Shown here: positions 1-64,000 of the stretch, piece after piece
Numbering within the stretch: the first letter of the stretch is position 1
How the letters are laid out: each line of letters begins with the position of its first letter
Source of the DNA: Streptomyces sp. Je 1-369
GTDB lineage: Bacteria > Actinomycetota > Actinomycetes > Streptomycetales > Streptomycetaceae
DNA: 64,000 nt
Direction: 5' to 3'
Assembly: GCF_026810505.1 (NCBI RefSeq)
Contig: NZ_CP101750.1
Coordinates: 4,951,001 to 5,015,000 of the forward strand
Translations under genes and position numbers: made by a program
The notes under the pieces: model-generated
The model's database searches: none
Told to the model about the DNA's origin: nothing
Seen by the model: only the letters and a program-made list of their open reading frames with translations

Positions 1-384
1 CCCCGCGATGCGGGCCAGCAGCGGACGTGTCACGTCGACGGCCTGGAGCCGGTCGAGGCGGATGTGGGCGGTGCGCCGGAAGAACAGCCCGGTGCGGATG
101 CGCAACTCCGTGTCGGTGACGCAGAAGTGCGTGAACCACCAGCTCAGGAAGCCGTACAGCGCGCCGCCGACCACCACGGCCACGCTGCCGAGGAGCAGGG
201 TGGTGGCGGTCAGCGCGGAGAGGCGCTGCTGCGTGCCGTTCGGGTCGTGGACCGCCCAGCCCACCAGGACCGCGAAGGGCGCCCACGCGCGGCGCAGCGG
301 CGTGAAGGGGTGCAGGCGCCGCTCCGGCACCGCGCCGTCGGCCCCGGGACGGGTTGCGTCCGCCGCTTCCCGTACGCCCTTCAC
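1..384 (-). CDS. PH domain-containing membrane protein (YdbT-like), 3' part outside window
   Basis: Reading the minus strand from a GTG at 384 gives at least 128 codons that run off the left edge. The visible part has a hydrophilic start, two hydrophobic segments (around residues 33-45 and 60-85) and then the start of a bacterial PH (bPH2) domain, ending near the motif [20 protein letters not shown]. This layout matches the larger partner of YdbS/YdbT-type pairs found in many Gram-positives. The GTG overlaps the TGA of the preceding PH gene (GTGA), so translation is probably coupled. Its specific role is unknown; pairs of this kind are membrane proteins. Only the N-terminal quarter or so can be judged here. 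Confidence 0.8.
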
Positions 385-890
385 AGCCCCGCCGATCGGG
401 CCTCGCCGAGCTCCGTCAGCCGGTCGCGCAACCGCTCCGCCTCCTCGGGGAGCAGCCCCGGGATGCGTGCGTCGGTGGCCGCCGCCGCGGTGCGCAGCTG
501 GACGCTCGCGAGTCCGAAGCGGCGCTCGACGGGTCCCGAGGTCACCTCGACGAGCTGCATCCGGCCGTACGGCACGACCGTCTCCTTGCGCCAGAGCACG
601 CCCCGGCTGATGAGCAGGTCGTCGGCCCGCTCCGCGTACCGCCACGAGCGCCAGTTGCGGCCGAGCACCCGCCATCCCCAGGCGACGACGGCGAGCGGCA
701 CCAGCGCGAACGCGGCCCAGGCGGGCCCCGCGAACAGGCCGAGCGGGATCCCGACGGCCACCGCGACCGGCACGAGCCAGACCACCAGCAGAAGCCGCCG
801 CAGCCTCAGCAGCCCCCGCGGCAGTCCGGACCACACCGGCTCGGCCCGCTCCCGCGCCGGCCCTGCCGGCCCCGCTGTCCCCGTGTCCAT
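381..890 (-). CDS. PH domain-containing protein (YdbS-like)
   Basis: A 169-residue protein with a Pro/Ala-rich N-terminus, two membrane segments (about residues 30-70) and a C-terminal bPH2 domain with the motif [20 protein letters not shown]. It is the short partner of the next gene, which it overlaps by 4 nt. The ATG at 890 is preferred over upstream in-frame starts because those would run into the divergent nuoD-like gene. A TACGCT hexamer ends 6 nt before the ATG, so the transcript may be leaderless. The pair is common in actinobacteria and its function is not established. Confidence 0.8.
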
Positions 891-945
891 GCCCCAAGCG
901 TACGTAGGGCCGCTGACACGGCGGCGCGTGCGAGAGACTGTGGCC

Positions 946-2109
946 ATGAGTCCCACGACGGAGACCACCACGGAGACCACGCTCGGCATCGGCGGAGCGG
1001 CCGAGAGCACCGACATGGTGCTCAACATCGGCCCTCAGCACCCGTCCACGCACGGTGTGCTCCGCCTCCGCCTGGTCCTCGACGGCGAGCGCATCCAGCA
1101 CGCGGAGCCGGTCATCGGCTACATGCACCGCGGTGCGGAGAAGCTCTTCGAGGCGCGGGACTACCGGCAGATCGTGATGCTGGCCAACCGCCACGACTGG
1201 CTGTCGGCGTTCTCGAACGAGCTGGGCGTCGTCATGGCCGTGGAGCGGATGCTCGGCATGGAGGTCCCGGAGCGCGCCGTCTGGCTGCGCACGCTCCTCG
1301 CCGAGCTGAACCGCACCCTGAACCACCTGATGTTCCTCGGGTCCTACCCGCTCGAACTGGGCGGGATCACCCCGGTGTTCCACGCGTTCCGCGAGCGCGA
1401 GGAGCTCCAGAACGTGATGGAGGAGATCTCCGGCGGCCGCATGCACTACATGTTCAACCGCGTGGGCGGCCTCAAGGAGGACCTGCCCGCCGGATGGACC
1501 ACCCGCGCGCGGGAGGCGGTCGCGTCGGTGCGGTCGCGCATGGACGTGTACGACCGTCTGGTGCTCGGCAACGAGATCTTCCGGGGCCGTACGCGCGGCG
1601 TCGGTGTCCTCAGCCCGGAGGCGGTGCATGCCTACGGAGTGAGTGGTCCCATCGCGCGCGCCTCCGGGGTCGACCTCGACCTGCGCCGTGACGAGCCTTA
1701 CCTGGCTTACGGCGAACTCCAGGACACGCTGAAGGTCGTCACGCGCCAGGAGGGCGACTGCCTGGCGCGCTTCGAGTGCCTCCTGGAACAGACCCACAAC
1801 GCCCTGGACCTCGCCGACGCCTGCCTGGACCGGATCGCCGGGCTCCCGCAGGGGCCGGTCAACCAGCGGCTGCCGAAGGTCCTGAAGGCCCCGGAGGGCC
1901 ACACGTACGCGTGGACCGAGAACCCTCTCGGCATCAACGGCTACTACCTCGTCAGCAAGGGCGAGAAGACCCCGTACCGCCTCAAGCTGCGCTCGGCGTC
2001 GTACAACAACATCCAGGCGCTCACCGAGCTCCTTCCGGGGCAGCTGGTCGCGGACATGGTGGCGATCCTGGGGTCACTGTTCTTCGTGGTCGGCGACATC
2101 GACAAGTAG
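946..2109 (+). CDS. nuoD2: NuoD-like NADH-quinone oxidoreductase subunit D (stand-alone paralogue)
   Basis: The 387-residue product is a clear member of the 49 kDa/NuoD family: [12 protein letters not shown] at residues 29-40, C-terminal SYNNIQAL and the family ending GDIDK. It is shorter than the usual 430-440 residues and no other nuo gene lies nearby, so it is probably not the main complex I subunit. It keeps H32 and H36, but the residue that aligns with the quinone-binding tyrosine (bovine Y108) is W85. It also has HRGAEKL at 61-67, where actinobacterial complex I NuoD has, as I remember it, an HTGIEK motif; R62 aligns with bovine R85, which is methylated by NDUFAF7. Its 3' end overlaps the convergent methyltransferase gene by 36 bp. 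What it assembles with is unknown. Confidence 0.9.
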
Positions 2110-3123
2110 AGGGTCATCGGCCAGTAGCGCCCCCAGGGCGACGCCGACCGGCTGCAGCAGCCACCCGAAGTCGCCGAGGCCGCCGGGCGCGGTGAGCTCC
2201 GCGGCCTCTCCCGCGCGTGTGAGGGCGCGTACGTACGCCGCCGGGTCGGTGGAGGCGAGCGTGAGCGGCGGTCGGCCGCCGCTCACGCCCAGCGCGCCGA
2301 GCGCGGCCCGCTGGGTGAGCAGCGCGGATCCGTCCGCCGCGCAGGCGTCCAGCGCCACATGCGCCGTGATGTCGCAGCTGCCGTCGGGCACGGGCGCCGT
2401 CTCGCGGCCCTCTCTGAAGCCCGTCAGCGTCCCGAAGGGCGGGCGGGCGCCCCGGGTGTGTGCGTAGTCGACGGCGACCGCGAGGCCGCGCGTCAGGGTC
2501 GCCGTGGCGGCCGCCCACGCCCCGTCCCGGGGACGCCCGATCTCCGCGCGCAGGCCGGGCTCGGGGGCCAGTGGCCACCAGTGCGCCAGCCACTGCGCGT
2601 CCGGCCCGTCCACGGGGTCGCCCGGAGCCTCGGTGCCGTCGCCGTCCACGAGCACGCGGCGCGGCACTCCGTCTTCGTCGACCTCGACGACGTCCACCGG
2701 GACGTTGTCCAGCCACTCGTTGGCGAACAGCAGGCCCGTGACGCCGGCCGGCGGAGTGCTCCGCCACTCGACGCGCGGGTCGAGGTCCGCCGGGCGCTCC
2801 GCGAGCTCCACCGCGTACGCACGCACGCGTGCCGCCACATCGGAGGGGAGCGCGGCGAGTACGGCCGCGGTGAGTTCGCCGCGGCCCGCCCCCATGTCCA
2901 CGAAGGCCACCTCGTACGGGTGACCGAGCTCCGCGTCCAGGCGGGCCAGGAGACGCGCCACGGCGCCCGCGTAGAGGGGCGAGGCGTGCACGGAAGTGCG
3001 GAAGTGGGCGGCGGGTCCATCGGGTCGGCGATAGAAGCCCTGAGGGCCGTACAGGGCGGCCTCCGTGGCCTCGCGCCAGCCGCGCGGGGCGGTCGTCCGT
3101 AGCACTTCCTTGTCGTTCGTCAC
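2074..3123 (-). CDS. SAM-dependent methyltransferase, MidA/NDUFAF7 (DUF185) family
   Basis: A 349-residue protein with the DUF185 pattern: YGPQGFY near residue 25, the SAM-binding stretch [18 protein letters not shown] around 75, [14 protein letters not shown] near 135, and DYAHTRG...[10 protein letters not shown]...[11 protein letters not shown] in the C-terminal half. In eukaryotes NDUFAF7 dimethylates an arginine of the complex I 49 kDa subunit. Here the gene overlaps tail-to-tail with a 49 kDa homologue, which makes that protein an attractive substrate. The GTG start at 3123 has a TAGCCT hexamer 7 nt upstream, suggesting a leaderless mRNA. Family assignment is firm; substrate is inference. 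Confidence 0.85.
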
Positions 3124-3229
3124 AGCCCGCAGGCTAAGCGGGCCTCCACCTTGGGGAGTACATGTACTTGCTACGGATCGGACCTCCGGTTGACCCGGGG
3201 GCGCCGATGGCCTGCCTACGCTGGGTTAC

Positions 3230-4432
3230 GTGCAGCGCCTCTATGACTTCCTCCGCAGACACCCGACCTGGGTCGACGGCTTCTGGGCCTTCGTCCTCCT
3301 CGGGATCTCCGGGATCGGTCTGGTGGCCATGGCCGAGGGGGGCGGACGCGAGCCGCGGATGCTCTCGATCCCCGTCGCCATCGGGCTCTCCCTGGTGGTG
3401 ACGCTGCGCCGACGCGCCACCGAGAAGATGCTGGTGCTCGCCGCGGTCATCGGTTTCCTGCAGCTCGTCTTCGACGTGGAGACGATGCCCTCGAACTTCG
3501 CGATGCTGGTGATCGTCTACACCGCGGCGGCCGACGGAACGCGCTGGGCCTCGCGCTTCGCGCTGATCGGCGGCCTGTGCGCGGCCCCGCTGGCGATGAT
3601 GCGCTGGCCCACGGAGAACACCAGCACCTTCGGGCTCGTCTTCTTCACGATGTTCCAGATCGTGCCCTTCGTGCTCGCCTGGGTCCTCGGCGACTCCATC
3701 CGCACCCGCCGCGCCTACTTCGCGCAGCTGGAGGAGCGCGCCGACCGCCTGGAGCGGGAGCGCGAGGCGCAGTCGAAGGTGGCGGTGGCGGCCGAGCGGG
3801 CCCGGATCGCCCGCGAGCTGCACGACGTCGTGGCCCACAACGTCTCGGTGATGGTGGTCCAGGCCGACGGCGCCGCGTACGTCCTCGACGCCGCGCCCGA
3901 CCAGGCCAGGAAGGCCCTGGAGACCATCTCGGGCACCGGCCGCCAGGCCCTCGCCGAGATGCGCAGGCTGCTCGGTGTGCTGCGCACCGGGGAGCCCGAG
4001 GAGAGCGGCGAGTACGTTCCGCAGCCCGACGTCGAGCAGCTCGACGAACTCATCGAGCAGGTCCGCACCGCAGGCCTGCCCGTCGACTACAAGGTCGAGG
4101 GCACCCCGCGCCCCCTGCCCAGCGGCGTGGAGCTCACCGCGTACCGCATCGTGCAGGAGGCCCTCACCAACACCCGCAAGCACGGCGGCGAGAACGCCGG
4201 GGCGAGCGTGCGCCTGGTGTACTTCGACGACGGCCTGGGGTTGCTGGTCGAGGACGACGGCAAGGGCGCACCGCACGAGCTGTACGAGGACGGCGGGGCC
4301 GACGGCAGCGGGCACGGCCTGATCGGCATGCGCGAGCGGGTCGGCATGGTCGGCGGCACGCTCGACGCGGGGCCGCGTCCCGGCGGCGGCTTCCGGATCA
4401 GTGCGCTGCTGCCGCTCAAGCCCGCACACTGA
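3230..4432 (+). CDS. Two-component sensor histidine kinase (NarL-partner type, HisKA_3)
   Basis: This 400-residue kinase has about five N-terminal membrane segments (to residue ~150), a short coiled linker, the HisKA_3 box ARELHDVVAHNVSVM with phospho-accepting histidine near residue 198, and a C-terminal HATPase_c domain with ALTNTRKHG (N box) and GHGLIGMRERV. It lacks a large extracellular sensor loop, so it probably senses membrane state. The GTG at 3230 follows a TACGCT hexamer by 7 nt, so it is likely read from a leaderless transcript. The cognate regulator starts 61 nt downstream. Confidence 0.93.
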   Translation: MQRLYDFLRRHPTWVDGFWAFVLLGISGIGLVAMAEGGGREPRMLSIPVAIGLSLVVTLRRRATEKMLVLAAVIGFLQLVFDVETMPSNFAMLVIVYTAAADGTRWASRFALIGGLCAAPLAMMRWPTENTSTFGLVFFTMFQIVPFVLAWVLGDSIRTRRAYFAQLEERADRLEREREAQSKVAVAAERARIARELHDVVAHNVSVMVVQADGAAYVLDAAPDQARKALETISGTGRQALAEMRRLLGVLRTGEPEESGEYVPQPDVEQLDELIEQVRTAGLPVDYKVEGTPRPLPSGVELTAYRIVQEALTNTRKHGGENAGASVRLVYFDDGLGLLVEDDGKGAPHELYEDGGADGSGHGLIGMRERVGMVGGTLDAGPRPGGGFRISALLPLKPAH

Positions 4433-4493
4433 TCACACCACCTGACAGTCTTATGTGAGCCGACAGCCCTCAGCCCTTTGGAAGGACCCCTTG

Positions 4494-5165
4494 ATGTCGA
4501 TCCGCGTGATGCTCGTCGACGACCAGGTGCTGCTGCGCACCGGGTTCCGGATGGTGCTCGCCGCCCAGCCGGACATGGACGTGGTCGCGGAGGCGGGCGA
4601 CGGCGTGGAGGCCCTGGAGGTGCTGCGCGGGACCGAGGTCGACGTGGTGCTGATGGACGTCCGCATGCCGAAGCTGGACGGCGTGGAGACGACCCGGCGC
4701 ATCTGCCAGGACGCGAACCCGCCGAAGGTGCTGATCCTGACCACGTTCGACCTCGACGAGTACGCCTTCTCGGGGCTGAAGGCCGGGGCGTCCGGCTTCA
4801 TGCTCAAGGACGTGCCCCCGGGGGAGCTGCTCGCCGCGATCCGCTCCGTGCACAGCGGCGACGCGGTGGTCGCGCCGTCGACCACGCGACGGCTCCTCGA
4901 CCGCTTCGCGCCGATGCTGCCGAACGCCGGGGGACAGCCGCAGCACAAGCACCTGGAGCGCCTCACCGACCGCGAGCGCGAGGTCATGATCCTGGTCGCC
5001 CAGGGTCTGTCGAACGGCGAGATCGCCGCCCGGCTCGTCCTGTCGGAGGCGACCGTGAAGACGCACGTCGGACGCATCCTGACCAAGCTGGACCTGCGGG
5101 ACCGGGTGCAGGTGGTGGTCCTCGCGTACGAGACGGGACTCGTGCGGGCCGGAGGCAACTCCTAG
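4494..5165 (+). CDS. NarL/LuxR-family response regulator
   Basis: A 223-residue regulator with a receiver domain (acidic DD at 9-10, phospho-acceptor D55 in VVLMDVRMP, FMLKD lysine near 105) and a C-terminal LuxR helix-turn-helix (LTDREREVMILVAQGLSNGEIAARL, then TVKTHVGRILTKL). The start at 4494 is chosen over an in-frame GTG at 4455 because GGAAGGA lies a short distance upstream and the protein then begins directly at the receiver fold. It follows its kinase in the same direction and the two form a standard pair; the targets are not evident. Confidence 0.94.
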   Translation: MSIRVMLVDDQVLLRTGFRMVLAAQPDMDVVAEAGDGVEALEVLRGTEVDVVLMDVRMPKLDGVETTRRICQDANPPKVLILTTFDLDEYAFSGLKAGASGFMLKDVPPGELLAAIRSVHSGDAVVAPSTTRRLLDRFAPMLPNAGGQPQHKHLERLTDREREVMILVAQGLSNGEIAARLVLSEATVKTHVGRILTKLDLRDRVQVVVLAYETGLVRAGGNS

Positions 5166-5188
5166 GGCATACGGCTCGCCGGGGGGGG

Positions 5189-6295
5189 CTAGCGCAGTAC
5201 GCCCTCGATGAAGTCGCTGCCCAGGCGGGACACGACGCTGATGTCCAGCTGGTGCTGGACATAGCGCCCCCGACGGCGCGTGGTGATCAGATCCGCCTTC
5301 TTCAGGACGCCGAGGTGCCGGGATATCTCCGGCGCCGTCATGCCGTGCGCGTCGGCCAGCTCGCTCGTGGTGTACGCCCCGCGTGCGAGGTGGCGGCACA
5401 GGCGCATCCGCACCGGGTGGGCGAGCGCGGACATGCGGCGGGTCAGCTGCTCCACGGTGGGCGGGGCGGTGAGCCCGGGGGAGCTGATCGGGTATGTGAT
5501 CGACGCCTGCCAGCCCCTCCGGTGCAGCACCCACAGGTGCGGCCAGCCGAGGCTGGTCGGGACGATCGTCAGGCCTCCGGAGCCGGCGGTGGTCCGGCCG
5601 TCGCTCATCTTGTCCACGGTGATGACCTGACCACTCTCGTCCAGGGACACCGCTCCGGAGATGGCCTTCAGGGCCTCCGCGAGCCCCTTGCGCCGCAGCA
5701 GCTCGGTCTTGTGCCGGGCGTCCGCGGCCAGTTGGTGGTGCACGCGGGCCCAGGTGTCCGCGAAGAAGGCCTCGTCGCAGTCCTCCATGAGCGTGCGGAA
5801 CCACGCCCGGACGACCGGCGGGTCCTCGAGCAGCCGCTTGGTGAAGCGCACCTGGTGCGGGCCGCGCGCGGCGGCCAGGTCCAGTGCGCGCCGCTGCACG
5901 GCGGGGTCGGACAGGAGCTTGCGGTCCGGCTCCGCGTACGTCGACTGGCAGGTGAACTCCAGGGCCGCGTCCACGAACTGTTCGTCGGTCAGCTTGTCCA
6001 GCTGGTCGAGCTCCTCGGCGAGCGTGGCCCCCGGCAGCGCGTTCTGCCCGGGAAGTCCCGCGAAGGGCGCGAACACGTCCGAGAACGTCGTGCGCCACAG
6101 GAAGTCGGCCTCGCAGAGGCGGTCCGCGAGGCAGGGGTCCAGGCGCGTGGACACGGCCGTCACCCAGCCCTGCAGCCCCGGGTGGTGGCCCGGCTCCGAC
6201 AGGGCGTGCAGCGACATGCCGAGTTCGGACAGGGGCGAGGGCACGACGTGGATCCGCTCCTTGGCCAGCCCGCTGATGTCGATGCTCACGCTCAT
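5189..6295 (-). CDS. DUF5937-type ArsR-like transcriptional regulator
   Basis: About 368 residues. The C-terminal ~90 residues form a winged helix of the ArsR type (MSALAHPVRMRLCRHLARGAYTTSELADAHGMTAPEISRHLGVL), and the large N-terminal part matches the DUF5937 family common in Streptomyces, of unknown ligand. The ATG at 6295 gives the typical beginning VSIDISG; a GTG at 6310 is possible. A perfect 12-bp inverted repeat lies 36 nt upstream of the start (6331-6359) and is a likely autoregulatory operator. Neighbours on both sides are unrelated, so the controlled function is not apparent. Confidence 0.82.
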   Translation of the reverse strand: MSVSIDISGLAKERIHVVPSPLSELGMSLHALSEPGHHPGLQGWVTAVSTRLDPCLADRLCEADFLWRTTFSDVFAPFAGLPGQNALPGATLAEELDQLDKLTDEQFVDAALEFTCQSTYAEPDRKLLSDPAVQRRALDLAAARGPHQVRFTKRLLEDPPVVRAWFRTLMEDCDEAFFADTWARVHHQLAADARHKTELLRRKGLAEALKAISGAVSLDESGQVITVDKMSDGRTTAGSGGLTIVPTSLGWPHLWVLHRRGWQASITYPISSPGLTAPPTVEQLTRRMSALAHPVRMRLCRHLARGAYTTSELADAHGMTAPEISRHLGVLKKADLITTRRRGRYVQHQLDISVVSRLGSDFIEGVLR

Positions 6296-6330
6296 GGCCC
6301 CATGGTGCACCTCGCCACTGACAGCGCGGC

Positions 6331-6359
6331 CGCCGATTGACGAGCGCCGTCAATCGGCG
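6331..6359. promoter_or_regulatory. Perfect inverted repeat, probable operator of the ArsR-like regulator
   Basis: Arms CGCCGATTGACG (6331-6342) and CGTCAATCGGCG (6348-6359) are exact reverse complements around a 5-nt centre. The site sits just upstream of the minus-strand regulator and contains TTGACG, which could be part of its promoter. No T-run follows, so a terminator is less likely. Confidence 0.55.
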
Positions 6360-6545
6360 CGACGCGGACGGTGCGGCGGGCGCAGGCTTGTGGTCATCGG
6401 GAGGCACGGCAGCGCCGCCGTGGCCGACATCCCCCGCCCCACATCACCCCACCCCGCCTCACCCGTCACGGTCGACGACCGAGCCGAGGCACGAACCGGC
6501 CCATCGATGTCCGTTAAGTACTATTTATACCGAGAGGTATCCGTC

Positions 6546-6773
6546 ATGAGCGTCACCCAGCAGTTCCTCCTCGACTCCTACCGCGCCGCGCAGCACGGCG
6601 GACCGACGCCGCCCGCGCCCGGACAGCACGACTGGCAGGCGGTCCGCGAAGTCCGCGACTACGGCCGCTTCCGCGCGGTCCTCGCGGAACGCCCCGCGCG
6701 CGGCAGGGTCCGCGCCGCCCTGGCCCGCCTCACGCGGGGATCCGTCGTACGAACTCCGCGACCGCTTCCCTGA
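6546..6773 (+). CDS. Small hypothetical protein
   Basis: A 75-residue basic protein starting MSVTQQFLLDSYRAAQHGG with an Arg/Ala-rich C-terminal half. I do not recognise a domain. Support for it being real comes from an unusually A+T-rich leader (6515-6545) with GAGAGG upstream of the ATG, and codon use with G/C at third positions. The last 44 nt overlap the end of the convergent lyase gene. It could be a conserved small Streptomyces protein; no function can be offered. Confidence 0.55.
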   Translation: MSVTQQFLLDSYRAAQHGGPTPPAPGQHDWQAVREVRDYGRFRAVLAERPARGRVRAALARLTRGSVVRTPRPLP

Positions 6774-7908
6774 CGTCATGGGCCGTCCACTTGAGGCCTT
6801 CCTCGGTCACGGTGACCTCCGTGACCGACAGGCCGGGCGGCCCGTCCGGGAACCAGCGCCCGAACAGCAGCGTGCCGGTCTCCTCGGCCTGCCCGAGGCA
6901 CGCCTCGTCCAGTACGTCGGGGGCGTACGGCAGCCACACCTGGAACTGGTGGGTGTGCGGGCGCTCCGGGTGTACGCGCGACCAGGGCACCCCCGCGGCC
7001 GCGAACCCCTCGTGCAGGGCGTCGGCGACCACGCGCGCGTGGGCGACGTACTCCGGCAGCCGGGGCAGCGTGTGCTTCAGGCCCAGGAGCGCCGAGACCG
7101 CGACGGGGAACTGCTGGAACAGCTGCCCTCCGTAGCGGTGGCGCCACACCCTCGCCTCCTCGACGAGGGTGCGCGGACCGGCCAGCGCGGCGCCGCTCAG
7201 CCCTTCCAGGGACTTGTAGAACGACACGTACACGGAGTCGGCGAGACCGGCGATCTCCGCGAGACCGCGTCCGAAGTGCGGTGTGCACTCCCAGAGCCGG
7301 GCGCCGTCGAAGTGCACGACCGCGTCCCTCTCGCGCGCCGCCGACACGACCTCTTCCAGCTCCTCCCACTCCGGCAGGACGAAACCGGCGTCCCGGAGCG
7401 GCAGTTCGAGCATCAGCGTCCCGAAGGGCTCCTCGAAGTCCCGTACTTCGTCCGCCGTCGGCAGCCGCGGCTCACCCGTCGGATGCACCGTCCGCAATCC
7501 GCTGACCACGGAGAACGCGGACCCTTCATGCACTTCGGGATGCGCCTTCGGATGCAGCGCCACGGTCGCGTTCCCCGTACGGCCCGCCCAGCAGCGCAGC
7601 GCGACCTGCTGCGCCATCGTGCCGGTCGGGAAGAACGCGGCGTCCTCCTTGCCGAGCAGCCGTGCGACCTCGCCCTCCAGGGAGGCCACGACGGCGTTGC
7701 CGTAGATGTCGGTGGGGTCCTCCGCGCCGACCACCTCGGGAGCCGCGGCGGCCAGTGCCGACAGGCGCTCGGTGAGGGGGATGTTCAGGACGGAACGGTG
7801 CAGGGTCCGGACGGCGCCCACGGCGGCGGCGCGGCGGCGGGCCGCCTGGATCTCGTCCGCGTCATTCCGCGGCTCCGGTTGCTCTTCTACCGCGCTTTCA
7901 GAGGGCAT
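6730..7908 (-). CDS. PLP-dependent beta-eliminating lyase (threonine aldolase-like)
   Basis: A 392-residue fold-type I PLP enzyme. The N-terminal half has FFPTGTMAQQVALRCW (cofactor phosphate region), HFDGARLWEC supplies the aspartate that holds the pyridine nitrogen, and YVSFYKSLEGLSGAALAG contains the Schiff-base lysine. This arrangement matches low-specificity L-threonine aldolases and related lyases, which cleave beta-hydroxy amino acids to glycine and an aldehyde. The N-terminus (about 55 residues before the conserved core) is longer than in classical threonine aldolases, so the substrate is uncertain. It is divergent from the CoA/NAD operon that follows. Confidence 0.85.
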   Translation of the reverse strand: MPSESAVEEQPEPRNDADEIQAARRRAAAVGAVRTLHRSVLNIPLTERLSALAAAAPEVVGAEDPTDIYGNAVVASLEGEVARLLGKEDAAFFPTGTMAQQVALRCWAGRTGNATVALHPKAHPEVHEGSAFSVVSGLRTVHPTGEPRLPTADEVRDFEEPFGTLMLELPLRDAGFVLPEWEELEEVVSAARERDAVVHFDGARLWECTPHFGRGLAEIAGLADSVYVSFYKSLEGLSGAALAGPRTLVEEARVWRHRYGGQLFQQFPVAVSALLGLKHTLPRLPEYVAHARVVADALHEGFAAAGVPWSRVHPERPHTHQFQVWLPYAPDVLDEACLGQAEETGTLLFGRWFPDGPPGLSVTEVTVTEEGLKWTAHDVREAVAEFVRRIPA

Positions 7909-8055
7909 CCTCCGAGCATGACCCGTTCATCGCGCACCGGTCATATGAATAACCACAGGCTGTGGACAGCGGAAGACGCGGCGCCAACCGATCGCGTTAA
8001 CATGACGAGAAATCGTCCGGTACCCCGAGCGGACTGGAACGGAAGGCGCCGCCGC

Positions 8056-9003
8056 GTGAACGCATCGCATCAGCCAGACCCGCGGGACCGCCCCGCGAGG
8101 CTCACCGTGGGAGTCGTGGGAGCGGGCCGGGTGGGACCCGCGCTCGCCGCGTCGTTGCAGCTCGCGGGGCACCGTCCGGTGGCCGCGTCCGGCGTGTCCG
8201 ACACGTCGGTGCGACGGGCCGCCGCCCTGCTCCCCGACGTCCCCCTCGTCCCGCCCGCCGAGGTGCTCGAACGCGCCGACCTGGTCCTCCTGACAGTCCC
8301 CGACGACGCGCTTCCCGGCCTCGTCGAGGGCCTCGCCGAGACCGGCGCCGTGCGCCCCGGCCAACTCCTCGTCCACACCTCCGGGCGGTACGGCACGCAG
8401 GTCCTCGAACCCGCCCTGCGCGCCGGAGCCCTGCCGCTCGCGCTGCACCCCGCCATGACCTTCACCGGCACCGCCGTCGACGTGCAGCGCCTCGCGGGCT
8501 GCTCCTTCGGAGTGACCGCCCCCGAGGAGCTGCGGCTCGCCGCCGAGGCCCTGGTCATCGAGATGGGCGGCGAGCCCGAGTGGATCGCCGAAGAGAACCG
8601 CCCGCTGTACCACGCGGCCCTCGCCCTGGGCGCGAACCACCTGGTCACGCTGGTCGCCGAGTCCATGGACCTGCTGCGCGACGCGGGCGTCTCGGCCCCC
8701 GACCGCATGCTCGGCCCGCTGCTCGGCGCCGCCCTGGACAACGCGCTCCGCTCGGGCGACGCGGCGCTCACGGGCCCCGTGGCGCGCGGGGACGCGGGCA
8801 CCGTCGCCGCGCACGTCGCCGAGTTGCGCAAGCACGCCCCGCAGACCGTCGCGGGCTACCTCGCGATGGCCCGCGCCACCGCCGACCGCGCCCTCGCCCA
8901 CGGCCTGCTCAAGCCCGAACTCGCCGAGGACCTCCTCGGCGTGCTCGCCAACGGAGCCAACGGCACCCCCGGCACCGGCGGAGCCGAAGGGGGAGTCCGA
9001 TGA
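8056..9003 (+). CDS. DUF2520 Rossmann-fold oxidoreductase (ketopantoate reductase-like)
   Basis: A 315-residue protein with an N-terminal NAD(P)-binding motif ([21 protein letters not shown]) and a C-terminal DUF2520 domain ([11 protein letters not shown], then AANHLVTL-like helix [18 protein letters not shown]). Its stop overlaps the panC start by 4 nt (ATGA), and the DUF2520-panC pairing is frequent in actinobacteria, so a role in pantoate supply (the PanE step) is a reasonable inference. GTG 8056 is preceded by GGAAGG at a good distance. It heads a five-gene coupled operon. Confidence 0.85.
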
Positions 9004-10010
9004 GCACGAGCACCACGCTCCTGCACACCGCCGAGTCGCTCCGCACGCGCGCGCGTGCGGGCCGCCGCGCCGTCGTCATGACCATGGGCGCCCTGCACGA
9101 CGGACACGCCTCCCTCGTCCGCGCCGCCCGCCGCGTCGCAGGACCCGAGGGCGAGGTCGTCGTCACGGTCTTCGTGAACCCGCTCCAGTTCGGCGCGGGC
9201 GAGGACCTCGACCGCTACCCGCGCACCCTCGAAGCCGACATCAAGATCGCCGAAGAGGCCGGTGCGGACGTCGTGTTCGCCCCTGCCGTGGACGAGGTCT
9301 ACCCGGGCGGCGAACCGCAGGTCCGCGTCGGCGCGGGCCCCATGGGCACCGTCTTCGAAGGCGCCACCCGCCCCGGGCACTTCGACGGCATGCTCACCGT
9401 CGTCGCCAAGCTGCTGCACCTCACCGCGCCGGACGTGGCCCTCTTCGGGCAGAAGGACGCCCAGCAGCTCGCCCTGATCCGCCGCATGGTCCGCGACCTC
9501 AACTTCCCCGTGGAGATCGTCGGCGTCCCCACCGTCCGCGAGGACGACGGCCTGGCCCTCTCCAGCCGCAACCGCTATCTCGCCCCGGCAGAGCGGCGCA
9601 CCGCCCTCGCCCTCTCCCAGGCCCTCTTCGCGGGCCGCGACCGGCACGCCGCCCAGGAGGCGCTGCGCGCACGGGCCGCCAGTGCCCCCGCCTCACGCGC
9701 GCGTGCCGTCGCCCTGAGCGAGATCGGCGAGTCCCGCGCGGCGGCCGACGCACACGCCGTGGCGGAGTCCGCGGAGCCCTCCGCGACCGGTGGACCCGCC
9801 GCCGTCGTCGCCGCGGCCCGCCTCGTCCTCGACGACGCCGCCCGCCTGGTCCCCCCGCTGGAGCTGGACTACGTGACGTTGGTGGACCCCGCCGACTTCA
9901 CCGAGGTCGGCCCCGGCCACCGCGGCGAGGCCGTCCTCGCCGTGGCCGCCCGGGTCGGCTCGACGCGCCTCATCGACAACATCCCGCTGACGTTCGGAGC
10001 CCCCGCATGA
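9000..10010 (+). CDS. panC: Pantothenate synthetase (pantoate-beta-alanine ligase)
   Basis: PanC joins pantoate and beta-alanine with ATP to make pantothenate for CoA. The sequence shows the nucleotidyltransferase signature [17 protein letters not shown] near residues 25-40, [38 protein letters not shown] and the KMSKS-like loop ALSSRNRYL. At 336 residues it is about 50 longer than common PanC, the extra being an Ala-rich stretch around residues 225-265. The start overlaps the upstream stop and the stop overlaps nadB (both ATGA), so it is coupled on both sides. Confidence 0.96.
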
Positions 10011-11722
10011 GTGCCACCGGCATACGGCTGCATGCGCCCGCCCCCGGCTGGTCCCTCGACGCCGACATCGTCGTCGTCGGCTCCGGAGTGGCCGGACTGA
10101 CCTCCGCCCTGCGCTGCGCGGCCGCGGGACTCAGCACGGTCGTGGTGACCAAGGCCCGCCTGGACGCGGGCTCCACCCGCTGGGCGCAGGGCGGCGTCGC
10201 CGCGGCCCTCGGCGAGGGCGACACCCCCGAACAGCACCTGGACGACACGCTCGTGGCGGGCGTGGGGCTCTGTGACGAGGAGGCCGTGCGCACCCTCGTC
10301 ACCGAGGGCCCCGGTGCCGTACGCCGCCTCATCGAGACCGGCGCCCACTTCGACAAGGACTCCGCAGGCGCCATCGAGCTGGCCCGCGAGGGCGGCCACC
10401 ACCGGCGCCGCATCGCGCACGCGGGCGGCGACGCGACCGGCGCGGAGATCTCCCGCGCCCTCGTCGAGGCGGTCCGCGCCCGCGGCATCCCGACGGTCGA
10501 GAACGCGCTGGTCCTCGACCTCCTCACCGACGCCGACGGCCACACCGCCGGTGTCTCCCTGCACGTCATGGGGGAGGGCCAGCACGACGGCGTGGGCGCC
10601 GTCCACGCCCCCGCGGTGGTCCTCGCCACCGGCGGCATGGGCCAGGTCTTCTCCGCGACCACGAACCCGTCCGTCTCCACGGGCGACGGCGTCGCGCTCG
10701 CCCTGCGCGCGGGCGCCGAGGTCTCCGATCTCGAATTCGTGCAGTTCCACCCGACGGTGCTCTTCCTCGGCACCGACGCCGAGGGCCAGCAGCCGCTGGT
10801 CTCCGAGGCCGTCCGGGGCGAGGGCGCGCACCTCGTGGACGCCGACGGCGTGCGCTTCATGGTCGGACAGCACGAGCTGGCCGAGCTGGCGCCCCGCGAC
10901 ATCGTCGCCAAGGGCATCACGCGCCGCATGCAGGAGAAGGGCGCCGACCACATGTTCCTGGACGCCCGGCACTTCGGCGCCGACATGTGGGAGAACCGCT
11001 TCCCGACGATCCTCGCCGCCTGCCGGGCGCACGGCATCGACCCGGTCACCGAGCCCATCCCCATCGCCCCCGCCGCGCACTACGCCTCCGGGGGCGTCCG
11101 CACCGACCCGCACGGCCGCACCACCGTCCCGGGGCTCTACGCCTGCGGGGAGGTCGCCTGCACCGGCGTGCACGGCGCCAACCGCCTCGCCTCCAACTCC
11201 CTGCTCGAAGGCCTGGTCTACGCCGAGCGCATCGCCGACGACATCGTGGCCCGCCACGCGGAAAACACCCTCCACGCGCGCGTGCCTGCCCCCGTCACCC
11301 CCTCGGAGACCCCGACGCATCCCCTCCTCCCGGCCGAGGCCCGTTTCGCCATCCAGCGCGTCATGACCGAAGGCGCCGGAGTCCTCCGCTCCGCCTCGTC
11401 CCTCACCGAGGCCGCCGCGCGGCTGGCCCGCATCCACGCCGAGGCCGCCGGCGCGCTCGCCGAACACGGCAAGACGGCCGAGCCCGGCGTCGACTCCTGG
11501 GAGACCACCAACCTCCTGTGCGTCGCCCGCGTCCTGGTGGCCGCCGCCCAGCGCCGCGAGGAGACCCGCGGCTGCCACTGGCGCGAGGACCACGCGGACC
11601 GCGACGACGCGGCCTGGCGGCGCCACATCGTCGTACGCCTCAATCCGGACAGGACCCTGGCGGCGCACACCACCGAGACCCACGACTTCCCTCCGACCCG
11701 TCCCAGTCCCCAGGAGCAGTGA
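10007..11722 (+). CDS. nadB: L-aspartate oxidase
   Basis: This 571-residue flavoprotein converts L-aspartate to iminoaspartate, the first step of quinolinate and NAD synthesis. It has the FAD-binding motif [21 protein letters not shown] at residues ~18-38, the [13 protein letters not shown] flavin loop, the active-site [14 protein letters not shown] region, and [44 protein letters not shown] near residue 400. It overlaps panC by 4 nt and is followed directly by nadC. nadA is not in the window, so the quinolinate synthase must be encoded elsewhere. Confidence 0.97.
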
Positions 11723-11724
11723 CC

Positions 11725-12723
11725 GTGAGCACCCCCGACGACCTCCCCCTCGCCGACCCCTCAGCCGCAGGCGGTGGCTGCGGCGACGCCTGCGGCTGCG
11801 GCGGGGACGACTCCTACGACCCGATGGAGTGCGGCCTCGACCCCGCGCTCGTACAGCTCCTGGCCGAGGCAGGACTCGATCCCGTGCAGATCGAGGACAT
11901 CGCGCACATGGCCATCGAGGAGGACCTGGCAGGCGGAGTGGACGTCACCACGGCCGCCACCATCCCCGAGGACGCCGTCGCCACCGCCGACTTCGCGGCG
12001 CGCGAGGCGGGCACCGTCGCGGGTCTCCGCGTCGCCGAAGCCATCATCTCCGTGGTGTGCGAGGAGGAGTTCGAGGTCGAGCGGCACGTCGAGGACGGCG
12101 ACCGCGTCGCGGCCGGTGACGTCCTCCTGAGCGTCACGACCCGCACCCGCGACCTGCTCACCGCCGAGCGCAGCGCGCTGAACATCCTGTGCCGCCTCTC
12201 CGGCATCGCGACCGCCACGCGCGCGTGGGCGGACGTTCTGGACGGCACGAAGGCGAAGGTCCGCGACACCCGCAAGACGACGCCGGGCTACCGCGCGCTG
12301 GAGAAGTACGCGGTGCGCATGGGAGGCGGCGTCAACCACCGCATGTCGCTCGCCGACGCGGCACTGGTCAAGGACAACCACGTGGTGGCGGCGGGCGGCG
12401 TCGCACAGGCCTTCAAGGCCGTGCGCGAGCAGTTCCCGGGCCTGGCCGTCGAGGTCGAGGTCGACACGCTCCACCAGCTGCGCGAGGTCGTCGACGCGGG
12501 CGCCGACCTGATCCTCCTGGACAACTTCACGCCCGGCGAGACGGCGGAGGCCGTCGCCCTCGTCGACGGCCGCGCGTTCCTGGAGTCCTCGGGCCGCCTC
12601 ACCCTGGGGAACGCCAGGGCGTACGCCGAGACGGGCGTCGACTACCTCGCGGTGGGCGCCCTCACCCACTCGTCCCCGATCCTCGACATCGGACTCGACC
12701 TGCGAGAAGCGGTGCGCGACTGA
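11725..12723 (+). CDS. nadC: Nicotinate-nucleotide pyrophosphorylase (quinolinate phosphoribosyltransferase)
   Basis: NadC turns quinolinate and PRPP into nicotinate mononucleotide. The core is typical: AERSALNILCRLSGIAT, VRDTRKTTPGYRALEKYAVRMGGGVNHR, VKDNHV, VEVEVDTL, ILLDNFTP. The GTG at 11725 is preferred to one at 11719 because AGGAG lies 8 nt upstream. In front of the core is a ~45-residue extension rich in Gly and Cys (C19, C23, C25, C36), which could bind a metal. The stop codon overlaps the ATG of coaX. Confidence 0.96.
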   Translation: MSTPDDLPLADPSAAGGGCGDACGCGGDDSYDPMECGLDPALVQLLAEAGLDPVQIEDIAHMAIEEDLAGGVDVTTAATIPEDAVATADFAAREAGTVAGLRVAEAIISVVCEEEFEVERHVEDGDRVAAGDVLLSVTTRTRDLLTAERSALNILCRLSGIATATRAWADVLDGTKAKVRDTRKTTPGYRALEKYAVRMGGGVNHRMSLADAALVKDNHVVAAGGVAQAFKAVREQFPGLAVEVEVDTLHQLREVVDAGADLILLDNFTPGETAEAVALVDGRAFLESSGRLTLGNARAYAETGVDYLAVGALTHSSPILDIGLDLREAVRD

Positions 12724-13529
12724 TGCTGCTGACCATCGACGTAGGCAACACCCACACCGTCCTCGGCCTCTTCGACGGCGAGGACATCGTCGAGCACTGG
12801 CGCATCTCCACGGACGCGCGCCGCACCGCCGACGAGCTCGCCGTGCTCCTGCACGGCCTGATGGGCATGCACCCGCTGCTCGGCGACGAGCTCGGCGACG
12901 GCATCGACGGCATCGCCATCTGCTCGACCGTCCCCTCGGTCCTGCACGAGCTGCGCGAGGTCACCCGGCGCTACTACGGGGACGTCCCCGCCGTCCTCGT
13001 CGAGCCCGGCATCAAGACCGGCGTCCCGATCCTCATGGACAACCCCAAGGAGGTCGGCGCCGACCGCATCATCAACGCGGTGGCGGCGGTCGAGCTCTAC
13101 GGGGGCCCGGCGATCGTCGTCGACTTCGGCACCGCCACGACCTTCGACGCGGTGTCCGCGCGCGGGGAGTACGCGGGCGGGGTCATCGCCCCCGGCATCG
13201 AGATCTCCGTGGAGGCTCTCGGTGTACGAGGAGCTCAGCTCCGGAAGATCGAACTGGCCCGGCCGCGCAGCGTCATCGGCAAGAACACGGTGGAGGCCAT
13301 GCAGGCGGGCATCCTGTACGGCTTCGCCGGGCAGGTCGACGGGGTCGTGAACCGGATGGCCCGCGAACTGGCGGGCGCGGGCGGGGACCCCGACGACGTC
13401 ACGGTCATCGCGACGGGCGGTCTCGCGCCGATGGTCCTCGGCGAGGCGTCGGTCATCGACGAGCACGAACCGTGGCTGACGCTGATCGGGCTTCGGCTCG
13501 TCTACGAGCGGAACGTTGCCCGGAGCTGA
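12723..13529 (+). CDS. coaX: Type III pantothenate kinase
   Basis: CoaX phosphorylates pantothenate, the first committed step of CoA synthesis. The 268-residue protein has the ASKHA-fold ATP motif MLLTIDVGNTHTVLGLF at the start, the conserved stretch GADRIINAVAA near residue 115, VVDFGTATTFDAVS near 135 and a PGIEISVEAL helix. It closes the coupled cofactor operon, so panC (pantothenate formation) and coaX (its use) flank the two NAD genes in one transcript. Confidence 0.96.
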   Translation: MLLTIDVGNTHTVLGLFDGEDIVEHWRISTDARRTADELAVLLHGLMGMHPLLGDELGDGIDGIAICSTVPSVLHELREVTRRYYGDVPAVLVEPGIKTGVPILMDNPKEVGADRIINAVAAVELYGGPAIVVDFGTATTFDAVSARGEYAGGVIAPGIEISVEALGVRGAQLRKIELARPRSVIGKNTVEAMQAGILYGFAGQVDGVVNRMARELAGAGGDPDDVTVIATGGLAPMVLGEASVIDEHEPWLTLIGLRLVYERNVARS

Positions 13530-13634
13530 CTGATTGCCGCCGATTCGCGACCGGCCTGTGTGCACTCCGCGTCCGCTTCTGCAAGAGTCTGCGCAGGACG
13601 GGGACTTGAGCGGGTGTGGGGCGGGCTGGGGCGG

Positions 13635-13844
13635 ATGAGGCACAAGAGACGACTGTGGGTGGGCGTTCTGGCGCTGGGGGCGGTGCTCGTCGGCTCCGCG
13701 CCGGCGGCGTACGCGGCTTCGCCCTCCTCGTCCCCCCTTGCGGGGGCCGGGGCGGGGATCCTCCCCTGGCTCGCCGTCGCGGCGGTCGCCGCGCTCGGCA
13801 TCGGCGCGGTGGCCTACGCCCTGGCCCGCCGCCGCGCGGACTGA
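13635..13844 (+). CDS. Small secreted/membrane-anchored protein
   Basis: A 69-residue product with a basic start (MRHKRRLW), a hydrophobic signal core ending AAYA|AS near residue 27, a short Ser/Pro linker, a second hydrophobic segment (residues ~42-60) and a closing ARRRAD stop-transfer. This is the pattern of a small exported membrane protein. No domain is recognised. The start at 13635 is chosen because it begins the signal peptide; an upstream GTG in frame is possible. Confidence 0.6.
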   Translation: MRHKRRLWVGVLALGAVLVGSAPAAYAASPSSSPLAGAGAGILPWLAVAAVAALGIGAVAYALARRRAD

Positions 13845-13868
13845 CTTACGGGGGCGGGCGGGCGTTGC

Positions 13869-13982
13869 TTCCCCTGCGACGTCCTGCGCGGGTAGGGGCG
13901 CCGAGCCCGCCGCTTCGCGGCGGATGCTCCCCACCCGCCCGCCCGTTTGCCCCGCGACGTCCAGCGGGAGTAGGGGCAGCGG
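13869..13982. repeat. Imperfect ~30-bp direct repeat in an intergenic region
   Basis: The 13845-14221 gap holds no convincing gene. It contains two related segments, around 13876-13900 and 13953-13980, sharing GCGACGTCC, a GCGGG core and GTAGGGGC, separated by a GCCGCTTCGCGGC hairpin. A palindrome-rich TACGTACATA stretch lies near 14102-14112. Function unknown. Confidence 0.5.
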
Positions 13983-14221
13983 CGGCGGTCCCACCGGGCC
14001 GCGGCCGCGAGCGCGCCGGAGGGGACGTGGGGGTATGTGCGCACGGAGCACCGAGCACACCTCCACGGCCGGGAATGTCGGGCGCGGCGCAGGGATAGCG
14101 AGTACGTACATACCCCCGCGGCCCCGCCCCCAGAAACGGACCGACGGCGCCCCCCGCCCAAGGCGACCCGCCAGAAGTGGCGTTAAGAGGATTTTGTCCG
14201 GTTGGCGCGTATCGTCAGCCC

Positions 14222-14986
14222 ATGCCCACGCCATACGGATCCCGGGGCGGCATGGCCTTCAGTGCGGAGGAGCTGCGTGTGCTCCGTCGTGCCCTGGGCC
14301 TCGCCCTGCACCCCAGCCCCGTCCGCGACGAGGACGTCCAGGACTGCCTCCGGCTCGCCGAATCGGTCGACGAAGCCGTGCGCGAGGGCGCCAGGCTGCG
14401 CGCCTTCCTGGTGGCCGACCTCGCCCGCTACCGTGCCGCCCTGCCCGGCACCGCCACCGGCTACCTCGCACTCCTCGACGACGTCCTGAGCGGCGGCTAC
14501 CAGCCGACCGCCGACGACCTCGCCGCCCTGCGCGCCCTGCGCGGCAACCCCACCGCGGCCACCCTGCTCGACCGCTGCCGCGTCATCGCCGAGCGAGCCG
14601 TACGCGCCCGTCTCGCGGGCCGGGCCGTCCCCGCCGCCCTCAACGCCACACCCCTCCCCATCCCCCTCCCCATCCCGGCCTCCCGCACCCGCCTCCTGGC
14701 CCTCCCCGGAGGCCTGGACACCGGGGGCGCTGCGAGTACTGGGAGTACCGGGAGTGCCGGGAGTACCGGGAGTACCGGGCAGGTCGTGTGTGCCGCGCCC
14801 AACCCCCGGCAATCCTCCGAGCGCCCCGCCACCACCCCGCCCCGCCCCGTCCCCACCCCCGCCGAGGTGTTCCCGCCCAAGCGGCGGCCCGAGACGCCCG
14901 CAGCCCCCACCGCGCCCGCGGAGCCCACCGCGCCCTCCGCGCCCGCCACACCCGCGGACCCGCCGCACCAGCTCGTCGCGGGCTAG
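14222..14986 (+). CDS. Conserved Streptomyces hypothetical protein
   Basis: A 254-residue protein. Residues 10-140 look like a compact helical domain (FSAEELRVLRRALGLALHP, then LRLAESVDEAVREGARLRAFLVADLARYR). The remainder is low-complexity: a Thr/Gly/Ser run encoded by 9-bp repeats (14731-14781) and a Pro/Ala-rich tail. No enzymatic motif is visible. TATCGT lies 6 nt before the ATG, and there is no Shine-Dalgarno, so the mRNA is probably leaderless. It is followed at once by a small membrane protein gene. Confidence 0.75.
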   Translation: MPTPYGSRGGMAFSAEELRVLRRALGLALHPSPVRDEDVQDCLRLAESVDEAVREGARLRAFLVADLARYRAALPGTATGYLALLDDVLSGGYQPTADDLAALRALRGNPTAATLLDRCRVIAERAVRARLAGRAVPAALNATPLPIPLPIPASRTRLLALPGGLDTGGAASTGSTGSAGSTGSTGQVVCAAPNPRQSSERPATTPPRPVPTPAEVFPPKRRPETPAAPTAPAEPTAPSAPATPADPPHQLVAG

Positions 14987-15000
14987 CTACTCTGGAGGGC

Positions 15001-15180
15001 ATGGACTACGTTTCCGCGCTCGTGCCCCCCGTAGTGATGGCCGTGTTCTTCACGGGGCTCATCGTGACGATCGTGAAGACCCAGGGCGGCGCCAACAAGG
15101 CCAAGGAAGACGCGGCCGTCGACGCCGCGATCTCCCGCGCCGAAGCCGTCCGGCAGACGCCGAAGACCGGCAGCGCCTGA
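15001..15180 (+). CDS. Small single-pass membrane protein
   Basis: Fifty-nine residues: MDYVSALVPPVVMAVFF begins a transmembrane helix that ends near residue 26, followed by a charged, Ala-rich cytoplasmic tail. GGAGG precedes the ATG, and TACTCT ends 7 nt before it. It lies 14 nt after the previous gene and just before a strong terminator, so the two likely form one unit. Function unknown. Confidence 0.75.
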   Translation: MDYVSALVPPVVMAVFFTGLIVTIVKTQGGANKAKEDAAVDAAISRAEAVRQTPKTGSA

Positions 15181-15254
15181 CCGGTAGCAGCACCCCGGCA
15201 CCCACAGCACCCCCAGCACTCCCAGCACTCCCAGTGCCCCCCACCCGGGGCCCC

Positions 15255-15295
15255 GGCGTACGACTCACGCGCGTTTCGAGTCGTACGCCCTTTTT
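15255..15295 (+). terminator. Strong intrinsic terminator
   Basis: Perfect 12-bp arms GGCGTACGACTC (15255-15266) and GAGTCGTACGCC (15278-15289) with an 11-nt loop, then CTTTTT. It closes the 14222/15001 unit and isolates it from the BlaI-type gene. Confidence 0.9.
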
Positions 15296-15347
15296 GTTGC
15301 AGAAGTTGTCGAAAATGGGGGTACGCCACGTCCCTCACGCATCACGC

Positions 15348-15371
15348 CAATAGTGACGTCTCCCACTATTG
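15348..15371. promoter_or_regulatory. Probable BlaI-type autorepressor operator
   Basis: An exact inverted repeat, CAATAGTG (15348-15355) and CACTATTG (15364-15371), with an 8-bp centre. It ends 7 nt before the GTG of the BlaI-family gene and overlaps TATTGT (15368-15373), a candidate -10 six nt before the start codon. A dimeric repressor bound here would cover the promoter of its own leaderless transcript. Confidence 0.7.
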
Positions 15372-15378
15372 TTCTGCT

Positions 15379-15849
15379 GTGCCTCGTCCATTGGGAGAAC
15401 TCGAAGACTCAGTCATGACGCGGGTGTGGAAGTGGAACCGCCCCGTGACCGTTCGAGAAGTCCTGGAAGACCTTCAGGAGGAACGGTCCATCGCGTACAC
15501 CACCGTGATGACCGTTTTGGACAATCTCCATCAGAAGGGCTGGGTGCGCCGCGAAGCGGAAGGCCGCGCCTATCGATATGAGGCGGTCTCCACTCGTGCC
15601 GCCTACGCAGCCGCACTGATGAACGAAGCCTGGTCGCAGAGCGACAACCCCGCCGCCGCACTCGTCGCCTTCTTCGGCATGATGTCGGCGGAACAGCGGG
15701 AAGCGCTGAGCGACGCGATGCGTATCGTCCAAGGCCCCGAAGTCGCGCAACGCTCCGAAGTCGTCCAGCGCCCCGAAGTCACCCACTCCCCCGAAGTCAC
15801 CCAACCCCCCGAGAACCCCGCCTCCGTCGAGCGCGGCGCAGAGCGATAG
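15379..15849 (+). CDS. BlaI/MecI-family transcriptional repressor
   Basis: A 156-residue protein whose first ~110 residues are a BlaI-type winged helix (LGELEDSVMTRVWKWNRPVTVREVLEDL, then IAYTTVMTVLDNLHQKGWVRRE) with a short dimerisation helix. Unlike BlaI/MecI there is no adjacent BlaR-type protease gene, so it may answer another signal. The C-terminal tail is made of about four hexapeptide repeats (SEVVQR, PEVTHS and similar) encoded by 18-bp DNA repeats at ~15734-15810. It appears leaderless and self-controlled through the operator at 15348-15371. Confidence 0.88.
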   Translation: MPRPLGELEDSVMTRVWKWNRPVTVREVLEDLQEERSIAYTTVMTVLDNLHQKGWVRREAEGRAYRYEAVSTRAAYAAALMNEAWSQSDNPAAALVAFFGMMSAEQREALSDAMRIVQGPEVAQRSEVVQRPEVTHSPEVTQPPENPASVERGAER

Positions 15850-15859
15850 CGTCCGCTTC

Positions 15860-16411
15860 ATGCCAGCAGAGGTCCCCGAACGCAACGAAGTCAGCGAACT
15901 CAGCTCAAAAGCAGTCTCCGTCCGGAGGGCGCGAACCTCCGATGTGCCGGGCGTCCGCCGGCTCCTCGACTCCTACGTCCGCGAGCGCATCCTCCTGGAC
16001 AAAGCGACGGTGACGCTTTACGAGGACATCCAGGAGTTCTGGGTGGCGGAACGCGACGACAACGCGGAGTTGGTCGGCTGCGGCGCTCTGCACGTCATGT
16101 GGGAAGACCTCGCCGAAGTGCGCACACTGGCCGTGAATCCCGAGGTCAGGGGTGCCGGAGTGGGGCATCAGCTGTTGGGCAAGTTGCTGCGGACCGCCGG
16201 TTGGCTCGGCGTCCGCAAGGTTTTCTGTCTCACCTTCGAAGTCGACTTCTTCGCGAAGCACGGCTTCGTGGAGATCGGCGAGACTCCGGTCGACGGAGAT
16301 GTCTACAGCGAGCTCCTGCGTTCCTATGACGAGGGCGTCGCCGAGTTCCTCGGCCTCGAACGAGTGAAACCGAACACCTTGGGCAACAGCCGGATGCTTC
16401 TGCATCTGTGA
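15860..16411 (+). CDS. Amino-acid N-acetyltransferase (ArgA-type GNAT)
   Basis: A 183-residue GNAT protein with the acetyl-CoA loop VRGAGVGHQLLGKLL near residue 98 and the conserved VGCGALHVMWEDLAEVRTLAV and FCLTFEVDFFAKHGF stretches. These match the short actinobacterial N-acetylglutamate synthases (M. tuberculosis Rv2747 type) that start arginine synthesis. The gene begins 10 nt after the BlaI-type gene; TAGCGT lies 7 nt before the ATG, so it may have its own leaderless promoter. It is not near other arg genes, so the substrate is inferred only from similarity. Confidence 0.8.
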   Translation: MPAEVPERNEVSELSSKAVSVRRARTSDVPGVRRLLDSYVRERILLDKATVTLYEDIQEFWVAERDDNAELVGCGALHVMWEDLAEVRTLAVNPEVRGAGVGHQLLGKLLRTAGWLGVRKVFCLTFEVDFFAKHGFVEIGETPVDGDVYSELLRSYDEGVAEFLGLERVKPNTLGNSRMLLHL

Positions 16412-16534
16412 TCGTCAGGCGGTATTCCTGATCGTCCCCTGCCCGGGTGGGCTATGTCCGAAACGCGCACGTTTCCAGGGTTCTAGGGGTCCCCGGTCTC
16501 TCCCAGGGGTTTGTGTTTTTCCAGCAAAAGCGGT

Positions 16535-16568
16535 TTGCTTTCCGACGTACTGCAGTACTGCATATAAC
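16535..16568 (+). promoter_or_regulatory. Candidate lsr2 promoter with 12-bp palindrome
   Basis: The 16412-16643 gap is clearly richer in A+T than its surroundings. It has TTTCCG (16539-16544), an 18-bp spacer and TATAAC (16563-16568), and within the spacer the perfect palindrome GTACTGCAGTAC (16547-16558). The palindrome is placed where a repressor would block polymerase. Lsr2 prefers A+T-rich DNA, so self-control is also possible. Confidence 0.45.
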
Positions 16569-16643
16569 AGGGGCCGGTGAATCGACGGCGCGTGTCGTGC
16601 GGCTTGCGGCCCGGTCTCACAGTTATCGATGAAAGGAAATCCG

Positions 16644-16982
16644 GTGGCACAGAAGGTTCAGGTCCTTCTTGTCGATGACCTCGACGGTGGCGAGGCAGAC
16701 GAGACCGTGACGTTTGCGCTGGACGGCAAGTCCTACGAGATCGACCTCACCACGGCCAACGCGGACAAGCTCCGTGGCGCCCTTGAGGACTTCGTCAAGG
16801 CCGGCCGGCGTACCGGTGGCCGTGGTTCGGGCGGTCGCGGCAAGGCGCGCGCCGCCGCGACGGGCGGTGGCCAGGACACGGCGGCCATCCGCGCCTGGGC
16901 GAAGGAGAACGGTTTCGAGGTCAACGACCGCGGCCGCGTTCCCGCGTCCATTCGCGAGGCCTACGAGAAGGCCAACGGCTGA
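16644..16982 (+). CDS. lsr2: Lsr2 nucleoid-associated xenogeneic silencer
   Basis: A 112-residue Lsr2: an N-terminal beta-rich dimerisation domain (MAQKVQVLLVDDLDGGEADETVTFALDGK), a Gly/Arg/Ala linker and a C-terminal DNA-binding domain (AIRAWAKENGFEVNDRGRVPASIREAYE) with the RGR minor-groove motif. Lsr2 bridges A+T-rich DNA and silences acquired or specialised-metabolism genes. The GTG at 16644 follows AAAGGAAA; an ATG at 16629 would add five residues before the invariant AQKV start and is rejected. Its end overlaps the convergent SCO3374-family gene by 22 bp. Confidence 0.97.
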   Translation: MAQKVQVLLVDDLDGGEADETVTFALDGKSYEIDLTTANADKLRGALEDFVKAGRRTGGRGSGGRGKARAAATGGGQDTAAIRAWAKENGFEVNDRGRVPASIREAYEKANG

Positions 16983-17551
16983 CGGCTGCGACGCCGCAGC
17001 CGGACCCGGTGGCATTGCGTCGCCGCCGTGTCCACCAGTCGTACGAGACCGGAGCCCACGGCGGGATCGCTGTGCTGCGTGGTCCCTCCCTTCCCCATGC
17101 CGGGCAGGGACGGGAGCGCGGGCAGCGTCGGCTCCACCTCACAGCCGGGCTCCGGGGGTCGCAGCCAGACGGCGGCCCCCCGCGAGCCGGTCCATCCCGG
17201 GGGCGTCGGCGCGATGATCCGCCCGCCCGCCCCGACCGCGGTGAGGCCGAGGGGGATGTGTCCCCACTCCAGCCAGTCGAGCAGCCCCGGCAGCTCGTCC
17301 GCGCTTCCCGCGCTCACCAGGAGGCGCATCGTTTCCCCGCGCAGTGCCACCGGAGCCTTCGGCCCGAGGTGGCGCAGCGCCGCGAAACCGGCCTCCGCGG
17401 GAAGTTCCAGGACGTCGAAGCGCAGCCCCGTCAGGAGCCGCGCGGGACCTGGCTCGGGGGCGGTCGCCCAGCCGAGCTCGTTCTCGTACCACTGCCGCAC
17501 CGGGTCGCTCTGCTCGACCGGTACCCGGGGCTGAGGAACTGTGGGGGCCAT
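16961..17551 (-). CDS. SCO3374-family hypothetical protein
   Basis: A 196-residue protein starting MAPTVPQPRVPVEQSDPVRQW. The central part (LLTGLRFDVLELPAEAG, then LLVSAGSADELPGLLDWLEWGHIPLGLTAVGAGG) resembles the N-terminal domain of bifunctional primase-polymerases and appears in Streptomyces next to lsr2 and clpC. The catalytic carboxylates expected of a primase are not obvious to me, so no activity is claimed. The C-terminus is basic (RLRRRSRQ). It overlaps lsr2 tail-to-tail. Confidence 0.75.
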   Translation of the reverse strand: MAPTVPQPRVPVEQSDPVRQWYENELGWATAPEPGPARLLTGLRFDVLELPAEAGFAALRHLGPKAPVALRGETMRLLVSAGSADELPGLLDWLEWGHIPLGLTAVGAGGRIIAPTPPGWTGSRGAAVWLRPPEPGCEVEPTLPALPSLPGMGKGGTTQHSDPAVGSGLVRLVDTAATQCHRVRLRRRSRQPLAFS

Positions 17552-17992
17552 GCCGGGGCAACAGTCGCAACGGCGCACGGGTTACGCAGGGTGGCCGAAT
17601 GGACGCGCTGCGTGTCCGGAAAGTGGGCGTGAGGACGTGTTCGGCGACGCAAGGCTGTTCGCCCGTAGCTGAGGGAACCGGGGCGCGCCGCATGGAGTGT
17701 CAGTCCTTACGGGTAAGACATCCCTAGTGGGGAGGGGCGACACGCGCTTCCGGGCGCCACACGTTCGCCATCGGCGTAGTGCTGGTGGGGGTAACTGCCT
17801 GGCCTGCGGGAACATCGTCTCGCACCATCGGGTTGGAGCAGTTGTCGGCGTTCGGGGTCAGGAGATCCTCCGAGTTGGGGTCCGGGTGTCGGCAGTTGGA
17901 ATGAGCGGTCCCCGCTTGCGGGACTAAGCTGCGGAAGGACAGGGAGGGGACCGACCCCTTTACTGCCTGACCGCTCTGAGGAGCGATTAACG
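17552..17992 (+). promoter_or_regulatory. clpC upstream control region with candidate ClgR site
   Basis: A 440-bp gene-free stretch before clpC. At 17766-17776 it has CGC-N5-GCG (CGCCATCGGCG, preceded by GTT), the basic pattern bound by ClgR, the actinobacterial activator of clp genes; the central base does not fit the fuller consensus I remember. GAGGAG lies upstream of the clpC ATG. No -10/-35 pair stands out clearly. Confidence 0.4.
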
Positions 17993-20521
<2,529 letters not shown>

Positions 20522-20547
20522 CGCCCACGCAGGGCTGAACGCTCGAA

Positions 20548-20592
20548 GGGGCTGCCCCGGACCGTTTCGTACGGTCCGGGGCAGCCCCTTTT
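20548..20592 (+). terminator. Intrinsic terminator of clpC
   Basis: Perfect 17-bp arms (20548-20564 and 20572-20588, core GGGGCTGCCCCGG) with a 7-nt loop, then TTTT. It also separates clpC from the convergent NACHT gene. Confidence 0.95.
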
Positions 20593-20650
20593 CCGTATGC
20601 CTCTTTTCCGTATGCGACTTTTTCGTACACGACTTTTTCGTGTGCGACGG
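20587..20650. repeat. Four ~15-bp direct repeats after clpC
   Basis: Between the clpC terminator and the NACHT stop codon are four tandem copies of a CTTTTTCGTNNNCGA-like unit (two as CTTTTCCGTATGC, one as CTTTTTCGTACAC, one as CTTTTTCGTGTGC). The T-rich units may serve as extra terminators. Confidence 0.6.
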
Positions 20651-23227
20651 TCACGCGGTGATCGTCACGCCCTCCGGTACGTTCCGAACGCGCGGCAGGC
20701 GCGGGTTGACGCGCAGGACGTGCAGGCCGGGGAAGCGGGCCAGCCACGACATGTCCGGGTCGGGCAGCTCCGCGTTGATCCACAGGTGGGTGAGCCGCTC
20801 GGGGACGAGGCCCGAGAGGAGTTCGTCGGTGCGCATGACGCCCGCCACTTGAATCCGGGGCCGCCCGCCGAGACCGCGCAGGGCGGCCAGCTCCGCCGCG
20901 TCGGACACGGGGAAGTACAGGCCCGCCGGGTCGAGGTGGGCGATGATCTCGCGCGCGTACCGCTCGGTGTCGAAGTGCCGCCAGGGGCGGGCCAGCTCGG
21001 TGCGGATGGCGAGGGAGGAGCGGCCGCGCAGCCGGGCCAGGTAGTCGATCGCGGCGTCCTCCTGGACGCGGGTCGCCGTGATGGCCAGGAGCAGCGCCTG
21101 CTGGTCGCCGGGCACCTGCTCGGGGTCCGGTAGCTGCTCCAGGACGATGGGTCCGACCCAGCCGAGGCTGCGGGCACCCTGTTCCGTCGTGGGCCGCAGC
21201 AGGTTCTTCGTGCGCCGGTGGACGAGTTCCTGGACGGCCGGGTCGAGCTCGCTGACGTGTTCCAGGCAGGCCGCGGCCATCAGGCGCCGGTGGTTGACGT
21301 GCGGCCTGCGCAGACCCGGGGCGGCGGCGAGCAGACGTTCCAGGAAGGCGGCGCACTCGTCAGGGCGGGCGTGGGCGGCGGACATGCGGATGACCTCCTC
21401 CCACTCCGGCTGGTGGGCGTGATCGACGAGGGTGTTGAGGCGGCCGCGGGCCACGATCTCCTTGGCGGCCAGATAGTCCTGGAACGTGCGGTGGATGAAG
21501 TCGACGGAGACGCCCGCCTGCTCGCGCAGCAGCCCGGTGCGGTGCAGCAGATGCCGGAAGATCTTCTCGCCGTCGCCCGCGGCACGGGCCGAGGGAATGG
21601 CGGGCAGGGCACCGTTCAGGACGTCGATGACGCGGGGGCGCGGCAGCTCCGAGAGACCCTCGTCGAGCATGGCGTGGGCGAGCTTGCGCAGAAGCAGCTC
21701 GCGGGCACCCTGCTGGAGCCGTACGTCATCGGCGTACAGCACGTCCCTTTCGGGGTCACGGCGCTGGAGCAGCATCTCCAGGGCGGCGTCGTAGAGCTCC
21801 TTGCGGCCCTTGGGCAGGGAACCGGAGCGGTCCCGGTTGAGAGCGCATATGAGGCCGCACATCAGCGGGTTGGTGGCGAGGCGGCGCAGCTCGCGGTAGA
21901 TCCGTACGGAGTGCAGCAGGCGCTGCTCGTACTCCTTGAGGGCGTCCCGGTCCCGCTGCTCCCCGCACTGCTCGTCGCCCATCGCGGCGGTGTGCCAGTC
22001 GCGGATGAAGTGGGTGACCTGGTCGCGGGACATGGGGGCGAGCGACAGCTCGGTGAACCCTTCCTCGGCGAGGCGCTCCTGCGAGAGCCAGCCGTCCTCG
22101 ACGGCGGAGGGCCGCGAGGTGACCAGGCAGGCGGTGCCGGAGAAGATGCGCAGGAGCCGGCGGAGCCGGTCGCGCAGGGCGCCGCGGCTCTCCTCGGGCG
22201 CCTCGTCGATCCCGTCGACCAGGAGCAGGGCACGGCCCGCGAGGAGGGTCCGTACGACCCATCCTTCGGGCGCCCGGTCGGCCAACGGGTGGCGGATGGC
22301 GTGCAGGAAGTCATCGGGCGCGGGAAAGCCTTCCCTGGCGAAGCGGCGTACGGGAAGGACGAACGGCACGCGGGTGCCGTTCCGGGCCGTGTCCACGGCC
22401 AGCCACTGCACGAGCGTCGTCTTCCCGGAGCCCGCGACACCGCGCAGCAGCACGCGCTCGTGCCCTTCCAGGGCGCGGTCGGCGAGGAGCACGGTGCGCT
22501 GGTGCCCGCCGGGGGCGGAGGCGGGTCCGTCGCTGCTCTCCTCCGCCTGGAGGCTGAGGTAGGTGTCCTCCAGGGGCCACCGATCGGGAGCGTTGGCGAG
22601 GTCGACGCCCACGATGGTCAGCCAGCCGTGCTGCCGTACGACTTCTTGCGCGTACGCGACTTCGAACTCGGCGTCTTCGCGGGATGGTTCGTTCCGTCGG
22701 GCGGCGGCCGCCACCTCGGCGTCGTTGAGGTCGACGAGCTGACGGACGCGGCTGGCGCGCTCGGGCATGTGGCGCTGGATGTACGGGGAGCGGCGCACGA
22801 AGTGGTGCAGCACGTGCAGACAGACGGCGACGAGCAGCTCGTCGTGGAACCAGGCGGCGTCGGGGCTCAGCCCGCGGTCCGCGCCCTGCACGGCGCCGCG
22901 CAGCCGCCGCGCATAGTCCTGCGGGCCGAGGCGCACGGCGTCGGCGTCGGTGAGGTCGAGTTCGCCGATGGCGAGGAGGGTGCGGGTCAGTACGTCGGCG
23001 ACGGCGGGGAGCTCGCCGGTGGGCGCGCTGTGCCGCTCCGCGGCGAGCTGGATGAAGTCGGCGGCGGTGCGGTGGACGTGGTCCGGGTCGGCGGGGGCGT
23101 CGGGGCCGCGCCAGGTGGTGAGGGCGGCGATCAGGTCGGGGGTGGTGGGGGGTCGGGAGGGGGCGCGGAAGAACCGTTGTACGAGGGGCATGGTGCGGGC
23201 CGAGGGGGTGCGTACTACGGGCTCCAT
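20651..23227 (-). CDS. NACHT-domain STAND NTPase 1
   Basis: An 858-residue protein: divergent N-terminal helical region (1-245) with LHVLHHFVRRSPYIQ and WPLEDTYLSLQAE motifs shared with its two paralogues; NACHT core with Walker A GVAGSGKTTLVQWL (~261), Walker B LLLVDGIDEAPEE (~343) and sensor LVTSRPSA; the NPLMCGLICALNRDR and FIHRTFQDYLAAKEIV signatures of the helical lid; then a C-terminal leucine-rich region. All catalytic motifs look intact. Bacterial NACHT proteins include anti-phage sensors that oligomerise on detecting infection. TATCCT lies 8 nt before the ATG at 23227, so the transcript is probably leaderless. The N-terminal ~40 residues differ from the other two, which may mean a different effector end. 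Trigger and output are unknown. Confidence 0.85.
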   Translation of the reverse strand: MEPVVRTPSARTMPLVQRFFRAPSRPPTTPDLIAALTTWRGPDAPADPDHVHRTAADFIQLAAERHSAPTGELPAVADVLTRTLLAIGELDLTDADAVRLGPQDYARRLRGAVQGADRGLSPDAAWFHDELLVAVCLHVLHHFVRRSPYIQRHMPERASRVRQLVDLNDAEVAAAARRNEPSREDAEFEVAYAQEVVRQHGWLTIVGVDLANAPDRWPLEDTYLSLQAEESSDGPASAPGGHQRTVLLADRALEGHERVLLRGVAGSGKTTLVQWLAVDTARNGTRVPFVLPVRRFAREGFPAPDDFLHAIRHPLADRAPEGWVVRTLLAGRALLLVDGIDEAPEESRGALRDRLRRLLRIFSGTACLVTSRPSAVEDGWLSQERLAEEGFTELSLAPMSRDQVTHFIRDWHTAAMGDEQCGEQRDRDALKEYEQRLLHSVRIYRELRRLATNPLMCGLICALNRDRSGSLPKGRKELYDAALEMLLQRRDPERDVLYADDVRLQQGARELLLRKLAHAMLDEGLSELPRPRVIDVLNGALPAIPSARAAGDGEKIFRHLLHRTGLLREQAGVSVDFIHRTFQDYLAAKEIVARGRLNTLVDHAHQPEWEEVIRMSAAHARPDECAAFLERLLAAAPGLRRPHVNHRRLMAAACLEHVSELDPAVQELVHRRTKNLLRPTTEQGARSLGWVGPIVLEQLPDPEQVPGDQQALLLAITATRVQEDAAIDYLARLRGRSSLAIRTELARPWRHFDTERYAREIIAHLDPAGLYFPVSDAAELAALRGLGGRPRIQVAGVMRTDELLSGLVPERLTHLWINAELPDPDMSWLARFPGLHVLRVNPRLPRVRNVPEGVTITA

Positions 23228-23235
23228 GGGCACAA

Positions 23236-23241
23236 AGGATA
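23236..23241 (-). promoter_or_regulatory. Candidate -10 of NACHT 1 (leaderless)
   Basis: Minus-strand TATCCT, 8 nt before the ATG at 23227, within the 16-bp gap after NACHT 2. The start context CCCATGG is shared with the other two NACHT genes. No clear -35 hexamer at 17-18 bp. Confidence 0.45.
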
Positions 23242-23243
23242 GG

Positions 23244-25796
23244 TCAAGTGCCTTGCGCCGGGCGGGCGTTGAGGCGTACGCCGGACGGGAGCTGCCGGGC
23301 GGTGTCCGCGTCCACCTCCGTGCCCACGTCCACGTCGGTGAGGCGCGGGAAGGCCGAGAGCCAGGCGAGCCCCTCGACGGGGTGGGGTGCGTCCAGCGAG
23401 AGCCGGGTGAGCTGCTCGGGCACGATGAGTTCCACGAGGTCCTCCACGCGGTAGGCGCCGATGACCTTGATGTTCGGCCAGCCTCCGATGGAGCGCAGGG
23501 CGCGGAGGTCCGCGGCGCCGTGCACGGGAACCAAGGGCCGTCGGGACAGGTGGGCGAGGATCTCCGACACGTAGGGCTCGCGGTCGAAGATCGTCCAGGA
23601 CGCGGTGAGGACCAGCTGGACGTGGCGGTCGGGATGGTCGCGGAAGCGTGTCAGGAAGTGCAGCGCCGGGTCACTGCCGATCTTGGCGGCCACCAAGGGC
23701 ACCAGGTGGGCGAGCTCGCCCTCGACGTCGTCGGGTCCGGGCAGCAGGTGGAGCACCAGATCGCCGCCCGCCTCCGCCAGGGCGTACGCCTCGCGCTCCG
23801 TTCGCGGCGGAATCAGCGACCGTACCCCCTCCTCCACACCCTGCCGCACGACCGGCGCCAGCTCCGCCGCGTACGCTGCCCCCGCCGCCGCGAGCAGCTT
23901 CCCCCGCGCCGTGCCGCCCGCCACCAGCCGCTGAAGCATCCGTTCCGCCTCCTTGGGCCGCGCGTGGGCGACCGCCAGCAGGATGACGTCCTCCCACTCG
24001 GTGCGGTCCGCGTTGTTCAGGAGCAGGTCGAAGTCCAGCTCCTGTACGGCGAGACGGGCGCCCAGGTAGTCCTGGAAGGTGCGGTGCAGGAAGTCCACGC
24101 GCCCGACGGCCGGCTCCCGCAGCAGGCCCGAGCGCAGGAGGAGCCAGTGGTACACCTCCTCGCCGCTGCCGTCGATGTTCATCGCGGGCGCGGCACCCCC
24201 GAGGATGCTCACGGCATCCGTTTCGTCCATCTCCGAGCGGCTGTTGCGGATCAGCCACCAGGCGAGCTTCTGGAGGAGCTGCACCTGGGTGGCGAACGGC
24301 AGCCGTATGACCATGACGTCCCGCTCGACGTCCCTGCGCTCAAGCAGCATCGTCAGAGCGGCCTCGTACAGGGACTTCCTGTCCTGCGGCAGGAAGCCGC
24401 GCCGCTCGCGGTGGAGCGCGCAGAGCATGCCGCACATCAGCGGGTTGGTGGCGAGTCGGTTCAGTTCGGAGGCGGCCCGCACGGTCTCCAGGAGAGCGGT
24501 CCCGATGCCGTCGTCCGCGCCCGCAGCACGGTGCCAGCGCCGCACGAACGTCTCGACGTCGTCGCGGGTCATCGGCGACAGCGTGAGCTCGGCGAAGCCG
24601 GTGGTGTCCAGCCAGCGGTCCGGGACGGCGGAGGGGCGGGTCGTGACGAGCCAGAGGTTGCCGGGGAAGGTACGCGTCAGGTCGCGCAGCCAGCGCTTGG
24701 CGGACTCGCGCCGGTCCTCGGAGATCTCGTCGAGCCCGTCGACGAGGAGCACGCCGCGCCCCGCCCGCAGCACGCGGTTCACCCACCCGGGCGGCTCCTC
24801 CCCGGCGACGAGGCACCCGACGGCGGTCAGGAAGTCGTACGGCGCGGGGAGTTCGGTGCCCGGCCGTACGATCCGCCGCATCGGCAGCACGAACGGCACC
24901 CGCCCGATGAGGTGGGTCAGCCCGTGCTCGTACGTCCGGTCGGCCGCCGTCACGGCGAGCCACTGGACCAGCGTCGTCTTGCCGGACCCGGCGACTCCGC
25001 GCAGCAGCACGTGGTCGTGCTGGGCGAGGACCTGCTCGGCGGCGACCTGGGCCGCGCCCTCGCCCAGGCGGTCCCTGGTCGCCTCCAGGCTGAGGTAGGC
25101 CGTGTCGAGGGGCCACTCGCTGGTGCCCGCGTAGACGTCGAGGCCGTAGATGGTGAGGGTGCCGTGGTGCGAGGTGATGTACGACGCGTACCGCGCCTCG
25201 AACGCGGCGTCCTCTGCTGACTGCGACGGCAGCCGATCGAGGAGTACGTCGACGGCCTTGACGAGCTGCGCGAGCTGGCGGCTCTGTTGCGTCTGCTGGC
25301 GGGCGATGTACGTCGACCGCTGCGTGAAGAAGTTCAGGATGTGCAGCGACGCGGTGTGCAGCAGCCGGTCGAGGAACAGCTCGGCGTCGCTGCTGAACGT
25401 GAACGTCGCGACGGTCACGGCCGACTGCGAGCGGAGGGTCCGCGCGAACTCGTCGGGGCCGAGCGCGACGGCTTCGTAGTCCTCGATGGTGAGGGTGCCG
25501 AGGGCGGCGAGGGAGAGGGCGAGGGCGGTCCGCACCGCGACGGCTTCCCCGGCGTCCACGGGGGCCTCGCCGGGTCCGGCCGCTCGCAGCGCCCTGCGGA
25601 CGAGCTCGTCCGCGATCTTCTCGACGTCCTTCGGGGTGACGTCCCGCTTCTCGCCCCTGAACGAGACGAGCCCGGAGATCCGTACCGGCTTGGTGACCAG
25701 CGCGGCGCCGGGCTGGTCCTTCACGAAGAGCTTCTTCACGAGGGGCGCGACCGCGCTGGACGCGAGTCGGGCGCCTAGGGCTCCGGGGTCGACCAT
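23244..25796 (-). CDS. NACHT-domain STAND NTPase 2
   Basis: An 850-residue paralogue of the flanking NACHT genes. Residues 1-55 (MVDPGALGARLASSAV, KKLFVKDQPGA, SGLVSFRGEKR) are nearly the same as NACHT 3. Then come the shared helical motif LHILNFFTQRSTYIA (151-165), YGLDVYAGTSEWPLDTAYLSLEA (217-239), Walker A GVAGSGKTT (267-275), Walker B VLLVDGLDEISED (~348), WLVTTRPSA, NPLMCGMLCALHRER and FLHRTFQDYLGARLAV. The last ~90 residues form a short leucine-rich segment that differs from those of the paralogues, as expected for a ligand-sensing end. TACCCT lies 6 nt before the ATG; an upstream in-frame start at 25814 is less likely. Probably a defence or stress sensor by family. Confidence 0.87.
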   Translation of the reverse strand: MVDPGALGARLASSAVAPLVKKLFVKDQPGAALVTKPVRISGLVSFRGEKRDVTPKDVEKIADELVRRALRAAGPGEAPVDAGEAVAVRTALALSLAALGTLTIEDYEAVALGPDEFARTLRSQSAVTVATFTFSSDAELFLDRLLHTASLHILNFFTQRSTYIARQQTQQSRQLAQLVKAVDVLLDRLPSQSAEDAAFEARYASYITSHHGTLTIYGLDVYAGTSEWPLDTAYLSLEATRDRLGEGAAQVAAEQVLAQHDHVLLRGVAGSGKTTLVQWLAVTAADRTYEHGLTHLIGRVPFVLPMRRIVRPGTELPAPYDFLTAVGCLVAGEEPPGWVNRVLRAGRGVLLVDGLDEISEDRRESAKRWLRDLTRTFPGNLWLVTTRPSAVPDRWLDTTGFAELTLSPMTRDDVETFVRRWHRAAGADDGIGTALLETVRAASELNRLATNPLMCGMLCALHRERRGFLPQDRKSLYEAALTMLLERRDVERDVMVIRLPFATQVQLLQKLAWWLIRNSRSEMDETDAVSILGGAAPAMNIDGSGEEVYHWLLLRSGLLREPAVGRVDFLHRTFQDYLGARLAVQELDFDLLLNNADRTEWEDVILLAVAHARPKEAERMLQRLVAGGTARGKLLAAAGAAYAAELAPVVRQGVEEGVRSLIPPRTEREAYALAEAGGDLVLHLLPGPDDVEGELAHLVPLVAAKIGSDPALHFLTRFRDHPDRHVQLVLTASWTIFDREPYVSEILAHLSRRPLVPVHGAADLRALRSIGGWPNIKVIGAYRVEDLVELIVPEQLTRLSLDAPHPVEGLAWLSAFPRLTDVDVGTEVDADTARQLPSGVRLNARPAQGT

Positions 25797-25802
25797 GGGT
25801 CG

Positions 25803-25808
25803 AGGGTA
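25803..25808 (-). promoter_or_regulatory. Candidate -10 of NACHT 2 (leaderless)
   Basis: Minus-strand TACCCT, 6 nt before the ATG at 25796, in the same CCCATGG start context as NACHT 1 and 3. The two palindromes at 25898-25916 and 25976-25998 lie 90-190 bp upstream. Confidence 0.5.
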
Positions 25809-25897
25809 GGGCAACGGCGGTTACACGTAGGGTAGTTAGGGCGTGCCGGGGCCGTCTCGGGTTGCCCCCTGCCGGGTGATGCGGCCCCACGCCGATT

Positions 25898-25916
25898 GTG
25901 CAACAGGCCGTTGCAC
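25898..25916. repeat. Palindrome A upstream of NACHT 2
   Basis: Exact arms GTGCAAC (25898-25904) and GTTGCAC (25910-25916) around AGGCC. It ends at the stop codon of the longer DUF397 gene and resembles palindrome B (both have CAACAGGC-GTTG). Could be an operator for the adjacent XRE/DUF397 system or the stem of a terminator. Confidence 0.7.
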
Positions 25917-26230
25917 TATCGGCGCCGGTGTGGGTGCGGGAAGCCGTGCCGGATGGCCGCGGGTGGCTCGGTGAATTGTCCAACAGGCTGTTGGACAAAC
26001 TGCGTTGCAGCTCGCTGAGAGGGCTCCTGGCGGTCGATTCGCCCGGTGCGCCTTCCCTGCGAGTGTGTGTCTATGAGAGCGGCAAACGCTGCGGGATGGG
26101 TGGTGAGGGTTGTGTCGGGGGCGTCGCTCTCTTGGAGGTAGATGCGGCCGGTGGGGTGTGCGGCCACGTAGACGCAGTTGGCGCCTCCCCCCTCGCTGAA
26201 CGTGGACTTCTGCCAGTTGAGAGTGCTCAT
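25916..26230 (-). CDS. DUF397 protein with long C-terminal tail
   Basis: The first ~53 residues are a DUF397 domain (LNWQKSTFSEGGGANCVYVAAHPTGRIYLQESDAPDTTLTTHPAAFAALID is the family pattern). DUF397 proteins act with XRE-DUF5753 regulators such as WhiJ. This copy has about 50 extra residues, hydrophilic and Arg/Gln/Pro-rich, so it is nearly twice the usual length; the tail reads through palindrome B and may be the product of a lost stop codon. It overlaps the other DUF397 gene by 4 nt (ATGA). Confidence 0.75.
   Translation of the reverse strand: MSTLNWQKSTFSEGGGANCVYVAAHPTGRIYLQESDAPDTTLTTHPAAFAALIDTHSQGRRTGRIDRQEPSQRAATQFVQQPVGQFTEPPAAIRHGFPHPHRRR
25976..25998. repeat. Palindrome B (perfect 11-bp arms)
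   Basis: TTGTCCAACAG (25976-25986) and CTGTTGGACAA (25988-25998) pair exactly around one base. It lies inside the tail region of the longer DUF397 gene, 78 bp from palindrome A. Perfect symmetry with a single central base suits a dimeric DNA-binding protein; with no T-run, termination is a weaker option. Confidence 0.75.
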
Positions 26231-26445
26231 TCTGGGGCTCCCTGGAGGGGGCGAGAAGTAGTCGTGCGGGTGGAGAGGGTTCGTATGAGAGCGGCGAACG
26301 CAGCGGGGTGGGTGGTGAGAGTTGTGGTGGGGGCGTCGCTCTCCCGAAGGTGGACTGTTTCGGCGTTGTGGCTCGCCGCGACGTAGAGGCAATTGACGCC
26401 TGCCCCGTCGCTGAAAGAAGACTTCTGCCAGACGAGTTCGTGCAC
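26227..26445 (-). CDS. DUF397 protein
   Basis: A 72-residue DUF397 protein: HELVWQKSSFSDGAGVNCLYVA, then VHLRESDAPTTTLTTHPAAFAALI. It sits 9 nt after the XRE-DUF5753 gene and overlaps the second DUF397 gene by 4 nt, giving the usual XRE-DUF397 order, here with a tandem DUF397 duplication. In characterised cases (WhiJ, BldB-related systems) such small partners modulate the DNA-binding protein during development or antibiotic production. Confidence 0.88.
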   Translation of the reverse strand: MHELVWQKSSFSDGAGVNCLYVAASHNAETVHLRESDAPTTTLTTHPAAFAALIRTLSTRTTTSRPLQGAPE

Positions 26446-26454
26446 GGCGCTTCC

Positions 26455-27342
26455 CTAATGCGTGTAGAGGACATGGTGAATCAGGCCCCATGAGTCCCGT
26501 TGCTCGTGGCTACCCGGTGGCCCCTCGGCCGTCACCGGCGAGAGGGCGTTTCGCCTGAGCGAGTCGAACGTGCTCTTGTAACGGGTGATGGATTCGGCGT
26601 CGCCCAGCAGGAGAGGAGCGGCCGGGTGATCCAACAGCACTGTTTCCAACCCCGCTACGTCTGAGTCAAGGATCAAAAGCGGCGTGCCGAACCAGGCGCG
26701 GGCGCCGGAGTCGAAGGGCAGGATCTGGATGGTCGTGCCAGGGCGCTGTGCGGCGCGTACGAGGTGAGCGAGTTGGCCCCGCATAACTTCTGGGCTACCC
26801 ACAGTGATGCGCAGGGCAGCCTCGTGGATGACGGCGTGGAGCGCCGTGGTGTAGTCACCCGAGAGGACCTGTTGGCGGGCGCGGCGGAAGTCGACCAGTG
26901 CCTCGATCTCCGCGGGGGAGGCGCCCGGTCGCGAGCTGTAGAAGAGGGCCCTCATGTAGGCCTCGGTCTGGAGCAGACCCGGGATGAGGAGCGTTTCGTA
27001 GCTCTGGACGCCAGCAGCGCGCGACTCCAACTCGGCCAAGTCGAGGCTGTGTTGCGACAGGGACTTACGGAACTCCGTCCACCACCCCTTGCCGTCGCTC
27101 TCAGCCATCCTGGTCAGTGTGGCGATGTAGGGCTCAGATCTGACGTCATAGGCGTACAGGAGTGCGACAAGGCGGTCCGCCGAGACGGCCGTCCGGGCTG
27201 CCTCGATGTGACTGAGGTGGGCGGCACCCAGGCCGATCCGGCTACTGGCCGCATTGACCGACAGCCCTGCGGCTTCGCGAAGTTTGCGGAGCTCAGAGCC
27301 GAGCCGTCTCTGCCGTTCGGTGATGTGTGTGCGCAGGGCCAT
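26455..27342 (-). CDS. XRE-family regulator with DUF5753 domain (WhiJ-like)
   Basis: A 295-residue protein with an N-terminal helix-turn-helix (LRKLREAAGLSVNAASSRIGLGAAHLSHIEAARTAVSADRL, residues ~17-60) and a C-terminal DUF5753 domain (YETLLIPGLLQTEAYMRALF, then ILPFDSGARAWFGTPLLIL). This is the WhiJ type, which usually represses a neighbouring DUF397 gene and developmental targets. The ATG at 27342 is chosen since it precedes the conserved THITERQRRLG start; the ORF extends far upstream without similarity. It is divergent from the RsbW-like ATPase gene. Confidence 0.92.
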   Translation of the reverse strand: MALRTHITERQRRLGSELRKLREAAGLSVNAASSRIGLGAAHLSHIEAARTAVSADRLVALLYAYDVRSEPYIATLTRMAESDGKGWWTEFRKSLSQHSLDLAELESRAAGVQSYETLLIPGLLQTEAYMRALFYSSRPGASPAEIEALVDFRRARQQVLSGDYTTALHAVIHEAALRITVGSPEVMRGQLAHLVRAAQRPGTTIQILPFDSGARAWFGTPLLILDSDVAGLETVLLDHPAAPLLLGDAESITRYKSTFDSLRRNALSPVTAEGPPGSHEQRDSWGLIHHVLYTH

Positions 27343-27657
27343 GCGGGTTCTCCCGGTGGTTGGCCCACAGTTTGCCGCTATTGATCGGGCAAGGTCCAGC
27401 AATCCGCGCAAGACGGTTGCAGATCTGAGCCGGTATTCGCTACCTTGAGTGTGGCGACGCTCACACACTGTTGTCGGAAGCCTCGCTGTCGACGCATTCC
27501 CCCCACCCTGCCCGCCCACAGAAGCGCACCGCCCGATCCAACACCCCGTGCCGGACGGGGGATTGTTCGCGAGGAGCGGTAGGCCACTGCGGTCGGGCCA
27601 CGTGGGGCCGGTCATTCACCAGTCGAACCAGCGACCCCAACGCCATGGAGGCGTCTC
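27343..27657. promoter_or_regulatory. Divergent intergenic region between XRE regulator and ATPase
   Basis: A 315-bp gap that should carry promoters in both directions. I see no perfect palindrome and no clear -35/-10 pair; the stretch 27380-27480 is richer in A+T than the rest. Confidence 0.4.
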
Positions 27658-28053
27658 ATGGGCGTACCCCCGCATGACCTCACGTCGGACACCTACACCC
27701 TGTTCACCCCCGGCAACGCCCACTCCGCCAAGATCTGCCGCGACTTCGTACAGCGCACCCTGGAAACCCTCGGCCTCGGCCACCTCGGGGACACCGCCGC
27801 TCTCTGCACCTCCGAGCTGGTGACCAACGTGCACCAGCACACGAAGAGCGACGTCCACCTGAGAGCCGCCGTCGCCACCACCCACGTACGCATCGCCGTG
27901 TACGACGGCGGCGACCAACTGCCCGCTCCCCGCAGGCCCGATGCGGAAGAGGAAGGCGGGCGGGGGCTCTTCCTCGTGACCGCACTGTCCGACGTGTGCG
28001 GGGTGACGCCCGCGAGTACGGGCAAAGGAGTGTGGTTTCAGCTCAATCGGTGA
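27658..28053 (+). CDS. RsbW-like ATP-binding protein (HATPase_c_2)
   Basis: A 131-residue stand-alone GHKL ATPase: LCTSELVTNVHQHTKSD (N box), VYDGG (G1) and GGRGLFLVTALSDVCGV (G2). Proteins of this size in Streptomyces are anti-sigma-like kinases or their relatives and regularly sit beside XRE-DUF5753/DUF397 pairs (abaA/whiJ-type loci). No anti-anti-sigma or sigma gene is next to it, so its partner is unknown; the DUF397 proteins are possible partners. Its last 11 nt overlap the convergent NACHT 3 gene. Confidence 0.88.
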   Translation: MGVPPHDLTSDTYTLFTPGNAHSAKICRDFVQRTLETLGLGHLGDTAALCTSELVTNVHQHTKSDVHLRAAVATTHVRIAVYDGGDQLPAPRRPDAEEEGGRGLFLVTALSDVCGVTPASTGKGVWFQLNR

Positions 28054-31000
28054 GTGGGCCGTAGACGTGTACGTCGATGTGGGCGGGCAAGGTGTCCAGG
28101 CCGGTGGCCACGGCGTGGACCGTCAGCTCCGTCAGGCTCGGATGGCAGGCCAGCGCGGAGACGTCGATGGGGGCGTGCTGGTCCCGGCTGCTGACCGGGC
28201 GATTGTATACGTAGAGGTGCCTGAGCCCCGGCGCGACCGTGCCGAGCCGGGAGGTCATGGCTGCCCAGGACGCGTCCGGAGAGAGCTGTAGGAGTGCCAG
28301 GCCGGGCAGGGCAAGTCCCGGCGGGACGGCCGTGAAGGCGTGCGACGGCAGGTGTAGCACGGTCAGGCCGGGAAGCGCCGCGAGCACCTCCCAGTCCGCG
28401 GCGGACAGCGGATCGTCGTCGCCGAAGGCCACTCGCTCCAGCGTCGGCCACCGGGTCGCGAGGTGCAGATCGGTCAGGGAGTCCCGGGAGTCCACGAGGT
28501 TGAGGAACGTCAAGGGCGCCTCGGCGGGGAACGGCGAAAGACTCCACGGCTCCTGCATGCCGACGAGGCTGAGTCCGTCGAGGTGGCCGAGGGCGTTCAG
28601 TGCCTCGGCCGTCAGCAAGGTCGGCGGGAACCTGTTGAGCATCAGGAAGGTGGGCTCGCAGGCCGCGATGAAGCGGGAGGCCACGGCGGGGGTGACGCCC
28701 GGCCTGATGTCCAGCTTCCGAGGGCGCAGGCCCAGCCGTTCGAGCTCGACGATCTGATCGTCGGTGCGGAGAGTGAAGTGGATGTCCTCGGCGTCGTCGA
28801 ACCGGGCGATGATCTGGTCGGCATACGCACGGCAGTCGTACCGGTACCACCCCCACATCAACTGGCTGCGGACCCCGAGACCCCGGTGCCGGGCGAACCG
28901 GGCGAGGAAGGGGATCGCCGCGTCCGAGTCCACGCGCGTCGCGGTGATGGCCACCAGCACGGCCTCGTCGTCGGACAGGCCGTCCGGTCCGGGCAGCAGG
29001 TCGAGCACCATCGCGCCGACCTTCGCCAGTGTCTGCGCGCTCGCCACGTCGTGCGGAGGAATCAGCGCCGACGTCCGCCGCTCCACCTCGGCCCGCACCG
29101 TCGGCGCCAGCTCCGCCGCGTGTTCCAGGCAGGCCGCGGCCAGGAGATGGACACGCTTGCGGGCCCCCTCCTCCGGAAGCCCGTCCCCGTACGAAAGCAA
29201 GTCACCCAGCAGTTCGGCCCGTTCGCGCGGCCGCGCCTGCGCCACGGCCATGCGGATGACGTCCTCCCACTGGTCGTCCGCCGCGTGCCGGGCGAGTACG
29301 CCGAAGTCGCCCTCGTCGACCGCCGCCCGCGCCCCCAGGAAGTCCTGGAAGGTGCGGTGGACGAAGTCGACGGTGCCCGGACCCGGCTCGCGCAGGAGGC
29401 CGCTGCGGTGCAGGAAGTGGGTGTAGACCGCGTGGGCGTCGCCGAGCGGCGCCAGTTCCGGGACCGCGGGGAGAGCGTCCGCGATGATGGACTCGGCGCG
29501 CGAACGGTCCATCACCGTACGGCCGTTGCGGATCAGCCAGTACGCGAGGCGTTGCAGGAGCTGGAGCTGTGGCTCCTCCCGCAACTCCGGGACCGTCATG
29601 TGGCGTTCACGGTCCCGGCGGACCAGGAGCATGGAGAGGGCAGCCGTGTAGAGGTCCTTGCGGCCCATCGGCAGGAAACCGCGCCGGTCGCGGTGGAGGG
29701 CGCAGATCAGGCCGCACATGAGCGGGTTGGTGGCGAGGAGGCCGAGGTCCGGCTTGGAGCGCACGGCTGCGAGGAGCTGACTCTCGTACGCGACGAGTTC
29801 GGCGTCCTCCTCCGGGACCCCCGTGGCCGCTGCGGTGTGCCAGCGCTCGATGAACGCCGTCACTTCGTCCTGCCCCATCGCGGAGAGCGTCAGCTCGGTG
29901 AACCCCTCCTCGGTGAGCCAGTCCTCGCGTACGGCCGACGGGCGGGACGTCACCAGCCAGCGGTTGCCCGGGAACGCGTCGATGAGGTCGCTCAGCCAGG
30001 CCCGGGTGCGGTCGCGCTCGGCGTCCGGGATCTCGTCGATGCCGTCGATCAGGACGAGGGCGCGCCCGGCCGTCAGAACGCGCGCTTCCCACCCCTGGGG
30101 CTGGGTGCCCGCGAGCGGACAGCCGACGGCGGCCAGGAAGTCGGCGGGGGCGGGCAGGCGCTCGCCGTGGCGGGTGAGGGTGCGCAGGGGGAGTACGTAG
30201 GGGACGTGGTCGGTCAGATAGGCCATGGACGGATGCGTCGCGGACGGGTCCGGTCCCGCCACGTCCCGGCGCGTCGCGCTCACCGCGAGCCACTGCGCCA
30301 ACGTGGTCTTGCCCGAGCCCGCCTCACCCCGCAGGAGGACCCGGTCATGGGTAGCGAGGGCCTGGTCCGCCGGGAGTGGCGGCGCGTGCTCGGTGATCTC
30401 CACCATCTCCACGCGATGCTCCGCTTCGAAAGGGCGGTCGTCCCCTCCGACGAAGCGGTACTCCTCTTCAGTCAGGTGGCGAAACCTCCGCACATGCCCG
30501 GGCCCCACCGCCTCCAGCGACATATACGCCGCGTCCAGCGGCCACCTCCCCGGCGAGCCCGTCAGATCGATGCCGAAGATCGTCAGCTTGGAGTGCTTCT
30601 TCGCCACGTACGCGAGGTAGCGCCGCTCGAAGGTGACGTCCTGCGACCCGGCGGTCGGCCTGCGGGCGATCAGCTCGTCGACCTTCGCGATCAGCTCGTC
30701 CTGGCCCCGGCTCTGCGCGACCAGCGTCGCCGCGACGAACGTGGAGCGTTGCGTGAAGAACTGGAGGATGTGCAGGCACGCCCACTCGGTGACCGAGTCG
30801 AGGTAGAGGGCGGCGTCGGCGGAGAGGCCGGCCGCCGACGCGCCGCCGATCAGGGTGCGGGCCAGCTCACGGTGGCCGAGCCGGACCGCCTGCACGTCGT
30901 CCATGTCGAGGTCGCCGAGCGAGAGGAGCGCCCGGGCCAGGGCGTCGGTGACCGCTTCGGCCTCGTCCGGCGGGAAGGTGCGCTCGCCGGGGGAGGCGAG

Positions 31001-31204
31001 GGAGGCCGCCACGAGCCGCTCCGCGAGGCGGCGCACGTCCCGGCGGCCCAGCGTGCGCTGCTCACCCCTGAACGACACCAGGGACGAGAGCCTGACCGGC
31101 TTCTCCACCAGGCCCGCGCCGGGGCCCTCCCGTACGAACAGCCGCTTGACCAGGGAGGCGACTGCACTCGACGCCAGGCGGGTGCCGATGACCGCGGGAT
31201 CCAT
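28043..31204 (-). CDS. NACHT-domain STAND NTPase 3 with extended leucine-rich C-terminus
   Basis: The largest paralogue, 1053 residues. Its N-terminus (MDPAVIGTRLASSAVASLVK, RLFVREGPGAGL, SLVSFRGEQR) almost matches NACHT 2; then LHILQFFTQRSTFVA, WPLDAAYMSLEAV, Walker A GEAGSGKTTLAQWLAV (~291), Walker B LVLIDGIDEIPDA, WLVTSRPSA, NPLMCGLICALHRDR and FVHRTFQDFLGARAAV. Between the shared N-domain and Walker A it has a ~45-residue insert (FRHLTEEEYRFVGGDDRP). The final ~280 residues are leucine-rich repeat-like (LPGLTVLHLPSHAF and similar), about 200 longer than in the others. This resembles a eukaryotic NLR plan: N-terminal effector/adaptor, NACHT, LRR-like sensor. Start chosen by TACGCT 7 nt before the ATG. 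Confidence 0.87.
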   Translation of the reverse strand: MDPAVIGTRLASSAVASLVKRLFVREGPGAGLVEKPVRLSSLVSFRGEQRTLGRRDVRRLAERLVAASLASPGERTFPPDEAEAVTDALARALLSLGDLDMDDVQAVRLGHRELARTLIGGASAAGLSADAALYLDSVTEWACLHILQFFTQRSTFVAATLVAQSRGQDELIAKVDELIARRPTAGSQDVTFERRYLAYVAKKHSKLTIFGIDLTGSPGRWPLDAAYMSLEAVGPGHVRRFRHLTEEEYRFVGGDDRPFEAEHRVEMVEITEHAPPLPADQALATHDRVLLRGEAGSGKTTLAQWLAVSATRRDVAGPDPSATHPSMAYLTDHVPYVLPLRTLTRHGERLPAPADFLAAVGCPLAGTQPQGWEARVLTAGRALVLIDGIDEIPDAERDRTRAWLSDLIDAFPGNRWLVTSRPSAVREDWLTEEGFTELTLSAMGQDEVTAFIERWHTAAATGVPEEDAELVAYESQLLAAVRSKPDLGLLATNPLMCGLICALHRDRRGFLPMGRKDLYTAALSMLLVRRDRERHMTVPELREEPQLQLLQRLAYWLIRNGRTVMDRSRAESIIADALPAVPELAPLGDAHAVYTHFLHRSGLLREPGPGTVDFVHRTFQDFLGARAAVDEGDFGVLARHAADDQWEDVIRMAVAQARPRERAELLGDLLSYGDGLPEEGARKRVHLLAAACLEHAAELAPTVRAEVERRTSALIPPHDVASAQTLAKVGAMVLDLLPGPDGLSDDEAVLVAITATRVDSDAAIPFLARFARHRGLGVRSQLMWGWYRYDCRAYADQIIARFDDAEDIHFTLRTDDQIVELERLGLRPRKLDIRPGVTPAVASRFIAACEPTFLMLNRFPPTLLTAEALNALGHLDGLSLVGMQEPWSLSPFPAEAPLTFLNLVDSRDSLTDLHLATRWPTLERVAFGDDDPLSAADWEVLAALPGLTVLHLPSHAFTAVPPGLALPGLALLQLSPDASWAAMTSRLGTVAPGLRHLYVYNRPVSSRDQHAPIDVSALACHPSLTELTVHAVATGLDTLPAHIDVHVYGPLTD

Positions 31205-31211
31205 GGGCGTG

Positions 31212-31217
31212 AGCGTA
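31212..31217 (-). promoter_or_regulatory. Candidate -10 of NACHT 3 (leaderless)
   Basis: Minus-strand TACGCT, 7 nt before the ATG at 31204, with the same CCCATGG start context as the other two NACHT genes. Confidence 0.5.
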
Positions 31218-31264
31218 GTGCGGGTCACATTCGCGGCGGGGTGGATCTCGGGGGCCGGTGACAT

Positions 31265-31727
31265 GCCGCACAGGCGATTTGAGTGGTACTAGGCGGAATA
31301 GTGGATATGGCGGGTCCCCTGCCCGGGACCTTCGGCCCGCAACCTCCGGGACCTTGGACGCGTCCGGGCCCCGCAGGCGGGGCTCTGGTGTAGGTGGGGG
31401 TGCGGAGCGGCTCCGACGTGCGGGTAAACGCAGCGAGCCGGACGAAGCTCCGTTACCGGACTGCGGGGAAATTGTCCGGATTTGGGGGTGTCAAGCGGTC
31501 TAAATCCCTGCGCCTCGCTACGGCTTTGGGTAGTAGATGGGCGTTTTGGGTCCCGGGCGGGGTGGGGGTTACCAAGGGATGGCCGACCCGGCGAAGCGTG
31601 GTCAGCGGGCGATCCGCCCGCCCCGCCTGCCGGGTCCGTTCATGCCCCCCTCGGTCGTACGCGTCAGGCGTCGCCGCAGTCGTCACGCAGTCGTCATCGC
31701 AGTCGTCACACCCCGGAGGACATCCCC
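31265..31727 (+). other. Gene-free region and likely 5' leader of the M23 peptidase
   Basis: No convincing ORF. It is G-rich with several possible stems (for instance around GTCCCCTGCCCGGGAC, 31316-31331) and three direct copies of GCAGTCGTCA at 31676-31708 just before the CGGAGGACA ribosome site. I searched for ydaO (c-di-AMP) riboswitch signatures and did not find them. Confidence 0.5.
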
Positions 31728-32384
31728 ATGTCGAAGCGCACCCAGTCCCACCGTCCCGGCCCGTCGTTCTTCCGTACCCGCGTGGCCTTCATCGCCGCGG
31801 GCATCGGAGTGTCGACGGCCCTCGGCGCGGGGGTCTCGGTCGCCGCCGGTGACACGAAGAGCGGTGGCGCGCTGCCCGGCGTCGCCTCGAACTCCGTCCA
31901 GAAGCAGGCCGCCGCCCAGGCGAAGAAGGCCGCCGACGTCAAGAAGGCCGCCGCCGCGAAGGCTGCCGCATGGGTCGACCCGGTCAAGAACTACACGCTC
32001 TCCGCGACCTTCGGCCTCGGCGGCACCATGTGGTCCCACAAGCACTCCGGCCAGGACTTCGCCGTGCCGGTCGGCACCTCGGTCGGGGCCGTGCACGGCG
32101 GCACCGTCGTCAAGGCCGGGCCGAACGGCGCCGGTGACGGCCCCGCGTACGGCAACGCCGTCGTGATCAAGCACGACAACGGCACGTACTCCCAGTACGC
32201 GCACCTCTCGCAGGTCGACGTCCGGGTGGGCCAGGCCGTGGGCACCGGCCAGCGCATCGCCCTCTCCGGCAACACCGGCAACTCCAGTGGTCCGCACCTG
32301 CACTTCGAGATCCGTACGGCCCCGAACTACGGCACGGCCGTGGACCCGGTCAAGTTCCTCGCGTCGGTGGGCGTGAAGGTCTGA
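31728..32384 (+). CDS. Secreted M23 (LytM-type) metallopeptidase
   Basis: A 218-residue exported protein: signal segment (residues ~18-40, VAFIAAGIGVSTALGAGVSVAA), an Ala/Lys-rich linker, and an M23 domain with the zinc ligands in HSGQDFAV and GPHLHFEI. Such enzymes cut peptide bridges in peptidoglycan. The ATG at 31728 has GGAGGAC upstream. An endopeptidase acting on the wall fits the nearby sigE-cse envelope-stress operon, though no SigE promoter was identified. Confidence 0.93.
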   Translation: MSKRTQSHRPGPSFFRTRVAFIAAGIGVSTALGAGVSVAAGDTKSGGALPGVASNSVQKQAAAQAKKAADVKKAAAAKAAAWVDPVKNYTLSATFGLGGTMWSHKHSGQDFAVPVGTSVGAVHGGTVVKAGPNGAGDGPAYGNAVVIKHDNGTYSQYAHLSQVDVRVGQAVGTGQRIALSGNTGNSSGPHLHFEIRTAPNYGTAVDPVKFLASVGVKV

Positions 32385-32406
32385 CGACCCACGTCCCCAC
32401 AACCGC

Positions 32407-33000
32407 TCAGGCGCCCGTGTGCGCCCGTGTCACCAGATCGATGGCGACCTCCAGGATGGCCTTGCGCTTCTCCTCGGGGTCGCCTTCGACGTCCTTGAGC
32501 ACGAACATCCCGCCGTGCATGGTGAACAGTGCGCTGAAGCAGCGCACCTGGTCGGACATCGGCGCCTGCGGGTCCTTGAGGATCTCGTAGATCCCGAGCA
32601 TGCGGTCCTTGAAGCTCTCGCCGGTCTTCAGGTCGCGCACCGTCGCCTGGTTCTCCTGCATGAAGCGGAAGAGCGGCGCCGCTTGGATGAGGATCTCGCT
32701 GTACCGGGTGAGGGTCTGCTGCTTGGTCTCGAGGGAGACCGGCCGCGGCTGCTCGTGACCCCAGGCGATCAGCTCGTCGATGGGCCTCGTGAGGTCATCG
32801 AAGATGCTGGTCAGGATGTCTTCCTTGGTCTTGAAGTGGTAGTAGAGCGCCGCCTTCGTGACATCGAGGCGCTCGGAGATCTCGCGCAGCGACGTCTTCT
32901 CGTACCCCTGCTCGGCGAAGAGCTCGAGGGCCACGTCCTGGATCCGCTGGCGCGTGTTCCCGCGGCGCTGCTGCTTGCTCGTGCCTGTGCCCGTGCCCAT
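32407..33000 (-). CDS. TetR-family transcriptional regulator
   Basis: A 197-residue TetR/AcrR protein with the N-terminal DNA-binding domain (RIQDVALELFAEQGYEKTSLREISERLDVTKAALYYHFKTKEDIL, residues ~18-62) and an all-helical ligand domain. It diverges from an MFS efflux gene and the gap contains a symmetrical duplicated operator (33036-33107), so it very likely represses both. Start at 33000 is the ATG directly before the basic arm. Confidence 0.93.
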   Translation of the reverse strand: MGTGTGTSKQQRRGNTRQRIQDVALELFAEQGYEKTSLREISERLDVTKAALYYHFKTKEDILTSIFDDLTRPIDELIAWGHEQPRPVSLETKQQTLTRYSEILIQAAPLFRFMQENQATVRDLKTGESFKDRMLGIYEILKDPQAPMSDQVRCFSALFTMHGGMFVLKDVEGDPEEKRKAILEVAIDLVTRAHTGA

Positions 33001-33035
33001 CGGGGTGCTCCTCGGCTCCACTGAACTTCGATAAA

Positions 33036-34788
<1,753 letters not shown>

Positions 34789-34804
34789 TCCCACCCCCGC
34801 CCCG

Positions 34805-34851
34805 ACGGACGACGGCCCCCGACGCATCGCGCGTCGGGGGCCGTCGTCCGT
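34805..34851. terminator. Bidirectional terminator
   Basis: Perfect 21-bp arms (34805-34825 and 34831-34851; core GACGGCCCCCGACGC) with a 5-nt loop between the convergent MFS and cseC genes. No long T-run, but stem strength and location support bidirectional termination. Confidence 0.85.
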
Positions 34852-34864
34852 ATCAGGTCAGGGC

Positions 34865-36838
34865 CTACAGGTTGTCCGGCAGCTTCAGGACCGGATAGCT
34901 GCCCGTGTTCGTGGGCGCGTGCTCCGGCAGCCACAGCACCGCGACCGCGCCCTCGGACGGCACCTCGGGAGCCGCGCCCGCCGGGCGTACGTTGCGGAAG
35001 GTGAGCCGCGCGCCGAGCACCCGCGCCTGGCCCGCCGCGATCGTCAGACCGAGACCGTGCCCGTGGCCCGCGCGGTCGGCGCTGCCCGTGCGGAACCGGC
35101 TCGGGCCCTCGTCCAGGAGCGCCTCGGGAAAGCCGGGGCCGTGGTCGCGCACCCGCACCACGCGGCCCTCGACGCTGACCTCGATGGGCGGCTTGCCGTG
35201 CTTGGTCGCGTTGGCGACGAGGTTGCCGAGGATGCGCTCCAGGCGGCGCGGGTCGGTGGTGACCTCCGACTCGTGCACCACCGTCACCGTCACGTCCGTG
35301 CTCAGGACGGCCATGCGCCGCGCCACGAACTCGCCGAGCGTGATGTCCTGCAGCTCCGCGCGCTCGGCGGCGGAGTCGAGACGCGCCACTTCGAGTACGT
35401 CCTCGACCAGCGTGCGCATCGCCTGCGCGCGGTCCCTGACCAGCTCGGTCGGCCGGCCCGGCGGCAGCAGCTCGGCGGCCGTAAGGAGTCCGGTCACCGG
35501 CGTACGCAGCTCGTGCGCGATGTCCGCGGTCACCCGCCGCTCGGCCTCCAGGCGCTGCTTGAGGGCGTCGGCCATGGCGTCCACGGCGCTCGCCACGTCG
35601 TCTGTCTCGTCCTTCACGACACCGCCGATCGCGTCGCGGACGCTCACGTCCGTCTGGCCCTGCGCGACCTCGCTCGCCGCCGTCGCCGCCTTGCGCAGGC
35701 GCCGCGACAGCTGCCCGCCGATGAGGACGCCGAGGGCGCAGCCGCCGAAGACGACCGCGATCGAACCGATGACGAGGGCCTGGTCGAGGTCCTTCATCAC
35801 GGTGGCGCTGCGGTCGGTGAAACGGGAGTGCAGCGACAGGACGTGGCCGTCCGCGAGCGGCACGGCGGCCCAGATGTCGGGCACGCCGTCGGGCTTCTGC
35901 TCGACGTAGGTGGCGCGGCGGCCGGTGAGGACCTTCTGCCGCAGCTCCTGCGGCAGCTCGGGGTCGTCGACCTTCGTGCCGAACTGCAGCGTCTGGCGCT
36001 GGGAGGCGGAGGAGTAGAGGCGCAGCGCGAACTGGATGCGCTCGTCCTGCACGTCGCGCGCGTTGTCGAGCATCGAGACGCGTGCGGCGTTGTGCACGAC
36101 AAGGCTCAGAGCGATCGCGACGAGCGCGCCGACCAGGGCGATCGCGGCGGCGATCTTCCAGCGCACGCCGGTGCGCAGCTGTACGCGGCGGCCACGCGGT
36201 GGCCCGCCGGGCCGGAGGCCGCCGCCAGGCCGGAAGCCGCCGCCGGGCAGGAAGCCGCGGCCGGATCGGGAGTCCCCGCCGGATCGGGAGTCCCCGCCGG
36301 GCCGGAAGGATCCGCCGGATCGGGAGTCCCCACCGGGCCGGAAGGATCCGCCGGATCGGGAGTCCCCACCGGGCCGGAAGGATCCGCCGGACCGGGAGTC
36401 CCCACCGGGCCGGAAGGATCCGCCGGACCGGGAGTCCCCACCGGGCCGGAAGGATCCGCCGGACCGGGAGTCCCCGCCGGGCCGGAAGCTGCCGCCGGGC
36501 CGGGAGTCCCAGTCCGGCCGGGAGGATCCGCCGGGCCGGGAGTCCCCGCCGGACTGGTAGGACCCGCCGGGCCGGGAGTCCCCGCCGGACCGGGAGTCCC
36601 CGCCGGGCCGAGAGTCCCCGCCGGGCCGAGAGTCCCTGCCGGACCGGGAGTCCCCGCCGGGCCGAGAGTCCCCGCCGGACCGGGAGTCCCCGCCGGATCG
36701 GGAGTCCCCGTTCGGCCGGAAGGACCCGCCGGACCGGAACACCTCGCGGATACGGCCGACCGCCCTGCGCCCCCCGTTCATATGCGCTGTCCCCTGAGTT
36801 CCCTGATCGTTGCTGGGTGCGGCACGAGTCCCGCTCAC
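34865..36838 (-). CDS. cseC: CseC sensor histidine kinase with long repetitive N-terminal extension
   Basis: CseC senses cell-wall damage and phosphorylates CseB, which turns on sigE. Order: N-terminal ~220 residues of Gly/Ser/Arg/Asp/Pro repeats (GGDSRSGGSFRP units), TM1 at ~226-248, an extracytoplasmic sensor, TM2 at ~350-372, HAMP, HisKA with H442 in ADIAHELRTPVTG, and HATPase_c (NLVANATKHGK, GHGLGLTIA). At 657 residues it is about 150 longer than S. coelicolor CseC as I recall it. The GTG start overlaps the cseB stop (GTGA); an internal ATG at 36781 is an alternative but would keep the repeats. Confidence 0.93.
   Translation of the reverse strand: MSGTRAAPSNDQGTQGTAHMNGGRRAVGRIREVFRSGGSFRPNGDSRSGGDSRSGGDSRPGGDSRSGRDSRPGGDSRPGGDSRSGGDSRPGGSYQSGGDSRPGGSSRPDWDSRPGGSFRPGGDSRSGGSFRPGGDSRSGGSFRPGGDSRSGGSFRPGGDSRSGGSFRPGGDSRSGGSFRPGGDSRSGGDSRSGRGFLPGGGFRPGGGLRPGGPPRGRRVQLRTGVRWKIAAAIALVGALVAIALSLVVHNAARVSMLDNARDVQDERIQFALRLYSSASQRQTLQFGTKVDDPELPQELRQKVLTGRRATYVEQKPDGVPDIWAAVPLADGHVLSLHSRFTDRSATVMKDLDQALVIGSIAVVFGGCALGVLIGGQLSRRLRKAATAASEVAQGQTDVSVRDAIGGVVKDETDDVASAVDAMADALKQRLEAERRVTADIAHELRTPVTGLLTAAELLPPGRPTELVRDRAQAMRTLVEDVLEVARLDSAAERAELQDITLGEFVARRMAVLSTDVTVTVVHESEVTTDPRRLERILGNLVANATKHGKPPIEVSVEGRVVRVRDHGPGFPEALLDEGPSRFRTGSADRAGHGHGLGLTIAAGQARVLGARLTFRNVRPAGAAPEVPSEGAVAVLWLPEHAPTNTGSYPVLKLPDNL
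36262..36720 (-). repeat. 36-bp minisatellite inside cseC
   Basis: Six near-identical 36-bp units (about 36300-36515; plus-strand phase begins GGCCGGAAGGATCCGCC) encode SFRPGGDSRSGG; flanking, more degraded units of 18-36 bp continue to 36720. All units keep the reading frame. Copies differ by a few synonymous changes, showing recent expansion. Confidence 0.95.
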
Positions 36839-37548
36839 GCCTTGAGCTTGTAACCGAAGCCGCGGACCGTCTCGATGCGGTCCTGGCCCACCTTCGTGCG
36901 CAGCCGCTGCACGTGGACGTCGACGACGCGGGTGTCACCGCCCCAGCCGTAGTCCCACACCCGCTCCAGGAGCTTGTCGCGGGAGAGCACCGTGCCCGGC
37001 GCGGACGAGAACTCCAGCAGCAGACGCATCTCGGTCGGTGTCAGCGCGACCGGCGCCCCGCCCCGGTGCACCTCCATGCCGACCGTGTCGATCTCCAGGT
37101 CGCCGAAGGTCAGCACCCCGCCGTCCGCCGCATCGCCCTCGTCGTGGCCGCCGCCCGCCGAACCGGGACCGCTGGCGTGCCCGAAGCGGCGCAGGACGGC
37201 GCGGATGCGGGCGACCAGGACGGCGCCGTCGAACGGCTTGGTCACGTAGTCGTCGGCGCCCGCCTCAAGGCCGAGCACGACGTCGATGGAGTCGGCACGG
37301 GCCGACAGCATGATCACCGGGACGGTCGACTCCTCGCGGATGCGGCGGCACAGCGAGACGCCGTCCATGCCGGGCACCATCACGTCGAGCAGCGCGATGT
37401 CCGGCTGGTCGGCGCGGAACGCCTCAAGGCCCGCGAGACCGTCCGGCATGGCGGTCACGGCGAAGCCGTCGCGCTCCAGGGCGAGCTGGGTGGCCTCACG
37501 GATGACGTCGTCGTCCTCGACGAACAGGACGTGGGTCTGCTCTGCCAT
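36835..37548 (-). CDS. cseB: CseB response regulator (OmpR family)
   Basis: A 237-residue regulator: receiver domain with E11/D12 acidic pocket and phospho-acceptor D55 (IALLDVMVPGMDG), then an OmpR winged helix (VALTPTEMRLLLEFSSAPGTVLSRDKLLERVWDYGWGGDTRVVDVHVQRLRTKVG). In Streptomyces phosphorylated CseB activates the sigE promoter in response to envelope stress, for example from cell-wall antibiotics. It lies between cseA and cseC in the standard sigE-cseABC order. A Gly/His-rich linker (~120-135) is a little longer than usual. Confidence 0.96.
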   Translation of the reverse strand: MAEQTHVLFVEDDDVIREATQLALERDGFAVTAMPDGLAGLEAFRADQPDIALLDVMVPGMDGVSLCRRIREESTVPVIMLSARADSIDVVLGLEAGADDYVTKPFDGAVLVARIRAVLRRFGHASGPGSAGGGHDEGDAADGGVLTFGDLEIDTVGMEVHRGGAPVALTPTEMRLLLEFSSAPGTVLSRDKLLERVWDYGWGGDTRVVDVHVQRLRTKVGQDRIETVRGFGYKLKA

Positions 37549-37568
37549 CGGGTGCTCTCAGTCCTTTA

Positions 37569-37606
37569 CGGGGCGTCAGGGGCGTCAGGGGCGTCAGGGG
37601 CGTCGG
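37569..37606. repeat. 9-bp tandem repeat between cseA and cseB
   Basis: Four contiguous GGGGCGTCA-type units lie in the 104-bp gap between the cseA stop and the cseB start. Copy number could alter spacing or mRNA folding just before cseB translation. Confidence 0.85.
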
Positions 37607-37652
37607 GGTGCATCGGGTCCATGGGGTGCACCACGTGGGTCGGGTGGGGGCG

Positions 37653-38297
37653 TCAGTCGACGGACGGCTCGGTCGGCCCGTCGCCCACCGCGTTTCCGAA
37701 GTCGTTGCGCGTACGCCCCGACTCCGTGAAACGGTTCGCGGACCAGCGGTACGTGATCACTTCCTCGCCGGAGGGATAGGCCACCGAGTCGCCCGACTCG
37801 TACAACTGCTTCGTCACGACCAAAGCGCCCCGGTCGATCTCGGCGTAGACGGAGGCGGGCTCCTCGGCCTGGAAGACATTCTCGTACTTATCGCCCTGGG
37901 CGCGATAGACGTAACTGCCGATCCCCACGGCATCACCGCAGGTCAGCACATTCACCACAACATCTGAGGCGGATCCCCCGGTCAGGTTCCCGTACGACAC
38001 GTCGACCGGGTACGCCTTCCCCACGCACGGCTTCAGATCCCGCTTGATCGAAGGGCTGACCTTGGGGTCCTCCTTGACCAGCCGCACCGCGTCGATCTTC
38101 TTCGCCGGCACGGACACCGAGGGCGAGGGGGACGGCGCGGAGGACACCCCGGGCTCGCTGTGGGCAGGGCCCTCGTCGCGCGCACCGGATCCGCCCGTCG
38201 AACAGGCGGAGAGCAAAAGGCCGAGGGCGGCGAACCCGGCCATCGCCGCGCTCACCGCCTGCACGCTGTGTCTGACCCGAGGGCCTAGGCCGCGCAA
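37653..38297 (-). CDS. cseA: CseA lipoprotein, negative modulator of the SigE response
   Basis: A 214-residue lipoprotein with lipobox LLLSAC (lipidated Cys near residue 32), a Ser/Pro spacer and a globular outer domain with two more cysteines (PCVGKAY, VLTCGDAVG). In S. coelicolor CseA sits outside the membrane and dampens CseC signalling. The start given is TTG at 38297, which overlaps sigE and follows GAGGAG; GTG codons at 38264/38255 or ATG at 38243 would still leave a signal peptide. It is the second gene of the operon. Confidence 0.9.
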   Translation of the reverse strand: MRGLGPRVRHSVQAVSAAMAGFAALGLLLSACSTGGSGARDEGPAHSEPGVSSAPSPSPSVSVPAKKIDAVRLVKEDPKVSPSIKRDLKPCVGKAYPVDVSYGNLTGGSASDVVVNVLTCGDAVGIGSYVYRAQGDKYENVFQAEEPASVYAEIDRGALVVTKQLYESGDSVAYPSGEEVITYRWSANRFTESGRTRNDFGNAVGDGPTEPSVD

Positions 38298-38824
38298 CTC
38301 TCCCGCTCCTCACGTTCGAGCGCGCGCGCGTCCAGGTCGCGGCTCTCCAGCTCCTGACGGAGCCTGGCGAGCGCCCGGTGCAGCGTGCTCTTGACCGTTC
38401 CGGCCGACATGCCGAGGGCGGCGGCCGTCTCCTCTGTGGACATCTGCTCCCAGTGTCGCAGCACGACCACGCTGCGCTGCTTGGGTGCGAGCACCTTCAT
38501 GATGTCCATCAGCAGCGCGCGGTCCGCGTGCTGCTCGGTGGAGTCTTCCACGCTCGCGTCGGGCAGCTGCTCGGTGGGCACCTCTTCGAGCTTGCGGGCG
38601 CGCCACCACTCCGTACGGGTGTTGATCATGACGCGGCGCAGGTAGGCGTCCGCGAGCCGCTTGTCGGCTATGCCGTCCCAGCGGCCGTACGTCCGGACCA
38701 GGGCGGTCTGGAGCAGATCCTGGGCGTCCACGGGGTCCGGGACCAGGCGCCGGGCACTGCGCAGCAGGGCATCCTGCCGAGTGCGGACGTACTCTTCGAA
38801 CTCGAGCACCTCGCCGTGCGCCAT
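38285..38824 (-). CDS. sigE: ECF sigma factor SigE
   Basis: A 179-residue ECF sigma: region 2 (EFEEYVRTRQDALLRSARRLV, DLLQTALVRTYGRW) and region 4 (LAPKQRSVVVLRHWEQMSTEETAAALGMSAGTVKSTLHRALARL). It matches SigE of S. coelicolor almost throughout. SigE directs envelope-maintenance genes and unlike most ECF factors is controlled at transcription by CseB rather than by an anti-sigma. The ATG at 38824 gives the familiar GEVLEFEEY start; GGAGGCGG is upstream. First gene of sigE-cseA-cseB-cseC. Confidence 0.97.
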   Translation of the reverse strand: MAHGEVLEFEEYVRTRQDALLRSARRLVPDPVDAQDLLQTALVRTYGRWDGIADKRLADAYLRRVMINTRTEWWRARKLEEVPTEQLPDASVEDSTEQHADRALLMDIMKVLAPKQRSVVVLRHWEQMSTEETAAALGMSAGTVKSTLHRALARLRQELESRDLDARALEREERESCAA

Positions 38825-38899
38825 ATCAAACCGCCTCCGTTCCGTCCCCATTGCCGACCGCCGTCCCTGCTGTGCGGTACAGGTAAGAAGCTACGGAGG

Positions 38900-38958
38900 G
38901 GTTGTCACGAGGTTGTGCGGAGCAGCCAGCGGCGGACGCACGGCTGTACGTAGGTTGT
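38900..38958 (-). promoter_or_regulatory. Candidate CseB binding repeats upstream of sigE
   Basis: On the minus strand ACAACC occurs three times in direct order (plus-strand GGTTGT at 38900-38905, 38911-38916, 38953-38958). The two nearest copies are exactly 11 bp apart and the third 42 bp further, i.e. on the same helix face. OmpR-family regulators typically bind such 10-11-bp spaced direct repeats. Confidence 0.55.
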
Positions 38959-39093
38959 GTAACAGAAGTAGGGCCCGAGTAAACTCCTGCGTTTACCAGG
39001 GCCCCAGGCGTCCCGGCCATCGGGTCGAAGGCGGACAGGCCGGGGAAACCAGCAGGTAAGCGGTCAGGCCCGGTCAGGTCCGGCCAGGTTCGG

Positions 39094-40029
39094 TCAGGTC
39101 AGGGGTAGCCGGTACAAACCGTCCGGCAGCGGCTCCACCAGGCCGTCCGCGACCAGACCGTCCAGCGCGCGGGCCCGTTGCACCGGCTCGTCCCACACCC
39201 GGTCGAGCACGGTCTGCGGTACGGGCGCGACGGCCTCGCGCAGCACGGCGAGCAGCTTGCCCCGGACCTGCCGGTCCGTTCCCGCGTACGTCTGACCGCG
39301 GCGGGCGGGACCCTCGTGCGGGGGCTTCCCCGCCGTACGCCAGGCACACTGCGCGGCGATCGGGCACTGCGCGCAGTTCTCGTTCTTCGCCGTGCAGACC
39401 AGGGCGCCCAGCTCCATGGAGGCGGCCGCCCAGCGGGACGCGGTCTCCTCCTCCTCGGGGAGGAGGGCGCGGGCGAGCTTGCGCTCCGCGGCGGTCGTCG
39501 CGTTCGGCGGGTACTGCACGCCGGTCACGGCCCGCGCGAAGACCCGGCGCACGTTGGTGTCGAGCACGGCGTGCCGCTGCCCGTACGCGAACGAGGCCAC
39601 GGCGGCCGCCGTGTACTCGCCGATGCCGGGCAGCGCGAGCAACTGGGCGTGCTGCCGCGGTACGTCGCCACCGTGCCGCTCCGTTATGGCGACGGCGGCG
39701 CCGTGCAGCCGCAGGGCGCGACGCGGATACCCGAGCCGCCCCCAGGCGCGGACCGCCTCACCGGGCGCCTCCTTGGCGAGGTCGGCGGGGCGGGGCCAGC
39801 GGGCCAGCCACTGCTCGTACACGGGCAGGACGCGGCTGACGGGCGTCTGCTGGAGCATGAACTCGCTGACCATCACGCCCCACGGCCCGGCGTCCTCACG
39901 ACGCCACGGCAGATCACGGGCATGCGTGTCGAACCACGCGATTACGGGACGGTGCAGGAACTCGCCTGCGGGCTCGGGGGCGTCCCCGGGGACGGGGCTG
40001 TTCGGCAGGGGCTTCGTGGGCGCAGTCAT
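39094..40029 (-). CDS. mutY: A/G-specific adenine DNA glycosylase
   Basis: MutY removes adenine mispaired with 8-oxoguanine. The 311-residue protein has PWRREDAGPWGVMVSEFMLQQTPVSRV (catalytic-site helix), the helix-hairpin-helix LLALPGIGEYTAAAVASFAYG with the following VLDTNVRRVFAR, and four cysteines for the iron-sulfur cluster (C-6-C-2-C-5-C pattern in VCTAKNENCAQCPIAAQC). The C-terminal NUDT1-like domain is shortened, as in other actinobacterial MutY. It stands alone, transcribed toward sigE. Confidence 0.95.
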   Translation of the reverse strand: MTAPTKPLPNSPVPGDAPEPAGEFLHRPVIAWFDTHARDLPWRREDAGPWGVMVSEFMLQQTPVSRVLPVYEQWLARWPRPADLAKEAPGEAVRAWGRLGYPRRALRLHGAAVAITERHGGDVPRQHAQLLALPGIGEYTAAAVASFAYGQRHAVLDTNVRRVFARAVTGVQYPPNATTAAERKLARALLPEEEETASRWAAASMELGALVCTAKNENCAQCPIAAQCAWRTAGKPPHEGPARRGQTYAGTDRQVRGKLLAVLREAVAPVPQTVLDRVWDEPVQRARALDGLVADGLVEPLPDGLYRLPLT

Positions 40030-40138
40030 GGCACATCCGATCCTGCCACGGGCCCGCCGACACACGAGCCAACCGCGCGGCTAGCGCCACAGGTTTCACC
40101 GAGCCGCCCACCCGACGGGGCGCCCGGGCCAACGTCTA

Positions 40139-40272
40139 CGGGGGCGTGGGCCTGGGTGCAGGGTGGGTCAGGGGCCGGGTGCGCGGCGGCGGTCCGGGCC
40201 GGCCTGTGAGGGGGCGTGGGTGCAGGGTGGGTCAGGGGCGCGGGGAACTGCGCGACCAGCCACGGTGGCGCC
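40139..40272. repeat. Streptomyces intergenic repeat copies
   Basis: Within the 40030-40358 gap, GGGTGCAGGGTGGGTCAGGG occurs at ~40155-40174 and again at ~40219-40238. The second copy continues into GCGCGGGGAACTGCGCGACC, a sequence I recognise as a very common intergenic repeat in Streptomyces genomes, with GCGC...GCGC potential to form a hairpin. Confidence 0.75.
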
Positions 40273-40358
40273 GCGCTCGGCGTCGAGACCTGACGATCGG
40301 CAGGGGCGGGGACACGCGGGCGGCCAGTAGCGTCGGCGGGGTGGATCAAGGAGCGGGG

Positions 40359-40496
40359 ATGGGCGCCGGGAAGGGTGCCGGGAAGGGCGCCGCCGGGAAG
40401 GCGCCGGGAAAGGCGCCGGGAGAGGCGCCGGGAGAGGCGTCCGCGGACGTACCAAAGGCGTGCTGCTGTGGGCAGCGCTCACCGCGCCCGTCGTGA
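40359..40496 (+). pseudogene. Short ORF with strong RBS; probable frameshifted 5' end of the next kinase
   Basis: AAGGAG lies 5 nt before ATG 40359, the best ribosome site in the area, yet this frame stops at 40494-40496 after 45 codons. It encodes Gly/Lys/Ala/Pro repeats (AGKGAGKGAAGKAPGKAPGE) and ends in the frame one base off from the kinase. A -1 shift near the GTACCAAAGGCGTG junction would join a hydrophilic N-terminal tail directly to the first kinase membrane segment. Causes could be a real indel in the GC-rich ~12-bp repeat, a sequencing error, programmed shifting, or a genuine coupled leader ORF. Confidence 0.5.
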
Positions 40497-42118
40497 GTGT
40501 GGACCGGCTGGGGCTCAACGAACCCCGTTCCGCCACGCAGCAGCTCGCCGGACTCGCCGTCCTCGCCGCCGCCGTCACCGTCCGCCGGGCCCACCCCCTC
40601 CCCGCCTTCCTCCTCGCCGCCACCCTCGGCCTCGCCACCGCCCCCTCCCTCTTCACCCTCGCCTACGGCCCCGCGTTCGCCGTCCTCGCGCTGCTCCTGG
40701 GCCGCCGCGCCGACCGCGCGAGGACCGCGCTGCTCGGCTTCGGCGGCATCGCCGCCGTCGGCACGGTCAAGGTCGCCGTGCGCGACGTCGACCCGACCGT
40801 CGAGTGGGCCGTCCTCATGGCGACGCTCGTCTTCGGCGCGGTCTTCCCCTGGCTCGCCGGCCGCTACTGGCGTCAGGGCCGCGAACTGGCCGCCGCCGGC
40901 TGGGCCCGCGCCGACCAGCTGGAGCGCGAGCAGCGCATCGTCGCCGACCGCGCCCGGCTGCGCGAACGGGCCCGCATCGCCCAGGACATGCACGACTCCC
41001 TGGGCCATGAGCTGAGCCTGATCGCCGTACGCGCAGGGGCCCTCCAGGTCGCCCCCGACCTGCCGGACCCCCACCGCGAGGCCGCCGCCGACCTCCGCGT
41101 GGCCGCCTCGCAGGCCACCGACCGGCTGCACACGATCATCGGCCTGCTCCGCGAGGAAGGAGACGAACAGGCACCGCTGGCCCCGGCGGGTGAGAGCGTC
41201 GCGGCACTCGTCGCGCGCGCCACGGAGTCGGGCCTGCGCATCACGTACGTCGACGAGGGGGACGGCCCCCAGGCGCGGGTGCGGGCGCGGGCGCGGGCGC
41301 AGGGTGACACGGGGCGCCGCGAGTTGACCGAGGGGACCGTCCACCGGGTCGTCCAGGAGGCCCTGACCAACGCCGCCAAGCACGCGCCGGGCGCGCACGT
41401 CACCGTCACGGTCACGCGGGACGGGTCTCCAACGCGGGACGGGTCAACGCGGGACGGATCCGCGCGGGACGGGTCCGTGACGACGGTGACCGTCATGAAC
41501 GGCCGCCCGGCCGCGCCGGGTTGCGCACCCGGCTCCCCGTCAGGCGGCCGCTCCGGACTGCGCGCCCTGCACGCCCGCGTCACGGACCTCGACGGCACGC
41601 TCGAAGCGGGACCGCACGGCGACGGCTTCCGGGTCACCGCCCGCCTCCCCGACCGAGGCGTCACCCCACGGCCCGCCGCGCCCCGCCTCACCGACGCCCG
41701 CCGCCGCACCGCCCTGGCCTTCGGCGCCGCCGTCGTCACGGGAGCGCTGCTCGTCGGGGGCACCTTCGCCTGGTACGCGTACACCCGCACGCACTCCGTC
41801 CTCGCCCCCGCCGACTACGCACGCCTGCGCATCGGCCAGCCCCGCGCCGACGTCGAGCGCGTGCTCCCCGACCGGACCGTCGCCGACCCGCCCCTCGAAC
41901 GCGCCCCGACCCCGCCGCCGCGGGGCGCCGACTGCGCGTACTACCGGTCGAGCGGCGAACTCTTCACTTCCGTCGCGCACTTCAGGCTCTGCTTCGAGGG
42001 CGTAGGCGGTGGAGGCGGCAGAGGCGGTGGAGGCGACGGAGGATCGGAGGGCCGTCTCGTGGACAAGGCGGTCATCCCGACGGCACAGGACCAACAGAAC
42101 AGGGAGAGGGTGCGATGA
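40460..42118 (+). CDS. Sensor histidine kinase with C-terminal TM and BamE-like outer domain
   Basis: As read, 552 residues. N-terminal ~130 residues hold four or five membrane segments; then a linker, HisKA_3 (RARIAQDMHDSLGHELSLIAVRAG, H ~178) and HATPase_c (ALTNAAKHAPG, SGLRALHARV). After the ATPase domain comes another membrane helix (ALAFGAAVVTGALLVGGTFAWYAY) and a ~100-residue domain with YARLRIGQPRADVERVLPD and two cysteines, like SmpA/BamE folds, expected outside the membrane. GTG 40460 has no good ribosome site of its own. The ATPase domain carries four RDGS-type repeats encoded by ~15-bp DNA repeats (41410-41480). It overlaps its regulator by 4 nt. Confidence 0.88.
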   Translation: MLLWAALTAPVVSVDRLGLNEPRSATQQLAGLAVLAAAVTVRRAHPLPAFLLAATLGLATAPSLFTLAYGPAFAVLALLLGRRADRARTALLGFGGIAAVGTVKVAVRDVDPTVEWAVLMATLVFGAVFPWLAGRYWRQGRELAAAGWARADQLEREQRIVADRARLRERARIAQDMHDSLGHELSLIAVRAGALQVAPDLPDPHREAAADLRVAASQATDRLHTIIGLLREEGDEQAPLAPAGESVAALVARATESGLRITYVDEGDGPQARVRARARAQGDTGRRELTEGTVHRVVQEALTNAAKHAPGAHVTVTVTRDGSPTRDGSTRDGSARDGSVTTVTVMNGRPAAPGCAPGSPSGGRSGLRALHARVTDLDGTLEAGPHGDGFRVTARLPDRGVTPRPAAPRLTDARRRTALAFGAAVVTGALLVGGTFAWYAYTRTHSVLAPADYARLRIGQPRADVERVLPDRTVADPPLERAPTPPPRGADCAYYRSSGELFTSVAHFRLCFEGVGGGGGRGGGGDGGSEGRLVDKAVIPTAQDQQNRERVR

Positions 42119-42816
42119 ACGACGAGGTACGACCGGACCAGGAGGGTGCCGCCCGCGCCATCCGCGTCCTCCTCGCCGACGACGAGGCCATGATCCGGGC
42201 AGGCGTACGGGCCATCCTCGCCGCGGGACAGGACATCGAGGTCGTCGCGGAGGCCGGCGACGGGCGCGAGGCCGTGGCGCTGGCGCAGGCCCACCGGCCC
42301 GACGTCGCGCTGCTCGACATCCGCATGCCGCTCGTGGACGGCCTGACCGCGGGGGAGGAGATCGTACGGACGGCGCCCGGCACCGCCGTGGCGATGCTGA
42401 CGACGTTCTCCGAGGACGCGTACATCGCACGGGCGCTCGCCGGCGGAGCCACCGGCTTCCTGCTGAAATCGGGCGACCCGCACGAACTCATCGCGGGCGT
42501 ACGGGCGGTGGCAGGCGGCGCCGCCTTCCTCTCGCCCAAGGTCGCCCGGCACGTCATCGACGGCTTCGGCGCCCGGCGCATGGGCCGCGGCGCCACGGCC
42601 CGCGCCCGCATCCAGGCCCTCACGCCGCGCGAACGCGAGGTGCTGGGCCTGGTCGGCGCGGGCCTGTCCAATCCGGAGATCGCCGCGCGCCTGCATCTCG
42701 TCGAGGGCACGGTGAAGGCGTACGTGAGCGCGGTCCTCGACCGGCTCGGGGTCAGGAACCGCGTGCAGGCGGCGATCGTCGCGTACGAGGCGGAACTCGT
42801 CCCGGAGACGGACTGA
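42115..42816 (+). CDS. NarL/LuxR-family response regulator
   Basis: A 233-residue regulator: receiver domain with DDE at 22-24, phospho-acceptor D68 (VALLDIRMPLVDG) and FLLKSG, then a LuxR helix-turn-helix (LTPREREVLGLVGAGLSNPEIAARLHLVEGTVKAYVSAVLDRL). It starts inside the kinase stop (ATGA), so the two are a translationally coupled two-component system. Target genes are not evident from the neighbourhood. Confidence 0.95.
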   Translation: MNDEVRPDQEGAARAIRVLLADDEAMIRAGVRAILAAGQDIEVVAEAGDGREAVALAQAHRPDVALLDIRMPLVDGLTAGEEIVRTAPGTAVAMLTTFSEDAYIARALAGGATGFLLKSGDPHELIAGVRAVAGGAAFLSPKVARHVIDGFGARRMGRGATARARIQALTPREREVLGLVGAGLSNPEIAARLHLVEGTVKAYVSAVLDRLGVRNRVQAAIVAYEAELVPETD

Positions 42817-42874
42817 CTCCGGGACGACGGGGTTCCGGGACGCCGGGGCTCCGGGACGGGGTGATCGGAAGAGA

Positions 42875-43630
42875 TCAGCGGGGCTGCTGCGTGTCGTCCC
42901 GGCGGATCGTCATGGTCGGCGGGTCGTACGCGGCGGGGTCGTAGACCGGCGGCTGGCGGGTCGGCGCCGGAGCCGGAGCCGGGGCGGGCGAGGGCGCGGG
43001 GATGTGGACGCGGCCCCGGCCGCGGCCGGGACCCGGACCCGCGAACCACTTCACGATCCCCGTGGACGACCCCCGCATCGCCAGCGTGATCCGCGCCACC
43101 GGACGCGTCGCGATCCGTACGAGCAGGAACACGATCAACGCGCCGAAGACCAGCCCCACCGCCACGTCGTGCGGGTAGTGGACGCCGACGAAGACCCGCG
43201 AGAACGCCATGAGCACGGCCATCGGCACGGTCAGGGCCGCGATGCGCGGCCAGGCGAGCGCGAGACCGATGGCGGCGGCGCCCGCGATGGTCGAGTGGTT
43301 GCTGGGGAAGGACCAGTCACCGTGCGGCGGGCACTCGACGAGCGGCCTCAGCGCGCCGGACACCGCCCGGCACGGGCGCTCCTCGTCGATCGCGGACTTG
43401 GCCAGCTCACTGCACACGTACGCCACCGCCGTGGCGAGAGGAGCGAGCACCGCGACCGCCAGAGCGCGGGGGTCCCCGCGCCTGGCCCGCCACCAGGCGA
43501 CGATGAACAGCACCCCGAACAGCAGCAGTCCGAGCTCCGTCCACACCTCGGCGAGATGCTGGAACCACGAGGGCGTGTCGTGGGCGAACTCGGTGATATC
43601 GCGGTAGAGATCGTCGGTCATGGTGTCCAT
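42875..43630 (-). CDS. PAP2-family membrane phosphatase
   Basis: About 251 residues with five or six membrane segments and the three PAP2 motifs: KSAIDEERP, PSNHS and SRVFVGVHYPHD. Such enzymes dephosphorylate lipid phosphates, for example phosphatidic acid or undecaprenyl pyrophosphate in wall synthesis. The C-terminal ~60 residues are Pro/Ala-rich and probably cytoplasmic. ATG 43630 has TACCGT 8 nt upstream; ATG 43621 is also possible. Confidence 0.88.
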   Translation of the reverse strand: MDTMTDDLYRDITEFAHDTPSWFQHLAEVWTELGLLLFGVLFIVAWWRARRGDPRALAVAVLAPLATAVAYVCSELAKSAIDEERPCRAVSGALRPLVECPPHGDWSFPSNHSTIAGAAAIGLALAWPRIAALTVPMAVLMAFSRVFVGVHYPHDVAVGLVFGALIVFLLVRIATRPVARITLAMRGSSTGIVKWFAGPGPGRGRGRVHIPAPSPAPAPAPAPTRQPPVYDPAAYDPPTMTIRRDDTQQPR

Positions 43631-43803
43631 GATTACGGACGGTACGTAGTACGGCCGAATCGTCACATCTGGCGATCGTCCGGTCACACACCTGACGATG
43701 GACAGGGGTGTAAGAGGCGTCCCGGGATGATGATCCGGAAACTTTGTCGCCCAAGGCGGCGGGTGGGGCGGGAGAAGCACCGGATCTCTCGTAAGGTTTG
43801 GGC

Positions 43804-44628
43804 GTGGGATCTCTGCGCAATCCGGTCGGGCCGCTTCCCTCCACCATCTACTGGCGTCGGAGGGCCGTTCTGCTGTCCGTACTCGGCCTCCTGGTGCTCC
43901 TCGTCGTCTGGATCGTCACCTCCGGTGGCGGAGGCGGCGGCAACAACGCGGACGGGCCGGGCGGCAACGGCCCCGCCACGTCCATCACTCCGGGGCCCAC
44001 CGGGTCCGGTCCCGCGATCAGCGAACACCCGGGCGGGCGGGACGAGTCGAGCGAAGGCTCCGGTTCCGGCTCGGGCGGTTCCGGCGGCTCCGGTGGCTCC
44101 GGTGGATCGGGGTCGGGCGGTTCGGGCGGCTCCGACGGTGCGGAGGGCTCGGGGGGCGGTGGCTCCGGCGACGACGCGAAGGGTGGCGGAGGTTCGGGCG
44201 ACCGGCTTCCGGCCGGTACGCGGCTCCCCAACTGCACCAGTGGCGACGTCAAGTTGAAGGTGCGCAGCATCGAGAACCGGTACGCGGTCGACGAGAAGCC
44301 GAAGTTCGAGCTGATCGCCGAGAACAGCGGCGGCAAGGCCTGCAAGGTCGATCTCGGCGGCAAGGGCACGGTGCTGACGATCACTCAGGCCGATGGCGAC
44401 GACGAGTTCTGGTCCTCGGCGGACTGCCCCGAGGGCAGCGGGAGCCTGTTGCTGCGGGTCCCCGCGGACGGTCGGATCACGCATTCCGTGCAGTGGGACC
44501 GGCGGGCCAGCGAGCCCCAGTGCGCGACGCCTTCGGCGGGGTCGGCGGCCCCGGGAACGTACCTGGTCGAGGCGCATGCCCCGGGCCTGGGCACGGCCCA
44601 GGCCTCCTTCGTCCTCGAAAAGGACTAG
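43804..44628 (+). CDS. Membrane-anchored secreted protein with Gly/Ser-rich stalk
   Basis: A 274-residue protein: basic N-terminus, one membrane anchor (AVLLSVLGLLVLLVVWIV, residues ~21-38), a ~95-residue Gly/Ser/Asp stalk of GGSGGSG repeats, and an outer domain of ~140 residues with three or more cysteines (LPNCTSGDVKLKV, GGKACKVDLGG, SSADCPEGS) that looks like an immunoglobulin-like beta fold. No catalytic motif seen. GTG 43804 has TAAGGT 6 nt upstream, so it appears leaderless. Function unknown. Confidence 0.85.
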   Translation: MGSLRNPVGPLPSTIYWRRRAVLLSVLGLLVLLVVWIVTSGGGGGGNNADGPGGNGPATSITPGPTGSGPAISEHPGGRDESSEGSGSGSGGSGGSGGSGGSGSGGSGGSDGAEGSGGGGSGDDAKGGGGSGDRLPAGTRLPNCTSGDVKLKVRSIENRYAVDEKPKFELIAENSGGKACKVDLGGKGTVLTITQADGDDEFWSSADCPEGSGSLLLRVPADGRITHSVQWDRRASEPQCATPSAGSAAPGTYLVEAHAPGLGTAQASFVLEKD

Positions 44629-44652
44629 CCACCTTCGGCGTAGGAGTGGCCC

Positions 44653-44694
44653 AGGTCGTCGCAGATCGCCGCAGTTCGCCGCAGTTCGCCGCAG
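44653..44694. repeat. 10-bp tandem repeat before the disA stop
   Basis: Three contiguous CGCCGCAGTT-type units plus a partial one fill the 67-bp gap between the two convergent genes. Confidence 0.7.
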
Positions 44695-44695
44695 G

Positions 44696-45820
44696 CTAGA
44701 CGTACCGCTCCAGGATCGACGATTCCGCCAGGCGCGACAGGCCCTCGCGGACGCTCCTCGCCCGGGCCTCGCCGACGCCGTCCACCGTCTGGAGGTCGTC
44801 CACGCTGGCGGCGAGGAGCTTCTGCAGGCCGCCGAAGTGCTCGACCAGGCGGTCGATGATCGCTCCGGGGAGCCGGGGGACCTTGGCGAGGAGACGGAAG
44901 CCCCGCGGGGACACCGCGGAGTCCAGCGCCTCGGGGGAGCCCGTGTAACCCAGGGCCCGCGCCACCGTGGGGAGTTCGAGGAGCTCCGCGTGGGTGAGGG
45001 AGTCCAGCTCGGCCAGCGCCTCGTCGACCGTGCGGGACCGCTTGGCCGTGGGCTCGGGCACGTAGTCCCGCACGACCAGCTCGCGCTCGGGCTCGACGCC
45101 CGCGATCAACTCGTCCAGCTGGAGGGCGAGGAGACGCCCGTCCGTGCCGAGCTCCACCACGTACTCGGCGATCTCCGTCGCGATGCGGCGCACCATTTCG
45201 AGGCGCTGCGCGACGGCGGTGACGTCCCGCACCGTCACCAGGTCCTCGATCTCCAGAGCCGACAGCGTGCCCGCGACCTCGTCGAGACGGAGCTTGTACC
45301 GCTCAAGGGTGGCGAGCGCCTGGTTCGCGCGGGAGAGGATCGCCGCCGAGTCCTCCAGGACGCGCCGCTGGCCGTCCACGTACAGCGCGATCAGTCGCAT
45401 GGACTGGGAGACGGAGACGACGGGGAAGCCGACCTGCTTGCTCACGCGGTCCGCCGTGCGGTGCCGTGTGCCCGTCTCCTCCGTGGGAATCGTCGGATCC
45501 GGCACGAGCTGCACGCCCGCGCGCAGGATTTTGGTGATGTCCTTGTCGAGGACGATGCCGCCGTCGAGCTTGCACAGCTCACGCAGCCGCGTCGCCGTGA
45601 ACTCGACGTCCAGGATGAAACCGCCCGTACACATCGACTCGACGGTCTTGTCCCAGCCGAGGACGATCAGGCCACCCGTGTTGCCGCGGAGGATGCGTTC
45701 CAGGCCGTCCCGCAGTGCCATCCCGGGCGCGACGGCGCTCAGGGAGGCGCGCATCAGCCCATCGGCACCGGAGCCCGAACCCGGCTTGCCGGGAACCGAT
45801 GCCCGGTCGTTGGCTGCCAC
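44696..45820 (-). CDS. disA: DNA integrity scanning protein DisA, c-di-AMP synthase
   Basis: A 374-residue diadenylate cyclase. The DAC domain has D86-G87-G88 ([14 protein letters not shown]) and TRHR at 118-121 ([13 protein letters not shown]), the two ATP-binding motifs; the first is DGG rather than the DGA of Bacillus and Mycobacterium. A helical spine and a C-terminal RuvA-like helix-hairpin-helix ([32 protein letters not shown]) for branched DNA follow. GTG 45820 preceded by GGGAG gives the usual AANDRAS start. It lies 78 nt downstream of radA, the usual partner. Confidence 0.97.
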
Positions 45821-45898
45821 TGCACTCCCTCGGTCGCAGGTTCTCCAGGCCTTCGCCGGCACCTTGCTTCGTACGGATGGGCGAGACCAGGGCAAAGT

Positions 45899-47308
45899 CT
45901 ACCGGCGCTCTTCCTCCTCCCGTGGGGCCTCTCGGCGACGGGACCTCGGAAGGACACGGAGAGCGTCCCCCATGTCGGCGACTTCGATGACCTTCATACC
46001 GGCGGGGATCCTCCCGGGGTCGGACGGCACGAGGGCGTGGGTGAAGCCGAGACGGTGGGCCTCGGCCAGTCTGCGCTGGACGCCGGTGACCCGTCTGACC
46101 TCGCCCGCGAGGCCCACTTCGCCGATCGCGACGAGGTTCTTCGGCAGGGGAGTGTCACTCGCGGCGCTGGCGAGGGCGAGGGCGACGGCGAGGTCCGCCG
46201 CGGGCTCGGAGAGCTTCACGCCGCCGACCGTCGCGCTGTAGATGTCGCGCTTGCCGAGGGCGGTGATCCGGCCGCGCTGCTCCAGAACGGCCAGCATCAT
46301 CGAGACGCGGGAGGTCTCCAGTCCCGACGTGGTGCGGCGGGGGCTCGGGATCTGCGAGTCGACGGTGAGCGCCTGGACCTCGGCCACCAGGGGGCGGCGG
46401 CCCTCCAGGGTGACGGTCAGACAGGTGCCGGGGACGGGCTCGGCGCGGCGGGTGAGGAAGAGGCCACTGGGGTCGGCGAGTCCGGTGATGCCCTCGTCGT
46501 GCAGTTCGAAGCAGCCGACCTCGTCCGTCGTCCCGTACCGGTTCTTGACGCCGCGGACCAGGCGCAGGCGCGCGTGCCGGTCGCCCTCGAACTGAAGTAC
46601 CACATCGACGAGGTGCTCCAGGAGGCGCGGGCCCGCGATGGCGCCGTCCTTGGTGACGTGTCCGACCAGGAGCGTCGACATGCCGCGGTCCTTGGAGGCG
46701 CGGATCAGGGCGCCCGCGACCTCGCGGACCTGCGCCATGCCGCCGGGCGCCCCGTCGATCTCGGGGGAGGCGACCGTCTGGACCGAGTCGAGGATCAGGA
46801 GGGACGGCTTGACCGCGTCCAAGTGGCCGAGGACGGCGGCGAGATCGGTCTCGGCGGCGAGATACAGGTGGTCGTCGATGGCGCCGATGCGGTCGGCGCG
46901 CAGCCGCACCTGGCTCGCCGACTCCTCACCCGTCACATAGAGCGTGCGGTGCGCGTCGCTCGCCGCCTTCGCCGCGACGTCCAGGAGCAGCGTGGACTTG
47001 CCGACGCCCGGCTCGCCCGCGAGCAGCACCACGGCGCCGGGGACGAGACCGCCGCCGAGCACCCGGTCGAGCTCGGGCACGCCGGTGGAGCGCGCGGTGG
47101 CCTGGCGCCCGTCGACCTCGCCGATCGGGACGGCGGAGGAGGTGACGCGGCCGGGGGCGGTCGTGCGGACCGCGGGCGCGCCGTACTCCTCGACCGTTCC
47201 CCACGCCTGGCACTCGGGGCAGCGGCCGAGCCACTTGGCCGTCTGCCAGCCGCACTCCGTGCAGCGGTAGGACGGACGGTCCTTGGTGGATTTCGTACGG
47301 GCAGCCAT
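45899..47308 (-). CDS. radA: DNA repair protein RadA
   Basis: RadA helps branch migration in recombination. The 469-residue protein has an N-terminal zinc finger (C16, C19, C30, C33), a RecA-like core with Walker A GEPGVGKST (99-107), the RadA-specific KNRYG motif near 250, and a C-terminal Lon-type domain (SATVGGVKLSEPAADLAVALALAS). In several bacteria RadA restrains DisA activity, which fits their co-transcription here. The ATG at 47308 starts the conserved MAARTKS. Confidence 0.97.
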   Translation of the reverse strand: MAARTKSTKDRPSYRCTECGWQTAKWLGRCPECQAWGTVEEYGAPAVRTTAPGRVTSSAVPIGEVDGRQATARSTGVPELDRVLGGGLVPGAVVLLAGEPGVGKSTLLLDVAAKAASDAHRTLYVTGEESASQVRLRADRIGAIDDHLYLAAETDLAAVLGHLDAVKPSLLILDSVQTVASPEIDGAPGGMAQVREVAGALIRASKDRGMSTLLVGHVTKDGAIAGPRLLEHLVDVVLQFEGDRHARLRLVRGVKNRYGTTDEVGCFELHDEGITGLADPSGLFLTRRAEPVPGTCLTVTLEGRRPLVAEVQALTVDSQIPSPRRTTSGLETSRVSMMLAVLEQRGRITALGKRDIYSATVGGVKLSEPAADLAVALALASAASDTPLPKNLVAIGEVGLAGEVRRVTGVQRRLAEAHRLGFTHALVPSDPGRIPAGMKVIEVADMGDALRVLPRSRRREAPREEEERR

Positions 47309-47513
47309 GGTCGAAACCGTAGCCGAGGCCACTGACAACGCGGCCGCGTCCGCCGATGACGTCCCCGCGTCCGCGCCCCGTCCGTCACGTGTGCGAGCCG
47401 GGGCCACGGAATCGGGGGTTCCTGTCCCCTTTTGAGGGATCTGTTCACCCGTAAGGATTAAATGTGCTCAAGGGGGAGGAAGCGAGCTGCATCATCCGCA
47501 TAACTTCGCACGG

Positions 47514-49397
47514 GTGATGAGCAGCAGTCCGGAATCTCCCACGAACACAACCGGCGCACACCGGGCGCACCGTGATGCGCGCAAGCGCGTGGTGCCCCGC
47601 CCGACGCCCCGGACCATGCCTCCCGCGCGCTACGAACCGTGTCTGGACGGCCTGTTCACGTACTGCCTGTCGGTGCTCTGCGACCACGACGCGGCGACGG
47701 CGGCCGTGGGTGACGTGCTCCACCACGCCGAGCGCCGTGGCGCCCGTGGCCCCGCGGCCGAGAGCGACCTGAAGACCTGGCTCTACGCCCTCGCCCGCTG
47801 GGTCTGCCTGCGCCGACTGGCCGAGGCGAAGCGCAGCCGGGAGGGCGGCGGCAGGCACGCGCAGGGTGGGGCGAAGCGGGACGGCGCGGCGAAGCGGGAG
47901 GATGTGGCCGCGGCCTCCTCGGAGGGCGCGGTCGGCACTGACGGCGCGAAAGCCCCAGCGCCCCCAGCGCCCTCGGCGGACTCCGCAGCCACAGAGGCCT
48001 CCGCGCTCTCCACCACCCCCACCAACCCCACCGCCTCCGCAGTCACAGAAGAAACGGCTCGCCAACGCCGCCGCGAACTCGCCCAGCTCGCCTGGCCGGA
48101 GGCCGCGGGCACCACCCCCGAGCAGCGCGAGGCCCTCGAACTGGCCGTCCGCCACCAGCTCACCCCCGCCCAGGTCGCCGCCGTCCTCGGCATGGACCTC
48201 ACCAAGACCCGCGGCCTGCTCGCCTCCGCCGCCTGCGAGGTGGAGCGCACCCGCGCCGCCCTCGCCGTCGTGGAGACCGGCAGCTGCCCCATCGTCGCCC
48301 GCCTCACCGGCGACAACCAGCTCCTGCTCGGCACCGCCCTGCGCCGCGAACTCGTCCGGCACGTCGACGACTGCCCGCGCTGCCGCCGCACCGCCGAGCG
48401 CGCCGGTGCGACCGCCTGGCCCGGCACGGCCGTCAGCCCGGCCGCGCTCCCCGTCGTCGAAGCCCCGCGCCCCGCGCTCCACACGGCGATGGCGCACGTC
48501 CCACGCGCGCGTGGCGGCGGTCCCCGGTACGACCGGCGGGGCTTCCCGATGGACCCCAAGGACCACGCGGCCCGCCGCGACCGCCTCCGCGCGCGTGCCG
48601 TCACGACGACCGTCGTCGCCACGGTGGTGGCCGCCCCGGTGTTCGCCCTCTGGGCCGCGTACCGGGGAGCGCCGCTCACCGGCGAGGGCCATGACGGCCG
48701 TTCGGTCACCGCGAGCGAGGACGGCGGCGCCGGAGGCCTCGGCGGCGAACGCACGGGGGACGGGTACGAGAACGCGGGCAACGCCCGCAAGGGCCCCGAG
48801 CCCCGCTTCACCAAGGGCAGCCACTCGCCCGACGTCTCCGTGGAGGTCATCAGCGGCGGGTCCGGCTCGTCGACCGGCCCGGGACGCCTCACCGTAGAAG
48901 CACAGCCCAGCGGCGACACGACGCTCATCACGCTGACGGCGTCCGGTGGTGCACCGGTCCACTGGTCGGCGGGCGAGAACGCGTCGTGGCTCTATCTGAG
49001 CCGCTCATCGGGGACGCTCGCGCCGGGCCGGTCGGTCACGATCCAGGTGTACGTCGACCACAACCGCGAGCCCGCGGGGCACTGGCGCGCGCGGGTCTCG
49101 ATCGCACCGTCGGGCGCGATCATCGCCATCGACGGGTACGGGGACGGGCGGCCGCCCGGCCACCCCGGGCCGGGCCCGCGGCCCACGGACCCCCGCCCCT
49201 CCGACCCGGGCCCCTCGTACCCCGGCCCCTCCGACCCCGGACCCTCGGATCCGGGCCCGTCGGACCCGGGCCCCTCCGACCCCGACCCCACACCGACCCC
49301 GTCGGACCCGACGCCCACCCCGTCGGACCCGGGGCCGGGCTCGGGCGACACGTCACCGCCGCAGGGCGACGGAGGCGGAGGACCGGGTCCGGGCTAG
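47514..49397 (+). CDS. Sigma-like / zinc-finger / TM / BACON fusion protein
   Basis: A 627-residue protein. Residues ~35-110 resemble an ECF region 2 (CLDGLFTYCLSVLCDHDAA, KTWLYALARWVCLRRLAE), ~200-250 resemble region 4 (TPEQREALELAVRHQLTPAQVAAVLGMDL), followed by a HVDDCPRCRR zinc-finger-like piece, a membrane helix (~365-385), and an outer BACON-like beta domain (VHWSAGENASWLYLSRSSGTLAPG) ending in a DPGPS-rich tail. This puts sigma-like and outer domains in one chain, unlike true sigma factors. TAACTT lies 7 nt before GTG 47514, suggesting a leaderless transcript. The gap 47309-47513 has no gene. Confidence 0.85.
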   Translation: MMSSSPESPTNTTGAHRAHRDARKRVVPRPTPRTMPPARYEPCLDGLFTYCLSVLCDHDAATAAVGDVLHHAERRGARGPAAESDLKTWLYALARWVCLRRLAEAKRSREGGGRHAQGGAKRDGAAKREDVAAASSEGAVGTDGAKAPAPPAPSADSAATEASALSTTPTNPTASAVTEETARQRRRELAQLAWPEAAGTTPEQREALELAVRHQLTPAQVAAVLGMDLTKTRGLLASAACEVERTRAALAVVETGSCPIVARLTGDNQLLLGTALRRELVRHVDDCPRCRRTAERAGATAWPGTAVSPAALPVVEAPRPALHTAMAHVPRARGGGPRYDRRGFPMDPKDHAARRDRLRARAVTTTVVATVVAAPVFALWAAYRGAPLTGEGHDGRSVTASEDGGAGGLGGERTGDGYENAGNARKGPEPRFTKGSHSPDVSVEVISGGSGSSTGPGRLTVEAQPSGDTTLITLTASGGAPVHWSAGENASWLYLSRSSGTLAPGRSVTIQVYVDHNREPAGHWRARVSIAPSGAIIAIDGYGDGRPPGHPGPGPRPTDPRPSDPGPSYPGPSDPGPSDPGPSDPGPSDPDPTPTPSDPTPTPSDPGPGSGDTSPPQGDGGGGPGPG

Positions 49398-49431
49398 CAC
49401 CGTGCCGGAAGCCCCGCCTGCCCGAACAGGC

Positions 49432-50412
49432 CTAGCGCGTCACCGGATCCGCCGGATGCGGTGCGAGCAGTGGAAGCTGGGAGGCCAGCCGCTCCTCGCA
49501 CAGCTTCACAAGTTGGTCGTACCCCTCCTTGCCCATCAGCTCGATCAGCTCGGGCCGGTAGGAGACGTACACCGGGTCGCCCGCGCCGTGCGCCGACGTC
49601 GCCGACGTGCACCACCAGTGCAGGTCGTGGCCGCCGGGACCCCAGCCCCGCCGGTCGTACTCACCGATCGACACCTGCAGCACGCGCGTGTCGTCGGGCC
49701 GGTCGATCCACTCGTACGTCCGGCGCACCGGCAGCTGCCAGCACACGTCGGGCTTCGTCTCCAGCGGCTCGCGGCCCTCCCGCAACGCCAGGATGTGCAG
49801 CGAGCAGCCCGCGCCGCCCTCGAAACCGGGGCGGTTCTGGAAGATGCACGAGCCGTTGTACGGACGGGTCTGGCGGTCGCCGTCCTCGTCCGTGGAGACC
49901 CAGCCGGTCTCCCGGCCCACGTCGTGGTGCTGCCAGATGTCGGGCGTGAGCCGCTCGACGTACCCGGCGACCCGCTTCTCGTCGTCATCGTCCGAGAAAT
50001 GGGCACCCAGCGTGCAGCAGCCGTCGGCGGCGCGACCCGGCTGGATGCCCTGGCAGCCACTGCCGAAGATGCAGTTCCACCGAGAGGTCAGCCATGTCAG
50101 ATCGCAGCGGAAGGTCTGCTCGTCGTCCGCGGGATCAGGGAACTCCACCCAGGCACGGGCGAAGTCGAGCCCCTTCTCGTCCGGCTCCGCCGACGCCACC
50201 TTCGCAGGCCTCCCGGACTTTCCCGGCTTCTCCCTCTTCTCCGGCCTCCCCAGCTTCTCCGGCTTTCCCGGATTCTCCGACTTCTCCGGCTTTCCCGGAT
50301 TCCCCGGCTTCTCCGGGTTCCCCTTCTTCGTCGGCTTCTCCGACGCGGCCTGCTGGGTCGACGGCTTCCCCGACTTCGATTTGTCGGTCTTCGCCTTTTT
50401 CGTCTTTGGCAC
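49432..50412 (-). CDS. Cys-rich conserved hypothetical protein with Lys/Pro-repeat N-terminus
   Basis: A 326-residue protein. The first ~75 residues are a basic tail of KPEK/NPGK-type repeats. The rest is a conserved domain with about ten Cys and several His ([62 protein letters not shown]), a pattern that suggests metal or iron-sulfur binding. I do not recognise a named enzyme family with confidence. It is convergent with the BACON protein gene and divergent from the Ppx/GppA gene. Confidence 0.8.
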
Positions 50413-50483
50413 GTCTCCAGGGTATGCGCGCGGCCGACCGCCCGAGGCCAGCCGACCGCGCCATCCGGCGTAGCGTTCCGTAC

Positions 50484-51416
50484 ATGAGACTCGGTGTCCT
50501 CGACGTGGGGTCGAACACGGTGCATCTGCTCGTGGTCGACGCCCACCCCGGCGCGCGCCCGCTGCCCGCGCACTCCCACAAGGCCGACCTGCGCCTGGCT
50601 CAACTCCTCGACCCCGCCGGTGCGATCGGACCCGAGGGCGTCGACCGCCTGGTGACCGTCGTCCGCGAGGCGATGGTGGCAGCCGAGGACAAGGGCGTGG
50701 AGGAAGTCCTGCCCTTCGCCACCTCCGCGGTGCGCGAGGCGAGCAACGCCGACGCGGTACTCGCCAGAGTCAAGGACGAGACCGGCGTCGACCTCCAGGT
50801 CCTCACCGGCGAGGAGGAGGCCCGGCTGACCTTCCTGGCCGCCCGGCGCTGGTTCGGCTGGTCCGCGGGCAAGCTCCTCGTCCTCGACATCGGCGGCGGC
50901 TCCCTGGAGATCGCGTACGGCATGGACGAGGTGCCCGACGCGGCGGCGAGCCTGCCGCTCGGCGCGGGCCGCCTCACCGCCGCCTGGCTCCAGACGGACC
51001 CGCCGGACCCCTCCGACGTGAAGGCGCTCCGCCGCCACGTGCGCGCGCAGATCGCGCGGACCGTCGGCGAGTTCGCCAGGTTCGGCGCCCCCGACCACAT
51101 CGTGGCCACGTCGAAGACGTTCAAGCAGCTCGCCCGCCTCGCGGGCGCCGCACGCTCCGCCGACGGTCTCTACGTACAGCGCGAACTGAAGCGGAAGTCC
51201 CTGGAGGACTGGGTTCCGCAGCTCGCCGCGATGACCACGCAGGAGCGCTCCGAGCTGCCCGGCGTCTCCGAGGGGCGGGCCGGACAGCTGCTCGCCGGGG
51301 CGCTCGTCGCGGAGGGCGTGATGGACCTCTTCGGCGTCGAGACCCTGGAGATCTGCCCGTGGGCGCTGCGCGAGGGTGTGATCCTCCGCAAGCTCGACCA
51401 CCTCCCGGCACCGTGA
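50484..51416 (+). CDS. Ppx/GppA-family exopolyphosphatase
   Basis: A 310-residue ASKHA-fold phosphatase with [13 protein letters not shown] at the start, [13 protein letters not shown] near 78, [13 protein letters not shown] near 110 and [13 protein letters not shown] near 138. It belongs to the short actinobacterial Ppx type that releases phosphate from polyphosphate or ppGpp-related nucleotides; which one is not clear. TAGCGT sits 7 nt before the ATG, consistent with a leaderless mRNA. Confidence 0.93.
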
Positions 51417-51493
51417 GTGGCCGGACGGGCCCCGACCGGGGCGGTACGAGGCCACCTCCCCGGCGCCCCGGCGCGGCCCGTACGCTGTCCCTC

Positions 51494-52318
51494 GTGGCAG
51501 AACCAGTGGTGCGCATCCCGGATGCGAAGGTCGCCCTGTCGACGGCCTCGGTCTATCCGGAGTCGACGGCGACGGCCTTCGAGATCGCCGCGCGCCTGGG
51601 TTACGACGGCGTCGAGGTCATGGTCTGGACCGACCCCGTCAGCCAGGACATCGAGGCCCTGCGCAGACTGAGCGACTACCACCGGATCCCGATCCTGGCC
51701 ATCCACGCGCCCTGCCTGCTCATCACGCAGCGCGTCTGGTCCACGGACCCGTGGGTCAAGCTGCAGCGCGCGAAGGCCGCCGCGGAGAAGCTCGACGCGT
51801 CGACCGTCGTCGTCCACCCGCCGTTCCGCTGGCAGCGGCAGTACGCCCGCGACTTCGTCGACGGAATCTGGCGCATGGCCGACGAGACGGACGTACGGTT
51901 CGCCGTCGAGAACATGTACCCCTGGCGCTACCGCGACCGCGAGATGCTCGCGTACGCACCCGACTGGGACGTCACCAAGGACGACTACCGCCACTTCACC
52001 GTCGACCTCTCGCACACCGCGACCGCCCGCGCCGACGCGATGGACATGGTCGACCGCATGGGCGACCGGCTCGGCCACGTCCACCTCGCCGACGGCAAGG
52101 GCTCCGCCAAGGACGAACACCTCGTCCCGGGCCGCGGCACGCAGCCCTGCGCCGAGCTCCTGGAGCGCCTCGCGGTCAACGGCTTCGACGGGCACGTCGT
52201 CATCGAGGTCAACACGCGCCGCGCGATGTCCAGCGCCGAACGGGAGGCCGACCTCGCCGAGGCCCTCGCCTTCACGCGGCTGCACCTCGCGTCCGCGGTG
52301 AAGGTGCCACGCACGTGA
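51494..52318 (+). CDS. Sugar phosphate isomerase/epimerase (AP endonuclease 2 fold)
   Basis: A 274-residue TIM-barrel protein with the xylose-isomerase-like metal-site pattern: HAPCLL (residue ~68), VVHPPF (~107), VENMYPW (~136), [11 protein letters not shown] (~175), HVHLADGKG (~195) and VIEVNTRR (~236). The substrate is unknown. GTG 51494 is 7 nt after TACGCT. It overlaps the TetR gene by 4 nt (GTGA), so the regulator may sense a related sugar or simply be co-produced. Confidence 0.9.
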
Positions 52319-52950
52319 CCGCCCCCGGCACGCCGTCGGAGGCCACCGCGCCGCGGCGCCGGGGACGTCCGTCCCGTACGCAGACGGAGACCGGCCCCGC
52401 GACGCGCGACCAGATCCTGCGCGCGGCCCGCGAGGAATTCTCCGAACGCGGCTACGAGAAGACGTCCGTACGCGGCATCGCCAAGGCCGCGGGCGTGGAC
52501 TCGGCACTCGTACACCACTACTTCGGTACGAAGGAGCAGGTTTTCGAGGCGGCCATCACCATCGCCTTCGCCCCGGCACTGGAAGCGCCCGCCGCGATCG
52601 ACGACGGGCCGCTCGACGGGGTCGGCGAGCGCCTCACCCGGTTCGTCCTCGGCGTCTGGGAGAACCCCGCGACACGCGCCCCGCTGCTCGCCATCGTGCG
52701 CTCGGCGGTCGACAACGAAACGGCCGCCGCGGTCTTCCGCCGCCTCATCTCCACCCAGCTCCTCGGGCGCATCGCGGGCCGCCTCGACGTACCGGACGCG
52801 GAACTGCGGGCCGAGCTCGCGGCCGCGCAGCTGGTGGGCGTCGCGATGCTCCGGTACGTGATCCAGATCGAACCGCTGGCCTCGGCGGACGTGGAACAGC
52901 TCGTGGCGCGGGTGGCTCCGGTGGTGCAGGGGCACCTGACGGGGGAGTGA
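52315..52950 (+). CDS. TetR-family transcriptional regulator
   Basis: A 211-residue protein with a Pro/Arg-rich start, TetR DNA-binding domain ([45 protein letters not shown], ~38-82) and a TetR_C domain. Its GTG overlaps the stop of the isomerase gene. Position 52951-53073 downstream holds the ilvD promoter region. Confidence 0.94.
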
Positions 52951-53073
52951 GACGGCCGTCCCGCCATCCGGACACCCTGTCCGGATCCTGGAGCCGCGGC
53001 GTACGCTCGATGGCAGTCTTGTCCCTCCGTATATCGCCGGAATCCCTGCCATTCCCTGAAGGAGCGAGCGACC

Positions 53074-54927
53074 ATGCCCGAGCTCAGGTCCCGCACAGTC
53101 ACCCACGGCCGCAACATGGCGGGCGCCCGCGCCCTTATGCGCGCCTCCGGTGTACCCGGGGCCGACATCGGGCGGAAGCCGATCATCGCCGTGGCCAACT
53201 CCTTCACGGAGTTCGTCCCCGGCCACACGCACCTGCAGCCGGTCGGCCGCATCGTCTCCGACGCGATCCGCGAGGCCGGCGGCATCCCGCGCGAGTTCAA
53301 CACGATCGCCGTGGACGACGGCATCGCGATGGGCCACGGCGGCATGCTGTACTCGCTGCCGTCCCGCGACCTGATCGCGGACTCCGTGGAGTACATGGTC
53401 GAGGCCCACTGCGCCGACGCCCTGATCTGCATCTCCAACTGCGACAAGATCACCCCCGGCATGCTGATGGCCGCCCTGCGCCTCAACATCCCGACGGTCT
53501 TCGTCTCCGGCGGCCCGATGGAGGCCGGCAAGGCCACACTGGTCGACGGCACGGTCCGCAAGCTCGACCTGGTCAACGCGATCAGTGACGCAGTCGACGA
53601 GAGCATCTCGGACGAGGACATCCTCCGTATCGAGGAGAACGCCTGCCCGACCTGCGGCTCCTGTTCCGGCATGTTCACCGCCAACTCGATGAACTGCCTG
53701 ACCGAGGCCATCGGCCTCTCCCTGCCTGGCAACGGCTCGGTCCTCGCCACGCACACCGCCCGCAAGGCGCTGTATGAGAAGGCCGGGCACACGGTCGTCG
53801 ACATCACCAAGCGCTACTACGACGGCGACGACGCCTCCGTCCTGCCGCGCAACATCGCCACCCACGCGGCCTTCGAGAACGCCATGGCCCTCGACATCGC
53901 CATGGGCGGCTCGACGAACACGATCCTGCACCTGCTCGCCGCGGCCCGCGAGGCCGAGGTGGACTACGACCTGGGCGACATCGACGCCGTCTCGCGCCGC
54001 GTCCCCTGCCTCGCCAAGGTCGCCCCGAACGCGGCGCCCACCACCACGTACTACATGGAGGACGTGCACCGCGCGGGCGGCATCCCCGCGCTCCTGGGCG
54101 AGCTCTACCGCGGCGGCCTCCTCAACGAAGACGTGCACACCGTCCACTCGCCCTCCATCAAGGAGTGGCTGGACACCTGGGACATCCGGTCCGGCTCCGC
54201 CTCCGACGAGGCGAACGAGCTGTGGCACGCGGCGCCCGGCTGCAAGCGTTCCGCCGAGGCCTTCTCGCAGTCCGAGCGCTGGGCCACCCTCGACACGGAC
54301 GCCGCGGGCGGCTGCATCCGCGATGTCGCGCACGCCTACTCCAAGGACGGCGGTCTCGGCGTCCTCAAGGGCAACATCGCCGTGGACGGCTGCGTCGTGA
54401 AGACCGCGGGCGTCGACGAGTCGATCTGGACGTTCGAGGGCCCCGCGGTCGTCTGCGACTCGCAGGAAGAGGCCGTCGAGAAGATCCTCAACAAGGTCGT
54501 GAAGGACGGCGACGTGGTCGTCATCCGCTACGAAGGCCCCAAGGGCGGCCCCGGCATGCAGGAGATGCTCTACCCGACCTCCTTCCTGAAGGGCCGCGGT
54601 CTCGGCAAGACCTGCGCCCTGGTCACCGACGGCCGTTTCTCCGGCGGTACGTCGGGTCTGTCCATCGGCCACGCCTCCCCCGAGGCGGCGGCCGGCGGCA
54701 CGATCGCGCTCGTCGAGGACGGCGACCGCATCCGCATCGACATCCCCGGCCGCTCGATCGAACTCCTCGTCCCTGAGGAGGAGCTGACCGCCCGCCGCGC
54801 GGCGCTCGGCGGCGTGTACGCGCCCAAGGCACGCGAGCGCAAGGTCTCGGCTGCTCTGCGCGCGTACGCGGCGATGGCGACCAGCGCCGACAAGGGCGCG
54901 GTCCGGGACGTGTCGAAGCTCGGCTGA
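53074..54927 (+). CDS. ilvD: Dihydroxy-acid dehydratase
   Basis: IlvD dehydrates dihydroxy acids to the keto acids of valine, isoleucine and (through them) leucine and pantoate. The 617-residue protein has the iron-sulfur ligands in [14 protein letters not shown] (~residue 122) and [19 protein letters not shown] (~195), the [20 protein letters not shown] helix, and the C-terminal [24 protein letters not shown] precedes the ATG. It is not next to other ilv genes. A link to the panC operon through ketoisovalerate is metabolic, not positional. Confidence 0.98.
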
Positions 54928-54966
54928 GCGAAGGCCCTTCGCGGGGCGACACACGGAAACCGTTCG

Positions 54967-55019
54967 GGACGCGGGCGCGTCCTTGGTGTGAGATACGCAC
55001 CGAGGGCGCGCCCGCGTCC
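54967..55019 (+). terminator. Long hairpin downstream of ilvD
   Basis: Outer arms GGACGCGGGCGCG (54967-54979) and CGCGCCCGCGTCC (55007-55019) are perfect; the inner CCTTGGTGTG / CGCACCGAGG extends the stem to about 24 bp with a small loop. There is no T-run. It is either the ilvD terminator or a structured leader of the SH3b gene that starts 23 nt later. Confidence 0.6.
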
Positions 55020-55041
55020 TCGTGTACGGGGGGAGAGCACT

Positions 55042-55374
55042 GTGAGCGAGAACGTCATGGCGCCGGAAGAGACCGTCGAGGCAATCGCGGCCATCGAGGC
55101 CATCGAGCCGGAAGAGACCGTCGAGGCGCCGGCCGCGCGGAGCTACCCGATCGCCGCGGACGTCAACGTCCGTTCAGGACCGGGCACGTCGTACCGCAAG
55201 GTCGGCCGTCTCAGCGCGGGCTCACGCGTCACCATCGCCTGCCAGAAGCCGGGGGAGACGGTGACGGGCCCGACCGGCACGTCGAAGATCTGGGACCGCA
55301 TCGGCAGCGGCCGCTACGTCTCGGACACGTACGTCCGCACGGGCAGCAGCGGGTACGTGGCACCGCGCTGCTGA
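55042..55374 (+). CDS. SH3b domain protein
   Basis: A 110-residue protein: an acidic N-terminal part with a repeated PEETVEA segment, then a bacterial SH3 domain (ADVNVRSGPGTSYRKVGRLSAGSRV, residues ~42-66; ISD-type ending GRYVSDTYVRTGS). Such domains usually bind cell-wall peptides in secreted proteins, but no signal peptide is visible here, which is odd. GGGGAGAG precedes the GTG at 55042. Confidence 0.85.
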   Translation: MSENVMAPEETVEAIAAIEAIEPEETVEAPAARSYPIAADVNVRSGPGTSYRKVGRLSAGSRVTIACQKPGETVTGPTGTSKIWDRIGSGRYVSDTYVRTGSSGYVAPRC

Positions 55375-55413
55375 TCCCTGATCCCGGGTGCGGGTCCGGC
55401 CGGACGTCAGCGT

Positions 55414-57666
55414 TCAGCCGGACTTCGGCGGCTTCGTCGCGTCGAAGGCGAACACCGTGTTCTTGGCGGCCGCCACGACCACCACGCCGCCCTTGACGCT
55501 CACGCGCGGGCTGGCGCCCACCTCGCCCGCGAGACCGTCGGCCCGCGGGTTCGTGGCCCAGCGCTGCTCGCCCTTGCGGGACGTGAGCGCGGCGACGCGC
55601 CCGCTGGCCGAGCTGAAGTACAGCATCCCGTCGCCGTCCCCGGACACCGGTCCGGACAGCCCCTCCACACCCGTCTGCCGGGACCACTTCTTCCTGCCGG
55701 TCGCCGGGTCGAGCGCCGTGACGAGCCCGGTCTGCCCGGTCACGAAGACGGTGCCGTCCGCCATCCCGGGCGTCCCGTCGTACGTCTTCGGCAGCCGCGT
55801 GTACGTGGCCTCGTGGGAGTCCCGGGCGACCCGCGTCACCCCGTCGTAGCCCACCAGCGCGGGCCCTTCACGCCGCTCGTGCAGGAGTACGAGGCTGTCG
55901 CCCGCGGTGCCGACCGGCACGGCGGGCCCCCGGACGGCGACGGGCTCGCCGAGGCTCCCCGACGCGAGGTCGACGACGCGCAGGTCGGGGTGGCGCACCT
56001 CGCTCGCGGCCAGTTCGGCGCGCGGCGCGCACATCGCGTACAGGCGCGTGCCCGCCGTGACCGGGGCGCACTGCTTGCCCGCGGGGAACGGCTGCTTCCA
56101 GGCGACCTTCCCGCTGTGCGCCCGCCGCGCCTCGAAGCGGCTGTTGGACGCGTCGATCGTCACGACGGTCGAGTTGACGACCACGGCGTCCTGCGTACGG
56201 TTCGTGACGGCCGTCGACTGGGCGCCGGACGGCACGGACCACAGCTCCTTGCCCTTGTCCGCGTCGATGGCGACCACTTCGGTGGCGGGGTTGACCGGGT
56301 CGTCCTCGGCGGCGAGGCGGTAGCCGAGCACCGTGTCGTCGGTGACGCCCACCATGTGCATGCCCTGTGTGGGCACGCCGGGGCTCTTCTCCGTCCAGAC
56401 GCGGGACCCGTCGGACAGCCTGAGCCGCGCGGCGACGACACCGCCGCCCCCGCAGAACAACGCGTCCCCGCGTGCCTCGCAGCGCAGCTCGTCCGGGATG
56501 TCGGCGCGGCCGCCCGGCACGGTCTTGCGCCACGGCTCGAACCCGCCGGGGAGCCGCGCCCCGGCGGCCGCGATGTCCCGCCCCCGGTCTCCGGCGTCGG
56601 CGCCGGACCCGCCCGAGTCGCCCGCCCGCATCATCGCGACCCCGCCACCGATCGCGGCCACGGCCACGGCGGCGGCGAGCGCGGGACGCCAACGGCGGCG
56701 CAGCCGGCGCCCGAGGAGGGTCCCGGTCTCGGTGGAGCGCGGGGAAGCCGTAGCTGCGGGAGCGGGCGCCGGAGTGTCGTCGTCCGCCGCGAGGTGGTGC
56801 TGCGTGTCGGTCTCATGGGTGCAGCGCGGGCCCGCGGCAGGCCCCGTCGTACCGCCGAGATCGGACGGCAGGTCCCGCAGCCGTACGAGAAGTTCGTCCG
56901 CGGAGGGCCGGTCGTCAGGGTCCTTCGCGAGACACGGCTCGACCACGCGCCGCAGCGCGCCCGGCACGGCACCCAACGAGGGCGGCTCGTGCACGACTTG
57001 ATACGCCGTCATGTAGGGGCTGTCCGCGTCGAAGGGCCCCTGCCCGGTCGCCGCGTACACCAGCAGCGTGGCCAGCGAGAAGACGTCGGAGCGGGGCCCG
57101 ACGCCGCGCGGCGTCTGCAACTGCTCGGGCGACATGAACGGCGGCGTGCCGATCACCCGGCCCGTCATCGTCAGCGTCTGCTGGTCCGCGGCGCGCGAGA
57201 TGCCGAAGTCGATGACCCGGGGGCCCTCGGGGGAGAGGACCACGTTGGACGGCTTGAGGTCCCGGTGCACGACACCGGCGCGGTGGATGTCGCGCAGCGC
57301 CTCGGTGAGCCCGATGGCCAGCCTGCGCAGGTCGGCACCGCCGATCGGGCCGTGCTCGGCGATGCGCTGGGCGAGGGTGGGGCCCTCGATGAACGTGGTC
57401 GCCATCCACGGGTGCGCGGCCTCGGGGTCGGCGTCGATCACGGCGGCGGTGAACGCGCCACTGACCCGGCGGGCCGCGGCGACCTCCTGCCGGAACCGGA
57501 TCCGGAACTCGTCGTCGTCCGCGAACTGCTGGTGGATCAGCTTGATGGCGACGGGACGGCCGGACGCCGAGCGCCCCAGGAAGACCGTGCCCATGCCGCC
57601 CGAACCGAGACGCGACTCGAGCGGGTATCCGCCGATCTCCTCCGGGTCTCCTCCACGGAGCGACAT
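55414..57666 (-). CDS. Ser/Thr protein kinase with PQQ-type beta-propeller sensor
   Basis: A 750-residue PknB-like protein. Kinase domain: GSGGMG (21-26), catalytic-pocket K42, HRDLKPSN with D136, DFGISRA (~155) and GTPPFMSPEQ. After a Pro/Ala/Asp linker comes one membrane helix (~325-345) and an outer ~370-residue region with PQQ-like propeller repeats (GKELWSVPSG, GRKKWSRQTG, KGEQRWATNP). This places a ligand- or wall-sensing propeller outside and the kinase inside. GTG 57672 is an alternative start two codons upstream. Confidence 0.94.
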   Translation of the reverse strand: MSLRGGDPEEIGGYPLESRLGSGGMGTVFLGRSASGRPVAIKLIHQQFADDDEFRIRFRQEVAAARRVSGAFTAAVIDADPEAAHPWMATTFIEGPTLAQRIAEHGPIGGADLRRLAIGLTEALRDIHRAGVVHRDLKPSNVVLSPEGPRVIDFGISRAADQQTLTMTGRVIGTPPFMSPEQLQTPRGVGPRSDVFSLATLLVYAATGQGPFDADSPYMTAYQVVHEPPSLGAVPGALRRVVEPCLAKDPDDRPSADELLVRLRDLPSDLGGTTGPAAGPRCTHETDTQHHLAADDDTPAPAPAATASPRSTETGTLLGRRLRRRWRPALAAAVAVAAIGGGVAMMRAGDSGGSGADAGDRGRDIAAAGARLPGGFEPWRKTVPGGRADIPDELRCEARGDALFCGGGGVVAARLRLSDGSRVWTEKSPGVPTQGMHMVGVTDDTVLGYRLAAEDDPVNPATEVVAIDADKGKELWSVPSGAQSTAVTNRTQDAVVVNSTVVTIDASNSRFEARRAHSGKVAWKQPFPAGKQCAPVTAGTRLYAMCAPRAELAASEVRHPDLRVVDLASGSLGEPVAVRGPAVPVGTAGDSLVLLHERREGPALVGYDGVTRVARDSHEATYTRLPKTYDGTPGMADGTVFVTGQTGLVTALDPATGRKKWSRQTGVEGLSGPVSGDGDGMLYFSSASGRVAALTSRKGEQRWATNPRADGLAGEVGASPRVSVKGGVVVVAAAKNTVFAFDATKPPKSG

Positions 57667-57812
57667 GCTCACCGACCTCCCCCGCGTTCACCGATGCAAC
57701 GTTTCGCTGCCCAAACTAGCGGCCGGGGCGTGCGCTCTGGCAAGGCGGGGGACGAATAGGGCGCGCCTGTACGCGCGCCGGGTCCCGCAGGGCGACAGGC
57801 GATAATCAAAGG

Positions 57813-58337
57813 GTGACTGAAGACCCCGCTCCCCAGACACCGCCCCCAGGTAGTACGGCCACAACCTCCGGCACGGCACCCGGCCCGCAACCGGAGCCGC
57901 TCCGCTTCTTCGGGACGACCTGGGTGGCCCACGACGGCGGTTACGGCGCCCGGCGGGTCGGCGTGGCCATCGGCTCGCTCGTGGCCGCGGCCATCGGCTG
58001 CTTCGTGCTGCGCTTCGCCTACGAGGGACTGGCCATCGCGGCCGTCGGCACGTTCGTGAACCTCCTGGTCGTCGTGATGTTCGCGATCTGCAGCGCCCTC
58101 GCCTTCCGCCGCACGTGGGAGGGGTTCTCGCGCCGTCACGACGCGGCATCCCAGTCCTCGACGCGCGGCCTGATGACCATCGGCTTCGTCGGCACCCTCC
58201 TCGCGTACTTCTTCCGGTCCTTCTCGGAGGCCCCGGGCGAGAAACTGCACCGCGAGGAGTACGACGAGGCCCGCGACCAGTACGAGAAGCGCACGGCCCG
58301 CCGCACGGGCAACCCCCGCAACCGCCGCAAGCGCTGA
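57813..58337 (+). CDS. Hypothetical membrane protein
   Basis: A 174-residue protein with a Pro/Thr-rich N-terminus (~40 residues), three membrane segments (about 50-68, 72-95 and 120-135) and a charged, Arg-rich C-terminus. No family recognised with certainty; EmbR-like or integral proteins of this size are common beside Ser/Thr kinase genes in Streptomyces. GATAAT ends 6 nt before GTG 57813, so it is probably leaderless. Confidence 0.8.
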   Translation: MTEDPAPQTPPPGSTATTSGTAPGPQPEPLRFFGTTWVAHDGGYGARRVGVAIGSLVAAAIGCFVLRFAYEGLAIAAVGTFVNLLVVVMFAICSALAFRRTWEGFSRRHDAASQSSTRGLMTIGFVGTLLAYFFRSFSEAPGEKLHREEYDEARDQYEKRTARRTGNPRNRRKR

Positions 58338-58367
58338 CCCGCGCCTCGGCCACCCGACCGGATCGGG

Positions 58368-58414
58368 TTGACGACCCCTGCCGCCGGGAGGATTATTCAT
58401 CACATGGTGAATAA
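58368..58414 (+). promoter_or_regulatory. Leaderless promoter and overlapping operator of the ABC exporter
   Basis: TTGACG (58368-58373), 17-bp spacer, GATTAT (58391-58396), then 7 nt to ATG 58404: transcription should begin at or next to the start codon. A 22-bp dyad, TTATTCA...TGAATAA (58393-58414), covers the -10, the start site and the first codons, and stands out as A+T-rich. A regulator bound here would block both transcription and initiation. Confidence 0.75.
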
Positions 58415-59264
58415 GGGGAGTCCGGCGCCCGGCCCGGACACGACGGGGCCCCAACCAGCCCCGGCGAAAGCCACCGCCGTCCTGGCCCGCGACCTCACCG
58501 TCGTCCGAGGCTCCCGCACCGTCCTGCGCGGCCTCGACTTCACCGTCCCGCGAGGCCGAATCACCGGACTCCTCGGCCCCTCCGGCTGCGGCAAGTCCAC
58601 GCTCATGCGGGCGATCGTCGGCACCCAGGCCAATGTCACCGGCACCCTGCAAGTCCTCGACCACCCCGCGGGCGCCCCCGCCCTCCGCTCCCGCGTCGGC
58701 TACGTCACCCAGAGCCCGTCCGTCTACGACGACCTCACCGTCCGCCAGAACCTCGACTACTTCGCGGCCATCCTCGACCCCGGCCCGGGCACCGCCGCCG
58801 ACCGCCGCCGCGACCAGGTAACCCGCGTACTGGACGACGTCGCCCTCACCTCGCACGCCGGCTCCCTCGCAGGACACCTCTCCGGAGGCCAGCGCAGCCG
58901 CGTCTCACTCGGCGTCGCGCTCCTCGGCGCCCCCGAACTCCTCGCGCTCGACGAACCGACGGTCGGCCTCGATCCCGTACTCCGCCGCGACCTGTGGCAG
59001 CTCTTCCACACCATCGCCGCCGACCGCGCGGCCACCATCCTCGTCTCGTCCCACGTCATGGACGAGGCCGAACGCTGCCACCGCCTCCTCCTCATGCGGG
59101 ACGGCGAACTCCTGGCCGACGACACCCCCGACGCCCTGCGCGCCCGCACCCACTCCGACACCGTCGAAGAGGCCTTCCTCCACCTCGTGGACGAAGCGGA
59201 CGCACACCACGCGGCCACGGCCGGAACCACGGCCACAGCCAGGGCCCCCAGGAGCACCCCATGA
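58404..59264 (+). CDS. ABC transporter ATP-binding protein (exporter type)
   Basis: A 286-residue ATPase with Walker A GPSGCGKST (~residue 60), Q-loop YVTQSPSVYDDLTV, signature LSGGQRSRVSLGVALLG, Walker B LLALDEPTVGLDP and the switch histidine in SSHVMDEAERC. It overlaps the ABC-2 permease gene by 4 nt. Two-gene exporters of this class (DrrAB/YhhJ-like) commonly give drug resistance or export lipids. Its regulator is not adjacent although an operator covers the start codon. Confidence 0.95.
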   Translation: MVNKGSPAPGPDTTGPQPAPAKATAVLARDLTVVRGSRTVLRGLDFTVPRGRITGLLGPSGCGKSTLMRAIVGTQANVTGTLQVLDHPAGAPALRSRVGYVTQSPSVYDDLTVRQNLDYFAAILDPGPGTAADRRRDQVTRVLDDVALTSHAGSLAGHLSGGQRSRVSLGVALLGAPELLALDEPTVGLDPVLRRDLWQLFHTIAADRAATILVSSHVMDEAERCHRLLLMRDGELLADDTPDALRARTHSDTVEEAFLHLVDEADAHHAATAGTTATARAPRSTP

Positions 59265-59998
59265 ACGCCTACCGCACCTTCGCCACCGCCGCGCGAGTCC
59301 TGCGCCAGCTCCGCCACGACCCGCGCTCCATCGCGCTGATGATCCTGGTCCCCTGCGTGATGCTGCTCCTCCTGCGCTACGTCTTCGACGGCAGCCCGCA
59401 GACCTTCGACTCCATCGGCGCCTCACTCCTCGGCATCTTCCCGCTCATCACGATGTTCCTGGTCACCTCCATCGCCACCCTCCGCGAACGCACCTCAGGC
59501 ACCCTCGAACGGCTCCTCGCCATGCCCCTCGGCAAAGGCGACCTCATCGCCGGGTACGCCCTCGCCTTCGGCGCCCTCGCCGTCATCCAGTCCGTCCTCG
59601 CCACGGGACTCGCCCTCTGGGCCCTCGGCCTCGAAGTCACCGGCTCCGCGTGGCTGCTCCTCCTGATCGCCCTGCTCGACGCCCTCCTCGGCACCGCCCT
59701 TGGCCTCTTCGTCTCGGCCTTCGCCTCCTCCGAATTCCAGGCCGTCCAGTTCATGCCGGCCGTGATCTTCCCCCAGCTCCTGCTCTGCGGCCTGTTCGCC
59801 GCACGCGACACCATGCAGCCGATCCTGGAGTGGATCTCCAACGTCCTCCCCATGTCGTACGCCGTCGACGGCATGAACCAGGTCGTCCACAACCCCGACG
59901 TCACCGGCCACTTCATCCGCGACGTCGTGATCGTCGCCGGCAGCGCCCTCCCGGTCCTCGCCCTCGGCGCGGCCACCCTCCGCCGCCGCACGACGTAA
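59261..59998 (+). CDS. ABC-2 type transporter permease
   Basis: A 245-residue membrane protein with six segments and the ABC-2 motifs TSIATLRERTSGTLERLLAMPL (coupling region, ~80-100) and FPQLLLCGLF, then LPMSYAVDGMNQV. It pairs with the preceding ATPase through an ATGA overlap and AGGAG precedes the ATG. Substrate unknown. Confidence 0.94.
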   Translation: MNAYRTFATAARVLRQLRHDPRSIALMILVPCVMLLLLRYVFDGSPQTFDSIGASLLGIFPLITMFLVTSIATLRERTSGTLERLLAMPLGKGDLIAGYALAFGALAVIQSVLATGLALWALGLEVTGSAWLLLLIALLDALLGTALGLFVSAFASSEFQAVQFMPAVIFPQLLLCGLFAARDTMQPILEWISNVLPMSYAVDGMNQVVHNPDVTGHFIRDVVIVAGSALPVLALGAATLRRRTT

Positions 59999-60124
59999 CT
60001 CCCCCGACCCCGCCCCCGACCCCCACCCTCGCCCCCACATCCCGCCCACCGGACACCCCCACTGCCCCCGGTGCACCGATGCGAGGATGGCCCCCGGACG
60101 AAGCAACCCCGGAGGCCCCCGTTC

Positions 60125-60949
60125 ATGAGCAGCAACACGAGCCAGAAAGTCGCAGTCCTCGGCACCGGAAAGATCGGTGAAGCCCTGCTCAGCGGCATGA
60201 TCCGCGGCGGCTGGGCACCCGCCGACCTCCTGGTCACCACCCGCCGCCAGGAACGCGCCGACGAACTCCGCACCCGCTACGGCGTCACCCCCGTGACCAA
60301 CGCCGAAGCCGCCAAGCAGGCCGACACCCTGATCCTCGCCTGCAAGCCGCAGGACATGGCCAAGCTGCTCGACGAACTCGCCCCCCACGTCACCCCCGAC
60401 CGCCTCGTCATCAGCGCCGCCGCCGGTATCACCACCGCCTTCATCGAAGAGCGCCTGACCGAGTCGACCCCGGTCGTCCGCGTCATGCCGAACACTCCCG
60501 TCCTCGTCGACGAGGGCATGTCCGTCATCTCGGCCGGCAGCCACGCCTCCTCCGCCGCCCTGGCGCACGCGGAGGCCATCTTCGGCGCCGTCGGCAAGAC
60601 CCTCCGCGTTCCCGAGACCCAGCAGGACGCCTGCACCGCGCTCTCCGGCTCCGGCCCCGCCTACTTCTACTTCCTGGTCGAGGCCATGACCGACGCCGGC
60701 ATCCTCCTCGGCCTGCCCCGCGACAAGGCACACGACCTCATCGTCCAGGCGGCGATCGGCGCGTCCGTGATGCTCCGCGACAGCGGCGAGCACCCCGTGA
60801 AGCTCCGCGAGAACGTCACGTCCCCCGCGGGCACCACGATCAACGCCATCCGCGAACTCGAGAACCACGGAGTACGCGCCGCCCTCATCGCCGCCCTGGA
60901 AGCGGCCCGCGACCGCAGCCGCGAACTGGCCTCCGGCAACAACACCTGA
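60125..60949 (+). CDS. proC: Pyrroline-5-carboxylate reductase
   Basis: ProC makes the last step of proline synthesis. The 274-residue protein has the NADPH fold VAVLGTGKIGEALLSGMI (8-25), VVRVMPNTPVLVDEGMS (~115), and the substrate-site signature ALSGSGPAYFYFLVEAMTDAG (~170) with SPAGTT near 235. Length and motifs are standard. The 60000-60124 gap is C-rich with a weak CCCGGAGG ribosome site. Confidence 0.97.
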   Translation: MSSNTSQKVAVLGTGKIGEALLSGMIRGGWAPADLLVTTRRQERADELRTRYGVTPVTNAEAAKQADTLILACKPQDMAKLLDELAPHVTPDRLVISAAAGITTAFIEERLTESTPVVRVMPNTPVLVDEGMSVISAGSHASSAALAHAEAIFGAVGKTLRVPETQQDACTALSGSGPAYFYFLVEAMTDAGILLGLPRDKAHDLIVQAAIGASVMLRDSGEHPVKLRENVTSPAGTTINAIRELENHGVRAALIAALEAARDRSRELASGNNT

Positions 60950-60975
60950 CCGCCCCGGTCGGCCGCCCTACCGCC

Positions 60976-61563
60976 CTACCGCGCGGCCGCACCCCGCACC
61001 GTCTCCGTGGTCACCACCTGCGCGAAGCCCCCGCCGTGCAGGGAAACAGCCGTGGCCCGCGCCAGCTCCTCCGCCGCACACCGCCAGCCGAAGGGCCCCA
61101 CCAGATCGAAGGTGTACGTCGCGTCCAGCGCGAACACCACCTCGTACCCCAGGTTCCCGCCCATCCGCGCCGTCGTCTCCGCGCACATGTTGGTCTGGAT
61201 CCCGGCCACCACGACCTGCGTGATCCCCGCGGCCTTGAACCAGGCGTCCAGATCCGGCGTGCCGTAGAAGGCCGAGTTCACGGTCTTGGACACCAGCAAC
61301 TCGTCCCCGGCGCCCTTCCCCCGCCGCTCCTCGACGTACTCCTTGAAGCCGTTGCCCACGTACCCCGGCCGCAACGGCGACTCCGGCTTCGGCGAGTCAT
61401 GCCGTACGAAGACGACCGGCCGCCCCGTCGCCTGCCATACGTCGATCAACGACGCGATGTTGTCGTCGGCCCCCGGGTTGTTCCGAGCCCCCCAGAACTC
61501 CTCCTCCTCGAACCCCTTCTGTACGTCCACCACGACCAGTGCTGCGTTCGCTGCGATCTCCAT
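60976..61563 (-). CDS. Isochorismatase-family cysteine hydrolase
   Basis: A 195-residue hydrolase with the Asp-Lys-Cys triad of the family: VVVDVQKGF (D19), SKTVNSAFYGTPD (Lys ~102), and GIQTNMCAETTAR (Cys ~136). Members hydrolyse amides or enol ethers, e.g. nicotinamide or isochorismate; no substrate can be set. It diverges from a GlxA-type regulator 74 bp away, which probably controls it. Confidence 0.9.
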   Translation of the reverse strand: MEIAANAALVVVDVQKGFEEEEFWGARNNPGADDNIASLIDVWQATGRPVVFVRHDSPKPESPLRPGYVGNGFKEYVEERRGKGAGDELLVSKTVNSAFYGTPDLDAWFKAAGITQVVVAGIQTNMCAETTARMGGNLGYEVVFALDATYTFDLVGPFGWRCAAEELARATAVSLHGGGFAQVVTTETVRGAAAR

Positions 61564-61637
61564 GCCCCCGATGCTGCCGCCCCGCACCCCACCGCCCCAG
61601 CAGCAGAAAAGACAGCGATCGATGGTTTACTGCCAAG

Positions 61638-62654
61638 GTGCCGAGTCACCCCGCCCCACCGCGTGCACCAGCCCCCCAGCGCATCGCCCTCCTCACCTTC
61701 CCCGGCGTCCGCGCGTTCGACGTCTCCGTCATCACGGAGGTCTGGGGCACCGACCGGACCGACCGAGGCGTGCCCGCCTTCGACCTGCGCCGTGTCGCGG
61801 CCGACCCCGCACCCGTACCGATCCGAGGCGGCCTGACCCTCACCCCCGACCGCACCCTCGACTGGCTGACCGGCCTCACCGGCACGGACCTGGTCGTCGT
61901 CCCCGGCCTGGACGACCACCTCACGCCCGCCCCGCGGCCCCTCCTGGAAGCCCTGCGCGAGGCGCACACCCGAGGGATCACCGTCGCCGCACTCTGCGGC
62001 GGCGCCTTCACCCTCGCCCAGGCAGGACTGCTCGACGGCCGCCGAGCGATCACCCACTGGAACCTCGTCGACCTGCTCCGCGCCCACCACCCCCGCGTCA
62101 CCGTGGAACCCGACGCCCTCTTCATCGAGGACGACAACATCTGGACCGCGGCGGGCACGGCCGCCGGCATCGACCTGTGCCTGCACCTCGTCCGCACCAC
62201 CCACGGCTCCGAAGCCGCCGCGACCATCGCCCGGTCGATGGTCACCGCCCCTTTCCGGTCCGGCACCCAGGCCCAGTTCATCGAGCACCCGACCCCGCGC
62301 GCCGACCGCGACGCCGATGCCCTCGCCTCCGTCCGCGAGTACGCCCTCCGGCACCTCCACGAACCGCTCGCCGTCACCGACCTCGCCGCCCGCGCGGGCA
62401 TGTCGGCGCGCTCCTTCGCCCGCCACTTCACGGCGGCCACCGGCACGACCCCGCTCCGCTGGCTCCTGGACCAGCGCGTCGTGGCCGCGCAGAGACTCCT
62501 CGAACGCACCGACCTCCCCATGCCCGAGGTGGCCCGCCGCGCGGGCTTCGGCAGCGAGGTCACGATGCGCCAGCACTTCGCGTCGCGCCTCGCCACCAGC
62601 CCTCGCGCCTACCGCGCCTCGTTCACCGGCGGCAGCAGCCCGATCGCCCGATAG
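61638..62654 (+). CDS. GlxA-family AraC-type regulator with DJ-1/PfpI domain
   Basis: A 338-residue regulator: N-terminal DJ-1/PfpI-like domain (IALLTFPGVRAFDVSVITEVWG, nucleophile-elbow region VAALCGGAFTLAQAGLLDG with Cys at ~117, THWN) and C-terminal double helix-turn-helix of the AraC type (VTDLAARAGMSARSFARHFTAATGTTP; PMPEVARRAGFGSEVTMRQHF). GTG 61638 has TTTACT 6 nt upstream. Its 3' end overlaps the convergent trpS by 46 bp. It likely senses the substrate of the neighbouring hydrolase. Confidence 0.92.
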   Translation: MPSHPAPPRAPAPQRIALLTFPGVRAFDVSVITEVWGTDRTDRGVPAFDLRRVAADPAPVPIRGGLTLTPDRTLDWLTGLTGTDLVVVPGLDDHLTPAPRPLLEALREAHTRGITVAALCGGAFTLAQAGLLDGRRAITHWNLVDLLRAHHPRVTVEPDALFIEDDNIWTAAGTAAGIDLCLHLVRTTHGSEAAATIARSMVTAPFRSGTQAQFIEHPTPRADRDADALASVREYALRHLHEPLAVTDLAARAGMSARSFARHFTAATGTTPLRWLLDQRVVAAQRLLERTDLPMPEVARRAGFGSEVTMRQHFASRLATSPRAYRASFTGGSSPIAR

Positions 62655-63619
62655 GCCCCGTCCACCGTCGGCTTGGCCATGCCCCGAGCCCGCTCGGCCC
62701 CCCGTCGCAGCACCCCCTCCAGATACCCGGGGTCCGCCACCAGCTCCTTGTGCCGCAGCTGTACGGGCCTGAGCAGTTCCACCACGGCCTCCGCGGTGTC
62801 CTTCTTCAACGCGCCGTACGACTCATACGCACCGCTCAAGGCTTCCGGATTGCCGCCCTGACAAGACGCGAGGATCTCCAGCAGGTTCGAGATCCCCGGC
62901 TTTGACTCGGGGTCGAAGACGATCTCGCTGCCGCTGTCCGTGACGGCCCGCATGATCTTCTTGCTGACGACGTCCGGCTCGTCGAGCAGATAGACGATCC
63001 CGGCACCGGCCTCGTGGGACTTGCCCATCTTCGACGTCGGGTCCTGGAGGTCCATGACGCGCGCGGCCACCTTGGGCGGCGTGGCCCGCGGTACGACGAA
63101 GGTCTGCCCGTACCGCTGGTTGAACCGCACCGCGAGATCCCGCGTCAGCTCGACGTGCTGGGTCTGGTCCTCACCGACCGGCACCTCGTCCGCGCCGTAC
63201 GCCAGGATGTCCGCGGCCATCAGCACGGGATAGGTGAGGAGCGACAGCCGCACGCTCCCGCCCCGCGCCCGTTCCCGTACGGACTTCTCCTTGTACTGGA
63301 TCATCCGCCGCATCTCGCCGTCCGTCGCGACGCACTCCAGCAGATACGACAGCCGGGCGTGCTCGTCCACATGACTCTGGACGAAGACGGTCGCCCGCTC
63401 GGGATCGATGCCCGACGCGAGCAGCAGCGTCGCCGCCTGCCTGCTGAGCCTGCGCACCCGCCCGGGATCGTGGTCCACGGTCAGGGCGTGCAGGTCGACG
63501 ATGCTGAAGAGGGAGTCGGCCCGGAACTGGTCGACCTCGGCCCACTGCCGGACGGCTCCCAGGTAGTTCCCCAGGGTCAGATGCCCGGTCGGCTTGACCC
63601 CGCTGAAGATCCTCGTCAT
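62609..63619 (-). CDS. trpS: Tryptophanyl-tRNA synthetase (auxiliary, attenuator-controlled)
   Basis: TrpRS charges tRNA-Trp. The 336-residue class I enzyme has the HIGH-type motif PTGHLTLGNYLGA (~residue 10), GEDQTQHVELTRDLA (~150) and the KMSKS-type loop SKMGKSHEAG (~200). Position and neighbours match S. coelicolor trpRS1, an indolmycin-resistant paralogue induced by attenuation. The upstream leader with tandem Trp codons (63740-63781) and terminator (63678-63712) supports the same control here. Another constitutive trpS is expected elsewhere in the genome. Confidence 0.96.
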   Translation of the reverse strand: MTRIFSGVKPTGHLTLGNYLGAVRQWAEVDQFRADSLFSIVDLHALTVDHDPGRVRRLSRQAATLLLASGIDPERATVFVQSHVDEHARLSYLLECVATDGEMRRMIQYKEKSVRERARGGSVRLSLLTYPVLMAADILAYGADEVPVGEDQTQHVELTRDLAVRFNQRYGQTFVVPRATPPKVAARVMDLQDPTSKMGKSHEAGAGIVYLLDEPDVVSKKIMRAVTDSGSEIVFDPESKPGISNLLEILASCQGGNPEALSGAYESYGALKKDTAEAVVELLRPVQLRHKELVADPGYLEGVLRRGAERARGMAKPTVDGAYRAIGLLPPVNEAR

Positions 63620-63677
63620 TTCTCCGCCTCCTGGTCAGGACCGCCGACCCGGCGACCGGGCTCCGGATCCTCCAGGG

Positions 63678-63712
63678 GGAGAACGAGAAACGGCCGCCGA
63701 GGCGGCGGCCGT
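63678..63712 (-). terminator. trpS attenuator terminator
   Basis: On the minus strand ACGGCCGCC (63712-63704) and GGCGGCCGT (63698-63690) pair perfectly around GCCTC, followed by TTCTCGTTCT, a moderately T-rich run. It lies 28 nt after the leader-peptide stop and 58 nt before trpS. The upstream GGCCGCC/GGCGGCC stem (63749-63732) shares its sequence, allowing exclusive alternative pairings. Confidence 0.85.
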
Positions 63713-63739
63713 CGAGTACATGCGTATGTACGGCCGCCC

Positions 63740-63781
63740 TCAGGCGGCCCACCACAGTTGGGCGTACGCACGTGTAGTCAC
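63740..63781 (-). CDS. trpS leader peptide with tandem Trp codons
   Basis: A 13-codon ORF, GTG start at 63781: VTTRAYAQLWWAA then TGA. Codons 10-11 are TGG TGG (63754-63749), striking in a 42-nt ORF. They lie at the edge of the first leader stem, so ribosome stalling when charged tRNA-Trp is scarce would free pairing partners and prevent the terminator. This is classical ribosome-mediated attenuation, described for trpRS1 of S. coelicolor. Confidence 0.9.
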   Translation of the reverse strand: MTTRAYAQLWWAA

Positions 63782-63821
63782 GTCACCCAGAGTAGACCTG
63801 GCGGAGGCCCGCCGTCACGGG

Positions 63822-63850
63822 TTGACACTCCGGGAGGGGCTACGTAGTGT
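63822..63850 (+). promoter_or_regulatory. Near-consensus plus-strand promoter
   Basis: TTGACA (63822-63827), exactly 17 bp, TAGTGT (63845-63850). This is the best housekeeping-type promoter in the window. Transcription would start near 63857 and run out of the window. Confidence 0.75.
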
Positions 63851-64000
63851 TCTCCGAGTTGCCCGACGTGAGCGTCGACCACATGGTCGGTCCCCGGGCA
63901 GCCATTCCGCAAGAACCATTACAACGATCGACGTCGTGCGCCCTCCTGGGTCTCGCCTTCGGCTCGTTTTCATGCGTATTTGCGAAATGAGGAATCGGCG
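63851..64000 (+). other. Structured 5' leader or RNA gene, incomplete
   Basis: Downstream of the strong promoter no ORF is evident before the window ends. The first ~50 nt can fold: GTTGCCCG (63869-63876 region) with CGGGCAGC (63895-63902 region), and inside it GACCACATGGTC. It may be the leader of a gene beyond the edge or a non-coding RNA; it cannot be decided here. Confidence 0.4.

What the first reader, a model, noticed from the sequence alone, without database searches (positions are those of the whole stretch)
20651..31204. Three paralogous NACHT (NLR-like) NTPases in one locus with diverged C-terminal sensors
Three genes (858, 850 and 1053 residues) share N-terminal motifs (HILxFFTQRSTYIA, WPLDxAYxSLEA), intact Walker A/B, NPLMCG and HRTFQDYLGA signatures, but their leucine-rich C-termini differ in length and sequence. 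Bacterial NACHT proteins are known to act in anti-phage defence. Local duplication with variable sensor ends suggests a set of receptors with different triggers and a common output, comparable to NLR families. NACHT 2 and 3 share the first ~55 residues nearly unchanged while NACHT 1 has a different start, hinting at helper/sensor division.
Basis: partly seen in the sequence, partly recalled or inferred. Interest (0 to 1): 0.9.

Follow-up and report, generated by a model that had tools for sequence, protein, structure and literature searches.

The report
Immune-receptor gene slot beside clpC
Three genes for proteins built like animal NLR immune receptors sit at a chromosomal address where many Streptomyces and related bacteria keep such genes, with more stable signalling parts and sensing ends that often change quickly; their job, probably defence against viruses, is untested.

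Summary
Three NNH1-NACHT genes lie on the minus strand between clpC and an M23 peptidase gene, with intact Walker motifs. N3 (1053-1073 aa) models as an NLR (best solved matches NOD2, NLRP3, NLRC4; NNH1 aside) with a C-terminal LRR. They are not recent local copies: N1, N2 and N3 fall in separate old lineages with orthologues in other species.

The wider finding is the address. In 60 of 120 clpC-bearing genomes of the genus (and 31 of 67 more), one to three NACHT genes lie just downstream of clpC, all those listed convergent with it, none upstream; 11 of 35 genomes of other genera of the family also have one. Typed occupants carry the helical NNH1 domain or a trypsin-like protease. The neighbours scanned are ordinary genes.

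N2 and N1 are adjacent in 12 of 13 readable species with an N1 orthologue. N2's C-terminus evolves fast (62.9% identity, pN/pS 0.64), N1's slowly (85.6%, 0.24), while N1's NNH1 is the divergent one. This fits a variable receptor plus a conserved partner; dependence is untested. Anti-phage function is inferred. New variant of a known kind (bacterial NACHT/NLR-related proteins).

The parts
17993..20521 (+). clpC, one landmark of the slot (convergent with the NACHT genes)
20651..23233 (-). N1: NNH1-NACHT, class A (858 or 860 aa), clpC-proximal here; short, conserved C-terminus
22718..23191 (-). N1 NNH1 domain (divergent, 92.6 bits)
21986..22456 (-). N1 NACHT domain
23244..25814 (-). N2: NNH1-NACHT (850 or 856 aa), upstream neighbour of N1, 10 bp apart; fast-evolving C-terminus
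25236..25775 (-). N2 NNH1 domain
24525..25013 (-). N2 NACHT domain
25916..26230 (-). small DUF397 protein (104 aa)
26227..26445 (-). second small DUF397-like protein (72 aa; similarity read by eye, not scanned)
26455..27342 (-). HTH-DUF5753 regulator (295 aa from the ATG; ORF opens at 27615)
28043..31264 (-). N3: NNH1-NACHT-helical-LRR receptor (1053 or 1073 aa), M23-proximal
30665..31186 (-). N3 NNH1 domain (184.2 bits), all-helical model
29831..30343 (-). N3 NACHT domain
28064..28777 (-). N3 LRR-like strand/helix repeats (residues about 830-1067)
31482..32384 (+). M23 peptidase, the other landmark of the slot (divergent from N3; 31731-32384 used as query)

Best explanation
The locus is an occupied copy of a standing NLR slot of the Streptomycetaceae chromosome: the gap between clpC and an M23 gene, which holds zero to three NACHT receptors. 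Each receptor would be held inactive with ADP; a trigger binds the variable C-terminal part (LRR in N3, a shorter C-terminus in N2), the NACHT module takes up ATP and oligomerises, and the N-terminal modules (helical NNH1, or in other species a trypsin-like protease) are brought together and switch on an output that kills or arrests the infected hyphal compartment. N2 and N1, 10 bp apart, are probably made from one operon; N2 is probably the variable sensing member and N1 the conserved partner. SHOWN here: architecture, address, orientation, the two N-terminal types, C-terminal diversification, the recurring N2-N1 gene pair, remnants in some empty slots. INFERRED: nucleotide switch, oligomerisation, operon, trigger (most likely a phage protein), output, N1-N2 co-operation.
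Confidence: 0.66

Rival explanations
1. The NACHT proteins work with ClpC itself: they guard ClpC (reporting phage interference with proteolysis), or ClpC/ClpP controls their level; the fixed neighbourhood is functional linkage.
For: The association with clpC recurs across the family and was convergent in every listed case. A host chaperone, DnaJ, mediates phage sensing by bNACHT25 (PMC12169576, passages).
Against: Half of the genomes with clpC have no listed NACHT there, and 81 of 150 listed hits are not downstream of clpC (some of these are slots split by contig ends or rearrangement). Convergent neighbours are not co-transcribed. Unrelated genes (acid phosphatase, S13 peptidase, esterase, PQQ-repeat proteins) also enter the gap in some species.
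Confidence: 0.1
2. A merely permissive gap: the genes are inherited at a site that tolerates insertions, with no meaning in the position; each protein acts alone.
For: Class A distances track clpC distances (Spearman 0.79, n 12; non-A 0.29, n 40). Slot genes cluster on the tree (12 changes for slot NNH1 against 46 in shuffles). Decay in place. Other genes also occur in the gap.
Against: Does not by itself explain why two NACHT classes with different N-termini both occupy this gap, nor the recurring N2-N1 pair. It is compatible with the receptor function in the best explanation and differs only on position and pairing.
Confidence: 0.5
3. The genes act in development or in recognition of kin hyphae (as fungal NACHT heterokaryon-incompatibility proteins do) rather than against phage.
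For: Among the genomes searched the slot was seen in the mycelial Streptomycetaceae only (13 genomes of other families lacked it within 28 kb); polymorphic presence and variable sensor ends fit allorecognition; HTH-DUF5753 with DUF397 partners is a Streptomyces-type regulator (link to development recalled, not tested).
Against: Close homologues of the regulator lie in only 2 other of 117 loci searched (G241 82%, G384 69%), more distant ones (27-37%) in 6. Characterised bacterial NACHTs act against phage (PMC12169576, passages).
Confidence: 0.12

Closest known systems
Bacterial NACHT / NLR-related anti-phage proteins (bNACHT)
   Same: Central NACHT, N-terminal effector-like module, C-terminal variable module; several members protect against DNA and RNA phages (PMC12169576, passages seen)
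   Different: The members described in those passages carry SNaCT or NCH1 C-termini and PD-(D/E)XK nucleases or no clear effector; here NNH1 or trypsin-like N-termini, an LRR in N3, a fixed address, and tandem pairs. No activity shown.
EruA (NCBIfam NF058535, NACHT antiphage protein)
   Same: Part of the NACHT region matches (35.0 bits N2, 31.1 bits N3)
   Different: Far below the 1000-bit cut-off; not a member
Animal NLRs (NOD2, NLRP3, NLRC4)
   Different: N-terminal domain is NNH1, not CARD/PYD/BIR; sequence identity about 15-20% in these rows
Plant paired and helper/sensor NLRs
   Same: Linked gene pair with one variable and one conserved member (own analysis; plant systems from starts of abstracts in the listing)
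   Different: Bacterial; tandem genes; here the member with the divergent N-terminus is the one with the conserved C-terminus; no functional dependence shown
STAND/trypsin conflict systems of multicellular bacteria
   Same: STAND NTPases linked to trypsin-like effectors, systems enriched in multicellular prokaryotes (PMC7159879 and PMC8195603, passages)
   Different: The passages seen do not describe a clpC-linked locus or NNH1/trypsin exchange at one address; the whole papers were not read

Membership tests
Bacterial NACHT (NLR-related) proteins | NACHT domain over the curated cut-off | tested here: met
   103.3-109.9 bits against 26.7, all three
Bacterial NACHT (NLR-related) proteins | Intact Walker A and Walker B | tested here: met
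   GVAGSGKTT/GEAGSGKTT and DG[IL]DE in all three
Bacterial NACHT (NLR-related) proteins | Tripartite architecture with C-terminal sensor-like region | tested here: met
   N3 model and LRR profile matches; N1 and N2 have a shorter C-terminus and were not modelled
Bacterial NACHT (NLR-related) proteins | Protection against phage | not testable with these tools
   needs a plaque assay
NNH1 (PF22733) | Match over Pfam cut-off | tested here: met
   92.6, 158.9, 184.2 bits against 27
EruA (NF058535) | Whole-protein score of 1000 bits | tested here: not met
   35.0 and 31.1 bits for N2 and N3; N1 not listed
Known PADLOC defence system proteins | Full-length match to a model | tested here: not met
   N1 and N2 only partial matches of 16-21 bits; N3 none at E 0.01
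Animal NLR | NACHT-HD-WHD-HD2-LRR fold | tested here: met
Animal NLR | CARD, PYD or BIR N-terminal domain | tested here: not met
   NNH1 is the only N-terminal Pfam match
Paired sensor/partner NLR | Conserved genetic linkage of two paralogues | tested here: met
   N2 directly upstream of N1 in 12 of 13 species with an N1 orthologue and a readable upstream side; G384 lacks N2 there; G081 and G328 cut by contig ends
Paired sensor/partner NLR | One variable and one conserved member | tested here: met
   C-terminus 62.9% against 85.6% identity; 66 of 66 species pairs
Paired sensor/partner NLR | Degenerate effector end in one member, relieved when alone | tested here: inconclusive
   Mann-Whitney p 0.0006 uncorrected but 2-3 independent contrasts; G485 against it, G262 unclear; N1 NNH1 under purifying selection, pN/pS 0.36
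Paired sensor/partner NLR | Functional dependence of one on the other | not testable with these tools
   needs single and double deletions
Defence island | Other defence genes clustered nearby | tested here: inconclusive
   10 window proteins scanned with Pfam: ordinary functions in 5, the locus's DUF397 in 1, no match in 4; not every gene of the window was scanned and some frames may be wrong

The most novel reading that the evidence does not exclude
Streptomycetaceae keep a chromosomal NLR cluster at a fixed address in which the N-terminal output module can differ (NNH1 or protease), and in which N2 and N1 form a bacterial paired-NLR unit: a fast-evolving sensor and a conserved partner that assemble together, a bacterial counterpart of plant NLR pairs and of NAIP/NLRC4.
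Probability: 0.3. Interest if true: 0.85.

Novelty: new variant of a known kind. Interest (0 to 1): 0.62.

Why it matters
A fixed, family-wide slot with copy-number polymorphism, two alternative N-terminal modules and a linked variable/conserved pair gives a natural experiment on how NLR clusters evolve, in tractable multicellular bacteria. Because the address is known, receptors can be collected from Streptomyces genomes by reading the sequence between clpC and the M23 gene, and the paired-NLR idea becomes directly testable outside plants and animals. No paper describing the slot turned up in the listings (open-access full text only; the founding bNACHT paper, recalled as Kibby et al. 2023, is not held).

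Tried and rejected

Limits of the counts: the hit list is capped and searches used E 1e-100, so occupancy is a lower bound; the tables were typed from the outputs; of the M23 rows I entered 116 and left out most second and weak hits; of 48 empty slots I examined 19; of 151 NACHT ORFs scoring over 250 bits, 147 went into the tree (1 without a Walker A match and 3 short ones dropped); four sequences with incomplete NNH1 (N1 and its G081 orthologue among them) and one partial core were dropped, and N1 and G081 were put back. The class A/non-A comparison pools several clades as non-A; N3's C-terminus was not tested in matched species. G055 and G096 were counted as paired although the second gene now lies elsewhere.
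Full report
OBSERVATION. Three long minus-strand ORFs (20651-23233, 23244-25814, 28043-31264) each carry NNH1 and NACHT well over the Pfam cut-offs. The Walker motifs are intact. The NACHT regions are 57-59% identical in all three pairs, but the NNH1 of N1 is only 32-35% identical to the other two, which share 52%. Between N3 and N2 lie an HTH-DUF5753 regulator and two small DUF397-type proteins, one of them confirmed by Pfam.

THE ADDRESS. The window's genome has five NNH1 matches over the cut-off: these three genes and two elsewhere. I searched 121 genomes of the genus for NACHT relatives, for the M23 gene and for clpC. Of 120 with clpC, 60 have at least one listed NACHT within 30 kb downstream of clpC (the farthest at 7.9 kb), all 69 convergent with clpC, none upstream; 69 of the 150 listed hits are there against about 0.1 expected for random placement in a 12-kb convergent window. 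The M23 orthologue lies within 30 kb downstream of clpC, same strand, in 100 of 120; with NACHT in between in 52 (gap 3.3-11.2 kb), without in 48 (gap 0.5-3.4 kb). The window has the largest gap of that sample. In 67 further genomes of the genus, 31 have it, 40 of 83 listed hits, all convergent, none upstream. In other genera of the family 11 of 35 (one of them, G229, 9-12 kb away). In 13 genomes of other families of the order, none within 28 kb (one at 28.5 kb). In named genomes, of the 79 loci most like N3, chosen by sequence alone from a capped list, 70 are flanked by clpC or the M23 gene in the expected orientation (56 by both), and in none was clpC found in another position within the stretch held.

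WHO LIVES THERE. Of the slot genes of the first sample that entered the tree, 53 are NNH1-NACHT (plus 6 beside an M23 gene that is away from clpC or on another contig) and 16 are trypsin-like-NACHT; the set elsewhere includes 22 with neither. One slot gene (G057) is split, its front piece trypsin-type. Two genomes have one of each side by side, the protease type next to clpC (L051, L100), and two more appear in the second sample (G146, G166). In other genera 9 of the 11 slots hold protease types, one (G210) NNH1, one (G229) two untyped genes. His, Asp and Ser at the triad positions are kept in 40, 41 and 42 of 42 protease-type sequences. Four of 19 empty slots examined hold remnants on the expected strand: two long (G005, G067), two short (G101, pieces of 32-34 residues; G054, 20 residues). 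In G055 and G096 clpC and the M23 gene are 9.8 and 0.8 Mb apart and each has a NACHT neighbour, as an inversion through the slot would leave.

OLD LINEAGES, NOT RECENT COPIES. On a tree of 147 NACHT cores, N1, N2 and N3 join different clades with orthologues in other species. N1 belongs to class A: short, with a divergent NNH1, nearest to clpC in 27 of 36 cases seen; in nine, another NACHT lies on the clpC side. Slot genes cluster on the tree (slot NNH1: 12 changes, shuffles 46). Class A distances follow clpC distances (Spearman 0.79, n 12, 0 of 2000 permutations as high), non-A less so (0.29, n 40, 0 of 2000): inheritance in place with some turnover.

TWO MODES OF EVOLUTION. With tree lengths on a fixed topology relative to NACHT, class A (19 sequences) has NNH1 2.05 and C-terminal parts 0.93-1.09; six random sets of 19 non-A sequences have NNH1 1.17-1.35, C-terminal helical part 1.65-3.15 and LRR tail 3.2-4.2. 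The cleanest test compares N1 and N2 orthologues from the same 12 species (66 pairs): C-terminus identity 85.6% (N1) against 62.9% (N2), pN/pS 0.24 against 0.64, N1 higher in 66 of 66. N1 is also somewhat more conserved in NACHT (87.1 against 83.4%). For NNH1 the result goes against a simple 'decaying N1' idea: 78.6% (N1) against 75.7% (N2), pN/pS 0.36 against 0.43. So N1's NNH1 diverged early and is now constrained. N2's pN/pS stays under 1 in all windows.

A GENE PAIR. N2 ends 10 bp before N1 begins. Fifteen genomes have an N1 orthologue (14 at 78% identity or more in 392 genomes, plus G131); in 13 the upstream side could be read, and in 12 of these N2 lies directly upstream, 3-50 bp away by first possible starts in 11 (in G118 the N1 frame opens inside N2, so its start is uncertain). 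G384 is the exception: its upstream gene is another NNH1-NACHT 3.1 kb away. Among the 52 fully bounded slots of the first sample, two or more NACHTs occur in 5 of 8 slots with class A and 4 of 44 without (Fisher p 0.002, not corrected for descent). Class A copies alone in the slot had higher Pfam NNH1 scores (123-196, n 5) than paired ones (83-133, n 14; p 0.0006 uncorrected), but only 2-3 independent contrasts exist, and G485, whose only listed NACHT is a class A gene with a weak NNH1 on my own model, is a counter-example; G262, with its second gene on another contig, is unclear.

HOW IT PROBABLY WORKS. By analogy with characterised STAND and NACHT proteins (established knowledge, and PMC12169576 passages): the C-terminal part recognises a trigger; ATP-bound NACHT modules form a ring; N-terminal modules are clustered and become active. 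Here that module is NNH1 or, in relatives, a protease, so the likely end is death or arrest of the infected compartment. None of these steps is shown for this family. The N2-N1 pair may form a mixed oligomer; this is the boldest reading the data leave open.

KNOWN AND NEW. The proteins belong to the known bacterial NACHT/NLR-related kind and to Pfam NNH1. New here, as far as nine listings from an open-access library show, are the address shared across the family, the two N-terminal types at one address, and the variable/conserved gene pair. Papers: PMC7159879, PMC8195603, PMC12169576 and PMC10907252 were seen as passages; others only in listings with the start of their abstracts.

Noticed in passing
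window 25916-27342: HTH-DUF5753 regulator with two DUF397-type small proteins between N3 and N2; close homologues sit in two other slots (G241 82%, G384 69%) of 117 loci searched, distant ones in six.
   Followed up: partly
L075/L165 (G055) and L099/L167 (G096): clpC and the M23 gene lie 9.8 and 0.8 Mb apart and each keeps its own NACHT neighbour, as if an inversion had broken inside the slot, perhaps by recombination between paralogues.
   Followed up: partly
L218 (G131), L254-L257 and L259-L262: In nine species the N2-N1 pair lies on the M23 side and a further NNH1-NACHT lies between N1 and clpC, a three-gene order unlike the window's.
   Followed up: partly
G000 (L127 and L128): The window's genome has two further NNH1 genes outside the slot, at 5.246 Mb and 6.25 Mb.
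   Followed up: partly
L051, L052, L055, L102: A HAD acid-phosphatase-like gene recurs in the slot in four species; S13 carboxypeptidase genes in two (L064, L097).
   Followed up: no
G199:C1:9153-11258 and 8153486-8155591: Two identical-scoring NACHT hits near opposite ends of one chromosome, on opposite strands, as terminal inverted repeats would give.
   Followed up: no
window 55414-57672: A protein kinase domain followed by PQQ-type beta-propeller repeats in one ORF.
   Followed up: no
P0038 (Streptomyces sp. S.PB5): One NNH1-NACHT relative also carries a precomputed protein-kinase domain match.
   Followed up: no
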